Both the position numbers and the translations under genes were made by a program. The notes under the pieces are model-generated. The model had not been told where the DNA came from and searched no databases. It saw nothing but the letters and a program-made list of their open reading frames with translations. Below, one piece after another: positions 1 through 64,000 of a stretch of DNA of 64,000 nt. How positions within the stretch are numbered: the stretch's first letter is position 1; every line of letters begins with the position of its first letter. Source of the DNA: Mediterraneibacter glycyrrhizinilyticus (GTDB lineage Bacteria > Bacillota > Clostridia > Lachnospirales > Lachnospiraceae). The DNA lies in NCBI RefSeq assembly GCF_015560805.1, contig NZ_JADMSO010000001.1:1-64000 (forward strand), written 5' to 3'.

Positions 1-161
1 GGAAAGTAATGATTTTGATTCATTTATGAAATTCGCAGTGTAGTTTTGTGCAATTTTTTAAATTTGCTCATTTATAGATCATAGCATGTCTTGTCCGGAG
101 GGTCAAAGACAAAATGACGAAAATTTCCACGGAATACGGTTATTTTTTTCACATATCGTCG

Positions 162-189
162 TTGACATTTCGTGAAAAAGGTTTAGAAT
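162..189 (+). promoter_or_regulatory. Candidate sigma-A promoter of the V-type ATPase operon
   Basis: TTGACA at 162-167 and TAGAAT at 184-189 are separated by 16 bases and lie about 35 bases upstream of the first ATPase gene. This is the best -35/-10 pair in the first 225 bases; the rest of that stretch is AT-rich with no convincing gene. The window starts at base 1, so more distal promoters cannot be excluded. Confidence 0.6.
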
Positions 190-224
190 ATTATCAGCGA
201 TTAAGGATTACAGGAGGAAAAAAT

Positions 225-536
225 ATGGACTCTATTGTAAAGAAATTATCGGAAATAGAATCTGCCGCCGCAGCGATCGTGAGACATGCGGAGGAGCAGA
301 AAGAAGTCCTGGATCATGAATTTCGTGAGAAACGGAATCAATTTGACGAAGAACTTGAAAAAAAGACGATGGAGAAGATCAATGAGATCCGTTCAGAACT
401 GGAAAAGACAACTTCTTCACTTCTGGATGAACAGAGCGGAGAGAACAATGATTCGATCGCACTGTTGAAACAGCAATATGAGATAAATCACACAAAGTAC
501 GCGAAGGACATTTTAAAACGGATTACAGAGGTATAA
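225..536 (+). CDS. V-type ATPase small stalk subunit (G/H-like)
   Basis: A 103-residue, highly charged, almost wholly helical protein, as expected for the peripheral-stalk subunit that pairs with subunit E as a coiled coil. Length and composition (Glu/Lys rich, few aromatics) fit the G/H subunits of bacterial V-type ATPases. I chose the ATG at 225 because AGGAGG lies 7-8 bases upstream; an in-frame upstream extension from 114 has no ribosome binding site and an un-helical N-terminus. It is the first gene of the ATPase operon and ends 3 bases before ntpC. Identification rests on position and coiled-coil character rather than a diagnostic motif. Confidence 0.8.
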   Translation: MDSIVKKLSEIESAAAAIVRHAEEQKEVLDHEFREKRNQFDEELEKKTMEKINEIRSELEKTTSSLLDEQSGENNDSIALLKQQYEINHTKYAKDILKRITEV

Positions 537-539
537 GCC

Positions 540-1586
540 ATGGGAAATCTACTTACTTACAGTGGAATCGTAACCAAGATCCGTGCGATGGAAGCAAGAC
601 TTTTAAGAGAAGAGAATTTCGTGGAGATTGCGAACCTGCACAGCGTACCGGAAGTCGTGAATTATCTGAGAGATAATTCTTCCTATGCGTTTGTGCTGGG
701 AAATCTGGATGAAAGTCAGCTACACCGTGGAGATATCGAAAAGATTCTGATCGGGCAGCTTTATTATGACTATTCCAAGATTTATCGTTTCTGCAATCTG
801 GAACAGAGGAAGTTCCTGAAATTGTATATCAAGCGATATGAGATCGATCTGATCAATTATTGTTTCCGGATCGTGATCAACCATTATGAACAGCCGTTTG
901 ACCTGAACTATAAGAAACAGTTTTTTGACCGCTATTCGCAGATTTCGATCGAGAAGCTGATCACGTCCAGAACGACCGATGAACTGGTTGAGAATCTGAA
1001 AGGTACGGAGTATTACGAACCACTCAGCAGACTCAGGGACAAACCGTCGATTACTTTGTTCGACTATGACCTGACGCTGGATCAATATTATTTTTCACAG
1101 GTCTGGAAAGACCGGAAGAAGGTACTGAAAAAGAAAGAATTGGAACTGTATACGCGTGACTGCGGCACGAAACTGGATCTTTTGAATCTGCAGTGGATCT
1201 ACCGTGCGAAAAAGTATTACCATATGCAGGCGGCAGATATTTATTCGCTGCTTGTTCCGATTCACTACAAATTAAAAACAGAACAGGTAAAAGATCTGGT
1301 TGAATCTCCGTCATTGGACGAATTTGAAGTGCAGATCCAGAAGACATATTATGGAAAACGCTATCAGTTCAGCGGGGAACTTACGATCGAGCAGACCTAT
1401 ACGGAGTGTCTGCATAAGCTTTATGTATTAGACAAGCGCAGAAATCCGTATTCGATCGCGGCGATCAATACCTACCTGTTTTTGAAGGAAGAAGAACTCA
1501 GAAAGCTGACTACTGTCATCGAGTGTATCCGCTACAATCTTACACCGGGCGAGACGTTGGCCTACGTGGGAGGGAAAGCTATATGA
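540..1586 (+). CDS. ntpC: V-type ATPase subunit C
   Basis: A 348-residue V-type ATPase subunit C, the funnel-shaped subunit that joins the central rotor axle (D/F) to the membrane c-ring. It is soluble, mostly helical, and has the family's usual length (about 330-350) and aromatic, Arg/Lys-rich look, with a typical start (MGNLLTYSGIVTKIRAMEAR). The stop overlaps the start of ntpI in an ATGA, so the two are translationally coupled. Its position between the small stalk gene and ntpI is common in Lachnospiraceae operons. Confidence 0.9.
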   Translation: MGNLLTYSGIVTKIRAMEARLLREENFVEIANLHSVPEVVNYLRDNSSYAFVLGNLDESQLHRGDIEKILIGQLYYDYSKIYRFCNLEQRKFLKLYIKRYEIDLINYCFRIVINHYEQPFDLNYKKQFFDRYSQISIEKLITSRTTDELVENLKGTEYYEPLSRLRDKPSITLFDYDLTLDQYYFSQVWKDRKKVLKKKELELYTRDCGTKLDLLNLQWIYRAKKYYHMQAADIYSLLVPIHYKLKTEQVKDLVESPSLDEFEVQIQKTYYGKRYQFSGELTIEQTYTECLHKLYVLDKRRNPYSIAAINTYLFLKEEELRKLTTVIECIRYNLTPGETLAYVGGKAI

Positions 1587-3541
1587 TCGTAAAAATGAAA
1601 TTTATCAACATCTCCGGACCGCGGGATGACATTGACCGGGTAACGGATCAATACCTCTCCCGATATGAGATTCAGTTGGAGTCGGCGCTCTCTGAATTGA
1701 AATCGGTCCAGAATCTCCGTCCGTTTGTGGAACTGAATCCATACAGAGATTCGCTTGCGTTAGCCAATCAATTCGTAAGTCTTCTGGAAAATGCGGACGA
1801 TGTGACGCCGGATGCTTCGATGGGACTGGATGATATGTTTGAACTCGTCCGGATGACCAACGACGATTATCTGGAGATTCAGGAAAAGAAAGAAAAATTA
1901 AAGCGCAGGATCGAAGAAAACCGCGGGAAACAGCAGATCATCGCACCGTTTCGACCGCTGGACTGCAATCTGCAGGATGTACTCGATTACAAGTATATCA
2001 ACTTCCGTTTTGGTAAGATCCCGATCGAATACTATCATAAGATGCAGAAATATCTGATGGACGATCTGGGAGCGATCTTCGTGGAGGGAGAGCGGGATGA
2101 AAGTTCCGTATATGGCGCGTATTTCGTATCTCCCGGGGAATCACTGAAAGTCGATGCGGTATTCCGCTCTCTTCATTTTGAGCGGGTAGCGCTGCAGGGC
2201 GGATTTGACGGTACGCCGACGGAAGCATTTATGCGTCTCGACCGTGAGATCAGCAAGATGGAAGATCAGATTCGGGATCTGGATAAAGAAGCGGCAGAAA
2301 TGCTGACAGAACGCGCTCCGCAGCTTGTCGCGGCGCAGAAACGTCTGGAAGAACTGACCAACAACTTTGACGTTCGTAAACTTGCGGCGCGCATGCAGGA
2401 TAACGAGGAAGATTTCTACATTTTGTGCGGATGGATGGCAGAGGATGACGTCGCCAAATTCCTTGATGAGATCAAGAATGACGAGAAAGTCTTTGTTGTT
2501 GTGGAAGATGACAGGGACAGTTACTTTGGCGAGCCGCCAACCAAACTGAAGAACCCGAAACTGTTCAAACCATTTGAGATGTATGTACAGATGTACGGAC
2601 TTCCGGCTCACAATGAGATGGATCCGACGGTCTTCGTCGGACTGACGTATTCCTTTATTTTCGGCGCGATGTTTGGAGATGTGGGACAGGGACTTCTGCT
2701 CGCGATCGGCGGCGGACTTCTCTACTGGCTGAAAAAGATCCCGTTGGCGGGAATCATCGGCTGCGCGGGAGTGTTCTCCACATTCTTCGGATTTATGTTT
2801 GGAAGTATCTTTGGATTTGAAGATATCATTGAACCGATGTGGCTTCGTCCAATCGACAGTATGATGACGCTTCCGTTTATCGGAAAGCTGAACACGGTGT
2901 TTATCGTGGCGGTCGCATTTGGTATGGGCGTGATCATCTTGGCGATGATCCTTCATATTATAAATGCGGCGCGCAGTAAAGACATCGAGGGAACATGGTT
3001 CGATGTCAACGGTGTGGCGGGATTGGTGTTCTATGCATCGGTTGTCGCAACGGTCGTACTGTTCATGACAGGACATAAGACTCCGGGAGCGGTCGTTCTT
3101 GCAGTGATGTTCGGTGTGCCGCTGCTTTTGATCTTGTTCAAAGAACCTTTGACAAAGAAGATCCAGAAGCGTGCGGACAAAATGGAAGAGAGTAAAGCGA
3201 TGTTCCTTGTACAGGGATTCTTTGAATTGTTCGAGACATTGCTCAGCTACTTTTCTAATACACTTTCATTCGTCCGTATCGGAGCGTTTGCCGTCAGCCA
3301 TGCGGCAATGATGGAAGTAGTACTGATGCTTGCAGGTGCAGAGGAGGGAAATCCGAACTGGATCATCATAATCCTCGGAAACTTGTTTGTCTGCGGTATG
3401 GAGGGACTGATCGTCGGTATCCAGGTACTTCGTCTGGAATACTATGAGATGTTCAGCCGGTTCTATCGCGGTTCCGGTCGGGAGTTCCATCCATATACAA
3501 AGACGGCTCCGAAGAAAAAGAAAAAAGGAGCTGCCAGATAA
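1583..3541 (+). CDS. ntpI: V-type ATPase subunit I (membrane stator, a-like)
   Basis: A 652-residue stator subunit. The N-terminal half (about residues 1-330) is soluble with coiled-coil stretches that bind the E/G stalks; the C-terminal half has about seven membrane helices, starting near the VFVGLTYSFIFGAMFGDVGQ segment. The essential Arg of the ion half-channels should lie in the helix with LSFVRIGAFAVSHAAMM. The ATG at 1583 is preceded by GGGAGGG and overlaps the ntpC stop; an in-frame upstream extension to 1523 lies inside ntpC and is unlikely. The protein ends in a basic tail (KTAPKKKKKGAAR). The A/V family of subunit I pumps H+ or Na+; the ion cannot be decided here. Confidence 0.95.
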   Translation: MIVKMKFINISGPRDDIDRVTDQYLSRYEIQLESALSELKSVQNLRPFVELNPYRDSLALANQFVSLLENADDVTPDASMGLDDMFELVRMTNDDYLEIQEKKEKLKRRIEENRGKQQIIAPFRPLDCNLQDVLDYKYINFRFGKIPIEYYHKMQKYLMDDLGAIFVEGERDESSVYGAYFVSPGESLKVDAVFRSLHFERVALQGGFDGTPTEAFMRLDREISKMEDQIRDLDKEAAEMLTERAPQLVAAQKRLEELTNNFDVRKLAARMQDNEEDFYILCGWMAEDDVAKFLDEIKNDEKVFVVVEDDRDSYFGEPPTKLKNPKLFKPFEMYVQMYGLPAHNEMDPTVFVGLTYSFIFGAMFGDVGQGLLLAIGGGLLYWLKKIPLAGIIGCAGVFSTFFGFMFGSIFGFEDIIEPMWLRPIDSMMTLPFIGKLNTVFIVAVAFGMGVIILAMILHIINAARSKDIEGTWFDVNGVAGLVFYASVVATVVLFMTGHKTPGAVVLAVMFGVPLLLILFKEPLTKKIQKRADKMEESKAMFLVQGFFELFETLLSYFSNTLSFVRIGAFAVSHAAMMEVVLMLAGAEEGNPNWIIIILGNLFVCGMEGLIVGIQVLRLEYYEMFSRFYRGSGREFHPYTKTAPKKKKKGAAR

Positions 3542-4098
<557 letters not shown>

Positions 4099-4099
4099 T

Positions 4100-4408
4100 A
4101 TGAAAATGTATTTGATCAGTGATAATGTCGACACATACACAGGGATGCGGCTTGCAGGCGTGGACGGAGTTGTCGTGCATGAGCGTGACGAACTCCGCGA
4201 AGCGCTGGAGAAGGTACTGACCGACAAGACGGTAGGAGTTGTTCTTCTGACCGAGAAATTCGGACGGGAATTCCCGGACATTCTCGATCAGTTCCGCCTG
4301 GATAGAAAACTTCCCCTGCTGGTCGAGATTCCTGACCGACACGGAACCGGCCGTAAGAAAGACTTTATCACATCTTATGTTACAGAAGCGATTGGCTTGA
4401 AATTGTAG
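4100..4408 (+). CDS. ntpG: V-type ATPase subunit F
   Basis: A 102-residue protein with the flavodoxin-like alpha/beta fold of V-ATPase subunit F (start MKMYLISDNVDTYTGMRLAG; GVVLLTEKFGREF later; C-terminal helix). F binds subunit D in the central rotor. Its ATG comes 1 base after the ntpK stop, and no strong ribosome binding site is visible, so translation is probably coupled to ntpK. Confidence 0.9.
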   Translation: MKMYLISDNVDTYTGMRLAGVDGVVVHERDELREALEKVLTDKTVGVVLLTEKFGREFPDILDQFRLDRKLPLLVEIPDRHGTGRKKDFITSYVTEAIGLKL

Positions 4409-4426
4409 GAAAAGGAGGAAACCCTC

Positions 4427-5014
4427 TTGACGCTGGAAGAAAAAATCGCACATCTGCAGGCCACTTCGATGGAGGAGGCCCGCGCGGAGGGAAATGCAAT
4501 CATTGATTCTTACCGCGAAGCGCTGCAGAAAGTGTTTGATGATCATAAAGAGGAAGCGATGCTTCAGTCTGAAACACGCATCAAAGCGGAGACTGTCAAT
4601 GCAAGACAGCAAATCAATCAGGCATCCGCAAAGGCTCAGTTGGAGTTGAAACGCAGACAGAGTAAGATTCAGCTGGAACTGAAAGACAAGGTGTTTGAGG
4701 AAGCCTGTGCGCTTGTGCAGGACTATATGAAGACAGACGCATATGAAGATTATCTGCTTAAATGTATCCGCAAAGCGGTTGCATTTGCAGATGGAGATCA
4801 GATGACAATTTATATTAACCCATCCGATGAGAATTGCCGTTTTTCACTGGAAGACGCGAGCGGCGTTCAACTGACTGTCAGTTCGGAAGATTTTATCGGG
4901 GGGATCCGCGCGGTCATCCGCGAACGGAATATTCTGATCGACAATTCATTTAAGACACAGCTGCGCAATGAATACGACAGCTTTTTATTCTCGGGAGGTG
5001 ACGGAATTGCTTAA
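4427..5014 (+). CDS. ntpE: V-type ATPase subunit E (peripheral stalk)
   Basis: A 195-residue peripheral-stalk subunit: a long charged N-terminal helix (about residues 1-100) that would pair with the small G/H subunit, then a globular C-terminal domain binding A/B. It uses a TTG start at 4427, which has AAAGGAGGA 7 bases upstream; no ATG is nearby. Its last codons overlap the start of ntpA. Confidence 0.9.
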   Translation: MTLEEKIAHLQATSMEEARAEGNAIIDSYREALQKVFDDHKEEAMLQSETRIKAETVNARQQINQASAKAQLELKRRQSKIQLELKDKVFEEACALVQDYMKTDAYEDYLLKCIRKAVAFADGDQMTIYINPSDENCRFSLEDASGVQLTVSSEDFIGGIRAVIRERNILIDNSFKTQLRNEYDSFLFSGGDGIA

Positions 5015-6773
5015 AACTGGTACTATTTACGGAATCAACGGTCCCGTCATTTACCTGAAAGGAAATACCGGTTTCCGTATGTCGGAGATGGTTTATGTGG
5101 GACATGAGAAACTGGTCGGAGAAGTGATCTCTCTGGACAAGGATCTGACAACGATCCAGGTATATGAAGAGACGACGGGGCTTCGTCCGGGCGAGGAAGT
5201 GACCGCAACAGGAAGCGCGGTTTCTGTTACGCTTGCACCGGGAATCCTGAACAATATTTTTGATGGAATCGAGCGTCCGCTGGAAAAGATCGCAGAGACC
5301 GGCGGCGCGTTTATCACACGCGGTGTCAGTGTGGATAACCTGGACCGCACAAAGAAATGGTCGGCGCATCTGACCGTTTCTGTCGGAGACTATCTGCACG
5401 GCGGCGACATCATCGCCGAAGTGCCGGAGACACGCGCGATCGTGCACAAATGTATGGTTCCGCCGGATCTGGAGGGAACGGTTCTTTCGGTTGTCCCGGA
5501 CGGCGAGTATACGATCGACGAGGTGCTCGTTGTGATCGAGACTTCGGAGGGTGTGAAAAAAGAGCTGACGATGACGCAGCGCTGGCCGATCCGTGTGGCT
5601 CGTCCGACGCATCACCGTTTCCCGGCATCCATCCCGCTTGTAACCGGACAGCGTATCATCGATACGATGTTCCCGATCGCAAAAGGCGGTACGGCTGCGA
5701 TCCCGGGAGGGTTCGGAACAGGAAAGACAATGACGCAGCACCAGATCGCAAAATGGTCTGACGCTGATATCATCATTTATATCGGATGTGGAGAGCGTGG
5801 AAACGAGATGACACAGGTTCTCGAAGAGTTCAGTGAACTGACAGATCCGAAGAGCGGAAATCCGCTGATGGATCGGACGACACTGATCGCCAACACATCC
5901 AACATGCCGGTTGCTGCCCGTGAGGCAAGTATTTACACCGGACTGACATTGGCAGAATACTATCGTGATATGGGATATGACGTGGCGATCATGGCAGACT
6001 CCACATCCCGTTGGGCAGAGGCCTTGCGTGAGTTGTCCGGACGTCTGGAAGAGATGCCTGCGGAAGAGGGATTCCCGGCATATCTGGCATCCAAGCTGTC
6101 CGCGTTCTACGAGAGAGCCGGAATGATGCACAACTTAAACGGAACCGACGGTTCGGTTACGATCATCGGAGCGGTATCTCCGCAGGGCGGTGACTTCTCC
6201 GAGCCGGTGACACAGAACACGAAGCGTTTCGTGCGCTGCTTCTGGGGACTGGATAAGAGCCTTGCCTATGCGAGACATTTCCCGGCGATCCACTGGCTGA
6301 CAAGTTACAGCGAGTATCTCGGCGATCTTGCGCCGTGGTATCAGGATCATGTATCTCCGAAGTTCGTTGATTACCGGAACCGCCTGATGGCGCTTCTGAA
6401 CTCCGAGAGCAGTCTTTTAGAGATCGTAAAACTGATCGGAAGCGATGTGCTTCCGGATGATCAGAAGCTGATCCTTGAGATCGCCCGTGTGATCCGTCTT
6501 GGATTTTTGCAGCAGAATGCGTTCCACAAGGACGATACCTGCGTTTCTATGGAGAAGCAGTTCCTGATGATGGACACGATTTTGTATCTTTATAAACAAT
6601 GCCGTGCACTTGTGACGATGGGACATCCGATGTCCGTACTGAAGTCGGAAAATATTTTCGAGAAAGTCATCGCGATCAAATATGACGTGCCGAATGACCG
6701 TCTGGAAATGTTCGCGCAGTACCACAAGGATATTGATGAATTCTATCAGCGTGTGCTGGAGAAAAATGCGTAA
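5007..6773 (+). CDS. ntpA: V-type ATPase catalytic subunit A
   Basis: The catalytic subunit, 588 residues. The P-loop reads GGFGTGKT near residue 233; the catalytic Glu region (GCGERGNEM) and the A-type insert upstream of the nucleotide domain are present, and the length is normal for the family (580-595). I chose the TTG at 5007 because GGGAGGTG sits 6 bases upstream and the protein then begins [13 protein letters not shown] as its homologues do; the longer ATG form at 4968 lies inside ntpE. The gene overlaps the end of ntpE by 8 bases. It forms the A3B3 head with NtpB. Confidence 0.97.
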
Positions 6774-6787
6774 GGAGGGAATTTGCG

Positions 6788-8173
6788 ATGTCAATTGAAT
6801 ATTTAGGACTGAGCAGTATCAATGGTCCTCTGATCGCGTTGGAGGGCGTGCAGGATGCTTTTTACGATGAGATCGTGGAATTTGTCGTAGACGGCACAGA
6901 GCGCAAGATCGGACGTATTGTCGAGATTTACGAGGACAAAGCCGTGATCCAGGTGTTCGAGGGATCCGAGAATATGTCTCTGAAAAATACACATACCCGT
7001 CTGACCGGACATCCGATGGAGATCGCACTCTCCCCGGATATGCTGGGACGGACGTTCAACGGAATCGGTCAGCCGATCGACGATCTGGGACCGATCACTT
7101 CCACATTGAAGCGGGACGTCAACGGTCTGCCGCTGAACCCGGTGGAACGTGAGTATCCGCGTAACTATATCCACACCGGAATTTCCGCGATCGACGGTCT
7201 GACAACACTGATCCGTGGTCAGAAGCTGCCGATCTTCTCCGGAAACGGTCTTCCGCATGACCAGCTTGCAGCGCAGATCGTAAAACAGGCTTCCCTCGGT
7301 GAAAATTCCGACGAGCAGTTCGCGATCGTATTTGCCGCGATGGGCGTCAAGCATGACGTTGCGGATTTCTTCCGCCGTACGTTTGAGGACAGCGGTGTTG
7401 CCGATCACGTTGCGATGTTTTTGAACCTTGCAAACGATCCGGTCGTAGAGCGTCTGATCACGCCGAAAGTGGCGCTTACCGTTGCGGAATATCTGGCGTT
7501 TGAACAGAACATGCACATTCTGGTCATTCTGACGGATATGACTTCTTTTGCGGAGGCGATGCGTGAGGTATCTTCTTCCAAGGGAGAGATTCCAAGCCGT
7601 AAAGGTTTCCCGGGATATCTGTACAGTGAACTGGCAACGATCTACGAGCGTGCCGGAATCGTGCAGGGCGTGAACGGATCTGTGACACAGCTTCCGATCC
7701 TGACCATGCCGAACGATGATATCACACATCCGATCCCTGACCTGACCGGATATATCACGGAGGGACAGATCGTACTGGATCGTGAGTTGAACGGACAGTC
7801 GATTTACCCGCCGATCAATATCCTGCCGTCACTGTCCCGTCTGATGAAAGACGGTATCGGAGCCGGATATACGAGAGAGGATCATCAGGATCTGGCGAAC
7901 CAGTTGTTCTCCGCTTACGCAAAAGTAGGAGACGCAAGAAACCTTGCATCCGTTATCGGTGAGGACGAACTGTCTCCGATCGACAAGAAATATCTGGAGT
8001 TCGGAAAAGAATTTGAGACACGTTATATCGGACAGGGCATGAACGAGAACCGAAGCATGGAAGAGACTCTGGATCTTGGATGGGAGCTGCTGGGACTTCT
8101 TCCGAGAGAAGAACTTGACCGTGTGGATACGAAGATACTGGATAAGTATTATAAGGCAAAACCGGAAGACTGA
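6788..8173 (+). CDS. ntpB: V-type ATPase regulatory subunit B
   Basis: The non-catalytic nucleotide-fold subunit, 461 residues. It aligns in character with subunit A but has the degenerate P-loop typical of B ([13 protein letters not shown]) instead of GxGxGKT. Family landmarks include MAEYLAFEQ-like helices and [15 protein letters not shown] strong AAGGAGGG precedes the ATG. Located between ntpA and ntpD as in other bacterial V-type operons. Confidence 0.97.
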
Positions 8174-8221
8174 TCTTCCGGCGGCGCCTGATTTCACAAC
8201 GATCACGAGAGGAGGCATTCT

Positions 8222-8860
8222 ATGGATCCGCGTACGTTTCCCACAAAAGGAAATCTTATGCTTGCAAAGAATTCCCTGACGCTTGCGAAACAGGGATACG
8301 ATCTGATGGATAAGAAACGTAATATTCTGATCCGGGAGCTGATGGATCTGATCGATGAAGCCCGGGACATTCAGAACGAGATTGACAGTACATTTACTCA
8401 TGCGTATGAATGTCTGCAGCGTGCCAATATCGAGCATGGGATCAATATGGTCGCGCAGCTTGCTTATACGGTGCCGATCGAAAATTCCATCACGATCCAG
8501 ACACGAAGCATCATGGGAACCGAGATTCCGCATGTGCGTTATACCCCGGCAAATGAGATGCCGACTTATTCGTTCAGCACAACGAGAGAATCGATTGACC
8601 AGGCGACAAAAGCATTTCAGAAAGTAAAAGACCTGACGGTGAAGCTTTCGATGGTGGAAAATGCCGCGTACCGTCTGGCTACGAATATCAAGAAGACACA
8701 GAAGCGTGCGAATGCGCTTCAGAATATTACCATTCCGATGTACACACAGCTTGTATACAACATTACCAATGCGCTGGAAGAAAAAGAGCGTGAAGAGTTT
8801 ACGAGACTGAAAGTCATCAAACGAATGAAACAGAAGAAAGAGGCGAGAGCAGCCGGCTGA
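8222..8860 (+). CDS. ntpD: V-type ATPase central rotor subunit D
   Basis: A 212-residue protein with two long antiparallel helices (about residues 15-75 and 130-200) around a short beta region, as in subunit D, which forms the rotor axle with F. It begins MDPRTFPTKGNLMLAK, typical of the family. GAGAGGAGG lies upstream of the ATG at 8222. It is the last gene of the operon and is followed by a hairpin terminator. Confidence 0.93.
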   Translation: MDPRTFPTKGNLMLAKNSLTLAKQGYDLMDKKRNILIRELMDLIDEARDIQNEIDSTFTHAYECLQRANIEHGINMVAQLAYTVPIENSITIQTRSIMGTEIPHVRYTPANEMPTYSFSTTRESIDQATKAFQKVKDLTVKLSMVENAAYRLATNIKKTQKRANALQNITIPMYTQLVYNITNALEEKEREEFTRLKVIKRMKQKKEARAAG

Positions 8861-8870
8861 GATATAAAAA

Positions 8871-8919
8871 CCCCTCACAGAGATCTGAAGGCAGAGGAAG
8901 CCGGATCTTCGGTGAGGGG
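8871..8919. terminator. Bidirectional terminator between ntpD and the MerR gene
   Basis: CCCCTCAC at 8871-8878 pairs with GTGAGGGG at 8912-8919, extended by an AGATC/GATCT inner stem. The minus strand ends in a TTTTT run (8866-8870) and so terminates the MerR gene well; the plus-strand tail (CTTTGTTGT) is weaker but lies just after ntpD. Confidence 0.8.
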
Positions 8920-8939
8920 CTTTGTTGTACCGGGGCAGA

Positions 8940-9344
8940 TCACGTTTCTTTTGGTATGTCGATCAGGTTGCTTGTGTATGGGATCTTTCCGGACAGGACG
9001 TCGTCGTAAAATTGCTGTTTTCCGTCGATATAGTCAATACAGTTCTCAACTTCACGCAGTTTCCTTTCCAATAATTCTTTCTTTTTAGCCAAAATCTGTT
9101 TGCGTTCGGGAATGGAACGCTCGCCTTTGAAGCACAAGGCGACGTATTCTTTCATTTCCACGATTCCCATGCCGCATCGTTTCAGACAAGACAGGCTGTT
9201 GATCCATGCCACATCCCTGTCGTCGAAAACTCTGTAATTGTTTTCATTTCGTTTTACATTGGGAACCAAACCCTCATTGCAGTAATATTTTAATGTCTCA
9301 TATTTCATACCGGTCAGATCACAGACTTCTTTCATCGAATACAT
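8940..9344 (-). CDS. MerR-family transcriptional regulator
   Basis: A 134-residue MerR-type regulator: N-terminal winged helix (YSMKEVCDLTGMKYETLKYY, NYRVFDDRDV) followed by a dimerising coiled coil (residues about 75-110). The short C-terminal part has no Cys cluster of metal sensors, so an organic or aldehyde effector is more likely. GGAGGA lies 10 bases before the ATG at 9344 (a TTG 3 bases upstream is an alternative). It is divergent from the aldo/keto reductase gene, whose promoter has the MerR hallmark spacing. MerR proteins twist such promoters to activate them, so this gene is the probable regulator of its neighbour. Confidence 0.88.
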   Translation of the reverse strand: MYSMKEVCDLTGMKYETLKYYCNEGLVPNVKRNENNYRVFDDRDVAWINSLSCLKRCGMGIVEMKEYVALCFKGERSIPERKQILAKKKELLERKLREVENCIDYIDGKQQFYDDVLSGKIPYTSNLIDIPKET

Positions 9345-9441
9345 CAAGCTAGTTTCCTCCTGTCAGTTTTTACACACGGATGTGATAGATTTTGGCAATG
9401 TGTTTTTGAAATAAAATTTTTGAAACAGATTCAAAAAAAGG

Positions 9442-9472
9442 TTGACCGGTAGTTACTACCGGGTATTACAAT
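9442..9472 (+). promoter_or_regulatory. MerR-type promoter with operator dyad, aldo/keto reductase gene
   Basis: -35 TTGACC (9442-9447) and -10 TACAAT (9467-9472) are 19 bases apart instead of 17, the hallmark of MerR-activated promoters. The spacer region is a near-perfect dyad (CCGGTAGTTACTACCGG, about 9446-9462). This places the MerR dimer exactly between the promoter elements of the reductase gene. Confidence 0.85.
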
Positions 9473-9517
9473 ATCATTGTAATAAAAAAAGAGATCAATT
9501 GCAAGGAGTGACAGAGA

Positions 9518-10396
9518 ATGGATCATGGTATGGAATATGTAACATTAAATAATAGAGTGAAAATGCCGAAATTAGGATTTGGCGTGTTTCAGATCGCAAA
9601 GGAGGACTGTGAACGCTGTGTGTTAGATGCGATCGAAGTCGGGTACAGACATATCGATACTGCGCAGTCTTACCGCAATGAAGAAGAAGTAGGAAATGCC
9701 ATTATGAAATGTGGCGTTCCACGGGAAGAGCTTTTTATTACTACGAAAGTATGGATCGATAATTATGGTTATGAAAAAGCAAAGCATTCCGTATTGGATT
9801 CCATGAAAAAGTTAAAAACAGAATATCTGGATCTGGTATTGCTTCATCAGCCGTTTGGAGATTATTATGGGGCATACAGGGCTTTGCAGGAATTATATAA
9901 AGAGGGAAAAATCCGGGCGATTGGTGTCAGCAATTTTTATCCGGATCGGCTGGCGGATATGGTTGCGTTTAACGAGATCGTTCCGCAGGTAAACCAGGTG
10001 GAGACAAATCCGCTTCACCAGCAGATCGACGCGCAGGCGAATATGGTAAAAAGAAATGTACAGATGGAAGCTTGGGCGCCTTTTGGCGAGGGGCGGAATC
10101 ATATGTTTTCCAATCCGGTTCTTTTGGCGATCGGAGAGAAATACGGAAAATCTGTCGCTCAGGTAATCCTGCGCTGGTTAATGCAGAGGAATATTGTCGC
10201 TTTGGCGAAATCAACGCATATAGAAAGAATGAAAGAGAATCTTGATATTTTTGATTTCAAATTGTCGGAGCAGGACATGGCATCGATCAGTAAATTGGAT
10301 GCAAAAGAGAGCTTATTCTTTGATCATCAAACACCGGAGGCAGTGGATATGTTTGTCAGTATGATCGGTGAGAGACGGAAGACTGAAGAGAAGTAG
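9518..10396 (+). CDS. Aldo/keto reductase
   Basis: A 292-residue (beta/alpha)8 oxidoreductase, NADPH-dependent by family. The catalytic tetrad is visible: Asp and Tyr in DTAQSYRNEEEVG, Lys in ITTKVW and His in LVLLHQPFG. The family motif GFGVFQI is at the N-terminus and a cofactor-binding LAKSTHIERM near the end. AAGGAG is 9 bases upstream of the ATG. Likely a reactive-aldehyde or 2,5-diketogluconate-type reductase; the substrate cannot be told. It is controlled by the divergent MerR regulator. Confidence 0.92.
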   Translation: MDHGMEYVTLNNRVKMPKLGFGVFQIAKEDCERCVLDAIEVGYRHIDTAQSYRNEEEVGNAIMKCGVPREELFITTKVWIDNYGYEKAKHSVLDSMKKLKTEYLDLVLLHQPFGDYYGAYRALQELYKEGKIRAIGVSNFYPDRLADMVAFNEIVPQVNQVETNPLHQQIDAQANMVKRNVQMEAWAPFGEGRNHMFSNPVLLAIGEKYGKSVAQVILRWLMQRNIVALAKSTHIERMKENLDIFDFKLSEQDMASISKLDAKESLFFDHQTPEAVDMFVSMIGERRKTEEK

Positions 10397-10413
10397 ATAA
10401 ATTGATATAGATG

Positions 10414-10484
10414 AAAAAACAGGCATTTTGGCGAAAATCTCTGAAAAGATTTCAGGGGGAAAACGCGGAGATGTCTGTTTTTTA
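10414..10484 (+). terminator. Hairpin terminator after the aldo/keto reductase
   Basis: AAACAGGCAT near 10417-10426 pairs with ATGTCTGTTT near 10471-10480, with an inner AAAATCT/AGATTT-like stem, followed by TTTTTTATT. It separates the reductase from the GntR cluster. Confidence 0.65.
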
Positions 10485-10515
10485 TTGCTTAGAGACAAAC
10501 TGTATATATAGTATA

Positions 10516-10569
10516 TTGACAGATAGTACATGATAAGATATACTGTACTTGTAACTTAAGTACAGTATA
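10516..10569 (+). promoter_or_regulatory. Promoter and operator of the GntR (YtrA-type) operon
   Basis: TTGACA (10516-10521) and TATACT (10539-10544) are exactly 17 bases apart. Starting at the -10 is a long dyad, TATACTGTACTT and AAGTACAGTATA around a 6-7 base centre (10539-10569). Repressor bound there would cover the -10 and start site, so I infer autorepression by the GntR protein encoded directly downstream. Confidence 0.8.
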
Positions 10570-10630
10570 TACGTATATCATACTCAAAGTGAATTTTTCC
10601 TTTGAAATAATGAAAAAGGAAGACCGTATT

Positions 10631-11005
10631 ATGGAAATTATTTTAAGTAATGTGAGCAGCAAGCCGATTTATGAACAGATCACAGTTCAGATCAAAGGGA
10701 TGATCATGAGCGGGGAGCTGAAGCCGGGAGATGCGATGCCATCGATGAGAAAGCTGGCAAAGGAGCTGCATGTCAGCGTGATCACGACACAGCGGGCATA
10801 TGACGATCTTGTAAAAGACGGCTTTATCGTGACGGTTCCGGCGAAAGGGACATTTGTTTCGGCTCAGAATCAGGATTTTATAAGGGAGGAAAATCTCCGG
10901 AAGATCGAAACGCTTCTGACGGAAACGGTTGAGATCGCAAAGCAGAATAACGTGTCGGAGGAGACATTGAAAAATACATTGGAATTGTTGTATCGGGAGG
11001 GATAA
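10631..11005 (+). CDS. GntR-family regulator, YtrA subfamily
   Basis: A 124-residue regulator: winged helix (residues 8-75; IYEQITVQIKGMIMSGELKP, MPSMRKLAKELHVSV, TTQRAYDDL) plus a short C-terminal helical dimerisation tail, the architecture of the YtrA subgroup, which lacks a ligand domain and sits next to ABC transporters. The ATG at 10631 was chosen over an upstream in-frame one because AAAAGGAAG precedes it. It starts an operon with an ATPase and permease and probably represses it through the dyad upstream. Known YtrA proteins respond to cell-wall antibiotics. Confidence 0.88.
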   Translation: MEIILSNVSSKPIYEQITVQIKGMIMSGELKPGDAMPSMRKLAKELHVSVITTQRAYDDLVKDGFIVTVPAKGTFVSAQNQDFIREENLRKIETLLTETVEIAKQNNVSEETLKNTLELLYREG

Positions 11006-11008
11006 AGA

Positions 11009-11866
11009 GTGGAAAATGCAGTTCAGATTAAAAATTTGACAAAAGAATACAAAGATTTTTCTTTAAAACAGATCACAATGAATATTCCGAAAGGTTGTGT
11101 GATGGGATTGATCGGAGCAAACGGAGCGGGAAAGTCCACATTGATCCAGTCAATTCTCGGACTGCTCAAGGCGGATTACGATGAAATTTTTATACTTGGA
11201 AAGGATTTGAAGACGAAGGAGCGGGAGATCAAAGAGGATATTGCGGTGATCTTCGATGTAAGCCATTACAACTTGCAGTATACGCCGGCATTTATCGGGA
11301 AAATATTAAGCGGTGTGTACAAGAACTGGGATATGGGTCTGTATACACAATATTTGAAACGGTTTGATCTGCCGAAAGATAAAAAGATTAAAAAGTTCTC
11401 CAAAGGAATGAAGATGAAATTGGAGTTTGCGATCGCATTCAGTCATGCGCCGAAGTTATTGATTTTAGATGAGGCGACCAGCGGTCTGGATCCGATCTTC
11501 CGGGATGAGATACTGGAACTGATCCGGGAGTTTACGGAGGACGAAGACCATACGGTACTGTTGTCATCCCATATTACAAGTGATCTGGATAAGATTGCGG
11601 ATTACATTGCATTTATCCATGAGGGTGAACTTCAGTTTGTAAAGACGTATGATGAACTGCGGGATCATTACGGGATTCTGCATTGTGGCAAAGATTTCTT
11701 TGAATCGATGCGGGAGGAAGATATCGTATCCTTTAAAAAGGAGCCGTATGAGTATAAAGTACTTGTAAAAAATAAGAGCGAGATTTTAAACGTATTTCCG
11801 GAACTGGAGATCGAGCGGGCGTCGATTGAAGACATCATGTTATTTTATGTAAAAGGAGAGATGTGA
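11009..11866 (+). CDS. ABC transporter ATP-binding protein (YtrB-like)
   Basis: A 285-residue ATPase. Walker A is GANGAGKST near residue 38; the signature is degenerate (KKFSKGMKMKLEFAIA) as usual in ABC-2 exporters; Walker B is LLILDEATSGLDP. The remaining about 80 residues form a small C-terminal extension. GTG start at 11009 with GGGAGG 8 bases upstream, 3 bases after the GntR gene. It pairs with the following ABC-2 permease, giving a GntR-ABC-permease set as in ytr operons. Confidence 0.92.
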   Translation: MENAVQIKNLTKEYKDFSLKQITMNIPKGCVMGLIGANGAGKSTLIQSILGLLKADYDEIFILGKDLKTKEREIKEDIAVIFDVSHYNLQYTPAFIGKILSGVYKNWDMGLYTQYLKRFDLPKDKKIKKFSKGMKMKLEFAIAFSHAPKLLILDEATSGLDPIFRDEILELIREFTEDEDHTVLLSSHITSDLDKIADYIAFIHEGELQFVKTYDELRDHYGILHCGKDFFESMREEDIVSFKKEPYEYKVLVKNKSEILNVFPELEIERASIEDIMLFYVKGEM

Positions 11867-11867
11867 A

Positions 11868-12518
11868 ATGCTGGGGATTTTGAGAAAAGATTTGTATGAT
11901 ACATTTTTGATTCCGAAAAATATACTGTCCAATGGATTCGGGTATTTATTTATGTTCTTGTTCGCCTATCTTTTAGGACCGAATTATTATATGATGATGG
12001 TGTTTATTATGCTTGCGATTCCGGCAACCTCGGTGATGGTTTTGCAGGCGGCGATCGAACAGGATGAAAGTGTGAGGTTTGACGATGTGCTGCTTACCTA
12101 TCCGATCAGTAAAAAGCAGATCATCCTGACCCGATTCTGTGGCAATCTGATCGGGATCCTGCTGAACATGGCGCTTTCTTTTCTGCTGATGCTGGGCTAT
12201 GTATATGGCGGAAAAACAACGGATATTCAGAACGGTATCTTTATCTGGCTGGCGGGCTGTGTGATCTCCTTATATGCGGTGGCTGTATTCAGCGTAGGTT
12301 TTTATCTGCTTGGAAATAAAAAAGGAACGATCGTGTATGTTGTTTCTATTTTAATCTGGGCATTTCTATATGTAATCCTACGTTTTGTAGCGCCGTGGGA
12401 GAAGATACTGGCATTTGGGCGGTGGAATCTGCTTGGAATTGCTTTTGCAGTCGCGATCCCTTTGCTGGCGCTTAGTTATTGGGGATGTCTGAAAATCTAT
12501 GAGAAAAAGCATTCCTGA
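11868..12518 (+). CDS. ABC-2 family transporter permease
   Basis: A 216-residue membrane protein with about six hydrophobic helices (around residues 20-38, 42-62, 88-108, 118-140, 145-168, 185-205), the size of half-permeases served by YtrB-like ATPases. Starts with the ATG 1 base after the ATPase stop and ends just before the response regulator, whose upstream ribosome binding site overlaps its last codons. Probably exports or relocates an envelope-active compound; substrate unknown. Confidence 0.88.
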   Translation: MLGILRKDLYDTFLIPKNILSNGFGYLFMFLFAYLLGPNYYMMMVFIMLAIPATSVMVLQAAIEQDESVRFDDVLLTYPISKKQIILTRFCGNLIGILLNMALSFLLMLGYVYGGKTTDIQNGIFIWLAGCVISLYAVAVFSVGFYLLGNKKGTIVYVVSILIWAFLYVILRFVAPWEKILAFGRWNLLGIAFAVAIPLLALSYWGCLKIYEKKHS

Positions 12519-12534
12519 AAGGAGGCGAAAGGAT

Positions 12535-13206
12535 ATGTATCGGATCTTGATCGTGGAAGATGACAGAGGGATTGCGGAATCCATACGGGAACAGGCGAAT
12601 ATGTGGGGATTTACAGCGAAATGTGCGGCAAAATTCAGCAATATCATGGAAGAGTTTGCCGCATTTGATCCGCAGCTTGTACTTCTGGATATTTCGCTTC
12701 CTTTTTATAATGGTTATCATTGGTGCGCGGAAATCCGTAAGGTTTCAAAAGTTCCGGTGATCTTCATCTCTTCGGCGTCGGATAATATGAATATCGTAAT
12801 GGCGATGAATATGGGCGCCGATGATTTTATTGCGAAGCCGTTTGATCTGAACGTGTTGATCGCGAAGATCCAGGCGCTTCTCCGACGAACCTATGATTTT
12901 GGAAATACGGTTCCGGTGCTGGAGCACCGCGGCGCGATCTTAAATACCGGAGACAATACGCTGACCTATCGGGAGGAGAAGATCTCACTGACCAAAAATG
13001 AATACCGGATCTTATTGGCGCTGATGGAGAATAAGGGGAAAGTAGTCAGCCGCGAACGATTGATGGAGCGTCTGTGGGAAACGGACTGTTTTGTAGATGA
13101 CAATACGCTGACCGTGAATATCAACCGGCTTCGGAAGAAGCTGGATGGGGCGGGACTGGAAGAGTTTATCGTGACGAAATTCGGCAGGGGGTATTTGGTT
13201 GAGTAG
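12535..13206 (+). CDS. bceR: OmpR-family response regulator (BceR-like)
   Basis: A 223-residue response regulator. Receiver domain 1-115 with acidic pocket (VEDD), phosphorylated Asp in LLDISLPFYNGY, the switch Thr/Ser region (ISSASD) and Lys in AKPFD; C-terminal OmpR-type winged helix (LTKNEYRILLALM, DNTLTVNINRLRKKL). The ATG at 12535 follows AAGGAGG. Its kinase partner was originally the directly overlapping BceS gene, but a 1.5-kb insertion now separates them. The last 39 bases of this gene lie in the 43-bp direct repeat (13168-13210), so its C-terminus is intact. Should drive bceAB through the dyad at 15714-15733. Confidence 0.9.
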   Translation: MYRILIVEDDRGIAESIREQANMWGFTAKCAAKFSNIMEEFAAFDPQLVLLDISLPFYNGYHWCAEIRKVSKVPVIFISSASDNMNIVMAMNMGADDFIAKPFDLNVLIAKIQALLRRTYDFGNTVPVLEHRGAILNTGDNTLTYREEKISLTKNEYRILLALMENKGKVVSRERLMERLWETDCFVDDNTLTVNINRLRKKLDGAGLEEFIVTKFGRGYLVE

Positions 13207-13210
13207 AGAG
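13168..13210 (+). repeat. 43-bp direct repeat, left copy (3' end of bceR)
   Basis: Identical over 43 bases to 14668-14710 and exactly 1,500 bases from it. This copy holds the last 13 codons of bceR and the ribosome binding site and TTG that would have started bceS. After one mismatch, a further 5 bases match. It marks the left edge of an insertion. Confidence 0.97.
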
Positions 13211-13234
13211 AAGTTTGAATATTTGCATTTGAGT

Positions 13235-13289
13235 TTTCTAACCGTTTTTCTAACCAAAATTTGACAAGAATGGTTAGAAAGAATAGAAT
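13235..13289 (+). promoter_or_regulatory. Promoter and operator repeats of the inserted AlbA-type gene
   Basis: TTGACA (13261-13266) and TAGAAT (13284-13289) are 17 bases apart. TTTCTAACC occurs at 13235-13243 and 13247-13255, and its inverse GGTTAGAAA at 13272-13280 inside the promoter spacer. Three half-sites over the promoter suggest autoregulation by the downstream protein, which has its own winged helix. Confidence 0.75.
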
Positions 13290-13322
13290 ATGGGTAGAAT
13301 ATTTTGAGGGGGAGGCGATCAG

Positions 13323-14648
13323 ATGAATTTTCAAGAAAGCGAAACCGTGGAATTGAAATCTATTGTAGTGGATGATATAAAGAAAGAGATTATAGCGTTT
13401 GCTAATTGTGAAGGTGGGATATTGTATATTGGGGTTCAGTATGACGGTATGGTGCTTGGCGTGGATGATCCGGATGAAACTGCTTTGCAGATCAGCAACA
13501 TGGTTCGGGATGCGATCAAACCGGATCTCACGATGTTTCTGCATTATGAAACGATTGATGTAGATGAAAAAAAGATTGTCGCGGTTTCCGTACAACAGGG
13601 AACAGAGCGCCCCTATTATATTGCGAAAAAAGGACTTCGCCCCGAGGGTGTTTATGTTCGGCAAGGATATTCATCGGTGCCTGCAACGAATACGGTGATC
13701 CGATACATGATCAAAGAAACCGATGGAGATCATTTTGAGGAAAGGCGGTCTTTGGAACAGAATTTGACTTTTGAAGCGGCAGAAAAAGAGTTTTCCGAGC
13801 GGGATATTTTATTTGGAACGGCGCAGATGAAAACATTGGGAATCATGACACAAGATGGAGTTTATACCAATTTAGGACTTTTATTGTCGGATCAATGTGT
13901 GCATACAATCAAAGCGGCAGTTTTTGAGGGAACGACTCAAAATGAGTTTAAAGACCGAAAAGAATTTTCCGGTTCACTGTTTCGGCAAATGGAAGATGTA
14001 TATGAATATATTGATTTTCGTAATCAAATGCATTCAACATTTCAAAAATTACGCCGGATCGATCAAAGGGATTATCCGGAAACCGCTGTCAGAGAAGCGC
14101 TGCTGAACTTGCTTGTACATCGTGAATATTCATTTCGGGCGAGCACATTTATCAGTATTTATACCGATCGGATTGAGTTTACATCAATCGGAGGTTTGGT
14201 AAATGGCGTGACATTAAAGGACGTATTGATGGGGATTTCCGTATGCAGGAATGTGAAATTAGCAAATGTATTTTATCGTTTGGAACTAATTGAAGCATAT
14301 GGGACGGGAATGCGAAAAATCCAGGAATCTTATGCCGGAACCGGAAAGGAACCGAAGATCGAAGTCTCAGACAATGCGTTTAAGATTGTACTTCCTAATT
14401 TGAATTTATGTACGCAACAAAAGGATATGAATATGGAAAATACGACAGAAAGTCTGCGGGAGAATGTTGTGATCAATCTGGCAAAAGAGTTGGGAACTTT
14501 TACACGAAAAGATCTGGAAAAGCGATTAGATATCAGTCAGACATCGTGTGGACGGCTGATAAAACAGATGATAGAAAGCGGAGAGATCGTTCAGGTGGGA
14601 AAAGGAAGAAGTACACGTTATCAGCTTGTACGGCAGAATAAAATGTAA
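13323..14648 (+). CDS. AlbA-type ATP-binding putative transcriptional regulator
   Basis: A 441-residue protein of the family with an N-terminal AlbA_2 (Schlafen-like) domain (residues 3-120; SETVELKSI, IAFANCEGGILYIGV), a GHKL-like ATP-binding domain in the middle (around residues 250-350; ETAVREALLNLLVHREYS) and a C-terminal winged helix (FTRKDLEKRLDISQTSCGRL, STRYQLV). These proteins are common in Clostridia; their function is poorly known. GGAGG is 7 bases upstream of the ATG. It is the only gene of the 1.5-kb insertion between bceR and bceS and has its own promoter. It could regulate the bce genes it splits, or be unrelated cargo. Confidence 0.85.
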   Translation: MNFQESETVELKSIVVDDIKKEIIAFANCEGGILYIGVQYDGMVLGVDDPDETALQISNMVRDAIKPDLTMFLHYETIDVDEKKIVAVSVQQGTERPYYIAKKGLRPEGVYVRQGYSSVPATNTVIRYMIKETDGDHFEERRSLEQNLTFEAAEKEFSERDILFGTAQMKTLGIMTQDGVYTNLGLLLSDQCVHTIKAAVFEGTTQNEFKDRKEFSGSLFRQMEDVYEYIDFRNQMHSTFQKLRRIDQRDYPETAVREALLNLLVHREYSFRASTFISIYTDRIEFTSIGGLVNGVTLKDVLMGISVCRNVKLANVFYRLELIEAYGTGMRKIQESYAGTGKEPKIEVSDNAFKIVLPNLNLCTQQKDMNMENTTESLRENVVINLAKELGTFTRKDLEKRLDISQTSCGRLIKQMIESGEIVQVGKGRSTRYQLVRQNKM

Positions 14649-14667
14649 CAGAGGGCGAAATCTTTTC

Positions 14668-14710
14668 ATCGTGACGAAATTCGGCAGGGGGTATTTGGTT
14701 GAGTAGAGAG
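14668..14710 (+). repeat. 43-bp direct repeat, right copy (bceS start region)
   Basis: Second copy of the sequence at 13168-13210. Here it provides the AGGGGG ribosome binding site and the TTG start codon of bceS at 14699. The bases before it are unrelated to the bceR sequence, so the identity stops sharply at 43 bases. Confidence 0.97.
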
Positions 14711-15697
14711 CAGTTTTTTAAGATTTATCTGCGGCAGAGCCGGAAAGGTATCGGGATCTTTTTCCTGTTTTGTGCCGTTTTTCTTTGTATTTTTCTTTTG
14801 TATGATTTGCCGGCAGGCGCGGTTGTATATCCGGCTTTGATCTGTTCGGTACTTGGCGCGGGTGTTTTGGTGCGTGGTTACTACAGTGCGTATCAAAAAC
14901 ATCGGGAACTGGACAGGATTGCACAACTGTCTTCTGAATTGATGGAACATTTTCCGGAAAAGAGAACGGCGGCGGATTGGGATTATCAGGAGGTGATCGG
15001 ACACCTCCGTGAAGAGCAGAGCAGTCTGAAGAATCAGTTGGATATGCGTTATACCGACATGATGGAATATTATACGGTCTGGGTGCATCAGATCAAGACT
15101 CCGATCGCATCCATGCGTCTGATGCTACAGAATGAGGATTCCGATCAGGCGAGACGGCTTTCGGAGGAGCTGTCGAGGATCGAGCAGTATGTGGAAATGG
15201 TGCTTGTATATCTGCGTCTGGATTCCGAATCGAAAGATCATGTATTTCGTAAATGTGATCTGGATCAGATCGTGCGCGGAGAAGTGAAGAAATTTGCGGG
15301 ACAGTTTATCCGGAGAAAGATCGGGCTGCGGTATGAACCGCTTGGCTGTGAAGTGTTGACGGATGAGAAATGGCTGGCGTTTGTCGTGGAGCAGGTGATC
15401 TCCAATGCGCTGAAATATACCGAAGAGGGGGAGATCACGATCACATTGGAGGAACCGAAGACGCTCTGTATCCGGGATACCGGGATCGGGATCGCTCCGG
15501 AAGATCTGCCGCGTATTTTTGAAAAGGGATATACCGGATACAATGGACGCGCCGATAAAAAAGCAAGCGGTATCGGCCTCTATCTTTGCCGGCGGATCTG
15601 CACACAGCTCGGACATCGGATCTGGGCGGAATCTGCGCCCGGCGTTGGAACTGTGATCAAGATCGATCTGGAACGGGAAGAATTACAGGTGGAATAG
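14699..15697 (+). CDS. bceS: Sensor histidine kinase, intramembrane-sensing (BceS-like)
   Basis: A 332-residue kinase with two N-terminal membrane helices (about residues 15-60) and almost no extracytoplasmic loop, as in BceS kinases that sense through their ABC transporter. The phospho-acceptor His is in WVHQIKTPIASM, the N box in NALKYT and the G1 box in DTGIGI. The TTG at 14699 is preceded by AGGGGG and lies inside the 43-bp repeat; before the insertion it overlapped the bceR stop. It is followed by bceAB after 139 bases that include a BceR-type site. Confidence 0.9.
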   Translation: MSREQFFKIYLRQSRKGIGIFFLFCAVFLCIFLLYDLPAGAVVYPALICSVLGAGVLVRGYYSAYQKHRELDRIAQLSSELMEHFPEKRTAADWDYQEVIGHLREEQSSLKNQLDMRYTDMMEYYTVWVHQIKTPIASMRLMLQNEDSDQARRLSEELSRIEQYVEMVLVYLRLDSESKDHVFRKCDLDQIVRGEVKKFAGQFIRRKIGLRYEPLGCEVLTDEKWLAFVVEQVISNALKYTEEGEITITLEEPKTLCIRDTGIGIAPEDLPRIFEKGYTGYNGRADKKASGIGLYLCRRICTQLGHRIWAESAPGVGTVIKIDLEREELQVE

Positions 15698-15713
15698 CAT
15701 TGGCACGAAAAAG

Positions 15714-15791
15714 TTCTTACACAAATGTAAGAAATGAGATGGGAAATGTAAGCGGATTCGATGGAGCTGCATTTCCCGTTTCTGCTATACT
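15714..15791 (+). promoter_or_regulatory. bceAB promoter with BceR-type operator
   Basis: TTCTTACA-CAAA-TGTAAGAA (15714-15733) is a perfect dyad with the TTACA-4-TGTAA core known from BceR-like binding sites. TATACT lies at 15786-15791 with no good -35, as expected for an activator-dependent promoter. Between them GGGAAATG and CATTTCCC (about 15741-15777) form a second inverted repeat. This fits response-regulator control of bceAB alone. Confidence 0.8.
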
Positions 15792-15835
15792 GGGTAACGT
15801 AAGAAGAACAAGGATGACAGGAGGATGAAAAAAGA

Positions 15836-16600
15836 ATGAGTATTCTGGAAGTAAATGGATTGAAGAAAGTATATACAACCCGGTTTGGCGGAAATAAAGT
15901 GGAAGCGCTCCGAAACGTGAATTTTTCCGTGGAGGAGGGAGAGTATGTCGCGATCATGGGGGAGTCGGGAAGCGGAAAGACAACGCTTTTAAACATTCTC
16001 GCGGCGCTTGACAGACCGACCGGGGGAACCGTGCAGTTGGACGGAAAGAATCTTGCGTCGATCAAAGATTCGGCGATCGCATCATTTCGGCGGGAACACC
16101 TTGGATTTGTATTTCAGGATTTTAATCTGTTAGATACATTTTCATTGGAGGACAATATTTATCTGCCGCTTGTACTGGCGGGAAAACAGTATCAGGAAAT
16201 GCACTCCCGACTGGAACCGTTGGCGAAGAAACTGGGGATCATATCGCTTCTGAAGAAATATCCGTACGAGGTATCGGGAGGACAGAAGCAGCGCGCGGCA
16301 GTGGCGCGGGCGCTGATCACGGATCCGCGTCTGGTGCTGGCAGACGAACCGACCGGAGCGTTGGATTCCCGGGCAACCGACGAACTGCTCCGTCTGTTCA
16401 ATACGATCAATGAGGACGGACAGACGATTTTGATGGTCACACATTCGGTGAAAGCGGCAAGCCATGCAGGACGGGTGTTATTCATCAAAGACGGAGAAGT
16501 GTATCATCAGATCTACCGTGGCGACAGTACGGAGGAACAGATGTACCAGAAAATCTCCGACACGCTGACCGTGCTGACGACCGGAGGTGAGAACCGATGA
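15836..16600 (+). CDS. bceA: ABC transporter ATPase, peptide-antibiotic resistance (BceA-like)
   Basis: A 254-residue MacB-type ATPase: Walker A GESGSGKTT, signature VSGGQKQRAAVARAL, Walker [15 protein letters not shown]-loop THSVKAAS. AGGAGG precedes the ATG. The stop overlaps the bceB start (ATGA). Together with BceB it should free the cell-wall lipid cycle from peptide antibiotics such as bacitracin, and signal flux to BceS. The specific drug cannot be read from sequence. Confidence 0.93.
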   Translation: MSILEVNGLKKVYTTRFGGNKVEALRNVNFSVEEGEYVAIMGESGSGKTTLLNILAALDRPTGGTVQLDGKNLASIKDSAIASFRREHLGFVFQDFNLLDTFSLEDNIYLPLVLAGKQYQEMHSRLEPLAKKLGIISLLKKYPYEVSGGQKQRAAVARALITDPRLVLADEPTGALDSRATDELLRLFNTINEDGQTILMVTHSVKAASHAGRVLFIKDGEVYHQIYRGDSTEEQMYQKISDTLTVLTTGGENR

Positions 16601-18678
16601 AAATGACATTTTATCCAAAGATGGCGTGGATGGGGATTCGGAAAAACAGCCGGATGTACGTTCCGTATCTGCTGACCTGCGCGGGAATGATCGCGATGTA
16701 CTATATCATGGCATTTCTGGCATTCAGCAATGTGCTGTTAAAGGTAGAGGGCGGAGAAATTTTAAATTCGATCATGGGACTTGGCAGTATTGTGATCGGA
16801 GTGTTCGCACTGATCTTCTTATTTTACACAAACTCTTTTTTGATCCGGAGAAGAAAAAAGGAGTTCGGTCTTTATAACATTTTAGGCATGGGAAAAGCGA
16901 ATCTGGCGCATGTACTGATCTGGGAAAATGTGATGAGTTTTCTGATCTCGCTTGGAGGCGGACTGACGGTCGGCATATTGCTGTCCAAATTTTCGGAACT
17001 TTGTCTTTTGAAGCTGGTGCATATGGAGACGGGATTTTCCATGCAGATTGACTGGGAAGCATTATGCAGGACAGTGACGTTGTTTGCGGTTATTTTCCTG
17101 CTGCTTTTACTCAATGCGCTGCGTCAGGTACGTCTGGCAAATCCGATCGAGCTTCTGCACAGCGAGCAGGTCGGTGAAAAACCGCCGAGGGCGAATTGGA
17201 TCCTGGCGATCGCAGGGGCGGTGATTCTGGCAGGGGCGTATTACATCGCAGTTTCCATTGAGGATCCGATCACGGCGATGCTCTGGTTCTTCGTGGCGGT
17301 CGTAATGGTGATCATCGCAACGTATCTGCTGTTTATTGCCGGTTCGGTGACATTGTGCCGGATTCTGCAGAGAAAGAAGAAATATTATTATAAGACACAG
17401 CATTTTATTTCGGTATCTTCGATGATGTACCGGATGAAACGGAACGGAGCGGGACTTGCGTCAATCTGCATCCTCGGAACAATGGTGCTTGTTATGCTTT
17501 CCTCTACGATCTGTATGTATGTGGGAGCGGAGGACGCTCTCCGGGGACAGTATCCGAGAAATATCAATATTACAGTGGCAACTTATGATCAGGCAGGATT
17601 GGAGAGTGGGATCTGTGAAGACCTGACAGGGCAGGCCGAAGACGCGGCGAAAGCTTTGGGACAAAAACCGGAAAATGTGATCGATTACAAGACGGCAGCG
17701 ATCGCAGGATCGATCAACGAGGGGCAGATCAGCCTTTCCAAGACAACATTGGAGCAGTATCAGGTAGATAGTTATTCCGATCTGTGGCAGTTCTTTGTTG
17801 TGTCACTGGATCAATATAACCGCGTGATGGGAACAAAAGAGACATTAAAAGAAGATGAGGCGATGATCTGCACGATAAAGGCGGACTACAAAGAAGATAC
17901 GATCGCAGTGGAGGGCGGAAAGACTTACAAGATCAAAAAAGAAGTGGAGCAGTTTGTACCGCTTGCCAGCGATGCGATGTCGATCTTTGCGTCGATGTTT
18001 TTGATCGTGCCGGATTTTGACGCGTGGACACAGGAGACGGAAGCGCTGCTTGCGGCAATCCCGCCGGAAGAATTTTCGCTGATGCTGGATCGGAAAATCC
18101 AGTATTGCTGGATTTACGGTTATGATTTGGACTGTGAGGATGAAATACAGAATCAGATCATTGCCGGACTGAAAAATTCGATCGAGACGTATAAAGGACA
18201 ACATCCGGGAACAAACGGGGAAGTATTCGAGATCTATTCCGGCGGTGTGGCGACGGCAAGGGAATCGTTTTACACATTGTACGGCGGAATCTTTTTCCTT
18301 GGCATCATGCTCGGAATCGTCTTTGTGTTTGCGGCTGTTTTGATCGTGTACTACAAGCAGATCTCGGAGGGATATGAAGATCAGTCCCGGTTTGAGATCA
18401 TGCAGAAAGTCGGAATGACAAAACGGGAAATCCGAAAGAGTATCAATTCACAGATGCTGACGGTATTTTTCCTGCCGCTGGTGACGGCAGGCGTTCATCT
18501 GGCGTTTGCTTTCCCGCTGATCTACAAATTGATCCAGTTATTCGGGATCGACAATCTGCAGCTTTTGATCTGTGCGGCGGGCATCTGCTTCGTGATCTTC
18601 GGTCTGTTCTATGTCCTTGTATACCGGCTGACATCAGAGGCTTATTACTCGATCGTGAGCGGTGCGAGAGAGCGGTGA
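16597..18678 (+). CDS. bceB: FtsX-type ABC permease (BceB-like)
   Basis: A 693-residue permease of the BceB family, with about ten membrane helices: one at 20-40, a pair around 55-80, further helices to about residue 310, then a large extracellular domain of about 210 residues (about 320-540), and three C-terminal helices with the FtsX motif (FEIMQKVGMTKREIR). The big domain between helices 7 and 8 is where BceB proteins recognise the antibiotic-bound lipid. Coupled to bceA by overlap. Confidence 0.93.
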   Translation: MKMTFYPKMAWMGIRKNSRMYVPYLLTCAGMIAMYYIMAFLAFSNVLLKVEGGEILNSIMGLGSIVIGVFALIFLFYTNSFLIRRRKKEFGLYNILGMGKANLAHVLIWENVMSFLISLGGGLTVGILLSKFSELCLLKLVHMETGFSMQIDWEALCRTVTLFAVIFLLLLLNALRQVRLANPIELLHSEQVGEKPPRANWILAIAGAVILAGAYYIAVSIEDPITAMLWFFVAVVMVIIATYLLFIAGSVTLCRILQRKKKYYYKTQHFISVSSMMYRMKRNGAGLASICILGTMVLVMLSSTICMYVGAEDALRGQYPRNINITVATYDQAGLESGICEDLTGQAEDAAKALGQKPENVIDYKTAAIAGSINEGQISLSKTTLEQYQVDSYSDLWQFFVVSLDQYNRVMGTKETLKEDEAMICTIKADYKEDTIAVEGGKTYKIKKEVEQFVPLASDAMSIFASMFLIVPDFDAWTQETEALLAAIPPEEFSLMLDRKIQYCWIYGYDLDCEDEIQNQIIAGLKNSIETYKGQHPGTNGEVFEIYSGGVATARESFYTLYGGIFFLGIMLGIVFVFAAVLIVYYKQISEGYEDQSRFEIMQKVGMTKREIRKSINSQMLTVFFLPLVTAGVHLAFAFPLIYKLIQLFGIDNLQLLICAAGICFVIFGLFYVLVYRLTSEAYYSIVSGARER

Positions 18679-18759
18679 TCTACTCGGTGACGGAAAAGAA
18701 TAAAAGCAATGACGGCGCGCCAAATCCGTGATATAATTTTTCCGGATGGCGGGTTCGAG

Positions 18760-18802
18760 CGTATAAAACCACTTTGTGTCTGCACATAAGTGGTTTTATA
18801 CG
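18760..18802. repeat. Perfect 15-bp inverted repeat upstream of the PRD regulator
   Basis: CGTATAAAACCACTT (18760-18774) and its exact complement (18788-18802) flank a 13-base loop. It lies between bceB and the PRD regulator, downstream of a TATAAT at 18733-18738, so it would be in the regulator's 5' leader. There is no T-run, so a simple terminator is unlikely; an operator or leader hairpin fits better. Confidence 0.75.
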
Positions 18803-18853
18803 TTTGTGGACATACTGACTGAAAAGAGTCGGATCGGCACAGGAGGTGAGCGC

Positions 18854-20752
18854 GTGTTAAGTTCCAGAGACCACAGGATCCTGCGGTTATTATCGAAAAG
18901 AGAATATACGACAGCGGCGAGTCTGGCGGAAGAACTGGAGATCGGTGTGAAAACTGTGCGGACACGGATCAAGGAGATGAACCCGGAGATTCGCAAAAGC
19001 GGTGTGGAGATCCTCTCAAAGCCCCGGTATGGATATTATATCGTAAGCAGTACGCCCGGAGGGCTCGAGAGACTTTTAGAAGAGAACGGCGGCGAGGAAA
19101 AGAAGATTCCCGAGACCGGAGCAGAGCGCGTCAATTATCTTCTGGCATATCTGCTCAATCAAAAAGAATATGTGAAAGCGGAAAATTTGTGCGAATTTTT
19201 GTATATTTCCAGAGGAACTTTGACGGCGGCGCTGCGGGAAGTGGAAAAAACCTATCAGCAGTATGGTCTTGCGTTGGAAAAGAAACCGGGATATGGAATG
19301 AAAGTGACCGGAACGGAATTTCAGATCCGGCAGTGCATGACCGAACTTTTTGTGAAGCATGACGGATTGGAGGGAATCGGAAGTACGCGGCGGGCGGATA
19401 AAATGCGTCTGCTCGGACAGCTCGTATACGAATGCGTAAGAAGTTATGATGTGACGCTGTCGGAAAGCGGATATCATGATTTTGTGGAACATCTGTATGT
19501 GGCGCTCCGCAGGATCTGGAGAGGATGTCTGGTGGAGGAGCAGGAAGTGGATTTTCTCGGAAGCAGAGAGATCGGATTTGCGGAAGAGTTGTCGAAACGG
19601 ATCGAAGAAGCGCTGGGAATCCGTATCCCAAGCTGTGAGCGGACGTATTTTGCTTTGCAGCTGGCCGGGAAAAGCGGAATCTCCGTCCCGGATTCCGGAA
19701 AGGAATGTGCGGAAAATGACAGAACGAACCGTGAGATGGAGCGGCTGATTGACCGGATGCTCGATATGGTGAATCAGGAATTCGGTGTGGATCTGCGTGG
19801 AAACCGGGAGCTTCGACGGGCGCTTTTGCGACATATGATCCCGTTTGCGATCCGGATGCGCTATCAGATCGGACAGCATAATCCCATGCTCTCAGAGATC
19901 AAAGAGCATTACATCTTTGCGTATACGATCGCGTCGCAGGCAGCGGGGATCTTGCGGGAATATTTTAAGGCGGAGATTTCCGATGATGAGATCGGAGAAC
20001 TGGCAGAGATTTTTGAACTGGCATTGGAACAGCGGGAAGCGGCGAAACGGAAGTTTTCGATTTTGATCGTGTGCGCGTCGGGGGCGAGCAGTTCCCAGCT
20101 GTTAAAATATAAATACAGCCGGGAGTTCCGGGAGAATATCGATCAGATTTATGTGTGCAACCGGTATGAACTGGCAGGGTTCGATTTTGCAAAAGTAGAT
20201 TATGTATTTACGACGGTCCCGCTGGAAATGCCTGTGCCTGTTCCGGTATTGGAAGTCAGTTCCTTTTTGAAAGAGGGGGATGTGGCTGCGGTTCGGGGAT
20301 TGTTTGAGCGTGAGAGCAGGGATTGTCTGGACGAATATTATCAAAGAGAGTTGTTTTTCCCGGGCATTGCCGGAGAAAGCCGGGAGGAAGTGTTGAACAA
20401 TCTGTGTGAATGTGTACGGGAGAAGCAGGGGCTTCCGGAAGATTTTTATGGATCGGTGATCCGGAGAGAGCAGATTTCACCGACAGATTACGGCGGTCTG
20501 GTGGCGATTCCCCATCCGGATCAGGTATACAGCGCGCGGACGTTCGCTGCGGTGGCAGTGCTTCAAAAACCGGTATGGTGGTCACGGAATGAAGTACAGG
20601 TTGTGATCCTGACCGTGGTCGGAAGCGAGGAAGATCCGAAACTGGAGAAATTCTATGAGGCGACGACAGATCTGATCCTGCGTCCGGGGGATATCAGGTA
20701 TCTCGTGGAACATCCGGACTATGATACGTTTTTGCGGATGCTGAGGAAATGA
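18854..20752 (+). CDS. PRD-containing PTS-controlled transcriptional regulator (EIIB/EIIA domains)
   Basis: A 632-residue multidomain regulator of the MtlR/LicR class: N-terminal HTH (residues 1-70; LLSKREYTTAASLAEELEIG), a second helical HTH-like region, PRDs in the middle with candidate phospho-His in LLRHMIPFAIRM and QIGQHNPML, an EIIB-like domain (FSILIVCASGASSS, about residues 400-490) and a C-terminal EIIA domain (VAIPHPDQV) with its His. Such proteins are switched by PTS phosphorylation. GTG start at 18854 with AGGAGGTGAG upstream; an ATG extension from 18776 lies in the hairpin. No sugar transporter lies next to it, only a lone IIB, HPr and EI. Confidence 0.88.
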   Translation: MLSSRDHRILRLLSKREYTTAASLAEELEIGVKTVRTRIKEMNPEIRKSGVEILSKPRYGYYIVSSTPGGLERLLEENGGEEKKIPETGAERVNYLLAYLLNQKEYVKAENLCEFLYISRGTLTAALREVEKTYQQYGLALEKKPGYGMKVTGTEFQIRQCMTELFVKHDGLEGIGSTRRADKMRLLGQLVYECVRSYDVTLSESGYHDFVEHLYVALRRIWRGCLVEEQEVDFLGSREIGFAEELSKRIEEALGIRIPSCERTYFALQLAGKSGISVPDSGKECAENDRTNREMERLIDRMLDMVNQEFGVDLRGNRELRRALLRHMIPFAIRMRYQIGQHNPMLSEIKEHYIFAYTIASQAAGILREYFKAEISDDEIGELAEIFELALEQREAAKRKFSILIVCASGASSSQLLKYKYSREFRENIDQIYVCNRYELAGFDFAKVDYVFTTVPLEMPVPVPVLEVSSFLKEGDVAAVRGLFERESRDCLDEYYQRELFFPGIAGESREEVLNNLCECVREKQGLPEDFYGSVIRREQISPTDYGGLVAIPHPDQVYSARTFAAVAVLQKPVWWSRNEVQVVILTVVGSEEDPKLEKFYEATTDLILRPGDIRYLVEHPDYDTFLRMLRK

Positions 20753-20861
20753 GGAGTTATAATTTTTGCCAGATTGAATGTGCCCTTTTTTGGGCTGGAG
20801 ATGCAGTGGGAAATATGTTACTATAAACCTAAGCTGCGAGGGCTTGGAAAGGGGCGGCAAG

Positions 20862-21161
20862 ATGAAACGGATTGTACTGATCTGTATGAGCGGACTGTCG
20901 ACGAATCTTCTTGTAAATAAGATGAAGCGGACGGCAAAGGAGCGCGGGATCGAAGCGGAGATCTGCGCGATGTCGGAACTTGCTTTTACACGTTATGAAA
21001 AACCGACGGACGTTTTGCTTCTCGGACCGCAGGTTTCGTTTCGGTTGGAAGAGATGAAGCAGAAGCTTTGTCCGGCAGGTGTACGGGTCGCGCTGATCGA
21101 ACCGGAGACCTTTGCAAGGATGGATGCGGAAGCTGTATTGCAGCAGGCGATGGAAGCATAA
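20862..21161 (+). CDS. PTS IIB component, lactose/cellobiose type (orphan)
   Basis: A 99-residue IIB domain with the phosphocysteine loop CMSGLSTN at residues 8-15, a normal size for lactose/cellobiose-family IIB. No IIA or IIC gene accompanies it. The ATG at 20862 follows GGGGCGG; upstream in-frame ATGs have no ribosome binding site. It lies between the PRD regulator and HPr/EI, so it may pass phosphate to the regulator, or serve a IIC encoded elsewhere. Confidence 0.85.
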   Translation: MKRIVLICMSGLSTNLLVNKMKRTAKERGIEAEICAMSELAFTRYEKPTDVLLLGPQVSFRLEEMKQKLCPAGVRVALIEPETFARMDAEAVLQQAMEA

Positions 21162-21198
21162 ACAGGATATTTTAAGATAATTAAAGGAGGAAAATCAA

Positions 21199-21465
21199 AT
21201 GAAACAGTTTAAGTATGTGATCACAGACGAGGTAGGACTTCACGCAAGACCGGCAGGACTTCTTGCAAAGAAAGCAAAAGAGATGAAAGGCGCAGACGTG
21301 ACAGTGACGGTATCCTGCAACGGAAAAAGCGCGGACGCTACAAAACTGATGGCGATCATGGGCATGGGCGTAAAGAAAGATATGGAAGTAGAAGTAACCG
21401 TAGAGGGCGGAGACGAGGAAGCTGCGGCAGCAGAGATGGAAGCATTCTTCAAAGAGAATTTATAA
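21199..21465 (+). CDS. ptsH: Phosphocarrier protein HPr
   Basis: An 88-residue HPr with the catalytic His15 in GLHARPAG. The position of the regulatory Ser46 of Bacillus HPr (KSIMG) reads TKLMA here, with Lys in its place (residue 49), so control by HPr kinase at that site should be absent. AAAGGAGG precedes the ATG. It lies 45 bases before ptsI. Confidence 0.95.
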   Translation: MKQFKYVITDEVGLHARPAGLLAKKAKEMKGADVTVTVSCNGKSADATKLMAIMGMGVKKDMEVEVTVEGGDEEAAAAEMEAFFKENL

Positions 21466-21510
21466 TTTCGTTTTTATAATTTCATTTAGCAGAGGAACAG
21501 GAGAGAGGCA

Positions 21511-23133
21511 ATGGAAGTCATTCAGGGAAAATCCATTTTCGGCGGAATTGCGATCGGACCGATTTACTTTTTTACAAAAGAACAGAAACAGGTAAAGCGT
21601 ACAAAGATCGAGGATGCCGCGGCGGAGATCAAACGTTACGAAGATGCGTGCGAGGCGGCAAAAGAACAGTTGGGAGAGCTTTATGAGAAAGCGCTCAAAG
21701 AAGTTGGCGAATCCGGCGCGCAGATTTTTGAAGTACATCAGATGATGCTGGAAGATGATGATTACAATGATTCGGTAAAAAGTATCATTGAGACACAGAT
21801 GGTAAATGCAGAATATGCCGTCGCAACAACGGGAGATAATTTTGCGGCGATGTTCGCGGCGATGGAAGATGAATATTTTCAGGCGAGAGCCGTTGACATG
21901 AAAGATATTTCCGAGCGGGTGATCGATGTCCTGATGGGAATCGGAGAGGCGAAGAGCTGGGACGAGCCGTCGATCATCGTGGCGGAAGATCTGGCGCCGA
22001 GCGAGACCGTTCAGTTTGATAAGAGTAAACTTCTTGGGTTTGTGACGAAGCTTGGCTCTTCCAATTCCCACACTGCGATCCTGGCAAGAACGATGAATAT
22101 TCCGGCACTGATCCAGATAGACATTCAGGAAGAATGGAATGGGAAAATGGCAGTGATCGACGGATTCAGCGGAGAATTTTATATTGATCCGGAACCGGAG
22201 ATTTTGGAAAAATATCAGGCAAAAAAAGAAGAGCAGGAGGCACACAGACGTCTTCTTGCAGAGCAAAAAGGAAAACCGACGGTCACAAAGGGCGGAAAGG
22301 CGATCAAATTGTTTGCCAATATCGGTTCTGTGTCCGATCTTCCGGCAGCGATGAGCAATGACGCCGGCGGAATCGGTCTGTTTCGGAGCGAATTTCTGTA
22401 TTTGGAAAGCGAGACTTATCCGACAGAAGATGAACAGTTTAAGGCTTATAAGATGGTAGCGGAGACAATGGCGGGAAAAAAAGTCATTATCCGTACGCTT
22501 GACATCGGTGCAGATAAACAGGTTGATTATTTTGACCTGGATAAGGAAGAGAATCCGGCGATGGGACTTCGGGCGATCCGTATCTGCCTGACAAGACCGG
22601 AGATCTTTAAGACGCAGCTTCGGGCGCTTTTGCGTGCAAGCGCATATGGAAATATTGCCGTGATGTATCCGATGATCATTTCTGTCGAGGAAGTGCGGCA
22701 GATCAAAGCGATCATGGAGGATGTGAAGAAAGAACTCGACGACGCCGGCATCGCATACGGCAATGTGGAGCAGGGTATCATGATCGAGACGCCGGCAGCA
22801 GCCATAATCAGCGATCTGCTCGCGAAAGAAGTTGATTTCTTCAGTATCGGAACCAATGACCTGACACAGTATACATTGGCGATCGACCGTCAGAACGCAA
22901 AGCTGGACGAGTTCTATGATCCGCATCATGAGGCGGTACTGCGTATGATCGAGATGGTTGTAGATAACGCGCATAAGGCAGGGATCTGGGCAGGAATCTG
23001 CGGAGAACTGGGTGCAGATATGGAACTGACCGAGCGCTTTCTGGCAATGGGCGTAGACGAACTGTCCGTTTCACCGACATTTATCTATCCGGTGAGACAG
23101 ATCATCCGTGAATACGATGGACCGACAAAATAA
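21511..23133 (+). CDS. ptsI: PTS enzyme I (phosphoenolpyruvate-protein phosphotransferase)
   Basis: A 540-residue enzyme I that takes phosphate from PEP and gives it to HPr. The active-site His is in GSSNSHTAILAR, the PEP-binding arginine stretch in GIGLFRSEFLYL, and the C-terminal (beta/alpha)8 domain carries SIGTNDLTQY and CGELGAD. Normal length (about 540-575). Followed by a clear terminator. Confidence 0.97.
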   Translation: MEVIQGKSIFGGIAIGPIYFFTKEQKQVKRTKIEDAAAEIKRYEDACEAAKEQLGELYEKALKEVGESGAQIFEVHQMMLEDDDYNDSVKSIIETQMVNAEYAVATTGDNFAAMFAAMEDEYFQARAVDMKDISERVIDVLMGIGEAKSWDEPSIIVAEDLAPSETVQFDKSKLLGFVTKLGSSNSHTAILARTMNIPALIQIDIQEEWNGKMAVIDGFSGEFYIDPEPEILEKYQAKKEEQEAHRRLLAEQKGKPTVTKGGKAIKLFANIGSVSDLPAAMSNDAGGIGLFRSEFLYLESETYPTEDEQFKAYKMVAETMAGKKVIIRTLDIGADKQVDYFDLDKEENPAMGLRAIRICLTRPEIFKTQLRALLRASAYGNIAVMYPMIISVEEVRQIKAIMEDVKKELDDAGIAYGNVEQGIMIETPAAAIISDLLAKEVDFFSIGTNDLTQYTLAIDRQNAKLDEFYDPHHEAVLRMIEMVVDNAHKAGIWAGICGELGADMELTERFLAMGVDELSVSPTFIYPVRQIIREYDGPTK

Positions 23134-23145
23134 AGAAACTTAAGG

Positions 23146-23191
23146 CAGATCGTAAGATTTTGAGAAGATCAAAGTCTTACGGTCTGTTTTT
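23146..23191 (+). terminator. Terminator after ptsI
   Basis: CAGATCGTAAGA (23146-23157) pairs with TCTTACGGTCTG (23175-23186, one G-T pair) and is followed by TTTTTG. Confidence 0.85.
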
Positions 23192-23208
23192 GTTGTGCGT
23201 CTGCATGT

Positions 23209-23259
23209 ATAGCGTCAGTGTACAAGGGGGACGTATTTTCCCTTGTACATTGACACTAT
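23209..23259. repeat. Palindromic interspersed repeat, copy 1
   Basis: A 51-base imperfect palindrome: ATAGCGTCAGTGTACAAGGG on the left, with its near-complement (ATAGTGTCAATGTACAAGGG read on the other strand) at 23240-23259. It lies after the ptsI terminator, with no T-run of its own. The arm shares its TCRGTGTACAAGG core with elements at 57402-57483 and 63659-63703. Confidence 0.8.
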
Positions 23260-23302
23260 GTTGGTGGAAAGAAGAACGGGAAGAAGAAAATGAATTTTAT
23301 TA

Positions 23303-23359
23303 TTGACATATGCTAATAACAGGAGTATTATAAAAATAAAGTTAGCATATGCCAATAAC
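23303..23359 (+). promoter_or_regulatory. Promoter and repeated CATATG(C/T) operator, DUF134-NifX gene
   Basis: TTGACA (23303-23308) and TATTAT (23326-23331) are 17 bases apart. CATATGCTAATAAC (23307-23320) overlaps the -35 and spacer, and CATATGCCAATAAC (23346-23359) follows 39 bases later; the second is preceded by TTAG, giving a near-palindromic TTAGCATATGC. These look like two binding sites for one regulator, perhaps the downstream DUF134 HTH itself. Confidence 0.65.
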
Positions 23360-23416
23360 GATGTAGCTTTTTGATGCATTATTTGGTGGTTTATTTTCAG
23401 ACAGGGAGGAGCAAGG

Positions 23417-24202
23417 ATGCCGAGAGCCGAGAAGAAAAGACGGGTATGCCGTATGCCGAAGAGTATTCATTTTTATGCGGCAGGAGCGGAAAAAGAGCAT
23501 GGAATTACGATGACCGTGGAAGAATATGAGACGATCCGTCTGATCGACCATCTGGCATTTACACAGGAAGCGTGTGCGGCGCGCATGCAGGTGAGCAGAG
23601 CGACGGTGCAGATGATCTACGCGGGAGCCAGAAAGAAGCTGGCGCGGTTTCTGATCGAGGGGATCCCCCTTCAGATCGACGGTGGAGATTACATTTTGTG
23701 TAGCACTCCCGGCAGTTGTGAAGACTGCAAAGAATATGGGAGAGAGCGTCAAAAAAGCATATGCGAGACAGAAAATAAGAAAAAGGAGAATCAGATCATG
23801 AAAATTGCGGTAACGTATGAAAACGGACAGATATTTCAGCATTTTGGACACACAAAACAGTTTAAAGTATACGAAGTGGAAGACGGAAAGATCGTAAAAT
23901 CCGAGATCGTTGACACAGAGGGACAGGGACATGGCGCGTTGGCAGGATTCTTGTTCAATGGCGGTGTAGACGTACTGATCTGCGGAGGAATCGGCGGCGG
24001 TGCCAGAAATGCACTTGCAGAAGCGAACATCCGGCTTTACCCGGGCGCACAGGGAGACGCAGATGCACAGGTAGAATCTTTTATCGCCGGAACATTGAAC
24101 TACGATCCGGATACCGTATGCAGCCATCATGAGCATCACGATCATGAGGGCGGAGACTGCGGTCATCATGGAGATGGATGCGGACATCACTGTGGAGAAT
24201 AG
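23417..24202 (+). CDS. DUF134 HTH protein fused to a NifX/NifB-type cofactor-binding domain
   Basis: A 261-residue fusion. Residues 1-95 form a DUF134 (UPF0251) helix-turn-helix domain (KKRRVCRMP, FTQEACAARMQVSRATVQ). Residues 128-235 form a dinitrogenase Fe-Mo-cofactor family domain (MKIAVTYENGQIFQHFGHTK, LICGGIGGGARNAL), seen in NifX, NifY and many anaerobe proteins of unknown role. The tail (234-261) is rich in His, Cys and Gly-Glu and probably binds metal. An internal ATG at 23798 (residue 128), with AAAGGAGAA 9 bases upstream, could give the second domain alone. No nitrogenase genes are near; a metal or Fe-S role is inference. Confidence 0.85.
   Translation: MPRAEKKRRVCRMPKSIHFYAAGAEKEHGITMTVEEYETIRLIDHLAFTQEACAARMQVSRATVQMIYAGARKKLARFLIEGIPLQIDGGDYILCSTPGSCEDCKEYGRERQKSICETENKKKENQIMKIAVTYENGQIFQHFGHTKQFKVYEVEDGKIVKSEIVDTEGQGHGALAGFLFNGGVDVLICGGIGGGARNALAEANIRLYPGAQGDADAQVESFIAGTLNYDPDTVCSHHEHHDHEGGDCGHHGDGCGHHCGE
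23798..24202 (+). CDS. Alternative internal product: NifX-type domain alone
   Basis: An in-frame ATG at 23798 starts exactly at the first residue of the NifX-type domain and has its own AAAGGAGAA ribosome binding site in the linker between the two domains. The product would have 134 residues including the His/Cys-rich tail. This is nested in, and in frame with, the fusion; whether it is really made cannot be known from sequence. Confidence 0.5.
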   Translation: MKIAVTYENGQIFQHFGHTKQFKVYEVEDGKIVKSEIVDTEGQGHGALAGFLFNGGVDVLICGGIGGGARNALAEANIRLYPGAQGDADAQVESFIAGTLNYDPDTVCSHHEHHDHEGGDCGHHGDGCGHHCGE

Positions 24203-24247
24203 GAAGAGAAAGAAATAATTTTTGCTGAGGAAAAATAATGGAAAGTA

Positions 24248-24283
24248 GGGTACAGCCGACGGGGTTCCGTAAGCTGTGCCCTT
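24248..24283. terminator. Hairpin between DUF134-NifX and yfhO genes (convergent)
   Basis: AGGGTACAGC pairs with GCTGTGCCCT around 24248-24283, with an inner GG/CC stem. It lies between two converging genes, followed by TTTCTCTC on the plus strand. Probably a shared terminator, weak in T-run. Confidence 0.55.
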
Positions 24284-24324
24284 TCTCTCATACTCCAACA
24301 GGCGTATCTTGTCTTGTGGCAATT

Positions 24325-26907
24325 TCAAGCGCGGGAAAATGTAACTCTCCTGCTTCGGCTGATCCCGATCCAGAGCAGGATGCCCAGAACCGACAGTATC
24401 TTCCCGATTTTCAATCCGGGGGCATGATACACGATCCGAACGTCGTGCGTTTCGTTCTCCGACGGTGTTGGTTCTGGAGCGATTGTTTCAGATGATACTT
24501 TTTCCGACGATACTCTGTCCAATGACACCCCGAGAAACGCGGTGTTTACTTTTTCATTTTCTATAAGCTGCCCGTCGACGTACACTTCAAAGCTTTTATC
24601 ATATGGAATGGAAGTGATCAAATATCCGCTGCTTTCTGTATTTATTGTACCGGCGATCACGTTTCCCGTTGTCTTTTCTTCATCCGGGAAAAATTCACCC
24701 TCACAAAGAATTTCTCTACCGATTTCATCTGTATTATTTCCGGGATGCCACATATAACTTTGCAGATCGGAAATCTTATAGGAGCCGCCGCCCCAGACGA
24801 TCCGGATGGAATCCTGCCCCTCCTGTAATGGAACTGCGTAGGTAAACAGCTCGTTTTCATTGTAATAAATATGCTCTTCGGAAGTTAATTTATTGCGGAT
24901 TCCCTCGACCCACACGGACACATCCCGGGATGGCTTCAGATTTTTTACGCGAAACTGCAGGAACAGGATATCCCCGTCTTGCGCTTGTGGAATGGAAATA
25001 TTTTTCCGGATGTTTTTCTTTGTTTGGATCTTGGGCTCCAGTGGCAAAGCAAGAGTCTGTATATGTGCCGCCTGTTCCTGTATCAGATCTTCTGCAGTGA
25101 CATCCGAATCGTTTTTGGTCACCGCGTAAGATAAAAATGCAGTCTGATTGTACGGGAACGGAAGCTTTTCATATTCTTTCTGTGAAATGGTCCGCCGAGT
25201 TGTGTAGACGATTGGAAGAGCCTCTTTGTTTTCGTAGATGCTCACTGCGTTTTTTTCCGCGTTGTAGGCTGTGACTTTTTCATATCCCGCAACCGGTTCA
25301 GCAGAGAGCACATATTTCACACCCATCAGATTTTGAAAAAAAGGATTTTTTGCCTGTGCCTGCATCAGGAGATTGCGGTAGGGCTGATCGACGCCGAATA
25401 TATTTTGACGGAAATTCTGATAATCTTTGTTGTAGGCGGAGGAATAGAGCGAGGAACTATATTGATCCGTTGACCAGATACGGTTTAAATTGGCAGCATT
25501 TTCCGTATCCGTTCCAAGCTGTTCCGTCCGGTAAAATCCGTTTTCACTGTCTAACACCTGTTCCGCTGTCTTTTTGATGTTTTTATCTGTTACCTGATGA
25601 TAAAAAGCCGCATCCAACATATGATCCGCTCGGATCTGATAGACAGTTCCGAACAAAATCAGAAAGCCGATCGGAATGATAACGATCAGTTTTTCTATGT
25701 GTTTCCAATAGAAAAAGAGGGCGCACAACAACATCACTATCGCATCCGCAATGAGAAAACAGCGAAGCGACTGCTTATTTTCGTTGAGCTGTCCAAACGA
25801 TACGATTCCAAGCGTTATTACATAAGGAACGACCCCTTGAAAAAACGGGATCTCCAGATGTCTTTGTTTTTCCAGATAGATTGCGGTCAGGTAACAAAGA
25901 AGCGGAATCATCGGGATCAGTACTTTTCCGCGGATATAGAGACCGCCGTTCAATATATATAGAAAGAACGGGATCGAGATCACAAGGATACAGACAATAT
26001 GGATGTATTTTTCCCGCCATGTACGGTAAGTAAGTCCGGTCAGAAGTACTGTGATCACAAGTGTGGTAAGCCCGATGCCGTACGGATGGTAGAGAACGCG
26101 CAGCAGGTCGGAGTCGGGAAGAAATAAAGACGCAAATGAGAGCGCCGTTTCTTCTGTCTGAGTCCCCTGTGACCGAGTTCCCTGTATCAGCGTCAGCGCC
26201 GTCGGTACGAGGAGAAATCCGCTCATCAGCACAGCGCTCAGAATCGGCAGACAGAACTTGATTCCGTCCGGTAAAAAACTGCGGCACGTCACTTTTTGAG
26301 AGGAATAAGCCTGTGATTGCGGTAGCGTTCTGTCTGCGGGAGACGCTTGCACCGTCAAATAACGGTAAATCCCATAAAGTATTAGGACGAGGATCCCGCC
26401 GATACTGAAATAAAAACTGGTCATGATCATAAGAAAAACACTGACCGTAAACAAACCGCTCTTTTTTCGGTAAAAATACCGGTCGACTCCGAGCAGTCCG
26501 AGAAGAAGAAACGGCATATAATTGACAAACATGGTCTGATTGTAGGAATGAAAGATCAAAGGTCCTGATAAAAGGAATAAAAGCGAAGTCAGGCAGGCAT
26601 TGCCTTTCGAGACGTCATTTTGGCGGAGCCATTTAAAAAAAAGCAGGACGTCCGCGAGCAGGCAGAGGAGACTGACCGCGATCATATAGTCGCTCATTTT
26701 CAAAAAGGGCAGGAAGTAGGACGGCAGGATCAGCGGACTGTAAAGTCCGTAATAGGAAAAGTTGTAAATATTCTGTCCGCCGCCGATATTTGCCGCAAAT
26801 TCAGGGAAGAGCTGCCCTGTGTCATAAAACTGCTGTCTGAAATATTCCGGCAGCACGCTATGCTGACTGATCCAGTCCACATTTGCTCCAAATACTTTCC
26901 CGAACAT
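24325..26907 (-). CDS. yfhO: YfhO-family membrane glycosyltransferase, N-terminus short
   Basis: An 860-residue protein with about 11-13 membrane helices in the first 450 residues, a large extracytoplasmic domain (about 450-820) and a C-terminal helix. YfhO proteins are GT-C enzymes that move sugar from a lipid carrier onto teichoic acid outside the cell. The start at 26907 has AAGGAG 7 bases upstream and gives MFGKVFGANVDWISQH, so the usual first membrane helix before this motif seems missing (a GTG at 26931 adds only 8 residues). It overlaps the end of the GT2 gene by 50 bases. With the GT2 and GtrA genes it forms a csbB-gtcA-yfhO-like set. Confidence 0.85.
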   Translation of the reverse strand: MFGKVFGANVDWISQHSVLPEYFRQQFYDTGQLFPEFAANIGGGQNIYNFSYYGLYSPLILPSYFLPFLKMSDYMIAVSLLCLLADVLLFFKWLRQNDVSKGNACLTSLLFLLSGPLIFHSYNQTMFVNYMPFLLLGLLGVDRYFYRKKSGLFTVSVFLMIMTSFYFSIGGILVLILYGIYRYLTVQASPADRTLPQSQAYSSQKVTCRSFLPDGIKFCLPILSAVLMSGFLLVPTALTLIQGTRSQGTQTEETALSFASLFLPDSDLLRVLYHPYGIGLTTLVITVLLTGLTYRTWREKYIHIVCILVISIPFFLYILNGGLYIRGKVLIPMIPLLCYLTAIYLEKQRHLEIPFFQGVVPYVITLGIVSFGQLNENKQSLRCFLIADAIVMLLCALFFYWKHIEKLIVIIPIGFLILFGTVYQIRADHMLDAAFYHQVTDKNIKKTAEQVLDSENGFYRTEQLGTDTENAANLNRIWSTDQYSSSLYSSAYNKDYQNFRQNIFGVDQPYRNLLMQAQAKNPFFQNLMGVKYVLSAEPVAGYEKVTAYNAEKNAVSIYENKEALPIVYTTRRTISQKEYEKLPFPYNQTAFLSYAVTKNDSDVTAEDLIQEQAAHIQTLALPLEPKIQTKKNIRKNISIPQAQDGDILFLQFRVKNLKPSRDVSVWVEGIRNKLTSEEHIYYNENELFTYAVPLQEGQDSIRIVWGGGSYKISDLQSYMWHPGNNTDEIGREILCEGEFFPDEEKTTGNVIAGTINTESSGYLITSIPYDKSFEVYVDGQLIENEKVNTAFLGVSLDRVSSEKVSSETIAPEPTPSENETHDVRIVYHAPGLKIGKILSVLGILLWIGISRSRRVTFSRA

Positions 26908-27853
26908 GCGCGGCTCCTTTCTCTTTTTCACTGCTGTCCTTTATAATATAGATCGGGCGGTGTTTCGTCTCCAGATAAGTTTTGGAGAGATATTGCCCGA
27001 CGATCCCGGTGCAAAGAAGCTGGATCCCTCCGACAAAAAAGATGATGCATGCAAGAGACGGCCAGCCGGAAACCGGATCTCCCCAGATCAGCGTACGAAA
27101 AATGATCACGCCGATCATAAGAAAGGAGAGAATACAAAATGCAATTCCCATGACCGAGGCAAAGGAAAGCGGCGCCACGGAGAAACCGGTGATCCCCTCC
27201 AGAGAATAACAAAATAATTTCTTCATCGACCATTTTGTTTCTCCGGCGGAACGTTCATGGTTTTCAAATTCCAGCCATTTTGTGCGGAATCCGACCCATT
27301 CAAAAATACCTTTTGAAAAACGGTTGTATTCGCTCATAGAAAGCACGGCGTCCACCATGTTCCGTTTCATCAGACGGTAATCTCTCGCACCGTTTACGAT
27401 CTCGGTTTTGGAGAGCCGGTTGATCACGTTATAGAAACTCTTCGACAAAAAGGAGCGGATTTTCGGCTCTCCGGTTCTCGTGGATCGCTTTGTGGCAACG
27501 CTGTCATAGCCTTCTTCTTCCAAAATGCGATACATTTTCGGCAGAAGCGCCGGGGGATCCTGCAGATCCACATCCATGATCGCCACATAATCTCCGTCGG
27601 CATTTTGAAGTCCGGCATAAATCGCCGCTTCTTTTCCGAAATTTCTTGAGAAAGACAGATAATGGCATCTTCCATCCAGCTCATGCAGATCTTTCATGAC
27701 CGAAAGCGTCCGGTCTGTGGAACCGTCGTCGACGAATAACAATTCGATTTCAGTCTCTTTCATTTGTTTCATGATCTTTGACATTTCTTTATAATAAATG
27801 GGAAGCGCGTCTTCCTCATTCAGACATGGTATGATCACGGTTATTTTCTTCAT
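26858..27853 (-). CDS. GT2 glycosyltransferase (polyprenyl-phosphate sugar synthase, CsbB-like)
   Basis: A 331-residue enzyme of the dolichol-phosphate-mannose/CsbB type. N-terminal GT-A domain (VIIPCLNEEDALP, LLFVDDGSTDRT, acidic motif MDVDLQDPPALL, residues 1-225), then two membrane helices near 232-255 and 266-295. It should charge a C55 lipid phosphate with a sugar on the inner face. AGGAGG precedes the ATG at 27853. The gene overlaps gtrA by 38 bases and yfhO by 50. The last 19 residues run into the yfhO start and look unlike homologues. Confidence 0.92.
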   Translation of the reverse strand: MKKITVIIPCLNEEDALPIYYKEMSKIMKQMKETEIELLFVDDGSTDRTLSVMKDLHELDGRCHYLSFSRNFGKEAAIYAGLQNADGDYVAIMDVDLQDPPALLPKMYRILEEEGYDSVATKRSTRTGEPKIRSFLSKSFYNVINRLSKTEIVNGARDYRLMKRNMVDAVLSMSEYNRFSKGIFEWVGFRTKWLEFENHERSAGETKWSMKKLFCYSLEGITGFSVAPLSFASVMGIAFCILSFLMIGVIIFRTLIWGDPVSGWPSLACIIFFVGGIQLLCTGIVGQYLSKTYLETKHRPIYIIKDSSEKEKGAAHVRESIWSKCGLDQSA

Positions 27854-28235
27854 TGAGATGTCCTCCTTTGAACACATAACATTTACTTATCACATAATTC
27901 ATAGCGATGATCACAGCCTGCAGCAAAATCTTCGCCGCAATATCCGGGACAGACAACATGGTCAATATCTGCATTCCGAATACTTCCACGGCAAGAGAGA
28001 CTCCGCGCATTCCTGTAAACCGCAGAAATTCTTTCCACACTGATCCGGAGTCGTCTGCGCGGAATACAAATTTTTTATTCACGATAAATGCGAATAAGAT
28101 CGCGGTGATGATCGAGAGGATGTTCGCCGCCTGCATTCTCATGTCCAGACCATATCGCAGAATGCCGAATATAGAGAGATTGACAAGTGTTGTACCGATT
28201 CCGCCGATCAGGTAACGGATCATTTCATATTGCAT
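27816..28235 (-). CDS. gtrA: GtrA-family lipid-linked sugar flippase
   Basis: A 139-residue protein with four membrane helices (about residues 8-28, 35-53, 75-95, 100-120) typical of GtrA, which flips polyprenyl-phosphate sugars outward. GAGGTGAG lies upstream of the ATG at 28235. First gene of the minus-strand glycosylation operon; divergent from the response regulator. Confidence 0.88.
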   Translation of the reverse strand: MQYEMIRYLIGGIGTTLVNLSIFGILRYGLDMRMQAANILSIITAILFAFIVNKKFVFRADDSGSVWKEFLRFTGMRGVSLAVEVFGMQILTMLSVPDIAAKILLQAVIIAMNYVISKCYVFKGGHLNEENNRDHTMSE

Positions 28236-28264
28236 TTTTCTCACCTCGCTTTGAGTAGTCTAAC

Positions 28265-28344
28265 AAACATATCTTAAGTTTACCCAAAATGAAACTTTAA
28301 GAATCCTTAAGTTTGCGTTCAGCGGGCAGGATATTTGTTATAAT
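28265..28344. promoter_or_regulatory. Divergent control region of the glycosylation operon and TCS
   Basis: CTTAAGTTT occurs at 28273-28281 and 28305-28313, and ACTTTAAG in inverse sense near 28293-28300, a likely response-regulator operator set. TATAAT at 28339-28344 is the -10 of the regulator gene. Both operons read away from here, so one regulator could control both. Confidence 0.55.
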
Positions 28345-28384
28345 AAAGAGCAGACAACGACGGAAGATGGCAGGAGGAAGTATG

Positions 28385-29086
28385 ATGGAAAATTCGACAA
28401 TTTTGATCGTGGACGACAATCAGGAGATCCGGGAGATCATAGAGATATTACTGACGGGCGAGGGATTTCAGGCGGTGCAGGCGAAAGACGGCATGACGGC
28501 GCTGGAACTGTTAAAAGAGCGGGAATTTGACCTGATCATTCTGGATATTATGATGCCGGGGATGAACGGCTATCAGACGTGTCTGGAAATCCGCAAAATG
28601 AGCAATGCGCCGATCTTGTTTTTGAGCGCCAGAACAAAGGACAGCGACAAGACGCTGGGATTTTCAAGCGGCGGAGACGATTATCTTCCGAAACCGTTTT
28701 CTTATAATGAATTGCTGAACCGTGTAAAAGCTTTGATCCGCCGTTATCATGTATATAAAGGAAAAGAAGAGACAGACGACAGATCCCGTACATTACAGTA
28801 CCAGCAGTTAAAGATCGACGAATCGGTCGGACAGGTCACGAAAAACGGGATTTCCATCGAACTTACCGACACCGAATACCGGATCCTTTTACTTTTTCTG
28901 AAGAACCGGGGGCAGATTTTTTCAGCCGAACGACTCTATGAAGCAATCTGGGAAGAACCATATTATTACGGAGCCAACAATACCGTGATGGTGCATATCC
29001 GGAATCTGCGAAAGAAGATCGAGGACGACGCGAATAAGCCGGGGGTGATCAAAACAGTATGGGGAAAGGGGTACCGATGTGACTGA
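28385..29086 (+). CDS. OmpR-family response regulator (VanR-like)
   Basis: A 233-residue response regulator: receiver with DDN acidic pocket, phospho-Asp in LIILDIMMPGMNGY, Lys in LPKPFS; then an OmpR-type winged helix (ELTDTEYRILLLFLKN, NNTVMVHIRNLRKKIE). AGGAGG lies 7 bases before the ATG at 28385; another ATG at 28382 is only 4 bases from it. It overlaps the kinase gene by 8 bases and is divergent from gtrA. Probably regulates wall glycosylation or another envelope function; inference from context. Confidence 0.9.
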   Translation: MENSTILIVDDNQEIREIIEILLTGEGFQAVQAKDGMTALELLKEREFDLIILDIMMPGMNGYQTCLEIRKMSNAPILFLSARTKDSDKTLGFSSGGDDYLPKPFSYNELLNRVKALIRRYHVYKGKEETDDRSRTLQYQQLKIDESVGQVTKNGISIELTDTEYRILLLFLKNRGQIFSAERLYEAIWEEPYYYGANNTVMVHIRNLRKKIEDDANKPGVIKTVWGKGYRCD

Positions 29087-30440
29087 GAGACTGAAAAATG
29101 TAAAGATACGCACGAAGTTTGCGGGACTTTTGATCCTTACGGGGGTCGTCAGCGTTACGTTGTTTGAGTTTATGTGGTATAAGAAATGGAATGTATACGA
29201 ATTTTTAAAACCGGTTTTTCATCTGGCTTCTCCACATGGCGATTATGATTTTTTTGATCTTCTCGTAGAGGAAGCGCCGAAATATGATGTTCCAAAATCG
29301 GAAGAGGATACTGAAGCCATTGAGAAGATCCAGCCGTTTTTAGAACTTGCCGATGATTATACAAGTCTCTATATCTATGGAAGCGATGGGACTTTTCGCG
29401 CAGGAAAATGGGCAAAGATCATGGATGACAGTCTTTTCCGGGCATTTTTTGATCTTGGTTATCAGCTTACAGGCGGTGTCGGAGAGGGATACAGAGAACT
29501 GAATCTGGAATTTCGTAACGGAAAAGCAAATGTTATGATCTTCTACTATCACAATATCGGATTCCTTTATCCGTATGCGGTTTTTTGTGTTCTGCTGTCG
29601 GGGCTGCTGTTTTTGATCGTGATCTTATATTTTATTTCCCGGAAAATGAAGCAGGTTTCACAGATCGAGACGAGTATCCTGCAGATGGCTTCCGGAGATC
29701 TGACAACGCCTACGCCGAAATACGGCGGAGATGAGATCGGAATTTTGTCGTCGGAACTGGACAAACTCCGGATCACATTGAACGATACGCTCAGGCAGGA
29801 GCAGGAGAGCCGGCAGGCGAATCAGGATCTGATCACCGCGATGTCCCACGACCTGCGGACGCCGCTTACGATCCTGAACGGGTATCTGGAAGTCTTAAAA
29901 TTAGGGAAAATGCCGGATATGCAGGACGAGTATCTGGATCGGTGCCTGCAAAAGACAAAAGATATCAAAGAACTGACAGACCGGATGTTTGAATATGCGC
30001 TCGTATTTGAAGAAATAGAAATCCCAAAGACCGTTCCTGTTCCGTATACATTTTTCCGGGAATGTCTTTGGGAAAATTGCGATTTTATCCAGCTTGCCGG
30101 ATTTCAGTGTTCCGTTGAAGAAAAATGTCCGGACTGCACGCTTTCGTTTGCCGGAGATGAGACGATGCTGAAACGGATCTTCAATAATTTATTCTCCAAC
30201 ATTTTAAAATATGGTGAAAAAGCAGTCCCAGTCTCACTTTCCCTTACGATCGAGGAGGGAGAACTGAAAATCCAGCTGAAAAATAAAGTGAAAAAAGTAA
30301 GCGCCGATATTGAAAGCAACCACATCGGATTAAAAAGTGTGGAAAAAATGATGGCGCTTCTCGGCGGCAGAATGCTTTGCTCGGAAAACGCTCAGGAGTT
30401 TACCGTGCGGCTTTCGTTTCTCTCATCACATTCCGAATGA
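29079..30440 (+). CDS. Sensor histidine kinase (VanS-like)
   Basis: A 453-residue kinase: membrane helices near residues 16-32 and 168-190, an extracytoplasmic domain of about 130 residues between them, HAMP (about 190-245), HisKA with His in MSHDLRTPLTILNGY, and a shortened ATPase domain with the N box in NNLFSNILKYG; the classical DxGxG box is not clear (NKVKKVSADIESN in its place), as in several VanS-like kinases. GTG start at 29079 with AAAGGGG upstream. Its 3' end overlaps the oppositely oriented cobalamin adenosyltransferase gene by 41 bases. Confidence 0.88.
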   Translation: MTERLKNVKIRTKFAGLLILTGVVSVTLFEFMWYKKWNVYEFLKPVFHLASPHGDYDFFDLLVEEAPKYDVPKSEEDTEAIEKIQPFLELADDYTSLYIYGSDGTFRAGKWAKIMDDSLFRAFFDLGYQLTGGVGEGYRELNLEFRNGKANVMIFYYHNIGFLYPYAVFCVLLSGLLFLIVILYFISRKMKQVSQIETSILQMASGDLTTPTPKYGGDEIGILSSELDKLRITLNDTLRQEQESRQANQDLITAMSHDLRTPLTILNGYLEVLKLGKMPDMQDEYLDRCLQKTKDIKELTDRMFEYALVFEEIEIPKTVPVPYTFFRECLWENCDFIQLAGFQCSVEEKCPDCTLSFAGDETMLKRIFNNLFSNILKYGEKAVPVSLSLTIEEGELKIQLKNKVKKVSADIESNHIGLKSVEKMMALLGGRMLCSENAQEFTVRLSFLSSHSE

Positions 30441-30972
30441 CTTCCTGCCGGATCGCTTCTTCCGGGCAGGATACACTCCGGTAGTCGCTGTACCGGGCCG
30501 CTACATACAGATAGTCGGACAGGCGGTTTAAATACTGCATCGCTTTATTGTCTGCGCCGTAGTACTGTGCCACTTTCCGGAAACGACGTTCGGCGCGTCT
30601 TGTAATGGCGCGCGCCATATCCAGTCGGGCGGAAAGTTCACATCCGCCGTACAGAACAAATTCTTTCGCGCGGGGGAACGAGGCTTCCATATGGTCGATC
30701 CCCTCTTCCAGTGCGAGGATCTCCTCTTTCGGGCATCGGTAGTCCAGATTCCGGGGATCGGCGATCCCTGCCATGATCTGCATGAGCTGTCTTTGGATCT
30801 GGGATAAATGTTCTTTGAGACTGTCTTCGCTGATGACTTTTGCAAGTCCGAGCGCGCTGTTCAATTCGTCGATCGTTCCCAGCAGTTCGATGCGGTCGTC
30901 GGATTTGGAAACGCTGATGCCGTTCATCAGCGACGTTGTTCCGCTGTCTCCACGTTTGGTATAAATACTCAT
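30400..30972 (-). CDS. pduO: Cob(I)alamin adenosyltransferase (PduO type)
   Basis: A 190-residue PduO-type ATP:corrinoid adenosyltransferase. Landmarks: TKRGDSGTTSLMNG near the start, GTIDELNSALG and a helical C-terminal bundle with RRAERRFR and YLNRLSDYLYVAAR. It makes adenosylcobalamin, the cofactor of the diol dehydratase upstream. Last gene of the minus-strand pdu operon, 56 bases after pduH; AGGGGAG precedes its ATG. Confidence 0.93.
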   Translation of the reverse strand: MSIYTKRGDSGTTSLMNGISVSKSDDRIELLGTIDELNSALGLAKVISEDSLKEHLSQIQRQLMQIMAGIADPRNLDYRCPKEEILALEEGIDHMEASFPRAKEFVLYGGCELSARLDMARAITRRAERRFRKVAQYYGADNKAMQYLNRLSDYLYVAARYSDYRSVSCPEEAIRQEVIRNVMRETKAAR

Positions 30973-31028
30973 TTTTGATTGACTCCCCTTATGAAATCGG
31001 TTGGTTTTTATGTTATATGAAACGTATA

Positions 31029-31376
31029 CTATTTAAAAGGCATTTTTTTGATCGCCCGGGCGCTGTTGGCGCCAAGTTTCCGGCACTGCGCCTGAGTCGG
31101 TACATGATAGGATTCAACGCAGCGGTCGACGGAAAGTCCGCGCATCTGCAAGGCGGCGTCTCTTTGGCTGACGCCGATCCCGGAGCCGAGCATCGAATCC
31201 TGCGCTGCCTGCCAGGCAAAACGGGCGGCAGTACTGCGGGCATCCTTAGGAACAAGAGTTTGCTCTTTGATCTCATAGAAAACACCCTCTTCTTCTATTC
31301 CGGCACAGATTTCCCGGAGGATTTCTCTGTCCGGTTCCGATGTATAGATGAAAATGGCAGGTTTTTTGACGATCAT
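31029..31376 (-). CDS. pduH: Diol dehydratase reactivase, small subunit
   Basis: A 115-residue partner of PduG. Together they exchange damaged cobalamin from diol dehydratase using ATP. The fold resembles the beta domain of the dehydratase, with the motif SVDRCVESYHVPTQAQCRKL near the end. Its start overlaps the pduG stop. Length matches the family (about 115-125). Confidence 0.9.
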   Translation of the reverse strand: MIVKKPAIFIYTSEPDREILREICAGIEEEGVFYEIKEQTLVPKDARSTAARFAWQAAQDSMLGSGIGVSQRDAALQMRGLSVDRCVESYHVPTQAQCRKLGANSARAIKKMPFK

Positions 31377-33190
31377 TTCTGTTCTCCTATATATGAAAGT
31401 ACGAGTCCGGTCGCAACGGCGTTGCGCGGTCCCTCGCTGCCCCGGACGTTTCCGCGTCCGCAGACGATCCGGTATCCGGCAAATTCTTCCATCAGCATTT
31501 CCGGGATCTCGAAATCTTCCGCCGATCCGCCCACGAGTACGACGTTGGAAATCTTGCGGAGATCGTGACCGGGCGCGACTTTTTTCAGTGCGCGGAATGC
31601 ATTGGTCACAAATACTTTTCGTTTTGCTTCACGGCGCACTGCCGCGATTTTTTCCATCGGAATATCCTGCTCGATACGGATCAGCCCGTCTTCGGCGAGC
31701 AATACGACCCGTCCGTAGAACCGGGGATCGATGGAATCTTCCACAAATGTCATCTGTCCGTTTTCCATGCGCATATGGAACAGACTTTCCACTTTGGCGA
31801 GCGGATATTTTTTAATCTGCTCTGCCATATGGCGGTCGCCCAGTCCGAGTTCGGTCTCGATCAGCATGGAAACAAGTTCGCCCGCGCCTGCCTGATGGGT
31901 CATCGTGACTTCTCCGGTCTCGGAAATGACGGCGGCATCGGTAGAGCCTCCGCCCATATCGAGGATTGCCAGAGGAAGTTTGGTTCCCGGGGTTGTCAGC
32001 GCGCCAAGGCTTGCCATGACTGCTTCCACACCCGCAACCGTGACGGCGACTCCGAGTTCTGCGCGGAGCCGGTCCGCGATTTCCTGCATCGGAAGTTTTT
32101 GGGTTTTTACCATCGCTGCAATGCCGACGGCTTTTTCCAGACAGGTTTCCCCGGCCAGCGCACCGGAGATCAGAACCGGCGCAAGCGTGTCCACTGCCAG
32201 CAGATCGGTAATACGCACATCGGCATCCGCAGTCGGATCCAGTTCGCTCATTCCTTTGCGGATGCGGTTTAACATGTTTCCGACATTGGTATCGGGCTGT
32301 CCGCTGATGTCCTGAATATCTCCGGCATCTGCAAGCGCCTGCATGATCTTTTCCGCGCCCTCGTCCAGATTGACCGAGGTTACGGCTCCTGCATGGAAAT
32401 AAAGTTCCCCGGCAGGGAGGATATTTTCATGGACGTCGCCGCCCGGCGTCTTCAACACAACGGCGCTTCGTTTTCCGATCAGGCTTTTGGCGATCGGTGT
32501 GACTGTGCGCGTCTCTTCGGCATTTAGCCCAAGCAGGGTCGCGATCCCGTATGGATTGGAGAGCATCCGGACCGTCTGTCCCGGCAACGCCACTTCGATG
32601 GCGGCGGATACGCCGTTCGGCAGTTTGTCGATCCGCGCCACCTCGTCGACGATCGGCAGTTTCTTGTTCAGACGGTTCTCAACAAGAACCGCTTCGTCCG
32701 CCTGGAGGATCACGCCGGTAATGGTGATTTCATCGGACACGGCGTTGATCTTTGCTGCGATTTCTTCATATGTATATGTAGCGGATGCGGCAACGATATA
32801 TGGAACGCCGCGCTCGGCACGGGAGAGATCCTCCAGAAGAAGAATCTTTCCCACAGCCTGTCCGGCTCCGGCGGGGGTGGAGGGATTGTGCCCGATCATC
32901 GATGAATCGGTGATGATCGTCTCGGTCAGCGTCTCCATCGCGGTATCGCCGATGACCGGCGCGGCCTCGTTGAGACGGATGCAGGAAAGCGCGTCGATCT
33001 CCTGACCAATCTGTGCCATCGCCTGCTTCAGCGCGGCTTTGATCCCATGCACATTGGCAGGGGTTCCCTTTGTCCCGGTGGTCGGGCAGGAAGCGCTCGT
33101 CAGGAAATGAACGGTCCCGGCAGCGCCGACTTCTCCGACACATACTTCAGTTGTTGAATTTCCGATATCGATTCCGGCAATATAACTCAA
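31373..33190 (-). CDS. pduG: Diol dehydratase reactivase, large subunit
   Basis: A 605-residue actin/Hsp70-like ATPase: GIDIGNSTTEVCVGE at the N-terminus and ILDMGGGSTDAAVI near residue 400 form the two phosphate loops. It removes inactivated cobalamin from the dehydratase. Coupled to pduE (its ATG overlaps the pduE stop) and to pduH. Normal length (about 605-610). Confidence 0.96.
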   Translation of the reverse strand: MSYIAGIDIGNSTTEVCVGEVGAAGTVHFLTSASCPTTGTKGTPANVHGIKAALKQAMAQIGQEIDALSCIRLNEAAPVIGDTAMETLTETIITDSSMIGHNPSTPAGAGQAVGKILLLEDLSRAERGVPYIVAASATYTYEEIAAKINAVSDEITITGVILQADEAVLVENRLNKKLPIVDEVARIDKLPNGVSAAIEVALPGQTVRMLSNPYGIATLLGLNAEETRTVTPIAKSLIGKRSAVVLKTPGGDVHENILPAGELYFHAGAVTSVNLDEGAEKIMQALADAGDIQDISGQPDTNVGNMLNRIRKGMSELDPTADADVRITDLLAVDTLAPVLISGALAGETCLEKAVGIAAMVKTQKLPMQEIADRLRAELGVAVTVAGVEAVMASLGALTTPGTKLPLAILDMGGGSTDAAVISETGEVTMTHQAGAGELVSMLIETELGLGDRHMAEQIKKYPLAKVESLFHMRMENGQMTFVEDSIDPRFYGRVVLLAEDGLIRIEQDIPMEKIAAVRREAKRKVFVTNAFRALKKVAPGHDLRKISNVVLVGGSAEDFEIPEMLMEEFAGYRIVCGRGNVRGSEGPRNAVATGLVLSYIGEQK

Positions 33191-33579
33191 CGTAAGATCC
33201 CTCTCTTTTCATACACTTCGGCTGCTTCCATTACGAGTTTCGCACAGTTCTTTGCATTGTATTTTTCCAGAAGTTCCTGCGCCATCATGACCAGTTCCAG
33301 CTTGGTAGAACGGTTCGGGCGGAGTTTGTCGTACATTTTCAAAATGACTTCGTCGGGCACGTCGACTAACTCAGCGGCGCGCTCAAAATTCTTTTCCATC
33401 GGATCGTTTCCGGCTTCTTTGGCTACCTGACCCTGTGCCTTTAACATTTCCCGGGAAATCTTGATGTCATCGGCGGAAATGTGGTTCTTCATCACTTCAT
33501 CGAGTGTGATATCGGTCAGTTTCATTCCGGTCTTGGAAGTGATCCGTTCTTTTTCGTGTTCGCCTAAAGGATACTGCAT
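33187..33579 (-). CDS. pduE: Diol/glycerol dehydratase small subunit
   Basis: A 130-residue gamma subunit with the family's C-terminal motif (RPNRSTKLELVMMAQELLEKY, here shortened). GGGAGGG lies upstream of the ATG at 33579; a longer reading from 33639 lies inside pduD. It is nearer in size to glycerol dehydratase small subunits (about 140) than to Salmonella PduE (173). Confidence 0.93.
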   Translation of the reverse strand: MQYPLGEHEKERITSKTGMKLTDITLDEVMKNHISADDIKISREMLKAQGQVAKEAGNDPMEKNFERAAELVDVPDEVILKMYDKLRPNRSTKLELVMMAQELLEKYNAKNCAKLVMEAAEVYEKRGILR

Positions 33580-33580
33580 C

Positions 33581-34282
33581 TTATTTTCCCTCCCATTCGA
33601 TATTGCCGTTTTCCGGATCCAATTGTTCCGTCTCCGCAATGTGCATCAGGGCGGCTTTGACCTGATATTTCGGACGGGACATCGGATCGTTCGTACAAGG
33701 GATCGGCACAACCTGTTCGCCTTTGACATATTTGGCGGCGTTCTGTCCGATCTTTCGGTAAGTAGCGAGGTCCATCAGCGGCGCCTGTGGAAACAATTCC
33801 AGATTGGAGAGCGGATAGAGATCTCTCTGGTGAATGACGGTCGTTCCTTTGGACTGGATGCCGATGCCGATTCCGGAACCGGACAGTTTGGCAGCTTCCA
33901 GCGCCATAAAGCAGACGTCCGAGGTGTCGAGGATCTTGACCACGCGGGCGTTCATCCCCTCTTCTTCGATGCCGGCTTTGACATTGGTAAGTACGTCGTC
34001 CAACGGGATCCCGCAGATGGTCTTTTTGATCTCACGCTGAAATGCGGCGCCGACTCCGATCACGACTTCTTTCGGATCGCTTCCCTGCGCGGCTTTTGGA
34101 TATCCGGAGTAGTCGGTCTTTTCCGGGTTGATGCGGTCTCTTCCCGCCATGGACGGAACCGGGGCGGAAGCGGCAGTGGATGCACAGTCCGAAGAGCTGA
34201 CGCATGGATCTTCACTGCGCCGCTGCATTTCGGTCATAACGGCATTGGTTATCTGTTTGATTAAATCTTCACTGATCTGCAT
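33581..34282 (-). CDS. pduD: Diol/glycerol dehydratase medium subunit
   Basis: A 233-residue beta subunit. Residues about 60-220 form the Rossmann-like part that holds the lower face of cobalamin (VVIGVGAAFQREIKKTI, GSGIGIGIQSKGT); the N-terminal about 45 residues are Ser/Ala-rich, as in subunits carrying solubility or encapsulation tails. It ends 1 base before the pduE start. AGGAGGAG precedes the ATG. Confidence 0.94.
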   Translation of the reverse strand: MQISEDLIKQITNAVMTEMQRRSEDPCVSSSDCASTAASAPVPSMAGRDRINPEKTDYSGYPKAAQGSDPKEVVIGVGAAFQREIKKTICGIPLDDVLTNVKAGIEEEGMNARVVKILDTSDVCFMALEAAKLSGSGIGIGIQSKGTTVIHQRDLYPLSNLELFPQAPLMDLATYRKIGQNAAKYVKGEQVVPIPCTNDPMSRPKYQVKAALMHIAETEQLDPENGNIEWEGK

Positions 34283-34295
34283 AATCGGGCTCCTC

Positions 34296-35960
34296 CTATA
34301 TATCCTGCGGGTTGATGATGTGCGGGATCCGCTTGATCTCTTCCCAGCGTTCTCCCTCTACACGATAGCCGGTTCCCGGTCCCATGTAGTCGTTCGGTGT
34401 GTTGACGCCGGAGAGAACGTGGAAATCGCGGTCCAGAATCGCGGAAGTCTGCATATAGTCGCCGACGACGCGCTGCTTTAACATGTTCAATACACTCTCG
34501 GCGAGGTCTTCGTATCCGGTCTCGGCAAGTGCTTTGACAATGTCCACGCCCGTGATGCCGCGTTTGAGTACGTCCTCCGCGGCCATCAGATCGGCGGTGA
34601 CGTCGCGGGGCAGGGTGTCTTTGCTGCCGTGCGCGTAAGTCACGGCTTCCACCTGCTCGTCCGAGATCGGGGAAAGTCCCAGCTGACGGAAGACAGCCTG
34701 CACGGCTTTTCCGGCTTTGCGGCGGACGCGGATCACTTCCTCCTCCGTAACCGGACGGAGACCGCCGTCAACCTGCATATCTCTCTGCAATACATTGTAA
34801 TCGTCAAAATCTTCCGCATCAAAGTTAGAACCCGCGAACATGTTGTCGTAGTTCGGCTCTGCGGCATATCCCGAGAAAATGAAATCCGTACCCGGCAAAA
34901 ACTGCAGCATCGTGCGCGCAGTCCTGCGCATATCGGAATTGGAGAAGCTCTGGTCGTTGGAAGAAGCGCATTCCAATCCTAACAGTGCTGCGACGAGATT
35001 CTCTCCGATGACTTCGCGGATTCCGCCCGGTACTGCGCCCGGCACACCGATACAGCTTACGGAACCGTTCTGGATGCCCTGGCTTCCCGCGCCTTTTGTC
35101 GCATAGAGACAGCGGCATTCGAGATAGAGCATGGATTTCTTCTCGCTGTTGCCCATCAGAACTTCGGAACCGGAACCGGAGGTGAAACGGACCTTCAGAC
35201 CTCTGGATGCATACGCGGAATTTAAAAATGCCTTGGAATACGGTGTGTCGTCTCCGTCGATGAATACTTTTTCCGTACCGTAGACAGAAAGGGTCTCGGC
35301 ATAGGTCGTCAGACCGCGGATCCCGAGCTCCAATTCGGTCGCTTCCTCGGCGGAGCACTGGGTCAGCACGCCCGGACGTCCGGCTTGCGAACCGATCAGC
35401 AACGCGATCGAACTAAGCGGCGCATACCGTGCTACGCCCATGGTCGTCTCTTCCTCGGCAAATCCACGGAGCGCGCCCTCCGCCGCGTCGGCTGCGATCT
35501 GCACCGGATCGTCTTTTAAGTTGGTGATGTGCGCCTGATTTCCGGGCGTCTTTCTTGCACGCATTTTCTGCATCCCCATCATCAGTTCCACGACATTGAG
35601 ATGATTGATCACTTCGGTCATGCGCGCCGGGGTGATACCGGAGATCAGGGTGAGGATTTCCTTTCTGGAAACGTGGATGTCCACGATCATCCGCGCAATG
35701 TCTAAAGCCGGGACGCTCATGGAACGTTCTGCCAGCTCGATGTTGATCGCGTAATCGGCGATAAACTGGTCGATAAAGTCAAAATCTTCTCTCTTTTTTC
35801 CGTCAAGTTCTACGATTTTTCCGTTTTCGACCCGCACGGACGGTTCCGGATCATAAGGACTGGACATGGCGGCAAACCCCATCTCCGGCCATTCATTGAT
35901 GTAGCCGTCCAGATTGACAGGTCGCTTGTCCAGGGTCTCGATTCGTTTTGATCTTTTCAT
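34296..35960 (-). CDS. pduC: Diol/glycerol dehydratase large (catalytic) subunit
   Basis: A 554-residue alpha subunit, exactly the usual length; it forms the TIM barrel holding adenosylcobalamin, K+ and substrate. Landmarks include MKRSKRIETLDKRPVNLDG, SRKEILTLISGITPARMTE, LYLECRCLYATKGAGSQGIQ and GAVPGGIREV. The enzyme dehydrates 1,2-propanediol to propanal or glycerol to 3-hydroxypropanal; which is preferred cannot be told by eye. First gene of the operon, with a 102-base leader and strong promoter upstream. Confidence 0.97.
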   Translation of the reverse strand: MKRSKRIETLDKRPVNLDGYINEWPEMGFAAMSSPYDPEPSVRVENGKIVELDGKKREDFDFIDQFIADYAINIELAERSMSVPALDIARMIVDIHVSRKEILTLISGITPARMTEVINHLNVVELMMGMQKMRARKTPGNQAHITNLKDDPVQIAADAAEGALRGFAEEETTMGVARYAPLSSIALLIGSQAGRPGVLTQCSAEEATELELGIRGLTTYAETLSVYGTEKVFIDGDDTPYSKAFLNSAYASRGLKVRFTSGSGSEVLMGNSEKKSMLYLECRCLYATKGAGSQGIQNGSVSCIGVPGAVPGGIREVIGENLVAALLGLECASSNDQSFSNSDMRRTARTMLQFLPGTDFIFSGYAAEPNYDNMFAGSNFDAEDFDDYNVLQRDMQVDGGLRPVTEEEVIRVRRKAGKAVQAVFRQLGLSPISDEQVEAVTYAHGSKDTLPRDVTADLMAAEDVLKRGITGVDIVKALAETGYEDLAESVLNMLKQRVVGDYMQTSAILDRDFHVLSGVNTPNDYMGPGTGYRVEGERWEEIKRIPHIINPQDI

Positions 35961-36010
35961 GCTTTTTACTCCCTCTTTGTTGGATTCTGCCGTATGTTCG
36001 ATATAGGTCA

Positions 36011-36058
36011 GATGCCGGATTGCGGGAACGGAATGCGCGGAGCAGTCCGTCAGGCATC
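36011..36058 (-). promoter_or_regulatory. 5' leader hairpin of the pdu mRNA
   Basis: Within the untranslated leader of pduC (about 35961-36062), GATGCCGGATTGC (36011-36023) pairs with GCAGTCC...GGCATC (36042-36058) to make a stable stem near the predicted 5' end. I looked for the GCCACTG box of a cobalamin riboswitch and do not see it. The stem could protect the mRNA or serve as a regulatory leader. Confidence 0.45.
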
Positions 36059-36069
36059 TCTTACTCCCT

Positions 36070-36098
36070 ATTATATATTAAAACCAAGGAAATAGCAA
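36070..36098 (-). promoter_or_regulatory. Promoter of the pduCDEGH-pduO operon
   Basis: On the minus strand, TTGCTA (36093-36098) and TATAAT (36070-36075) are 17 bases apart. The 338-base interval between pduC and the M20 amidohydrolase gene holds this promoter, the leader hairpin, the upstream repeats and the amidohydrolase promoter; I see no gene in it. Confidence 0.75.
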
Positions 36099-36124
36099 TG
36101 TTATGTTGGAAAAAATGAGCACGA

Positions 36125-36164
36125 AACCACAAAAGCGAAAGATAAAAACCACATAAAACCACAT
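36125..36164 (-). repeat. Helically phased AACCACA repeats upstream of the pdu promoter
   Basis: AACCACA starts at 36125, 36147 and 36157; the last two lie in a 10-base tandem repeat (AAAACCACAT). Spacings of 10 and 22 bases put all three on one face of the helix, 27-66 bases upstream of the -35. Likely an activator site for pdu; the activator is not in this window. Confidence 0.6.
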
Positions 36165-36242
36165 TTTTGAATGAAATACGGAAAATTTTGTTCCGGTCTT
36201 TCGGAAATGGGATGCGAAAAGGGCAGAAATCCGTCTCTCCGA

Positions 36243-36271
36243 TTGAGAAATCCGGGGGATTGTGTTATAAA
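36243..36271 (+). promoter_or_regulatory. Promoter of the amidohydrolase-cyclase-maf operon
   Basis: TTGAGA (36243-36248) and TATAAA (36266-36271), 17 bases apart, lie 27 bases before the start codon. Confidence 0.6.
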
Positions 36272-36297
36272 GATGTATAGAGATTGGAGGAATCATG

Positions 36298-37599
36298 ATG
36301 GGAACACTTGCAGCAGAGATGATCGGAAAATGGATGAAAGAATATGAGGGAAAACTTCTGGACACGGCAGATTTTATTTTCTGTCATCCGGAAGTTTCTT
36401 TGAAAGAGAAAGCGTCATCCCGCGCTCTTGCCGGATGTCTGGAACAGATGGGATTCTCGGTACAGTGGGAGCTTGCCGGATTTGAGACGGCGTTTGCCGC
36501 ACAATGGGGAAGCGGACATCCGGTGATCGGATTTCTTGCGGAATACGATGCGCTTCCGGGACTGGGACAGGAAGTAACTGCGACACATGCGCCGACCGGG
36601 GAGGCAGGTCACGGATGCGGGCACAATCTGCTCGGAACGGCTTGCGCCGGAGCGGCAGGAGCATTGAAAGCGTGGATGGAAAAAGAGCGGATTCCGGGAA
36701 CGATCCGGGTTTACGGCTGTCCGGCGGAAGAGATCGTGGTCGGAAAGATCCGGATGAACGAAGCCGGAGTGTTTGATGATCTGGACGTGGCGGTGACGTG
36801 GCATCCGTTTGATCGGAACCGGGTCAGCTACGATATCTGGCAGGCGCAGGACATCAAGAACTATCGGTTCTACGGGACGGCGGCGCATGCGTCAAAGCAT
36901 CCCGAGCTGGGGCGGAGCGCGCTGGATGCGGCGGAACTGATGAATGTGGGCGTGAATTATTTGCGGGAACATGTGGCGGACGATGTGCGGATGCATTATA
37001 CTTATACGAATACAGACGGTCCGGCGAATATCGTGCCGGATCATGCGGCGACGAATTATTTTATCCGCTCTTCCAAATGGGAACGCACCGAAGATGCGTC
37101 GAGCCGTGTGGACGATTGTGCCCGCGGAGCGGCGATCATGACCGGAACCCGGGTGGAGATCGAGCGCGTGACGAAGAACAAGGAGATGAAAGTGAACCGG
37201 ACGCTTGCCGAAACATTTTACCATGCAATGGAGGAAGTACCTGTTCCGGAATATACCGGAGAAGAACTGGAATTTGCGGCGAAGATCAGCAAGGAAGCCG
37301 GGCTTGCCAACGACGGTGTTTATTTTACCGGGCTGGAACCGCTGGAGGCGGAACCGGTACGGCTCGCGATCGGTACGGATGTGTCGGATGTCAGCCATAC
37401 AGTGCCGACCGTGATGCTGAGCGCGGCGGCAATGTGTAAGGGGACGCCGCTGCATCATTGGGCGGCAACGGCGCAGGCAGGAATGAGTATCGGTACAAAG
37501 GGAATGCTTTATGCGGCGGAATGTATGGCGCTGGGATGCGCAAAATTACTGGAAGATCCGAAATGTCTGGAAAAAGTATGGGAGGAACACAGGAAATGA
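36298..37599 (+). CDS. M20-family amidohydrolase
   Basis: A 433-residue M20D-type amidohydrolase, the family of aminobenzoyl-glutamate and indole-acetyl-amino-acid hydrolases. Metal ligands are visible in AEYDALPGLG and GHGCGHNLLG; a dimerisation domain lies in the middle, entered after DQAQDIK-like and FYGTAAHASKHPELGRSA. The ATG at 36298 is 7 bases from GGAGG; an ATG at 36295 is closer. Stop overlaps the cyclase start. Substrate unknown. Confidence 0.9.
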   Translation: MGTLAAEMIGKWMKEYEGKLLDTADFIFCHPEVSLKEKASSRALAGCLEQMGFSVQWELAGFETAFAAQWGSGHPVIGFLAEYDALPGLGQEVTATHAPTGEAGHGCGHNLLGTACAGAAGALKAWMEKERIPGTIRVYGCPAEEIVVGKIRMNEAGVFDDLDVAVTWHPFDRNRVSYDIWQAQDIKNYRFYGTAAHASKHPELGRSALDAAELMNVGVNYLREHVADDVRMHYTYTNTDGPANIVPDHAATNYFIRSSKWERTEDASSRVDDCARGAAIMTGTRVEIERVTKNKEMKVNRTLAETFYHAMEEVPVPEYTGEELEFAAKISKEAGLANDGVYFTGLEPLEAEPVRLAIGTDVSDVSHTVPTVMLSAAAMCKGTPLHHWAATAQAGMSIGTKGMLYAAECMALGCAKLLEDPKCLEKVWEEHRK

Positions 37600-38177
37600 A
37601 ATTTTACGATATTACAAGAGAATTGTTCAGTACGCCGGTGTACCCGGGAGATCCGGTGCCGGAGCATGAATGGCTGAAACAGATCAAGAACGGAGATTCG
37701 TCTAATTTAACGTATTTGAAGTTATGCGCACATAATGCGACACATATGGATGCGCCGAGGCACTTTGTGGAGGGAGGACGCACGATCGATGAGCTGGAAC
37801 TCTCTCAGGTGATGGGAATGTGTAGCGTTGTGGAGTATGATGGAATGCTGGATGCAAATACTGCGCGGGCATTGATCTGCGGAAAAGAAAAAAAGATACT
37901 TCTCAAAGGAAATCGTTGTGTATTTCATGAGGAAACGGCACAGGTATTTGCCGACGCGGGAATCGAACTTCTAGGAGTGGAACGGCAGACCGTAGGTCCG
38001 GACGGGGATACAAAAGGCGTGCATGAGATTTTGCTCGGGGCGGATATGGCGCTGATCGAGGGACTTTGTCTCGACGGAGTCGAACCGGGGGATTATTTCC
38101 TGTGCGCACAGCCGCTCAAACTGGCAGGCGTGGAGGGATCGCCGTGCCGCGCGGTTCTGATAAAAGAAGTAGAATGA
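37596..38177 (+). CDS. Cyclase-family (kynurenine formamidase-like) hydrolase
   Basis: A 193-residue member of the cyclase/KynB family, with the metal-binding motif CAHNATHMDAPRH (HxxTHxDxPxH) near residue 45 and SxPVYPGDP upstream. The ATG at 37596 overlaps the stop of the amidohydrolase; a longer reading from 37458 lies in that gene. The pair could degrade an acylated amino compound; substrate unknown. Confidence 0.88.
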   Translation: MKFYDITRELFSTPVYPGDPVPEHEWLKQIKNGDSSNLTYLKLCAHNATHMDAPRHFVEGGRTIDELELSQVMGMCSVVEYDGMLDANTARALICGKEKKILLKGNRCVFHEETAQVFADAGIELLGVERQTVGPDGDTKGVHEILLGADMALIEGLCLDGVEPGDYFLCAQPLKLAGVEGSPCRAVLIKEVE

Positions 38178-38197
38178 TGCAGTGACGGGAGAAATCT

Positions 38198-38821
38198 ATG
38201 AAAAAAATTATTTTAGGATCGGCGTCCCCGAGACGGCGGGAACTGCTGGAACAGATCGGGATAGAATTTGAGGTAAAAGTCAGCAGCAGGGAAGAGATTT
38301 ACACGGCGACAGAGCCGGAAGCGATCGTTAAAGAGCTGGCATTGGAGAAAGCAAGCCATGTGTCGGAAGATATCCGGGAAAGCAAAGAAGCGCGGAAAAA
38401 GATGCTCGTCATCGGCGCAGATACGGTCGTGGTGCTGGATGGGAAAATACTCGGGAAGCCGAAAGACGAGGCGGATGCATTTCAGATGCTCTCAGCGCTT
38501 CAGGGGCGTGCGCATCAGGTGTACACCGGAGTGGCGATGCTGGATTATGATGAAAACGGGAACAGCAGGAGTATTTGTGACGCAAAAAGGACGGACGTAT
38601 ATGTCCATGCGATGACGGAAGCGGAAATCCGCTGTTACATTGACACAGGGGAACCGATGGACAAGGCGGGAAGCTACGGGATCCAAGGGAAATTTGCTCC
38701 GTTTATCGACCGGATCGAGGGAGACTATTATAATGTGGTCGGTCTGCCGGTTGCCTATGTATATCAGACGTTCAAGGAACTGGGGGTATTCGGGCAGGCA
38801 GACGAAAGTGAGAAGAGATGA
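38198..38821 (+). CDS. maf: Maf-type nucleotide pyrophosphatase
   Basis: A 207-residue Maf protein with the N-terminal signature LGSASPRRRELLEQIG, the acidic VIGADTVV and the GSYGIQG motif. These enzymes hydrolyse non-canonical or modified NTPs, and in some hosts arrest septation. Third gene after the amidohydrolase and cyclase, 20 bases downstream. Convergent with the YgjP gene. Confidence 0.95.
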   Translation: MKKIILGSASPRRRELLEQIGIEFEVKVSSREEIYTATEPEAIVKELALEKASHVSEDIRESKEARKKMLVIGADTVVVLDGKILGKPKDEADAFQMLSALQGRAHQVYTGVAMLDYDENGNSRSICDAKRTDVYVHAMTEAEIRCYIDTGEPMDKAGSYGIQGKFAPFIDRIEGDYYNVVGLPVAYVYQTFKELGVFGQADESEKR

Positions 38822-38859
38822 AAAATCCGGAAAAGTCCGGAAAAATCGGAAAAGAGCAC

Positions 38860-39429
38860 TTATTTTCGCAGCCAGAGCTGATGACCGTTTTCGCGGAGCC
38901 ATTTTTGCGAAGAACGGTAGTCCGGAAGAACTTGTTCGACGATGGCATAAAAAGCGGCGGAGTGGTTCATCTCTTTGCGGTGAGCCAGTTCGTGTACGAC
39001 GACATAATCGAGCACTGCAGGGGGTGCGAAGATCAGCCGCCAGTTAAAATTTAAGTTGCCGGCGCTGCTGCAGCTTCCCCAGCGTGTTTTCTGCTCGCGG
39101 ATGGAGATACGACCGTAAGAGACGTTCATCCGGTCGGCATAGAAGCACACTTGTCTTGTGAAGATCTCGCGCGCCATGTGGATGTAACGGCGGCGTTCTG
39201 AATCGGAAAGCGGCGCAGATGCCGGATCGGAAGCGGAGGTGCCAGTCTGCGTCATGTTGCGCAGATGCTTCAATACCCAGGATTCTTTTTCCGTGAGAAA
39301 GGATTCGATCTCGGCGCGGGACATCTGCCGCGGGGCGCGTACACGCACCCGGCTGTCCGATGTGATCTGGATCGCCAGTGTTTTGCGGTTACTGTATATG
39401 ATTTCGTAAGGAAATGGATGCTGATACAT
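38860..39429 (-). CDS. YgjP-type (SprT-like) zinc metallopeptidase
   Basis: A 189-residue M48-like peptidase with the zinc motif HELAHRKEMNH (HExxH) and a preceding ETKTRWGSCS-like segment (REQKTRWGSCSSAGNLNFNW). The start at 39429 (MYQHPFPYEI) matches homologues; the reading extended to 39543 has a poor N-terminus. Role unknown in the family; probably proteolysis or repair. Divergent from the HAD gene. Confidence 0.9.
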   Translation of the reverse strand: MYQHPFPYEIIYSNRKTLAIQITSDSRVRVRAPRQMSRAEIESFLTEKESWVLKHLRNMTQTGTSASDPASAPLSDSERRRYIHMAREIFTRQVCFYADRMNVSYGRISIREQKTRWGSCSSAGNLNFNWRLIFAPPAVLDYVVVHELAHRKEMNHSAAFYAIVEQVLPDYRSSQKWLRENGHQLWLRK

Positions 39430-39586
39430 GAAATATTCTCCTGTCTGTGGGATGGAATCTTTAGGGATGACGGATCGTATGGGAATCCGATATCCCAGTG
39501 AGGAGTGTAGCAGGGAATATAAGGAAATGCAATGAGAAATCAAGTAGCAAAGTGTGAAAAAATAGTAAAAAAAGGAATAGACGGAA

Positions 39587-40405
39587 ATGATAAAATTACT
39601 TGCAGTAGATATGGATGGAACCTGTCTGGATCCAAAGAGCCGGATGACGGATGCGACGCTCGGCGCGTTGTCTCTGGCGGCGAAAGCCGGAATCCGGGTT
39701 GTTCCGACAACCGGGCGTACATTGGGGTGTCTTCCCCACCGATTGGTCGGACGGAGTGATATATTCCGTTATGTGATCACGTCTAACGGTGCGAAAGTGA
39801 CCGATCTTCAGACGAAACGGACGGTATTTCGGGCGGATATCAAAAAAGAGAGTGCGCTTTCTCTGTTGGAGGAAGTAAAAAATACGAAAGGGCTGCATGT
39901 TGGGATCACTTCCCATGTGCATCACGAGTATCTTTTACAGGGACAGATCCTCGTGCTTCTCGGGAGAGTGATTTACGGAAAAGATGCCCGTCAGGTGAGG
40001 CGGGTTACAGATATGATGAAAGAAATTGCCGGAACACGGCACGGTATTGAGGAGATCCAGTTTTATTTTCTCGGAAAAAATGCGCGGGAGATGACAAAGG
40101 GGATCTTGGCGCGTTATGCGGATCTGTCGGCGGCTTATACCGACCAATATGTGGAGATTTTTTCAAAACAGGCGTCCAAAGGAACGGCGCTGTGTGCATT
40201 GGCACAGGAGCTGGGCATAGAACGCTCGGAGATCGCATGTATCGGAGACGGAGAAAATGATCTGACGATGTTTCGGGCAGCAGGCATGAAGATGGCGATG
40301 GGAAACGCGGTTGAGGAATTAAAACGGGCGGCAGATATCGTGCTTCCGTCTAATGAAAAAGACGGCGCGGCGGAGGGGATTTTGCGATGTGTGAACGACA
40401 GATGA
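39587..40405 (+). CDS. HAD-superfamily (Cof-type) hydrolase
   Basis: A 272-residue type IIB HAD phosphatase: nucleophile motif MDGTCLD with DMDGT near residue 7, the Thr in TTGRTLG, Lys around residue 200 in SKQASKGTAL, and the metal motif GDGENDLTMF. Normal size. Substrate is probably a sugar phosphate or flavin precursor; not decided by sequence. Confidence 0.9.
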   Translation: MIKLLAVDMDGTCLDPKSRMTDATLGALSLAAKAGIRVVPTTGRTLGCLPHRLVGRSDIFRYVITSNGAKVTDLQTKRTVFRADIKKESALSLLEEVKNTKGLHVGITSHVHHEYLLQGQILVLLGRVIYGKDARQVRRVTDMMKEIAGTRHGIEEIQFYFLGKNAREMTKGILARYADLSAAYTDQYVEIFSKQASKGTALCALAQELGIERSEIACIGDGENDLTMFRAAGMKMAMGNAVEELKRAADIVLPSNEKDGAAEGILRCVNDR

Positions 40406-40549
40406 TCCTTTTGGATGGAAGAAGATGCTTATTTGATGAAAATCGTTGCTTCTGAAACTATAAAATGTTAAAATACGATGAAATTCTTAATGGTGTATGT
40501 GATGAGTTGAATCTGTGGAAGAATCAAAGAGATGAGGGAGGACGTCCAT

Positions 40550-41533
40550 ATGGGGAAGCAGAAAAAAGGAACGAAACAAAATCGTTTCCGTACGATTTTA
40601 AAGGCGCTTAAAATGGAGCTTCGGGAGCACCGGAGTTCCTTTCTTGTGTATTTTGTACTGCGGATCCTGGTGATCGTGATGCTAGTTCTGCAAATTCTGA
40701 ACCGGAATTATGAGAATGCTTTTTTGTGTATTTTGACGTTGATCCTTTTGATCATGCCAAGTCTTGTACAGGTGACATTTAAGATCGAATTGCCGTCGGC
40801 GCTGGAAATTACGATCCTGATCTTTATTTTTGCGGCGGAAATCTTAGGGGAGATCCAGGAGTTTTACCTCGCATTTCCGTTTTGGGATACGGTGCTGCAT
40901 ACGCTCAATGGATTTCTGGCTGCGGCGATCGGATTTTCGATGGTAGATCTGCTGAACCGGAGCGACCGGCTGAAATTTGAACTGTCGCCGCTCTTTATGG
41001 CGATCGTTGCGTTCTGTTTTTCGATGACGATCGGCGTGGTCTGGGAATTTTTTGAATTCGGGATGGATCAGATCCTCGGATTCGATATGCAGAAAGACAC
41101 CGTGATCCAGACGATCCGTTCTGTCAGCCTGCATCCGGAGGGGCGAAACTCTGTCGTTGTTCTTGACGGGATCCGCAGTGTGACGGTGAATGGTCAGGAA
41201 CTGGGATTGGGAGGTTATCTTGATATCGGGCTGATCGATACGATGAAAGATCTGATCGTTAATTTCATCGGTGCGGTCGTATTTTCTTGTATCGGATTCG
41301 TATATGTCAAGAACCGTGGAAAAGGAAGACTTGTTCGCGGATTTGTGCCGAGCAGGAAAAAAGCGGAACGGGATTTTCTGCGGATCGCGCAGGAGACGGA
41401 AGCGCAGACCAAAGTGCGGACACAAGCTCGGAAAGAGGAGTGGACGGAAGTTCGGACAGAGGAAAAAACAGCCGGAGAACGCGTGGAAAACAGGATGGAA
41501 AACAGAGAGGAAAACGGCGGAAAAACGGAATGA
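40550..41533 (+). CDS. Predicted six-helix membrane protein of unknown function
   Basis: A 327-residue protein. Membrane helices at about residues 31-50, 55-73, 81-97, 113-134, 145-165 and 240-260; a soluble insert of about 65 residues lies between helices 5 and 6, and the C-terminus is a highly charged tail (residues 265-327, rich in Glu, Arg, Lys, Thr). LHTLNGFLAAAIGFSMVDLL resembles DUF2238-like proteins; I hold this loosely. GGGAGGA lies 7 bases before the ATG at 40550. Confidence 0.7.
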   Translation: MGKQKKGTKQNRFRTILKALKMELREHRSSFLVYFVLRILVIVMLVLQILNRNYENAFLCILTLILLIMPSLVQVTFKIELPSALEITILIFIFAAEILGEIQEFYLAFPFWDTVLHTLNGFLAAAIGFSMVDLLNRSDRLKFELSPLFMAIVAFCFSMTIGVVWEFFEFGMDQILGFDMQKDTVIQTIRSVSLHPEGRNSVVVLDGIRSVTVNGQELGLGGYLDIGLIDTMKDLIVNFIGAVVFSCIGFVYVKNRGKGRLVRGFVPSRKKAERDFLRIAQETEAQTKVRTQARKEEWTEVRTEEKTAGERVENRMENREENGGKTE

Positions 41534-41636
41534 AAACGAAGGAAAGCCCGATTCTTTCTGGTTGCATTTTGAAAGGCTTTATACTACAATAAGTATGGTT
41601 AAGTGACTCAAAACAGATTTGTGTGGGAGAGGTTTT

Positions 41637-43256
41637 ATGAGTGAAAAACAGAAGGTTCCGTCTTTGCTGGAGATCATGAATGATGTTCTCAGTACAGTCA
41701 GGGACTATTATGATTCAGAATATGTTTATTATATAGAGAGAGACGAGGACGAGATCCTGACGATCTATGAGTGGTGTGCGGAATTCATTCCGTGGCAGAG
41801 AGACCGCATCAAGATGATGGATCCGGAGCAGTGGCCAAAGTGGCTGAAGCAGGAACTTTTGAATACAACGGAGGAAAGTTACAGCGTGCACCGGCAGCTT
41901 GATGACGGTGTGACCGCTGTTCTTGCGGCTGTGAAAGTGCATCGCGGAGGCTGTGAATTATCGCTTCTTCATGCGGTCATCCCGTATGTGACGCAGGTGA
42001 TCATCTCGCAGAAGATGCAGAAACAGCAGGAATATCTGTGCTACCATGACAGCCTGACAGGACTGATGAACCGCAACAGTTTTGTCGTGTATCTGTCAGA
42101 GGCGGAGGAGCGCGAACTGCAGTCGCTCGGCGCGCTTTCCGTGGACATTAACGGACTGAAGAATTTTAACAAAGAGTTCGGACGGGAATATGGCGACGAA
42201 GTGGTGAGTCGTGTCGGTGAAGTTCTGGAAGAATATTTCCGACCGGGATCGGTGTATCGGCTGACCGGCGACGAATATCTTGCGGTGGCGGAAGATATTT
42301 CTTATGAAAAGTTCATGAAGCTGGTTCATGGCGCGCATGATAAACTGGAGAATATCAGTCTTGGTCTCGCTACATTCGGGTATGCGTGGGAAAAAGTAGA
42401 TATCGATGCAGGCAGTCTTGTTTCCGCTGCGGAAAATATGATGCGGGAGGAAAAGCAGAAGTATTACAAGAATCTGAAAAAAGGACATCATGAGCCGATC
42501 ATCAAAGAAGATCTGCTCTCCGATATTGAGAACGAACGTTTTATCGTCTGCCTGCTTCCGATGCTGGATACGGCTACTGAGGAAGTCATCGGCGCGGAAG
42601 CGGTTGTGAGATACCATCATAAAGATCTCGGGATCATGAATCCGGGACGATATATCACACTTCTTGAAGAGACGAAGCTTTCTCATTATCTGGATTTATA
42701 TGTATTTGAAGAAGTTTGCAGAACATTGGCCAGGTGGGAGGAAGAGGGGCTTCCAATGATCCCGGTTTCCGTGAATTTTGCGGGAGCGACTCTCCGTCAG
42801 GAAAGTATTGCGGAGAAGATGCTTGAGATCGTCAACAAATATCAGGTTCCTTGTGAATATCTGGAAGTGGAGGTTTCGGAATCCAGTCATGAGATGAATC
42901 AGGAGATGCTGGCAGAGACAAGCAACAAGATCCGCAAAGAAAATATCCGGGTTGTGCTGGATCATTTCGGTGCGAAAGATTCCAGTTTCGCAATCCTTGC
43001 ATTGATGGAGTTTGACGGGCTCAAGATGGATTCCAGTCTGGTGACGAATATTGTAGGGAACAGCAGAAGCCAGATCGTAGCAAAAGCGGTGATCGATGTG
43101 TGCAGACGTCTCGGAGCGCGGGTATCGGCGGCAGGCGTTGAGACACAGGATCAGTTGAATGTGCTCAAAGAGCTTGGCTGCGAAAGTGTGCAGGGATCGC
43201 TGTTTAACAAGGCGATCACGATCGATACGTTTGAAGTGCGTTACATGAGGCGATAA
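41637..43256 (+). CDS. Degenerate GGDEF-EAL domain protein
   Basis: A 539-residue protein: N-terminal domain (1-130) without a recognisable fold, GGDEF domain (about 135-290) and EAL domain (about 300-539). The GGDEF motif reads TGDEY; the EAL motif reads EAV, and the usual DDFG metal pair reads DHFG, so cyclase and phosphodiesterase activities are both doubtful. Some catalytic residues remain (SVNFAG, LKMD, GVETQ). It may bind c-di-GMP or act as a scaffold. GGGAGAGG precedes the ATG at 41637. Co-oriented with the phosphopantetheinyl transferase 1 base downstream. Confidence 0.88.
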   Translation: MSEKQKVPSLLEIMNDVLSTVRDYYDSEYVYYIERDEDEILTIYEWCAEFIPWQRDRIKMMDPEQWPKWLKQELLNTTEESYSVHRQLDDGVTAVLAAVKVHRGGCELSLLHAVIPYVTQVIISQKMQKQQEYLCYHDSLTGLMNRNSFVVYLSEAEERELQSLGALSVDINGLKNFNKEFGREYGDEVVSRVGEVLEEYFRPGSVYRLTGDEYLAVAEDISYEKFMKLVHGAHDKLENISLGLATFGYAWEKVDIDAGSLVSAAENMMREEKQKYYKNLKKGHHEPIIKEDLLSDIENERFIVCLLPMLDTATEEVIGAEAVVRYHHKDLGIMNPGRYITLLEETKLSHYLDLYVFEEVCRTLARWEEEGLPMIPVSVNFAGATLRQESIAEKMLEIVNKYQVPCEYLEVEVSESSHEMNQEMLAETSNKIRKENIRVVLDHFGAKDSSFAILALMEFDGLKMDSSLVTNIVGNSRSQIVAKAVIDVCRRLGARVSAAGVETQDQLNVLKELGCESVQGSLFNKAITIDTFEVRYMRR

Positions 43257-43257
43257 G

Positions 43258-43896
43258 ATGATACGGACATGGGTTGCGGATATCAGACCGCTGTTAGATG
43301 AGACGTGTTATCAGGAATATTATGAACATATGCCGAAGTTCCGTCAAAAAAAGGCGGATGCGCTGAAACTTGTACAGGGAAAAGCACAGAGTATCGGCGT
43401 ATGGTATCTGTATGAACAGATGAAAAAAGAATATGGGATTCAAAAGGATGCAGCATATAATCTTTCACATTCGGGAGAATATGTGCTGTGTTCTGTTCAT
43501 GAGGGAAAGGATCCGAAGATTCGTGTGGGATGCGATATTGAGGAGATCGGGATCTGCAACATGAAGATCGCGCGCCGATTTTTCTGCCGGTCGGAATATG
43601 AAAAGATCGATTCGGAGACGAATGAGGAGCGCAGGCGGGAGTTGTTCTTCCGGTATTGGGTATTGAAAGAGAGTTTTATCAAGGCGACCAGAGAGGGGAT
43701 GGCGATGGGATTGGATACGTTTGAGATCGCATTGGGTGAGAACGGAAATCCGTCGGTGCTGTTGGAACGTCCGAGCCGCTACCGGGAGCCTTTTTATTAT
43801 ATGGAATCGGCAACAGAAGATCAAAAGTACCGGATCGCGGTCTGCTCGACGGACGAGGAGATCGATCCGAAGATAAGAGTGATGGAGTTTGTGTGA
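43258..43896 (+). CDS. 4'-phosphopantetheinyl transferase (Sfp type)
   Basis: A 212-residue Sfp-type transferase, which loads the pantetheine arm of coenzyme A onto carrier proteins. Motifs: VGCDIEEIG (Mg-binding Asp) near residue 90 and WVLKESFIKA (WxxKExxxK) near 138. No NRPS/PKS lies in the window, so it probably serves fatty-acid or a remote carrier. Stop overlaps the start of the VanY gene (TGATG). Confidence 0.9.
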   Translation: MIRTWVADIRPLLDETCYQEYYEHMPKFRQKKADALKLVQGKAQSIGVWYLYEQMKKEYGIQKDAAYNLSHSGEYVLCSVHEGKDPKIRVGCDIEEIGICNMKIARRFFCRSEYEKIDSETNEERRRELFFRYWVLKESFIKATREGMAMGLDTFEIALGENGNPSVLLERPSRYREPFYYMESATEDQKYRIAVCSTDEEIDPKIRVMEFV

Positions 43897-44720
43897 TGGC
43901 ATTGAATCATAAGATTGAATCGAGAATGAAAAAAATAATGGCAGCCGGGCTTGCAGGCGGGCTGATCGTCGGTGTGGCTGCTACCGGGATTTTTACAACG
44001 GTGACGGGAAATACGAAAGAAAAAGAGTATCAGGACAAGATCACATCGCTGGAAAAAGAGTTGAAAAATGCACAGAAAGAAGAGGAAGAAACCGGGACGG
44101 ATCTGGAAGTGATGGCGCAGACTAGCGCACAGCAGCTTTCGGAGCAGGGGGATGCATGGCAGATGGTGCTTGTCAATGAATCCCATCCGCTGGATGCTTC
44201 CTACGTGCCGGAACTTGCGGAACTGGAACCGGATCGTCAGGTAGATGTGAGGATTTTAGAAGACGCGCAGCAGATGCTGGCGGACGCAAGGAATGCGGGA
44301 TTGAACCCGTATGTTTGTTCGGCATACCGGAATTATGACTATCAGAGAAGCGTGTTCAACGATACGATGGTTGATTGGATCACGCAGGGATATACGCCGT
44401 TGGATGCTTATGATGAGACGAAGAAATCGGTGGCTGTTCCGGGAACAAGCGAACATGCAACCGGACTGGCGCTGGATATTACTTCCGCAGATTATGCACA
44501 GCTGGATGACGCGCAGGCAGACACCGCGGAGGCGAAATGGTTTGCCGAGAATTGCTGGAAGTATGGATTTATCCTCCGGTATCCCCCGGAGAAATCTGAC
44601 GTGACCGGAATTATTTATGAGCCGTGGCATTACCGTTATGTCGGAAAAGAAGCGGCAAAAGAGATCACGGAAAGCGGGCTGACTCTGGAAGAATATCTGG
44701 AGCAGTCAGGTGTGAAGTGA
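43896..44720 (+). CDS. Membrane-anchored D-Ala-D-Ala carboxypeptidase (VanY type)
   Basis: A 274-residue VanY-family M15 peptidase. One N-terminal membrane helix (about residues 12-33) anchors it outside; a short coiled coil follows (about 45-70). Zinc and catalytic residues are in TSEHATGLALDI (SxHxxGxAxD) and EPWHYRYVG (catalytic Glu, His). It trims peptidoglycan stem peptides. The ATG at 43896 overlaps the previous stop by one base; a GTG lies 3 bases upstream. Confidence 0.92.
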   Translation: MALNHKIESRMKKIMAAGLAGGLIVGVAATGIFTTVTGNTKEKEYQDKITSLEKELKNAQKEEEETGTDLEVMAQTSAQQLSEQGDAWQMVLVNESHPLDASYVPELAELEPDRQVDVRILEDAQQMLADARNAGLNPYVCSAYRNYDYQRSVFNDTMVDWITQGYTPLDAYDETKKSVAVPGTSEHATGLALDITSADYAQLDDAQADTAEAKWFAENCWKYGFILRYPPEKSDVTGIIYEPWHYRYVGKEAAKEITESGLTLEEYLEQSGVK

Positions 44721-44891
44721 GCGGGGATGAACCAGAAATCCGAGGAAACAGACCCGGGAGAAACAGGTTCGGGAGAATGGTTTCCGGCTTTACATTTAAA
44801 ATGAGATTTGTTAAAATATAAAAGGAAAAACTTAAATTTATCAAGAAATAAAAAAATTTCTTTTATATTATGAACTTCAAGGAGGAAGACG

Positions 44892-46001
44892 ATGGACGGG
44901 TTATCGTTTGGCGAACAGGTGAAGATCATTCTCAGCCGGAAAAATATGACGATCAAAGAATTGGCGGAATTGATCGAAGAAAAGACGGGAAAAGCAATGT
45001 CCAGACAGAATCTGACACAGCGGCTCGGACGGGATAATTTTCAGGAACAGGATATGCGTATGATCGCGACGATCTTAGGGTGTCCGTTCCGACTGAGTAT
45101 TTTTCCGGAGGATGCCCAGGAAGATGCGCATATGATGCAGTATGCCAATCTGGTCGGCGGTCCGAAACGGAGCCGGAAACAGAAAGCGGAGAATGAGACG
45201 GAAGAGATGTACCAGCAGACATTGGTATTTGATGAAAAGCTGGAACCGGTGATCGAGCCGGAACCGATCGGGATGCAGCCGAAAGCGGATCTGTCAGACA
45301 AGGATCTCATGACAAAAGAGGACGAGATGCCGGCAGAAGAGCCGGAAGAACTGCCGGAAGAAGATGAACGCGACATGACGATCGGGGAGCTTTATGATAT
45401 CCACGAAGAACTTTCTGAATTGGAAGAGCAGAAACCAAAAGCGGAGACAGAGAAGCGCGGCACGGACCGTTTCCGTACCGGAGGTCTTTTCTTCCGCAGA
45501 AAAGGAAAACATGGGGAAGACCGTGAGCGGGAAGAAGCGGAACGCTTAGAGCGGATCGCGAAAGAGCAGGCGGAAAAGAAAGAAGAGGAAGAACGGCTGG
45601 CAAAGCAGCGCGCCGAGGAAGAACGCCGGGAAGAAGAGCGATTGGTAGAGGAAGCAAAGCGTGCGGAAGCATTGCGGCGCGCCGAAGAAGAGCGCCGTAT
45701 GGCAGCCAATAAAAAGCATGCGAGAACGGCACAGTCTTCGGCAGCGGAAGATTTTGAGCCGGTGATCAAGCATGAAGATGCAGAGGAAGACTTAAGTGTC
45801 GGGGAAGTGAATCCATATACCGGAAGAGAGTACCAGACAAACAGTGTGAGAATGCATCCGTCCAGAATCGGGTATGTTCAGGTATACGACCGGAGTCATC
45901 ATCAGTGGACAGATATGACGGAGTGGGCATTTTTGGGATATCAGGAGAGGAAAAAAGCACTGCTTGGAAAGGATTACGAACCGCCGATCTATCTGGACTG
46001 A
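44892..46001 (+). CDS. HTH protein with long coiled coil, unknown function
   Basis: A 369-residue protein not recognised as a named family. Residues 1-70 look like a Cro/CI-type helix-turn-helix (FGEQVKIILSRKNMTIKELA, AMSRQNLTQRL). The middle (about 90-280) is acidic then a dense Glu/Arg/Ala coiled coil (KEQAEKKEEEERLAKQRAEE). The C-terminal 60 residues (VNPYTGREYQTNSVRMHPSR, DMTEWAFLGYQERKK) are ordered-looking and may be a distinct domain. AAGGAGGAAG precedes the ATG. A DNA-bound scaffold is one possibility; this is inference only. Confidence 0.75.
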   Translation: MDGLSFGEQVKIILSRKNMTIKELAELIEEKTGKAMSRQNLTQRLGRDNFQEQDMRMIATILGCPFRLSIFPEDAQEDAHMMQYANLVGGPKRSRKQKAENETEEMYQQTLVFDEKLEPVIEPEPIGMQPKADLSDKDLMTKEDEMPAEEPEELPEEDERDMTIGELYDIHEELSELEEQKPKAETEKRGTDRFRTGGLFFRRKGKHGEDREREEAERLERIAKEQAEKKEEEERLAKQRAEEERREEERLVEEAKRAEALRRAEEERRMAANKKHARTAQSSAAEDFEPVIKHEDAEEDLSVGEVNPYTGREYQTNSVRMHPSRIGYVQVYDRSHHQWTDMTEWAFLGYQERKKALLGKDYEPPIYLD

Positions 46002-46130
46002 GATGCGGATGATTTTTCCGGATCTGTGACAGAGCGTGAAATAGAAACAAGAAGAGAAAGCGGATTTCGGAGCGGGAAATCCGCTTTCCTTTCTTAAACA
46101 GAAGAGGTAAAGCTGATTGGAGGGATGAAA

Positions 46131-47543
46131 ATGGAATGGAACAGATTGCTTTCCAAAAGGAGAATGCGTGGGAATTACGGAAACACGGTCCACAGAAGCG
46201 CAGACTTGAGAAGTGAGTTTGAGAAAGACTATCACCGGATCATCGGCAGTGCGTCGTTTCGCAGACTTCAGGATAAGACGCAGGTATTTCCGCTGGATAA
46301 AAGTGATTTTATCCGCACAAGGCTGACCCATTCATTGGAAGTCTCTTCTTTCGGGAAATCATTGGGACAGAATATTGGTGAAAATATTTTGAAATACCGT
46401 AAAGATTCCGGGTTCACGATGCAGATGAAAGAAGATATCTGTCATATTCTGGAATGTGCGGGCTTGATCCATGATATTGGAAATCCGCCGTTCGGACATT
46501 TTGGGGAGACTGCGATCCGGGAATGGTTTAAACGGAATCTCAGTCAGATCCGATTTGAGGGAAGAGCGGTATCCGAGATCCTTACCGAACAGATGCGGGA
46601 AGACCTGTATCATTTTGAGGGAAATGCACAGGCGCTCCGTCTCGTGACAAAGCTTCATTATCTGGTTGATGAAAACGGGATGAACCTGACGTATGCGCTT
46701 TTAAATACGATCATCAAATATCCGGTATCTTCTATGGAGATACGAGAGGAGTCCGGCGATATCAAAGAGAAAAAGATGGGGTATTATCTGGCGGAGCAGA
46801 AGATTTTTGAAGACGTGTCAAAAGAGACCGGGACGAATGGAAAGCGGCATCCGTTGACGTATATCCTGGAGGCGGCAGATGATCTGGCATATAAGACGGC
46901 GGATATTGAAGACGCGTTTGTGAAAGGATATATTTCTTATCCGATGTTGGAATCCGAGTTAAAGAAACTAAAAAAACAGTGTCCGGACGCGGCGTTTGAC
47001 GGACTGGAAAAATTGCAGAGTCTGTATACGCGCGGGAAAGAAAAGGGTGTGCGGAATCCGGAGAGTTATGCGCTCAAAAACTGGATCGTCCGGGTTCAGG
47101 GATTTTTGATCAACTGCGCCACGTTTGGATTTACGTCAAATTATGAGGCGATCATGAGCGGAACATATAAAAAGGACTTGTTTTATGGAACATTTGGCGA
47201 GCAGCTGATGGATCTGCTCGGAAGAATGGCATATGAAAATGTATTCTGTTCCCGGGACATTTACCGGATGGAAATCTCGGAATCGGTGATGCTGGATTTT
47301 CTGATGGATCAGTTTGTCGGAGCGGTTCTCTATTATGATACGAATCATCCGCTCGGAACAATTGACGAGAGACTTGTCTCGTTTATTTCCGATAATTACC
47401 GCAATGCCTACCGGCTTCAGACAGAGGGGAAGAATGAAGCGGAGAAGCTGTATCTCCGCCTGCTTCTTGTGACAGATTTTGTCTGCGGCATGACAGACGG
47501 CTATGCAAAACGGCTGTATCAGGAAATGAAAGCGATGCTGTAA
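46131..47543 (+). CDS. dgt: Deoxyguanosinetriphosphate triphosphohydrolase-like HD protein
   Basis: A 470-residue dGTPase of the HD superfamily. Metal-binding motifs: TRLTHSLEVSSFG with the first His, ECAGLIHDIGNPPFGHFGE with the HD pair, and EAADDLAYKTADIEDA. These enzymes cleave dNTPs to deoxynucleoside and triphosphate, controlling pool balance and phage defence in some hosts. The ATG at 46131 is 6 bases from GGAGGG; an ATG at 46125 directly abuts it. Confidence 0.92.
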   Translation: MEWNRLLSKRRMRGNYGNTVHRSADLRSEFEKDYHRIIGSASFRRLQDKTQVFPLDKSDFIRTRLTHSLEVSSFGKSLGQNIGENILKYRKDSGFTMQMKEDICHILECAGLIHDIGNPPFGHFGETAIREWFKRNLSQIRFEGRAVSEILTEQMREDLYHFEGNAQALRLVTKLHYLVDENGMNLTYALLNTIIKYPVSSMEIREESGDIKEKKMGYYLAEQKIFEDVSKETGTNGKRHPLTYILEAADDLAYKTADIEDAFVKGYISYPMLESELKKLKKQCPDAAFDGLEKLQSLYTRGKEKGVRNPESYALKNWIVRVQGFLINCATFGFTSNYEAIMSGTYKKDLFYGTFGEQLMDLLGRMAYENVFCSRDIYRMEISESVMLDFLMDQFVGAVLYYDTNHPLGTIDERLVSFISDNYRNAYRLQTEGKNEAEKLYLRLLLVTDFVCGMTDGYAKRLYQEMKAML

Positions 47544-47561
47544 ATGTGAATCTTTTGGAGA

Positions 47562-47606
47562 CGGATCGTTTGAAAGCGGATCGTTTGAAAGCAGATCGTT
47601 TCAGAA
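47562..47606. repeat. Three tandem 15-bp repeats
   Basis: CGGATCGTTTGAAAG occurs twice in tandem (47562-47576, 47577-47591) followed by a diverged third copy to about 47606. They lie between the converging dgt and DUF6128-like genes, and the third copy covers the latter's stop codon. Confidence 0.8.
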
Positions 47607-48578
47607 ACAGAGCGGGGACGCGGCGTCGGGAAAGACAGCGCGGCACCAGTAGCCGAATGTTCCGTAGGAATTTTCTTCATCTTCGGTCCGGGGAATCTGG
47701 TCGTTGTATGAATCTGTGAATTTTGGGAAACCGAACATTTCCGCGGCGCGTGCTTCTTTCGGATCGTAGATGCCGGGAACGCCGAGCCAGTAGCGATCCT
47801 CTTCTTTGAACAGGATCAGGTGTCCGTAATTGTGGCAGCCGTGGAGCAGGAAACTATTGTTGGCGAGATACCATTGTTTCCGGGGAAGACCCGAGAGGTC
47901 GCAGCGGTGGAGTTTCCGCACATTGGAAGTGCTGTTCGGGGATGGTTTTGGATCGGGAGTTATCTCTTCCGCGGAAATTTCAGACGTGTGCGTGTCGATA
48001 TCGCTCAGGATATTTCGTTCGTTCCGGTCATTCTGTTTGTCTTGTTCATGCGGCTCATTAGGGAGATCGTTGTCGTCGGCAATGTCTTCTGTGTCGGCAG
48101 CATCTGTACTTGTGACATCTGTGTCGGTGTTTTCCGGGCTCGTGTCACCGGTGTCGATGCTATTCGCATCAATACCGTCCATGCTCGTGTCCGCTTGTCC
48201 GGACTTTTGGATATTGCGGGTGTCGAAAGCGATGTCAGGAGCGACAGCAGCAAGTAGAGTCTGATCCGGGAGAACGAGGAAAAATCCGTCAATCTGCGAG
48301 AGTGAGGACGCGGTGAGAAACGGATATTCTGCCGAGGAAAGCCTGACGCAGAGATTTCCGGAAAGGGCGTTCATTTCTGTCAAAAATTCTGGTAAAATAA
48401 CGGTGTCGTTTGTATGGAAAGAACATAATTTCAGAGATTCATTTCGTGTGGGGGGAAGCCCCCGTGCGTGAAGCTGAAGCTGTGAGCCGGCAGCGGCGCA
48501 GGTCAGTTTCAGAAATCCGGCGGTGCGAATCCGCCGGTCGTGTTTATATTCGTATAGATAGTAAGTTCCGCTGTTCAT
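47601..48578 (-). CDS. DUF6128-like hypothetical protein
   Basis: A 325-residue protein of unknown role. The N-terminal part (1-120) looks like a small beta-rich domain (YLYEYKHDRRIRTAGFLKL); residues about 125-205 are a low-complexity Asp/Thr/Asn/Glu linker; the C-terminal part (about 215-325) has FLLHGCHNYGHLILFKEEDR and KEARAAEMFGFPKFTD, which recall DUF6128, a domain seen in Lachnospiraceae. I am not certain of the family name. GGAGGG precedes the ATG. Divergent from tadA. Confidence 0.75.
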   Translation of the reverse strand: MNSGTYYLYEYKHDRRIRTAGFLKLTCAAAGSQLQLHARGLPPTRNESLKLCSFHTNDTVILPEFLTEMNALSGNLCVRLSSAEYPFLTASSLSQIDGFFLVLPDQTLLAAVAPDIAFDTRNIQKSGQADTSMDGIDANSIDTGDTSPENTDTDVTSTDAADTEDIADDNDLPNEPHEQDKQNDRNERNILSDIDTHTSEISAEEITPDPKPSPNSTSNVRKLHRCDLSGLPRKQWYLANNSFLLHGCHNYGHLILFKEEDRYWLGVPGIYDPKEARAAEMFGFPKFTDSYNDQIPRTEDEENSYGTFGYWCRAVFPDAASPLCF

Positions 48579-48690
48579 GATACCCTCCTTTTGTCTGTTC
48601 TGGTATTATTGTATTCGGACAGGTAGGGAAAAAGAACGGGAAAGCAGAAAGTGAAAAGAATAGAAGAAAATGCCGTGGAAGGAGAAAGCA

Positions 48691-49203
48691 ATGGATCAAA
48701 AAACAGAAGATTTGAAGTGTGCCGATCAGGAAGCGATCGATCAGAAATATATGCGGGAAGCGATCAAACAGGCGAAAAAGGCGTATACGCTGGAAGAGGT
48801 TCCGATCGGCTGTGTCATTGTATATGACGGGAAGATCATCGGACGGGGATATAATCGTCGGACGATCGACAAAAATCCTCTGGCACATGCGGAGATCCAG
48901 GCAATCCGGAAAGCGAGCCGAAAGATGGGCGACTGGCGGCTGGAAGACTGCACATTGTATGTAACATTGGAACCGTGTCAAATGTGTTCCGGCGCGATTG
49001 TGCAGGCGCGGATCAAGCGGGTGGTCGTCGGCTGTATGAATCCGAAAGCGGGATGCGCCGGTTCGATTTTAAATTTGTTGGATGTAAAAGAATTTAATCA
49101 TCAGGTGGAACTTACGACCGGAGTGCGGGAAGAGGAGTGCAGCCGGATGATGAAAGAGTTTTTCAGGGAGCTGAGAGAGAAGAGGAAGAATGGGGAGTTT
49201 TGA
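48691..49203 (+). CDS. tadA: tRNA adenosine deaminase
   Basis: A 170-residue TadA, which turns A34 of tRNA-Arg(ACG) into inosine. Catalytic zinc motif [11 protein letters not shown] and the PCQMCSGA Cys pair are intact. The N-terminus is about 20 residues longer than in most TadA proteins (acidic, [15 protein letters not shown]). GGAAGGAG lies 6 bases before the ATG at 48691; an ATG at 48670 has none. The stop is 2 bases before the restriction-modification gene, so they are probably co-transcribed. Confidence 0.95.
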
Positions 49204-49205
49204 GA

Positions 49206-51374
49206 ATGCAGTTAATCAGTTTGTTCAGCGGATGCGGAGGGCTCGATCTCGGTTTTGAGAGAGCCGGATTCGAGATTCCGGTTGCAAATGAGATCGATAA
49301 GAAAATATGGGCAACCTTTCGAGCGAATCATCCGAAGACACATTTGATCGAAGGGGACATTCGAAAAGTGAATAAAGAAGACCTCCAGGAATTTCTGAGC
49401 GGAGAAGTGGACGGGATCATCGGGGGACCGCCGTGTCAGTCATGGTCGGAGGCCGGCTCTCTCAAAGGAATCGAGGATGCAAGAGGACAGCTGTTTTTCG
49501 ACTATATCCGGATCCTGAAAGAATTTCAGCCGAAATTTTTTCTCGCGGAAAATGTAAGCGGGATGTTGGCAAACCGCCATTCGGAAGCCGTCCAGAATAT
49601 CTTCCGGCTGTTTGAGAGCGCGGGATATGACGTGACATTTACGATGGTAAATGCGAAAGACTACGGTGTGGCGGAAGAGCGGAAGCGTGTGTTCTATATT
49701 GGATTTCGACATGATCTCAATATCCGGTTTGGATTTCCGAAAGGATCAACGAAAGAGGATGAGAAAAAGCTGACGCTTCGGGATGTGATCTGGGATCTGC
49801 AGGAGAGTGCGGTTCCGGCGGGACCGAAGAACCACCACAATCCGGATGCGGTCAATAACAATGAATATTTTACCGGGGCGTATTCCCCGATCTTTATGAG
49901 TAGAAACCGGGTGAAATCATGGGATGAGCAGGCGTTTACCGTGCAGGCGTCCGGCAGACAGTGTCAGCTCCATCCGCAGGCGCCGAAAATGGAGAAACTC
50001 GGGAATAATGCGTGTCGGTTCGTCGAGGGAAAAGAACACCTTTACCGTCGCATGACGATCCGGGAAGTGGCGCGGGTGCAGGGATTTCCGGATGAATTCC
50101 AGTTCCTATATGAAGATACGAATACCGCGTATAAGATGATCGGCAACGCAGTTCCGGTGAATCTTGCATATGAAATTGCGGTGGCGATCCGGAAATATCT
50201 GGAGGGAAACGGAGAACATGTGGAGATCGACGCGGAGGCGATCGATGCAAAGGAAGTGACGAGCAAGAAGCTGAGTACACAAAAAAGGAGCGGAAAGAAA
50301 GCGACGAAAACCGCAATATTACAGAAAGTGTCGGCAAAGGATACGACGGTAAAGGACGCGGCAGATCGGGAAGCCGCGCCGGCAGTCCCCGGGGAGAAAA
50401 CGCAAGTTCAGACGATAAAAGGAAAAACAACGAGCAACGGACAGGGACGCGCCTACGAATATGCATGGATGCAGGCATTATACGGCAAACTGCGGAAAGT
50501 CAGAAAGACCCGGATGACCGGCAATTCCAGTCTTGCGGTGAACAAAAAAGCGTGGTCGGAGATGGATGAAGCGATGCGGAAAAGTTTTCGGACTTCTGCG
50601 AATGCCGCGGTGGAAGCTGTTCTTGCGATGGAACCGAAACTTTCGGAAAACAGCGGAGACGAGCTGATCCTGGAGTTCCAGAAAGACGAGGCGGGCATGA
50701 AAGGCGATGTCCGGGATATTGTCGCGAAGCGCCCGAAGATCGGCTGGGAAGTCGGATTCAGCATCAAACATAATCACGATGCGGTGAAGCACAGCCGCCT
50801 CAGTTACAAGCTGGATTTCGGGGAAGAATGGTTTCAGATTCCTTGCAGCAGTCAATATTGGAATGTGGTGGATCCCATTTTCACGATGTTGAAAGAGGAA
50901 AAGAAAAATCAGGCAAAATGGTCTGAAATCGGAGACAAAGGTCTGAAAGTCTATCAGCCGCTTCTGCGTGCATTTATGGATGAAGTGGAACGGGCGTATG
51001 CGAAAGATGCGGACGTTCCGCGGAAGATGGTGGAGTATCTTGTGGGCGTAAAGGATTATTATAAGATCGTCAGTAAAGACAAGCAAAGGCTCACAGTTAT
51101 CCATACGTTCAATATGCACAAAACATTGAATCAGGAGACTCCGGACTGTGCCAAGGTTCAGGTGGTTCCGGAGGTGGAATGGCCGACAAAGATGCTCGGT
51201 CTTCAATTCCGGAATGGCAGCAAGAACACGCTGGAAATGCATTTGGATAAAGGGTGGAAGCTGAGTTTCCGGATCCACAATGCCAGATCCGCGGTGGAAC
51301 CGAGTCTGAAATTTGACGTACAGTTTCTCCAGATGCCGGAGTCGGTGCTGAATCTGGAATGTCGTTGGAAATGA
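49206..51374 (+). CDS. Fused M.HaeIII-like methyltransferase and HaeIII-like restriction endonuclease
   Basis: A 722-residue single-chain type II restriction-modification protein. Residues 1-335 are a C5-cytosine methyltransferase close to M.HaeIII: SAM motif FSGCGGLD, catalytic [12 protein letters not shown] (Cys77), ENV (115-117), [11 protein letters not shown], recognition region SRNRVKSWD and [14 protein letters not shown], and [13 protein letters not shown]. Residues 336-410 are a Lys/Thr/Ala linker. From about 411 ([19 protein letters not shown]) to 722 it resembles the HaeIII endonuclease family; GDVRDIV and SIKHNH are possible catalytic residues. Predicted target GGCC, based on likeness to M.HaeIII. 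Start ATG at 49206, 2 bases after tadA, with no separate promoter seen. Other long in-frame ATGs upstream lie in tadA. Confidence 0.92.
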
Positions 51375-51385
51375 AACCGTGTTAA

Positions 51386-51429
51386 AAAAAGCAGAAGACA
51401 TATCATTTTATGGTTGTCATCTGCTTTTT
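51386..51429. terminator. Terminator after the restriction-modification gene
   Basis: AAAAAGCAGA(A)GAC pairs with GTC(A)TCTGCTTTTT across a 15-base loop, ending in a T-run. It lies 12 bases after the stop and overlaps the -35 of the flavodoxin promoter. Confidence 0.85.
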
Positions 51430-51468
51430 CTTATGTTATCATAAATGAAAGTTAGCCAAGACTAACTT
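51414..51468 (+). promoter_or_regulatory. Flavodoxin promoter with DtxR-like iron box
   Basis: TTGTCA (51414-51419) and TATCAT (51437-51442), 17 bases apart. Just after the -10 is AAGTTAG-CCAAGA-CTAACTT (51449-51468), a dyad with the TTAGSCAAGRCTAA look of DtxR/IdeR-type boxes. A repressor there would block transcription in iron-replete cells. Confidence 0.7.
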
Positions 51469-51494
51469 AGAAGCGATAAAGTAGGAGGAGAGAA

Positions 51495-51926
51495 ATGGAA
51501 GAAATCTATATTATTTACTGGTCTCAGACAGGGAATACGCAGACGATGGCGGAGGCAATCGGAAAAGGTGTGGAAAAGGCAGGAAAGACGGCGCAAGTAC
51601 TTTCGGTAGAGGATGCAGCGTTAGATGTTTTAAAACAGGCACCTTGCTTTGCGCTTGGATGCCCGGCGATGGGGGCAGAGGTTTTGGAAGAAGAGGAGAT
51701 GGAACCATTTGTTTCGGAAGTAGAGAAGTTTGCCGAGGGTAAGACGATCGCACTTTTTGGTTCTTATGGATGGGGAGATGGAGAGTGGATGCGTGATTGG
51801 GAAGAAAGAATGGCAAATGTCGGAGCGGTTATCTGGCATGGAGAAGGGCTGATCTGTTGTGAAGAGCCGGATGAAGATATGTTGATGGAATGCGAAAAGC
51901 TTGGGGAAGAACTTGGCGGACTGTAA
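51495..51926 (+). CDS. Flavodoxin
   Basis: A 143-residue short-chain flavodoxin. The FMN phosphate loop reads SQTGNTQTMA near residue 10, and the two FMN-flanking loops contain CPAMGAE and GSYGWGDGEW. It replaces ferredoxin as electron carrier when iron is short; the DtxR-like box upstream agrees. AGGAGGAG precedes the ATG. Ends 2 bases before the DUF3793 gene. Confidence 0.95.
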   Translation: MEEIYIIYWSQTGNTQTMAEAIGKGVEKAGKTAQVLSVEDAALDVLKQAPCFALGCPAMGAEVLEEEEMEPFVSEVEKFAEGKTIALFGSYGWGDGEWMRDWEERMANVGAVIWHGEGLICCEEPDEDMLMECEKLGEELGGL

Positions 51927-51928
51927 CT

Positions 51929-52552
51929 ATGAGAATCAAGAGTATGGAAGAAAAATTAATCGCACATTGTGCGCCTACATTAGCCGGAATGAAGAGCGCC
52001 GGGCTGTTCAGTTATTTCTATAAAGAGGAAGAAAAGGTAAGAGAAGAACTCGATCAGATCAATGCGCTTTTGAATCCGCGCGGTTTGTATGTGGACGCAT
52101 TGGTATGGCGTGAAAAATCCGTGTTGATTTATGCGTATCGCCCTCTCATGCTGCGATATGACTGGGAAGATACGACAGCGAGGAAAATTTTAAAAGATTA
52201 TGGATACCCATGCGGAGAAGCAACGGAGATTACAGACTGTATTCGATTTTTACGAAAACGTGTATGTGAATGCGCCTGCTTTCCGCATGAGATCGGAATT
52301 TTTCTCGGTTATCCGCCGGAAGATGTAAAAGGTTTTATAGAGAACGGCGGACAGAACTGCAAAAGCTGCGGTTTATGGAAAGTATATTGTGAGGAAGAAA
52401 AAAAGTCTGTAATGTTTCAGCGATTCCGAAAATGTACAGAAGTGTATCAAAAAGTGTTTCAGAACGGCAGAACCATTGCACAGATGACTGTTATGGGCGG
52501 CTCAGGCGGAAATTTCCGCCCGGCTTCCGCCACTTTTTTCTTTTGTGACTAA
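51929..52552 (+). CDS. DUF3793-family protein
   Basis: A 207-residue protein of the DUF3793 family, usually found near flavodoxin or iron genes in Clostridia. Typical motifs: HCAPTLAGMKSAGLFSY, FPHEIGIFLGYPPEDVKGF and the CKSCGLWKVYC Cys cluster. The ATG at 51929 follows the flavodoxin stop by 2 bases; a GTG-type extension from 51890 lies inside flavodoxin. Function unknown; co-transcribed with flavodoxin. The last 51 bases overlap the end of sbcC on the other strand. Confidence 0.9.
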   Translation: MRIKSMEEKLIAHCAPTLAGMKSAGLFSYFYKEEEKVREELDQINALLNPRGLYVDALVWREKSVLIYAYRPLMLRYDWEDTTARKILKDYGYPCGEATEITDCIRFLRKRVCECACFPHEIGIFLGYPPEDVKGFIENGGQNCKSCGLWKVYCEEEKKSVMFQRFRKCTEVYQKVFQNGRTIAQMTVMGGSGGNFRPASATFFFCD

Positions 52553-55500
52553 GATCTGTTTTTCGATGCGTGTTTTGAGTTCTCCCACATGGGAAATGAT
52601 GCCGACAAGGCGGTTTCCGTCCGTGAGGTTGGAGAGCGCTTTCATCGCCTGCTCCAAGGATTCTTCGTCGAGGGAGCCGAAGCCCTCGTCTACGAACATC
52701 GTATCCAAGCGGATACCGCCGGCGGAGGACTGGATCTCATCGGACAGTCCAAGCGCCAGAGAAAGTGAGGCTTTGAACGATTCTCCGCCGGAAAGTGTGC
52801 GGACGCTCCGTTCCGTGCCGTTGTAGTGGTCGATGACGTTGAGATCCAGACCACTCTGGGTTTTATTGTTGCCCGCTTCCCGGCGGCGTTTCAATTCGTA
52901 TTGCCCGTCGGACATGATCATGAGCCGCGTGTTGGCACGGGCGATGATCTTGTCGAAAAATGTCATCTGAATGTAAGTTTCCAGCATGATCTTTTCTTTT
53001 CCGGCAAGGGAACCGTTGGCGGTGTTGGAAAGCGCCTTGACCCATGTGTAATTTTCTTCCAGCTCGATCAGTTGCTTCGATTTCCGGGAAATGTTCTCCA
53101 GAATGGTGCCGTTCGTGGAAATACGTACATTTGCCTGATTGCGCTGTGCCTCAGTTTCTTCCTTTTGAGAATGGAGCGCGCGAAGTGTTTCGTTTTCCGA
53201 TTCGGGATCGATCTCGGGCAGTTGTTCGTACTGTGCTTTTTGTTGATCCAGAATGGAATGGAGACGGACGATCGTTTTCGCCTGTTCATTCTCTTCGTTT
53301 TGTGCTTGTTCTAATCTCTTTTTCATAATGCTGCACTGTTCTTCGAGTTGCGACAGATGGAGAAGCGCGTCCTTTTTATTTTCAAAAGACAGTGTCTGAG
53401 ACAGGTTTTGCGTCTGTTCTTCCAAGGCAGCATTTGCCGCTTTGGAGGCTGCGATCCGATTGTCCAGTCCGGTAAGTATATTCTGTACGGTCTGCACGGT
53501 TTCTTCCGCGTTGGGCAACAAACGATCGACTTCCTGTCTGCGGCGCTGTTTTTCTTTCAACTGATCCAGTTCGGACTGCAGTGCGGGGAGTTTTTCGTTC
53601 CAGTCGTTGTAGAACCGGTATGTTTTGGAATTGAAAGACGGATCATCGGATGCAAGATTTAAAATGGTCTGTACTTGTTCTTTTGTCCGTTCCCACGCTG
53701 CCCGCTCCTCGGTAAAAGTCTGTTCCAGCTCCCGGTAAGTACGCTCTGCCTGTTGGAGTCCGGTTTGTTTTTGCTGTAATGTTTGTTGTTTTTGGCGCAG
53801 CTCTTTGGCGGCAATGGATTCCGATGCAAAGGAAAGTGCGTTCTGTTGTTTTTGGATTTGCCCGGAAAGCGCCGAAAGTCCGGTCTCGGCGGAAGCTGTT
53901 CTTTGCTCCAGTTCGGTAAGTTCTGTACGGAGCCGGTCGAACTGTTCTTCTCTCTCTGGGAGGTTTTGCTCTAACTGCCGGAAGCGTTTGAACCGCTGTT
54001 CTTCGTCCGCAAGCAGGGCTTCCAGCTCAGATAAACGCTCGGTTTCTTCGGAAATCCATATGGACAGATGCGTTCTTGCGGATTCGATTGTTTCTTCGGG
54101 CAGAAGTTCCGAGAGAGAACGCTGGATCGCTGTTTCGGCGGAATCCACCTGCGCCTTGTGAGATGCGCATTGTTTGCTGAGCGACTGCATTGCGGTATTC
54201 GTTTCAGCTGCATAGGCGCGGGCTTCTTCGACGTCCTCTTTTGTCGGAGCCTGTGCGGATTTGCATGCAGGATGCGGATGTGTCAGCGAACCGCATACCG
54301 GGCAGGGCATGTTGTCTTTTAATGTTTCCGCAAGGATCCCGGCTTGTTCGTTGAGAAATGCCTGATGTTTCTGCTGATAGATTTTATCCGCGCAGGCGGC
54401 GGTTTCCGAAGCGCTGAGGTAGGAAGTCTGAAGTTTCTTCAAGGCGGCGGCAAGCGTATCATAATGTGATAATTCTTTCGATAATGCCTGCATGGAATGA
54501 ATTCTTGTATTTTGCACCGCTTTTTGTGCCGCCAGCTTTTCTCTTTCGGCAGCGGCGGTAAGCAAACGTTCTTTTTCCTGTTTTTCATTTCTGATTTGTG
54601 TTTCCAGCCGCCGGAACAGCGCTTTTTTTTCTGCTCCTACATTTTGGAATCGGGTAAGTTCCTGCTCTTTTTCCGCGAATTGTTTTTGAAGTTCGGACAA
54701 TTCTTTGTAATGTGGCAACTCGGCTTCCAGCAATGTGATCTCCTGTGTGAGACGATCCCGTTCCGATTTTTGAGCATCCAATGTTTCCCACGTTTGTTTG
54801 GCTTTCTCTTTGTCCGGATACAATGTTTTTAAATGGTTGTATTGGCGGAGGAAAGCGTATAAAAGGTCGCAGTTTGAACGGAGTTCTTTTTGTTCGTTGC
54901 TTTTCCGCTCCAGAAGTTCTCCGACCGGAGACAATTCGGTCTGTTCCGCTTTCAGGCAGTCCAGAACTTGCTTTGCCTGTTCAAATTGTCTGCAATGCTG
55001 TTTCTGTTCTGTGTTTAATTGTTCCAACTGGCGGATTTGTTCTTGAAGTAAATTCCGTTTTTGTTCCAGCTCGTCATATCTCGGCAGATCCGCGCGCAGC
55101 AGCGTTACCTTTTCTTCCAGTTGAAGCCGTTCGGGTTCTTGATCCTGTGCTTCTTTTAAACGATCGGCAGCTTCTTTTTGAAGAAGCTGATGCCGTTGTA
55201 ATAACTGTTCGTTTTGTTCCAGTTGTTTGAAAATTTTCTGACGTTCTTCCCATTGTTCCAGCCGACGGTGAACGTCATTTTGTTTTTCATTTAATGCGGT
55301 CAATGTGCGGTTCAGAGTTTCTAATTGAGATCGGTCCTGCCCCAGAAGCTGTTCCAGCAGATCCATGACGTCGATCATAGGAAGTTCCCCCGACTTGGCA
55401 GCGTTGACTTTCTGTGTAAATGGGGAAGCAGCGTCGCAGAGGATCCCGCCGACATATTGTTCAAGACTGTTACGGGCGGCGGTACATTTGTCATGGAGTG

Positions 55501-56080
55501 TGCCGGAATGTTGCTTTAATTTTTCCTGCAGTTCATAAAAATGCTTCGTCTGAAACAATTGCCGGAAGATTTTTTTCCGTTCTTCGGTGGAGGCAAGCAA
55601 AAGTTTCAGAAAATCTCCCTGTGCGATCATCGCGATCTGGAGAAACTGGCTGCGGTCGATCCCGAGGATCTCTTTGATCTTAGCATCCACTTCTTTTGGC
55701 TTGGTGAGGATCGTCCCGTCCGGAAGTGTAAGTTCTGCATCGGCTTTCTGCGTAGTCATCCCCTCCCCGCGTGTTTTCGGGCGGAGATATTCGGGATTGC
55801 GCCGCACGGTGTATTGCCGGTCAAAGCAGGTGAAAGTAAGGATCACTTCGGTGGGGGTGTTTTCCGCGGCATATTTGGAGCGGAACATGGACGGCTGCCT
55901 CTGGCTTCCGCTTGCTTCCCCGTAAAGCGCATAGGTGATGGCGTCAAAAATTGTTGTCTTTCCGGCGCCGGTATCGCCGGTGATCAGATAAAGTCCGCTT
56001 GTTCCGAGCTGATCCAGATCCAGTATGATCCGGTCAGCGTAAGGTCCGAAAGCGGAGATAGTCAGTTGATTTGGTCTCAT
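52502..56080 (-). CDS. sbcC: SbcC exonuclease subunit (Rad50-like)
   Basis: A 1,192-residue SMC-like ATPase: N-terminal Walker A (GDTGAGKTTIFDA), long coiled coils (about 180-500 and 640-940), a zinc-hook CPVCG in the middle near residue 590 and C-terminal signature LSGGESFKASLSLALGLSD with Walker B LDTMFVDEGFGSLDEE. With SbcD it cleaves hairpins and trims DNA ends. Its start overlaps the sbcD stop. Normal length for Firmicutes. Confidence 0.97.
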   Translation of the reverse strand: MRPNQLTISAFGPYADRIILDLDQLGTSGLYLITGDTGAGKTTIFDAITYALYGEASGSQRQPSMFRSKYAAENTPTEVILTFTCFDRQYTVRRNPEYLRPKTRGEGMTTQKADAELTLPDGTILTKPKEVDAKIKEILGIDRSQFLQIAMIAQGDFLKLLLASTEERKKIFRQLFQTKHFYELQEKLKQHSGTLHDKCTAARNSLEQYVGGILCDAASPFTQKVNAAKSGELPMIDVMDLLEQLLGQDRSQLETLNRTLTALNEKQNDVHRRLEQWEERQKIFKQLEQNEQLLQRHQLLQKEAADRLKEAQDQEPERLQLEEKVTLLRADLPRYDELEQKRNLLQEQIRQLEQLNTEQKQHCRQFEQAKQVLDCLKAEQTELSPVGELLERKSNEQKELRSNCDLLYAFLRQYNHLKTLYPDKEKAKQTWETLDAQKSERDRLTQEITLLEAELPHYKELSELQKQFAEKEQELTRFQNVGAEKKALFRRLETQIRNEKQEKERLLTAAAEREKLAAQKAVQNTRIHSMQALSKELSHYDTLAAALKKLQTSYLSASETAACADKIYQQKHQAFLNEQAGILAETLKDNMPCPVCGSLTHPHPACKSAQAPTKEDVEEARAYAAETNTAMQSLSKQCASHKAQVDSAETAIQRSLSELLPEETIESARTHLSIWISEETERLSELEALLADEEQRFKRFRQLEQNLPEREEQFDRLRTELTELEQRTASAETGLSALSGQIQKQQNALSFASESIAAKELRQKQQTLQQKQTGLQQAERTYRELEQTFTEERAAWERTKEQVQTILNLASDDPSFNSKTYRFYNDWNEKLPALQSELDQLKEKQRRRQEVDRLLPNAEETVQTVQNILTGLDNRIAASKAANAALEEQTQNLSQTLSFENKKDALLHLSQLEEQCSIMKKRLEQAQNEENEQAKTIVRLHSILDQQKAQYEQLPEIDPESENETLRALHSQKEETEAQRNQANVRISTNGTILENISRKSKQLIELEENYTWVKALSNTANGSLAGKEKIMLETYIQMTFFDKIIARANTRLMIMSDGQYELKRRREAGNNKTQSGLDLNVIDHYNGTERSVRTLSGGESFKASLSLALGLSDEIQSSAGGIRLDTMFVDEGFGSLDEESLEQAMKALSNLTDGNRLVGIISHVGELKTRIEKQILVTKEKSGGSRAEISA

Positions 56081-57357
56081 ACGTCCTCCTCCCAGATTGT
56101 TTCGATCAGTCCATTCAAAAATGTAGCCTGTTCTTCGTTCAATGGCTGATTGTTTTGTAATTCGTAGAAATCGGAAAAGAGCTGGATTGGCGTCTTTTCT
56201 TCCACGGCAAGATCGGCTGTGATCTCAGACGAAGAGCGGGTCCGTTTGTTGTCGTAGTCGAGTTTCATCAGATGATGGTAGATCGCACGGAGTTTTCCGA
56301 TCGCGTCGGGAATATCTTCCTCATCGGTCAGCGTAATATGGGTATAGTCCTCCTGCCAGGAAGTTCCCTCATAAAAAGAGCGGGCGGTGACAGTGTCATA
56401 AGTTCCTTTTAATTCTACAAGATCGTGCAGTGGTTTTAAAGGAACCGTGTGAATATGAAGATTTCCCTTTTCGTATAGTTCGATGACGGTCACCGATTTC
56501 TGGACTTTTGCTTCGGAAAAGGAATATTTCAGCGGCGTGCCGCAGTAGCGGATGCGCGGCGCATCCGCCTGTTCGTTCGCGGAAGATTCCGTGTCGTGCG
56601 GCGCGCCGATTTGGTCGACTGCAGAAAGTTCCGTATCGCGCGGAGAGCCTGCTTGTGCATCCGCGGAAGATTCTGCAGCGGTTGTCGGTGCAGTCTGCCT
56701 GCAGTTCTGCGGCGTGTGGAGATGTCCGAGAGCAACATAATCAAACGGTGCGAATACGGAAGCGTCGATGTTGTCGGAACCGCCGACGGAGATCTCTTCG
56801 GATTCGGCGCGGACGGATCCGGTCACAAATTGATGGGTGATCAGAACGTTCCGGTGTGTGTGATTCAGCGGCAGATGAGAGAGCGCGGTCTGCATGGCAT
56901 CGGTGTAGGACTGGATCTGCTCCGTTTCCGTTTCATAAAAACGGCGGACATGCGCGGGTTTGATGAACGGCAGCATATAAACGTCGACAACCCCGTATGC
57001 ATCGTGCAGAGAAACCGGCGTCACCGTACCGTCGTAAACCGGAGACAGATAGATTCCGCTTGCATCCATCAGACGGGAGCCGAAAGCGATCCGTTCCGGG
57101 GAGTCATGATTTCCACTGATCACAAATACTTTGAGTCCCAATCGGGAGAGCTGTACAAGAAAATCGTCAAACAGGCGGACGGCTTCCGCGGGCGGAACCG
57201 GTTTGTCGTAGACGTCTCCGGCGATCAGAACGGCGTCCGGCGCTTCCGCTGTGATGACCGCTTTGATCTCATTTAAAATATATTCCTGATCTTCCAGCAT
57301 GGAATAGCCGTTGACACGTTTTCCGAGGTGAAGATCGGAGAGATGGATGAATTTCAT
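56077..57357 (-). CDS. sbcD: SbcD exonuclease subunit (Mre11-like)
   Basis: A 426-residue calcineurin-like nuclease: metal motifs HLSDLHLGKRV, AGDVYDKPVPP, SGNHDSPER and ITHQFV with YVALGHLHTPQ. A low-complexity insert of about 50 residues (residues about 220-268, Ala/Asp/Ser/Glu) interrupts the usual sequence before GTPLKYSF. The insert is encoded by three diverged 42-base repeats (56568-56693). ATG at 57357. Confidence 0.95.
   Translation of the reverse strand: MKFIHLSDLHLGKRVNGYSMLEDQEYILNEIKAVITAEAPDAVLIAGDVYDKPVPPAEAVRLFDDFLVQLSRLGLKVFVISGNHDSPERIAFGSRLMDASGIYLSPVYDGTVTPVSLHDAYGVVDVYMLPFIKPAHVRRFYETETEQIQSYTDAMQTALSHLPLNHTHRNVLITHQFVTGSVRAESEEISVGGSDNIDASVFAPFDYVALGHLHTPQNCRQTAPTTAAESSADAQAGSPRDTELSAVDQIGAPHDTESSANEQADAPRIRYCGTPLKYSFSEAKVQKSVTVIELYEKGNLHIHTVPLKPLHDLVELKGTYDTVTARSFYEGTSWQEDYTHITLTDEEDIPDAIGKLRAIYHHLMKLDYDNKRTRSSSEITADLAVEEKTPIQLFSDFYELQNNQPLNEEQATFLNGLIETIWEEDV
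56568..56693 (-). repeat. Three imperfect 42-bp repeats inside sbcD
   Basis: Three in-frame units of about 14 codons, each coding a variant of DTESSANEQ-A-P, encode the unstructured insert of SbcD. In-frame expansion of a short tandem unit is the simplest origin. Confidence 0.65.
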
Positions 57358-57401
57358 ATTCAGAAGTTTCCTTTCCGTTCTGCCGGTACAGCAGAGTATT
57401 T

Positions 57402-57483
57402 GCGTCGGTGTACAAGGGGAACGGTCGATGAAGAGGATTAGATTTGCTCTTCATCGACCGTTTTCCCCCTTGTACACCGACGC
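57402..57483. repeat. Palindromic interspersed repeat, copy 2
   Basis: An 82-base near-perfect palindrome: the left arm (57402-57435) starts GCGTCGGTGTACAAGGGG and continues CGGTCGATGAAGAG; the right arm (57447-57483) is its complement apart from a 3-base indel; the loop is 11 bases. It lies between the divergent sbcD and P-type ATPase genes, where a terminator has no obvious role. Core shared with the other two copies. Confidence 0.9.
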
Positions 57484-57614
57484 TACCAAAAGCATACAGC
57501 CAAATAATTCTTCACACAATACTTTTTGCGAAAATGTTTTTGTGAAAATCTCGTAAAAACTCTGGAACAAATAAAACAAATTCGGTAAAATAAAAAGATA
57601 TGGAGGTTGATAAA

Positions 57615-59498
57615 ATGAATAAGAAACAGAAAAAAATGCTTACGCGGATTCTGATCGCGGCAGTGATGATGGTGGTACTGGAATTGCTTCCGACAACGGG
57701 AATCCTGCGTTTTGTATTGTACATGATCCCATATCTGGTGATCGGATATGACATTTTACGAAAGGCATTCCGCGGGATTTTGAACCGTCGGATTTTCGAT
57801 GAGAATTTCCTGATGGTTGTCGCAACGCTGGGGGCGATCGCCGTGGGGCTTGCGGGAACAGGTGATTATACCGAAGCGATCGCGGTGATGCTGTTCTATC
57901 AGATCGGAGAATTGTTCCAGAGTTATGCGGTCGGAAAGAGCCGGAAGAATATCAGCGAACTGATGGACATCCGACCGGATTATGCAAATGTGGAACAAGA
58001 GGGCGAACTGGTGAGAGTCGATCCCGATGAAGTGGCGGTCGGAACGGAGATCATCGTACAGCCGGGAGAGAAAGTGCCGATCGACGGTATCGTTGTGGAG
58101 GGATATTCGACGCTGAACACAAGTGCATTGACCGGGGAGTGCCTGCCGCGGGAGATCGTGGAGGGCGAGGAGATCATCAGCGGATGTATCAATATGACCC
58201 GTGTTTTGCGTGTGAAGACGACAAAGGAGTTTGGCGAATCTACGGTATCGAAGATTCTGGAACTGGTGGAGAATTCCACATCGCACAAATCCAGATCGGA
58301 AGCGTTTATCACGAAATTTGCCAAATATTATACGCCGGTCGTCTGTTACGGTGCATTGGCTTTGGCGCTTCTGCCGCCGCTTGCCAGAATGTTGTTTTTC
58401 GGGCTTCCGGCGGACTGGGGAACCTGGGTATACCGTGCCCTGACATTTCTTGTGATCAGCTGTCCGTGCGCGCTGGTCATCAGTATTCCGCTTAGTTTCT
58501 TTGCGGGGATTGGCGGCGCGAGCAATGCGGGAATTTTGATCAAAGGATCGAATTATCTGGAAACATTGGCGAAGACAAAGCTGGTTGTATTTGACAAGAC
58601 AGGGACGCTCACCAAAGGCGTATTTGAAGTCAACGGGATCCACCACAGTGAGTTGGAGAATCAGAAGCTTCTGGAATATGCGGCACTGGCGGAGAGCGCG
58701 TCCTCGCACCCGATCAGCAAGAGCATTCGCCGGGCTTACGGACAGGAACTGGATCATTCCCGGGTGCGGGATATTGAGGAAATCAGCGGCAGCGGCGTGA
58801 CCGCGGTCGTGGATGGGATGTCTGTAGCGGCGGGAAACGACAAGCTGATGAAAAAGCTGAATGTTCCTTATATTGAATGCCGTTCCATCGGAACGATCGT
58901 GCATATGGCGATCGACGGAAAATATGCGGGGCATATCGTGATCTCGGATATTGAAAAACCGCATGCGGTGGAAGCGGTTGCGGAATTGAGAAAGACCGGG
59001 ATCGAGCGGACGGTGATGCTGACCGGAGACAAACAGCGCGTTGCCGAGCAGGTGGCGGCGCATCTTGGTATCGATCAGGTATTCAGTGAGATGCTTCCTG
59101 CGGATAAGGTGGAGAAGATCGAAGAAATGCTGGCGAAGAAACCGGAGAATCAGAAGCTTGCGTTTGTCGGCGACGGGATCAACGACGCGCCGGTGCTCCG
59201 CCGGGCCGATATCGGGATCGCAATGGGGGCGATGGGATCGGACGCGGCGATCGAGGCGGCGGATATAGTATTGATGGACGACGAGCCTTTGAAGATCGCG
59301 AAAGCGATCCGTATTTCCAGAAAATGTCTTCGCATCGTACACGAAAATATCGTGTTCGCACTTGGGGTAAAGATCCTTTGTCTGATCCTCGGTGCATTCG
59401 GCATCGCAAATATGTGGCTTGCGATCTTTGCCGACGTGGGCGTGATGATCCTGGCAGTTTTGAATGCGATCCGCGCATTGTTTGTGAAAAAATTATAA
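57615..59498 (+). CDS. Heavy-metal-translocating P1B-type ATPase
   Basis: A 627-residue P1B ATPase: membrane CPC motif (SCPCALVIS), phosphorylation site DKTGTLTKG, TGES-like loop (TGECLP), HP motif (SHPISKS) and GDGINDAPVL. No N-terminal metal-binding domain. The pattern is nearest to Cd/Zn/Pb (ZntA/CadA) exporters, with Cu excluded less firmly. TGGAGG lies 8 bases before the ATG at 57615, chosen over an ATG at 57600. Preceded by the palindromic repeat, followed by a hairpin. Confidence 0.93.
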   Translation: MNKKQKKMLTRILIAAVMMVVLELLPTTGILRFVLYMIPYLVIGYDILRKAFRGILNRRIFDENFLMVVATLGAIAVGLAGTGDYTEAIAVMLFYQIGELFQSYAVGKSRKNISELMDIRPDYANVEQEGELVRVDPDEVAVGTEIIVQPGEKVPIDGIVVEGYSTLNTSALTGECLPREIVEGEEIISGCINMTRVLRVKTTKEFGESTVSKILELVENSTSHKSRSEAFITKFAKYYTPVVCYGALALALLPPLARMLFFGLPADWGTWVYRALTFLVISCPCALVISIPLSFFAGIGGASNAGILIKGSNYLETLAKTKLVVFDKTGTLTKGVFEVNGIHHSELENQKLLEYAALAESASSHPISKSIRRAYGQELDHSRVRDIEEISGSGVTAVVDGMSVAAGNDKLMKKLNVPYIECRSIGTIVHMAIDGKYAGHIVISDIEKPHAVEAVAELRKTGIERTVMLTGDKQRVAEQVAAHLGIDQVFSEMLPADKVEKIEEMLAKKPENQKLAFVGDGINDAPVLRRADIGIAMGAMGSDAAIEAADIVLMDDEPLKIAKAIRISRKCLRIVHENIVFALGVKILCLILGAFGIANMWLAIFADVGVMILAVLNAIRALFVKKL

Positions 59499-59508
59499 AT
59501 CTCGCATT

Positions 59509-59549
59509 ACCCAAAGCGAACACTTGGGTATTGAAAGTGTTCACTTTGG
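59509..59549. promoter_or_regulatory. Overlapping alternative hairpins between P-type ATPase and ABC exporter genes
   Basis: Two exclusive stems share bases: ACCCAA (59509-59514) with TTGGGT (59524-59529), or CCAAAGCGAACACTT (59511-59525) with AAGTGTTCACTTTGG (59535-59549). No T-run follows. Such overlap suggests a regulatory leader or an operator dyad for the large ABC gene downstream. I see no clear promoter in the rest of the gap. Confidence 0.55.
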
Positions 59550-59622
59550 ATATTTAAAGAAACAAAATTTTATTTCAGAGGGAATCCGGTTTCGGGACGG
59601 AGCCTGAAAAAGGAGGAAATAT

Positions 59623-62600
59623 ATGTTACAGATTCAGCATATATGCAAAGAGTACAGAACCGGGGATCTGGTGCAGAAAGCGCTGGATGACGTCAGTCTG
59701 AATCTGCGCGACAACGAGTTTGTGGCGATTCTGGGACCAAGCGGCTCGGGAAAGACGACGCTTTTGAATATCATCGGAGGATTGGATCGCTATGACAGCG
59801 GAGACCTGATCATCAACGGCATTTCGACAAAAAAATACAAAGACAGAGACTGGGATTCCTACCGGAACCATACGATTGGATTTGTCTTTCAAAGTTACAA
59901 CCTGATCCCACACCAGACCGTTCTGGCAAATGTGGAACTGGCGCTGACGATCTCGGGCATCGGGAAAAGTGAGCGGCGGGAGCGCGCGGTCAAGGCGTTG
60001 GAAAAGGTAGGGCTCGGAAGCCAGCTCCACAAAAAACCGAACCAGATGTCCGGCGGACAGATGCAGAGGGTGGCGATCGCCCGGGCGCTTGTCAACGATC
60101 CGGATATTCTGCTTGCCGATGAGCCGACCGGGGCGTTGGACAGCGAGACGAGTATTCAGGTCATGGAACTTCTGCAGGAAGTGGCGCGAGACCGGCTCGT
60201 CGTGATGGTCACCCACAATCCGGAACTGGCGGAGGAATATGCTACCCGGATCGTCAACTTGAAAGACGGAAAGATCCGCTCGGATACGGATGAATTTATC
60301 GTGGATGAAACGACGCTTGCCGAGCCGGAACATCAGAACATGGGAAAATCGTCGATGTCATTTTTGACGGCGTTGTCCTTGAGCTTTAACAATCTGCGGA
60401 CGAAGAAAGCACGGACGCTTCTGACTTCATTTGCGGGATCGATCGGAATCATCGGGATTGCGGCGATCCTGTCGCTGTCCGCGGGAGTAGACGGATACAT
60501 TCAGTCGGTGGAGGAAGAGACGCTGTCGGAATATCCGCTCCAGATCCAGAGTACCGGAGTGGACATGACGGCGATGCTGGCGGTCGATCCGACGAACACG
60601 AAAGAAGAGGTGGGAGAACAAGACGTCCGTGTGATCGAGATGGTGACGGATATGTTTTCCACGATGGATTCCAATGATCTCGGTTCTCTGAAATCTTATC
60701 TGGAAAGCGGAAAAAGCGGGATCGAGTCATACACGAATGCGGTGGAATATTCTTACGGCGTGACGCCGCAGATCTTCCGTCAGGACGGAGACGGCATCCG
60801 GCAGGTACATCCGGACAAATCTTTTTCCGCAATGGGACTTGGCTCGTCTGCAAGTACCAACAGTATGATGTCGTCGATGATGAGCACCAATACCTTTTAT
60901 GAAATGCCGGAAAACGAGAACCTGTATAAAGAACAATACGACGTGCGTGCGGGACGCTGGCCGGAAGCCTACAACGAATGCGTCGTCGTACTGACATCCG
61001 GCGGCAGTGTCAGCGATATGCTGCTTTATACGATGGGACTGCGGGATTCCAAAGAACTGGATACGATGGTACAGCAGTTCTTAAAGGAGGAGGACGTCGA
61101 GACGCCGGAGGAATTGGGCACTTATATATACGATGATTTCCTCGGAAAAGAATTTAAACTGGTCAACAGCTCCGATTATTATGAGTATGATCCGGAATAT
61201 CAGGTATGGAAAGATAAATCGGACAATCAGACGTATATGAAACAGCTTGTTGCAGACGGCGAGGATATCCGGATCGTCGGCGTGGTACAGCCGGCGGAGG
61301 ATGCCAACGCGTCCGCGCTGACACCGGGAATCGCATATCCGGCGTCGCTTACAAAGCATGTGGCGGAAAAAGCGGAGAAGAGCGAGATCGTAAAACAACA
61401 ACTTGCCAATAAAAATACCGACGTCTTCACGAATGAAGAATTTGGAGCAGAGAACGGCAATAAAGCGCTGGATATGAATTCTTTATTTACCGTCAATGAA
61501 GATGCTTTGAAAAATGCATTTACATTTGATGAGAGCGCATTGGCAGGAGGGCTTGGAAATCCGGACTTCTCCGATGCATTTCAGACAGGGGCGGCGTCTC
61601 TGGATCTGTCCGGCGCGATCGATTTAAGCGCGGTGGAGATCGATCTTTCCAGCCTTCCGCCGTTTGATCTCGGAGAATTGATGTCGGGGATCCAGTTAAA
61701 TGTATCTGCTGAGGGTATGGCGCAGACGGCGCAGAAGCTGATGGAGGGCTATCAGGCGTATGCGGCAGAGAATCCGCAGGCGGATTATTCGGGACTTGGC
61801 GAAGCGTTCCTGAATTATCTGACGACCGACGATGCGAAAGCGATCCTCTCCAAACATATCGGAGAGATCATCAAAAACAGTGGATCTGTCCATGTTTCGG
61901 TCGAAAATATGCAGGCGATGCAGCAGGAACTGATGAGCGGCTATCTGGAATATGTCGCCGGAAAAGAAGACGTGGAAAATCAGGCGGACAAATATATGAT
62001 GGAATATCTGCAGACCGAGGGCGCTTTGCAGATCATGGCAAAATGGTCGGATCAGATTTTTGAGATCGAGGGAGATATTTCAATCCCGTTCGAGCAGTTG
62101 GAGATGCTTGCGGCAGATCTGGCAGCAGGCTATCAGGGATATGCGGAAGCGAACGGACTTCCGGATCCATTGAAGATGGATGATCATTTTACCGAATATC
62201 TGAACACGGAATCCGGCAAACAGATTTTGACGGAGGGGATCGCAGGGATCGTCGATATGCAGAGTGTGGAGGAACAAGTGACCGCCTCCCTGCAGAATTA
62301 CATGGGAGAAGTGATGGGAACATTTTCGACGGAAGTCGGTCAGGCATTGCAGACACAGATCACCACCGCGATGCAGCAGATCGCCGCGCAGATCACCGGA
62401 AATCTGGAAAATGTGATGCGTCAGGCGATGACACAGGTCGGAAGCCAGCTGCAGAGCGCGATGGGAAATGCATTGTCGATCAATGCGGATGCATTTGCAG
62501 GCGCGTTTGAGATGGGCATGGATGAGGAAGAGTTAAAAGAACTTCTGATGTCCATGGGCACTGCGGAGGAAGCTTCTTATGACGGCAACCTGAAAAAACT

Positions 62601-63198
62601 GGGATATATCGATTTTGCGGTTCCGAGCGGCATCAACATTTACCCGAAAGATTTTGAGAGCAAGGAACAGGTCGTACAGATCCTTGATGATTACAATCAG
62701 AAGATGGAGAAAGCCGGAAAAGAGGAGCAGGTCATCACTTACACCGATACGGTCGGAACATTAATGTCTTCCGTTACCAATATCATCGATATCATCAGTT
62801 ATGTGCTGATCGCATTTGTGGCAATCTCGCTGATCGTCTCGTCGATCATGATCGGAGTCATCACATATATCAGCGTGCTGGAGCGGAAAAAGGAAATCGG
62901 AATCCTGCGCGCGATCGGGGCATCCAAAGGAAATGTGTCTCAGGTATTTAATGCGGAGACATTTATCATCGGACTGTGCGCCGGAGTGATCGGGATCGTG
63001 GTGACGCTTCTGCTGTTGATTCCGGGAAATGCGCTGATCCATCATCTGGCAGGAAACAATGATGTGAGCGCGGTACTTCCGGTCGTTCCGGCGATCATTC
63101 TGATCTTACTCAGCGTCGTATTGACCCTTTTGGGCGGTTTGATCCCGTCGCGGACAGCGGCGAAGAGCGATCCGGTGACAGCGCTGCGGACAGAGTAA
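59623..63198 (+). CDS. ABC transporter, fused ATPase and FtsX-type permease (MacB-like)
   Basis: A 1,191-residue fusion. Residues 1-225 are a MacB-type ATPase ([36 protein letters not shown]). A first membrane helix lies near 268-290; a huge extracytoplasmic domain of about 740 residues follows (about 295-1040); three C-terminal helices (about 1050-1190) have the FtsX motif [19 protein letters not shown]. Within the large domain, a module with [16 protein letters not shown] and LAAGYQGY recurs at residues 706, 770 and 833 (spacing 63-64). Probably exports or handles an envelope substrate; unknown. AAGGAGG precedes the ATG. Confidence 0.9.
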
Positions 63199-63249
63199 AA
63201 CGCAGCGAGCGGTAATATGTTTTATACAGAGGAAAGAGGAGTGGGGAAA

Positions 63250-63573
63250 ATGGAGGACTATGTTCCGGAAATCGTTAGACTGGTCAAGGAGTCGGCGGAG
63301 ATCGAATTCCGTGAGTCCGGATTTTCATACGAACGTTTTGTGCAGCATATGCGGTGTCTGATTGCCCGCGCAGAGAAAAAAGAAGCATATCAGGGGGCGG
63401 GCGAGCGCTGGGCAAAGGAGATCAAAAAGGATTATCCGGAAGCATTTGAGGTCGCGCAGGAGGTGCGGAGCTATCTTAGAAAGAAAACGAACTATCGGAT
63501 CTCCGATGAGGAAACGGCATACGTTGCGATCCATATCCAGCGGCTGATCGACAGAGGGGAAAAACGAAAATGA
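63250..63573 (+). CDS. Stand-alone PRD domain protein
   Basis: A 107-residue protein that is essentially one PTS regulation domain: two His likely to be phosphorylated lie in FVQHMRCLI and YVAIHIQRLI. It has no RNA-binding or DNA-binding domain, which BglG-type antiterminators carry before two PRDs. Start at the ATG at 63250 after GAGGAGTGGGG. It could be a remnant of a larger antiterminator, or a free regulatory module that titrates phosphate or a partner. Confidence 0.85.
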   Translation: MEDYVPEIVRLVKESAEIEFRESGFSYERFVQHMRCLIARAEKKEAYQGAGERWAKEIKKDYPEAFEVAQEVRSYLRKKTNYRISDEETAYVAIHIQRLIDRGEKRK

Positions 63574-63658
63574 ATTGGGATCCGTTGTAGGGGGGAAATC
63601 CCCGACATTTCCCGGGATGTTAAATTTCGTTGCTTGTAATTTTTCTCTTTTTTGTATA

Positions 63659-63703
63659 CCATCAGTGTGCAAGGAGAGCGTAGCTTTCTTGGCTCACCGG
63701 TGG
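63659..63703. repeat. Palindromic interspersed repeat, copy 3 (degenerate)
   Basis: CCATCAGTGTGCAAGGAGAG on the left is roughly complementary to CTTTCTTGGCTCACCGGTGG on the right. It shares the TCAGTGTRCAAGG core with copies 1 and 2, but several bases are diverged. It lies between the PRD gene and the broken XRE regulator; the rest of the 200-base gap holds nothing I can name. Confidence 0.6.
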
Positions 63704-63771
63704 CAGGAACTGTGTATCGGAGCAGAAAGATACTTCCGGTACTGTATTTTTAAGTGAGAGGAAGAGAAGAT

Positions 63772-63906
63772 ATGATCAACGATAATATAAGAAAATACCG
63801 GAAAGAAAAAGGGATCAGTCAGGAAGAAATGGCGGTGCGGCTTCATGTGGTGCGCCAGACGGTCTCGAAGTGGGAAACTGGAGTTTCCCAAACAAAAGGA
63901 TATTGA
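63772..63906 (+). pseudogene. Truncated XRE-family regulator
   Basis: A 44-codon reading frame: the first 38 codons encode a full Cro/CI-type HTH (NIRKYRKEKGISQEEMAVRL, RQTVSKWETGVS), after which the sequence shifts to QTKGY and a stop where homologues would continue with PDAE-type residues. A deletion or frameshift just after the HTH is the simplest reading. GAGGAAG lies upstream. Confidence 0.7.
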
Positions 63907-63963
63907 GAAATAACCTGTGTTTACCTGCTTGCAAATAGAAGAATATCGCTACTAAGTAAGCTA

Positions 63964-63998
63964 AGAGATACTACATAAACGTGTTGGTATCTCTTTTT
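63964..63998 (+). terminator. Terminator at the right edge
   Basis: AGAGATAC (63964-63971) pairs with GTATCTCT (63987-63994), then TTTTT. It follows the truncated regulator. Confidence 0.8.
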
Positions 63999-64000
63999 CT

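Follow-up and report, generated by a model that had tools for sequence, protein, structure and literature searches.

A gene for an AlbA-type regulator was acquired at the junction between a bceR-like and a bceS-like gene of Mediterraneibacter glycyrrhizinilyticus, where it stands between two copies of that junction. That the gene is mobile and that the duplications flanking it and its homologs are genuine is very probable, and our confidence in the specific mechanism of insertion is about even. The analysis covered a window of 64,000 nucleotides (the whole stretch of DNA studied), together with homologous loci from other genomes.

A duplicated junction inside a Bce-type module

The first-pass annotation of the window had described a perfect repeat of 43 bp with a spacing of 1,500 bases, and direct comparison bore this out: positions 13168-13210 and 14668-14710, both read on the + strand, form a direct repeat without mismatch. 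The repeat extends to 13165-13216 and 14665-14716 with 50 of 52 positions identical, the mismatches at its edges being 13167 T / 14667 C and 13211 A / 14711 C. The window contains two instances of a 40-bp core, for which none of 100 shuffles yielded any match, with up to 3 mismatches allowed. No other convincing direct repeat of at least 30 bp was found across the whole 64 kb.

The left copy contains the final 39 bp of the bceR-like response regulator gene (12535..13206, + strand; Pfam Response_reg and Trans_reg_C), including its TAG stop codon at 13204-13206, and the right copy contains the GGGGG ribosome-binding site and the TTG start codon (14699) of the bceS-like sensor kinase gene (14699..15697, + strand; Pfam HATPase_c), as the annotation had proposed. 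The best NCBIfam match of bceS was SapS, under its cut-off. Profile matches identified a bceAB-like ABC ATPase and FtsX-type permease (15836..18678, + strand) as the remainder of what is a Bce-type module of response regulator, kinase, ABC ATPase and FtsX permease. When the repeat is collapsed to a single copy, bceR and bceS overlap by 8 bp, resembling the overlaps of several relatives (up to 16 bp). The insertion does part the two-component pair and yet keep both members, each being intact through its repeat copy.

A vacant bceR-bceS site had been predicted in relatives. In a limited sample of relatives' loci bearing a bceS homolog, 27 empty junctions were found, with bceR directly 5' of the bceS homolog and a gap of -16 to 126 bp. 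Three homologs of the inserted gene from the same genus (L005, L006 and L007, those with 50-73% identity to it and readable upstream flanks) sit behind other genes; one of the same-genus homologs in this identity range is disrupted. As the junction is vacant in 27 relatives and the same-genus homologs lie elsewhere, the AlbA gene was acquired here, i.e. by insertion.

The inserted gene and its predicted operator

The insert was expected to carry an AlbA-type regulator alone, with its own promoter, and this is what was found. Its sole gene (13323..14648, + strand) encodes a protein of 441 aa, for which homologs were recovered, with an SLFN_AlbA_2 domain (residues 5-121), a HATPase_c_4 domain (276-357) and a winged-helix C-terminus. 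As the two Pfam domains pass their gathering cut-offs (78.3 vs 25.3 bits and 61.9 vs 26 bits, respectively), the protein belongs to the SLFN_AlbA_2 plus HATPase_c_4 family. The same domains are found in known regulators of this type (COG2865-like), PDB 3lmm being a distant relative; unlike those, the genes described here appear as mobile cassettes.

Upstream of the gene, a sigma-70-like promoter (TTGACA-17-TAGAAT, 13261-13289) with 11 of 12 consensus positions lies within a predicted operator/promoter region (13233..13294, + strand), in which two direct and one inverted TTTCTAACC half-sites surround the promoter. A TTGAC box with repeated half-sites is present 50-70 bp upstream of most homologs examined, and comparison of 120 bp upstream revealed that the sequence of the half-sites varies by clade (TTCTAACC, TCTCGTCAA, ATCGTGTCA) while the layout of the AlbA operators stays. 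The presence of this box and of clade-specific repeated half-sites ahead of most homologs suggests that the AlbA-type gene is autoregulated.

Among homologs, E5 and K12 never vary and E10 hardly does; the spacing of E5 and E10 is the same as that of E205 and E210 in the Schlafen-13 nuclease (PMC5862951). The protein probably acts either as a transcription factor that regulates its own gene or as a Schlafen-like nuclease, both roles being putative. Its AlphaFold2 model had a mean pLDDT of 52, with confidence confined to the C-terminal winged helix. This winged helix resembles the N-terminus of AbiEi antitoxins, the matches to Pfam AbiEi_4 and to the PADLOC AbiEi profile both being weak; PADLOC otherwise gave no more than partial matches, to pAgo/Sir2-linked profiles.

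Flanking repeats of homologs and the Sir2 hotspot

Loci with homologs of the gene were taken from genome collections, and their flanks were compared over 1.4 kb and then over 450 bp with a control consisting of other ORFs of the same and related loci; a flanking direct repeat was counted at E <= 1e-5. The annotation had predicted homologs between other long duplications, and such loci were indeed found besides the window: flanking repeats were present in 9 of 49 distinct homolog loci, the window included, vs 0 of 212 control ORFs (Fisher p = 1.5e-7). The other 40 of the 49 had no repeat at this threshold, which counts against an att-like cassette reading.

The repeats are copies of the 3' ends or terminators of local genes. 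Besides the window locus (52 bp, 96%, end of bceR), they were located at a PAP2 stop codon (L067; 33 bp, 91%), at Sir2 ends (L069, 155 bp, 80%; L073, 84 bp, 92%; L098, 166 bp, 90%), at the end of rpsI with its terminator (L079; 68 bp, 85%), at a terminator (L104; 49 bp, 82%) and at S8 peptidase ends (L111, 37 bp, 97%; L115, 136 bp, 74%), the identities of rpsI, peptidase, PAP2, Sir2 and AbiE being by-eye readings of translations made without Pfam. A more diverged Sir2 copy, detectable by translation only, is present in L071. The spacing from repeat to repeat ranges from 1.4 to 1.9 kb across homolog loci. The expectation of duplications elsewhere thus held as regards repeats on both sides of the gene, but the second copy is often a related allele that does not match the local target exactly. 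For the PAP2 locus, the relatives found for an empty-site comparison were too distant (47-51%).

In most loci whose homologs share more than about 65% identity, similarity to the window DNA begins around 75-92 bp before the ATG and stops at the stop codon, which points to a mobile unit made of one gene plus its predicted operator. The homologs are spread across many genera, and the genes upstream of them fall into many groups, mostly unrelated between loci. A preference for co-directional upstream genes was considered and rejected (43/52 vs 113/158, not significant).

At the 3' end of Sir2, AlbA and AbiE cassettes occur in either order, and each is trailed by a copy of the Sir2 3' end that starts at a common junction motif, TGGYGCGCAATAAACAWAACACC. 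Thus, L069 reads Sir2, AlbA, Sir2 3' copy, AbiEi, AbiEii, and L073 reads Sir2, AbiEi, AbiEii, Sir2 3' copy, AlbA, Sir2 3' copy. The motif was detected in 8 of 397 family genomes and stands behind AbiEii, AlbA and an ATPase gene. The hotspot set comprises L069, L073, L074, L098, L119-L126 and L159, with AbiEi/AbiEii, AlbA and the ATPase gene as small cassettes. In L159, a predicted operator and a decayed fragment of the AlbA gene lie between Sir2 and a TGGYGCGCAATAAACAWAACACC-led 3' copy, which resembles the Sir2 of the same locus. In L138, a cargo-free TGGYGCGCAATAAACAWAACACC-led Sir2 3' fragment follows the intact gene at a distance of about 110 bp, and is possibly a scar left by cassette loss. 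Among 30 sampled Sir2 loci, 27 had no second Sir2 3' copy within the distance searched (up to 1.5 kb).

The differences between Sir2 copies were counted by codon position, giving 8/6/20 in L069, 4/4/10 in L074 and 6/4/10 in L098, or 18/14/40 when pooled (chi-square about 16, p about 3e-4, calculated by hand); between the first and last copies of L073 they were 6/1/16. Most orphan Sir2 copies keep an open frame. The concentration of differences at third codon positions argues that the copies are not simply decayed local duplicates. It fits alleles that would have diverged under selection in other genomes, with allele replacement following an older duplication as an alternative that this pattern also allows.

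Routes of insertion

The absence of an integrase from the insert, claimed in the annotation, stood: no integrase or recombinase adjoins it, and the five tyrosine recombinases of the genome (PF00589) are all on other contigs. An integrase-bearing element was likewise absent from the bceR-bceS junctions of the 27 relatives, a limited sampling, and no recombinase was recognised among the unannotated ORFs inspected in the short flanks of the loci with the Sir2 motif. AlbA is unlikely to act as its own recombinase in cis, because AlbA-free cassettes have the same Sir2 junction. In L077, an ORF read from its translation as tyrosine-integrase-like (6297-7335) lies in convergent orientation 34 bp behind the AlbA gene.

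Several known vehicles were rejected as sources. An ordinary transposon or IS does not match an insert with one gene only, neither transposase nor terminal inverted repeats, and a duplication of 43 bp vs the 2-15 bp expected, in line with the annotation's doubt about ordinary transposition. Viral contigs contained no relatives of the gene, no Sir2 junction motif and no bceR repeat, which speaks against a prophage or phage satellite; a record labelled 'Bacteriophage sp.' with a 65% homolog (MT838004.1, L129) appears chromosomal, its downstream ORFs reading as nadA, nadB and nadC. Plasmid matches were all under 60%, and the next-best match in the organism's own genome was merely 29% identical, discarding a plasmid origin and a second gene copy, respectively. 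The annotation had given no route of insertion; this can now be narrowed, since the repeats copy gene 3' ends, a product expected both from site-specific integration there and from insertion with long target duplication.

The reading that we favour, although its chances are evenly balanced, is that the insert is an att-flanked, integrase-less cassette of one gene, similar to a CIME, which entered by recombination at the bceR 3' end. The incoming cassette would have held the AlbA_2/HATPase_c_4/winged-helix regulator gene with its own predicted operator/promoter and nothing further, and would have brought, or gained on entry at the bceR-bceS junction, some 45-52 bp matching the end of bceR and the start of bceS. 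After integration, matching sequence would flank the insert in the manner of attL and attR, leaving both genes whole. Such integration would be site-specific, with a recombinase that acted in trans or was later lost, as in CIMEs, which are defined by the loss of integration and transfer genes with attL and attR kept (PMC5704250). The preference for this reading comes from the gene 3'-end targets, the rpsI target, the accretion-like arrays and the fixed junction. Tyrosine integrases are known to target the rpsI 3' end, with long direct repeats (PMC5357655), and att-like direct repeats that restore the end of the target gene are present both in the window and at other loci. As in CIMEs and in IMEs/ICEs at gene 3' ends (PMC5357655, PMC5704250), att-like copies of a gene end are found and the target is restored; the Sir2 array resembles the tandem accretion of IMEs/ICEs, and the lack of an integrase in the unit resembles CIMEs. 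In contrast to those elements, the unit has one gene and about 1.5 kb, targets differ between homologs, and no parent element with an integrase or relaxase was found here. By inspection, the different targets share no arm sequence, so several recombinases would be needed.

The window copies, given their shortness and close similarity, do not separate att-like integration from target duplication, and the perfect 43-bp copy is consistent equally well with a fresh duplication. Insertion with long target duplication, in which staggered breaks or repair synthesis duplicate a target stretch tens to hundreds of bp long and no site-specific recombinase takes part, has been reported for the restriction-modification genes of Helicobacter pylori (Nobusato et al. 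2000, as relayed in PMC1643837, PMC3031569 and PMC4978471). As far as those accounts describe it, the pattern is the same: a single gene or small unit, without transposase or integrase, between long direct target repeats. The identity of the window copies across 43 bp, the variation of repeat length with the target (33-166 bp), the movement of single genes or small units and the single-copy state of relatives' unoccupied sites (27 bceR-bceS junctions and 27 of 30 Sir2 loci) would all follow from it. We nevertheless consider this route unlikely, since unrelated cargos at Sir2 have one fixed junction motif, and the Sir2 copies, whose differences fall mostly at third codon positions and show no decay, would need later allele replacement. 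The cases also differ, within what the same accounts describe, in that the cargo here is an AlbA_2/HATPase_c_4 regulator of Lachnospiraceae and relatives, the repeats are gene 3' ends, and the copies at the Sir2 site look like diverged alleles with a fixed junction. Quite improbable is RecA-dependent or homology-facilitated illegitimate recombination, with one homologous crossover at a short gene-end match and one illegitimate joint: it agrees with the imported-allele pattern of the Sir2 copies and the occurrence of AlbA homologs in many genera, but 43-52 bp is short for RecA, and both the enrichment over 212 control ORFs and the fixed ends of the Sir2 cassettes are left unexplained. An assembly artefact or chance repeat is hardly credible; the genome is a draft of 28 contigs, but the repeat has two edge mismatches, the genes on both sides are intact, the chance expectation is 0 and independent genomes show the same architecture.

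Extended to the family, the CIME-like reading leads to a broader picture that we put forward tentatively and regard as rather doubtful: AlbA_2/HATPase_c_4 regulator genes may be the cargo of a class of minimal cassettes, each with a single gene and no integrase, that settle at the 3' ends of genes and rebuild those ends from sequence they bring along. At hotspots such as Sir2, they may be reshuffled together with toxin-antitoxin cassettes into arrays like those of integrons, with some recombination system driving the process.

Lone regulators, toxin-antitoxin genes and restriction-modification genes are often mobile without a visible transposase or integrase. A family with many insertions provides repeat copies to compare, vacant sites and a hotspot whose junction is fixed, which makes the movement of integrase-less genes testable. 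At the bceR-bceS junction, it reveals that insertion into an overlapping two-component operon is possible without breaking either gene.

Follow-up and report, generated by a model that had tools for sequence, protein, structure and literature searches.

The closest described system is HaeIII, in which M.HaeIII and R.HaeIII, both specific for GGCC, are encoded by two head-to-tail genes (PMC3039593). Endonuclease and methyltransferase are combined in one protein in Type IIC and IIG enzymes such as MmeI, Eco57I, BpuSI and BtgZI, the last with its methyltransferase first; these carry gamma-class methyltransferases (alpha-class in BtgZI) and cut away from their site (PMC4081073). Among Type IIC systems, only 0.9% were put down as resembling two-gene systems (PMC4176335). 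A designed fusion, RM.Eco29kI, in which a palindromic-site endonuclease was joined head-to-tail with its own methyltransferase, was fully functional (PMC3039593). In a survey of site avoidance, the sites of orthodox systems were avoided in 850 of 1774 pairs, and those of Type IIC/G systems in 0 of 107, and also in 0 of 47 (PMC4687349).

The window, i.e., the 64,000 nucleotides of Mediterraneibacter glycyrrhizinilyticus DNA analysed here, contains a single frame (49206-51374, forward strand) that runs from an ATG for 722 amino acids with no stop inside; the ORF listing extends it to 49137-51374 (745 amino acids) if a GTG start is taken. The original prediction of an uninterrupted 722-residue frame was confirmed by the ORF listing, with Pfam and PADLOC agreeing on the domains, and its reading as a whole was supported, since both halves matched named families in the order methyltransferase (M), linker, endonuclease (R). 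The features are shown in Table 1. Both protein families are those of HaeIII, and the methyltransferase specificity loop is identical, but the window encodes one chain instead of two. It has the architecture of Type IIC enzymes, with both domains in one uninterrupted polypeptide, and the domain order of BtgZI; however, its methyltransferase is a C5-methyltransferase (PF00145) rather than the gamma-class amino-methyltransferase of Type IIG, its endonuclease is of the HaeIII family, and its expected site is avoided. Unlike RM.Eco29kI, which is man-made, has the order R-M and contains a different endonuclease, the fusion in the window is natural and ordered M-R. The parts are known and the arrangement is natural; no prior description of a natural HaeIII-type fusion was found in the open-licence PMC literature. 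Judged from its sequence, the gene probably specifies all of a Type II restriction-modification system on a single chain, derived by fusion, that would methylate and cut GGCC with independent recognition by its two halves. The single-chain GGCC system is genuine and probably active.

Table 1. Features of the fused restriction-modification gene and its surroundings in the window
Feature	Coordinates	Strand	Basis or remark
tadA (tRNA adenosine deaminase)	48670..49203	+	directly upstream of fusion gene
M.HaeIII-type C5-cytosine methyltransferase domain, residues 1-335, predicted site GGCC	49206..50210	+	PF00145, phmmer
Linker core, 24 residues, common to fused clade A	50211..50282	+	alignment of fused relatives
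Putative remnant of internal endonuclease start	50250..50273	+	AAGGAA 50250-50255; CTG 50271-50273, then AGT
Lys/Ala/Thr-rich linker extension, ~50 codons	50283..50435	+	absent from the other 21 distinct fused genes, in a sample including the best 80 of 443 relatives
HaeIII-family endonuclease domain, residues 411-722, plus stop; predicted HinP1I-like fold	50436..51374	+	PF09556, AF2
Inverted repeat AAAAAAGCAGA ... TCTGCTTTTT, likely terminator	51384..51429	+	by eye, T run

The methyltransferase half belongs to the M.HaeIII-type C5 enzymes by both its domain and its specificity loop. The DNA_methylase profile PF00145 covered residues 1-329 (E = 9.8e-101), PADLOC labelled residues 1-337 as MTase_II, and the closest match in the PDB was M.HaeIII itself (1dct; phmmer, E = 1.6e-131). 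The recognition-region loop attributed to M.HaeIII in the original prediction was identical in 1dct, and GGCC is therefore the expected recognition site. One further C5-methyltransferase match was found in the same genome (G000:C4:27451-28320); it was diverged (32% identity, spanning residues 68-195) and contained an internal TGA.

For the C-terminal half, which had been likened to the HaeIII endonuclease, a profile search matched RE_HaeIII (PF09556) over its entire length (profile positions 1-298 of 298, residues 414-711, E = 1.3e-121), scoring 405.8 bits against a curated cut-off of 25. PADLOC labelled residues 409-721 as REase_II. A chance match was excluded by the Pfam E-values together with the existence of conserved fused relatives. 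Of the 92 columns in which 90% or more of 52 relatives agree, the window keeps 89, and the family blocks GDVRD and WExGxSxKHNH were retained. A phmmer search of this half against the PDB produced no solved relative (best E = 0.083). An AF2 model built on a 53-row alignment had a pLDDT of 94.1; its top Foldseek matches were to HinP1I, with E-values of only 0.011-0.015, while structural alignment by VIA-align 2 against HinP1I (2fkc/1ynm) gave Z = 9.2 and an rmsd of 4.4 over 208 of 312 residues, compared with 5.5 for the next unrelated row. The model therefore predicts a HinP1I-like PD-(D/E)XK fold over most of the domain. HinP1I is the best fold match but shares only 6% sequence identity, and is another enzyme with another site, GCGC.

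The fusion ATG lies 2 nt past the tadA stop codon (49201-49203), with GGGGAG ahead of it, and both genes are therefore probably on one mRNA. The inverted repeat downstream of the fusion gene, a likely terminator, was not listed by a scan, its loop being longer than the scan permits. The position after tadA is local: among the other endonuclease loci fetched, many with 1.5-kb flanks, only L042 had a tadA-like neighbour (31% identity, opposite strand), and neither half was present in the 1.5-kb flanks of nine genus relatives with a close tadA (L121-L129). In these relatives the content after tadA differs, and the restriction-modification gene fills a variable spot there (window 48670-49206); in several of them the DNA after tadA resembles an SRP RNA gene. 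An Rfam scan of the window returned zero families at the gathering score.

The frequency of the family was estimated by counting carriers of PF09556 in evenly drawn genomes, with the window's genome included in each count. The family occurred in 14 of 392 genomes of the window's order, of which four were fused, all in the window's own family, Lachnospiraceae; in 8 of 397 genomes of that family (five fused); in 5 of 398 genomes of the phylum (one fused, the window's); and in 2 of 12 genomes of the genus (again one fused, the window's). A single-protein query of genome contigs found no relative, whereas an alignment query did. These carriers were classed together with the best 80 of 443 relatives in named genomes and with 11 viral contigs, a sample biased towards close relatives. 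The 118 endonuclease loci classed comprised 27 fused, 81 split in the order M>R, 6 split in the order R>M and 4 without a methyltransferase in the DNA covered. After removal of 5 copies of genes already counted, 5 further duplicates and 4 fragments, 104 distinct rows remained. Within this sample, which includes the best 80 of 443 relatives and favours close ones, 22 rows were fused, 74 split M>R, 6 split R>M and 2 without a methyltransferase in the flank covered. The two-gene layout, described beforehand as classic, was thus the commoner state; nevertheless, the window's arrangement is not unique, given 21 other distinct fused homologues of several origins. Phage records contained no match to the endonuclease half, and four plasmid records did, two of them annotated with adjacent separate genes. 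Two different fused genes occurred in one MAG, RUG13174 (L029 and L030, on contigs 52 and 4). A second, diverged C5-methyltransferase (29%) immediately followed the fused gene of L040 (6948-7865). The distant relative L011 (G375:C2) likewise has a fused gene, in which the methyltransferase part is diverged (40%) and the junction lacks a start codon.

Phylogenetic analysis indicated that fusion is recurrent. The fused label required at least 12 changes on the endonuclease tree, 7 of them forced by starred branches, and 11 on the methyltransferase tree, 7 of them forced; a single fused clade was rejected (p-AU = 9.5e-21, concatenated tree, 33 rows). In the concatenated tree the window fell into a group (support 89/75) together with one split and 11 fused genes; the inner set of 12 rows that includes the window had support of 98/97. 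Quick single-domain trees instead placed it nearer the split genes L047 and L051; in the endonuclease tree its 7-row set (support 96) also contained L035, L036, L043 and L024. The linker core IDAKEV, shared with clade A, favours the clade A placing. Were the window to lie outside clade A, this would add a further independent fusion.

In split pairs the methyltransferase stop was mostly near or overlapping the endonuclease start. Two sister pairs, compared by eye, differ at the junction by a single-nucleotide indel that changes the frame: L005, which is fused, with L032, which is split (Brotaphodocola catenula; support 95/86), and likewise L042 with L048 (Roseburia sp.; 100/100). These split pairs have the same gene order as their fused relatives, but their methyltransferase stop overlaps the endonuclease start or first codons, resulting in two proteins. 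L032 is nested among fused genes and has the same junction length, so that it is more simply explained as a return to the split state. At its junction (~1600-1670), the methyltransferase frame contains A AAA AAG, preceded by GGAGG, ahead of a TGA overlapping the endonuclease GTG; A AAA AAG is a candidate for -1 frameshifting, through which the M-R fusion could also be made. The fusion in the window would have arisen in frame from a head-to-tail M-R gene pair with overlapping or nearly touching ends. The core linker would then represent the former methyltransferase tail plus the former endonuclease start, later lengthened by ~50 codons in the window's lineage.

The predicted 75-residue Lys/Thr/Ala linker was found as described, in frame, and contained no tandem repeats. 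In a full-chain model pLDDT fell below 50 at residues 349-407, and the long linker is therefore predicted to be disordered; values below 50 also occurred within the methyltransferase (81-86, 216-259 and 267-269), the alignment being a mixture of full and partial rows. Where the window has AAGGAA and CTG AGT, most clade A relatives have AAGGAG and ATG or GTG followed by AGT. With the start weakened to CTG, ~50 extra codons after it and, by eye, no other likely start ahead of the endonuclease domain, the window looks like a more committed fusion than its relatives.

The relatives raise the question of two proteins from one frame, i.e., the M-R chain and a free endonuclease initiated internally at the old start, in which case a separate translation rate would set restriction; we regard this as evenly balanced between true and false. 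Among the 22 distinct fused genes (from the sample that includes the best 80 of 443 relatives), the old start position was ATG in 9, GTG in 8, CTG in 2 (one being the window), TTG in 1 and another codon in 2. In a synonymous-constraint test where each gene pair serves as its own control, the start-codon column ranked first of 626 for 16 fused main-clade genes, with the window left out. Of the top 7 among 674 seven-codon windows, 6 spanned the start codon and one began at the next codon. For the 11 fused genes of clade A, the start codon ranked first of 609 columns for excess synonymous identity, and five-codon windows over it ranked 1-4 of 674; it still ranked first, of 615, when the window joined them. 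Valine at the old start was GTG in 7 of 7 cases, compared with 57 of 316 valine codons in the same genes, and among 25 all-valine columns the old-start column alone was codon-invariant. Anti-SD binding of the upstream 20 nt was matched by at most 5% of other in-frame xTG codons in 19 of 22 genes (including L042, which has ATA), the exceptions being the window (7%), L011 (15%) and L045 (77%). Additionally, L032, the split sister nested among fused genes, uses the same SD and GTG as its first possible start. These observations, above all the start codon being the strongest column for synonymous constraint in clade A, suggest that free endonuclease is still made in most fused relatives.

Other observations count against internal initiation. 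The window itself has CTG and AAGGAA, whose strength is matched by 7% of the 69 other xTG codons, and its linker extension comes after this point. The start codon is missing from L042 and L011, and the SD from L045. The SD of clade A genes is ~14 nt away from the start codon, a long spacing, and within a tight -15 to -4 region the median fraction in the anti-SD test was 0.18. Low mRNA structure at the internal start (median fraction 0.039, 20 genes) vanished once A content was matched, and was therefore not counted as evidence. Among the 5 fused main-clade genes outside clade A, which have Met at this column in 4 cases and Ile in 1, the column allowed no ranking; seven-codon windows over it ranked 4 of 652 at best. 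The constraint could also date partly from split ancestors. In favour of it, moving the upstream stop in the PvuII system, whose C and R genes overlap, left translation of R unaffected (PMC2997769), and a start of this kind could therefore function within an open frame. Among defence genes, Cas11b has been reported to be translated internally and in frame (PMC11899642). As for the need for a single chain to solve host protection, both activities appearing at once, relatives may escape it in part through their seemingly kept internal start.

The sampled host DNA carries the footprint of an orthodox Type II system. GGCC counts were compared with maximal-order Markov expectations, and avoidance was also scored as Kr, with Kr <= 0.78 as the cut-off. 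The window contained 21 GGCC against 136.2 expected; nine further contigs of this genome, sampled over 180 kb, had 34 against 372.6 (Kr = 0.18), making GGCC the most avoided of 16 4-bp palindromes. In genomes sampled at 18-180 kb each, rather than counted whole, Kr was at or below the cut-off in 7 of 7 fused carriers, 9 of 10 split carriers and 5 of 26 genomes without PF09556. All 7 fused-carrier genomes were sampled, while 11 of 18 known split-carrier genomes were sampled and 10 kept; G110, G016, G062 and G142 were left out because too little sequence was available or their expected count was low; of these, G142, a non-carrier, looked avoiding (8 against 41.3). The Markov ratios differed between fused carriers and non-carriers (Mann-Whitney, p = 1.5e-5) and between split carriers and non-carriers (p = 2.6e-5), but not between fused and split carriers (p = 0.47); the genomes are related and these p-values are therefore generous. 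This comparison replaced a smaller one of 7 fused carriers and 13 genomes without the family (p = 0.001). The sampled fused-carrier genomes thus avoid GGCC about as strongly as two-gene carriers. Avoidance was stronger for GGCC than for any other palindrome in 5 of the 7 genomes with fused genes and in 3 of the 26 that lack the family. Mild depletion was widespread. Three genomes without PF09556 (G649, G126 and G166) showed strong GGCC avoidance, possibly reflecting another or a lost GGCC system; the C5-methyltransferases of G649 and G126 have a different specificity loop and offer no obvious explanation. Avoidance may predate the gene or stem from another system, since lost. Of the 7 genomes with fused genes, the window's had the lowest GGCC ratio despite the weak internal start of its gene, which argues that the M-R chain itself restricts, and not only free endonuclease.

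That low ratio also speaks against decay of the endonuclease half, which would leave the protein effectively a GGCC methyltransferase carrying a passenger domain. The terminal branch of the endonuclease half was 0.59, the second longest in a 31-row clade (L006 being longer, at 0.61), compared with 0.21 for the methyltransferase half, so that relaxed or altered function is possible, and fusion may disturb dimerisation. The open frame, the conserved columns, the intact GDVRD block and the confident model of this half point the other way, and we consider decay unlikely. An assembly or sequencing artefact, whereby an error of 1 nt joined two overlapping genes, is hardly credible. Such errors could create or break fusions of the kind separating L005 from L032 and L042 from L048, but the window's junction consists of 75 in-frame codons with no overlap, and 12 fused genes (the window's included) from 11 assemblies read through the IDAKE linker in the same frame. 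As for the frameshift at the linker named as grounds for refuting the original prediction, the assembled linker is in frame, and its core recurs in fused genes from other assemblies.

A different objection is that the halves share one recognition step, with AdoMet stimulating cutting, as in a Type IIG-like unit. A single chain is the hallmark of Type IIC/IIG enzymes (PMC4081073), yet the families that the two halves match are full-length, free-standing enzymes, the linker is predicted to be disordered, and GGCC is avoided here, whereas no Type IIC/G site was avoided in the surveyed pairs (PMC4687349). In site avoidance the fused systems behave like orthodox ones, and shared recognition is very unlikely. 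On the preferred reading of an independently recognising single chain, the M.HaeIII-type domain would methylate a cytosine of GGCC and the PD-(D/E)XK-like domain would cut unmethylated GGCC, each half keeping its own site recognition across a flexible, disordered linker. Methylation would need one chain, while a double-strand cut probably needs two endonuclease domains to meet, and the host would most likely be protected in the same way as by a two-gene system, by means of intrinsic rates and oligomerisation. The domains, frame, conserved residues, the fold predicted for the endonuclease half and the avoidance of GGCC in the sampled DNA were observed; the activities, the exact site, the independent recognition and the manner of protection are inferred.

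Across the family, an internal start kept by selection would let one mRNA provide both chain and free endonuclease, and single-nucleotide indels would move lineages between the split and fused states; the window would be a later step, a single-chain enzyme with its internal start largely lost and its linker stretched, yet with a footprint like that left by two independently acting enzymes. This scenario is offered tentatively, at slightly less than an even chance. The origin of combined R-M enzymes has so far been argued from design (PMC3039593) and from scarcity (PMC4176335); here is a natural family with repeated switching, in which split and fused sisters are one nucleotide apart. GGCC avoidance in these genomes departs from the absence of avoidance reported for Type IIC/G systems (PMC4687349), and opens to test whether two free enzymes are required for avoidance or whether two independent recognitions suffice. 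Provided that it is active, the protein would also be a single-gene GGCC methylase and nuclease. What gives the family general interest is that fusion recurs in it, that relatives conserve the internal start and that the fused systems leave an avoidance footprint.
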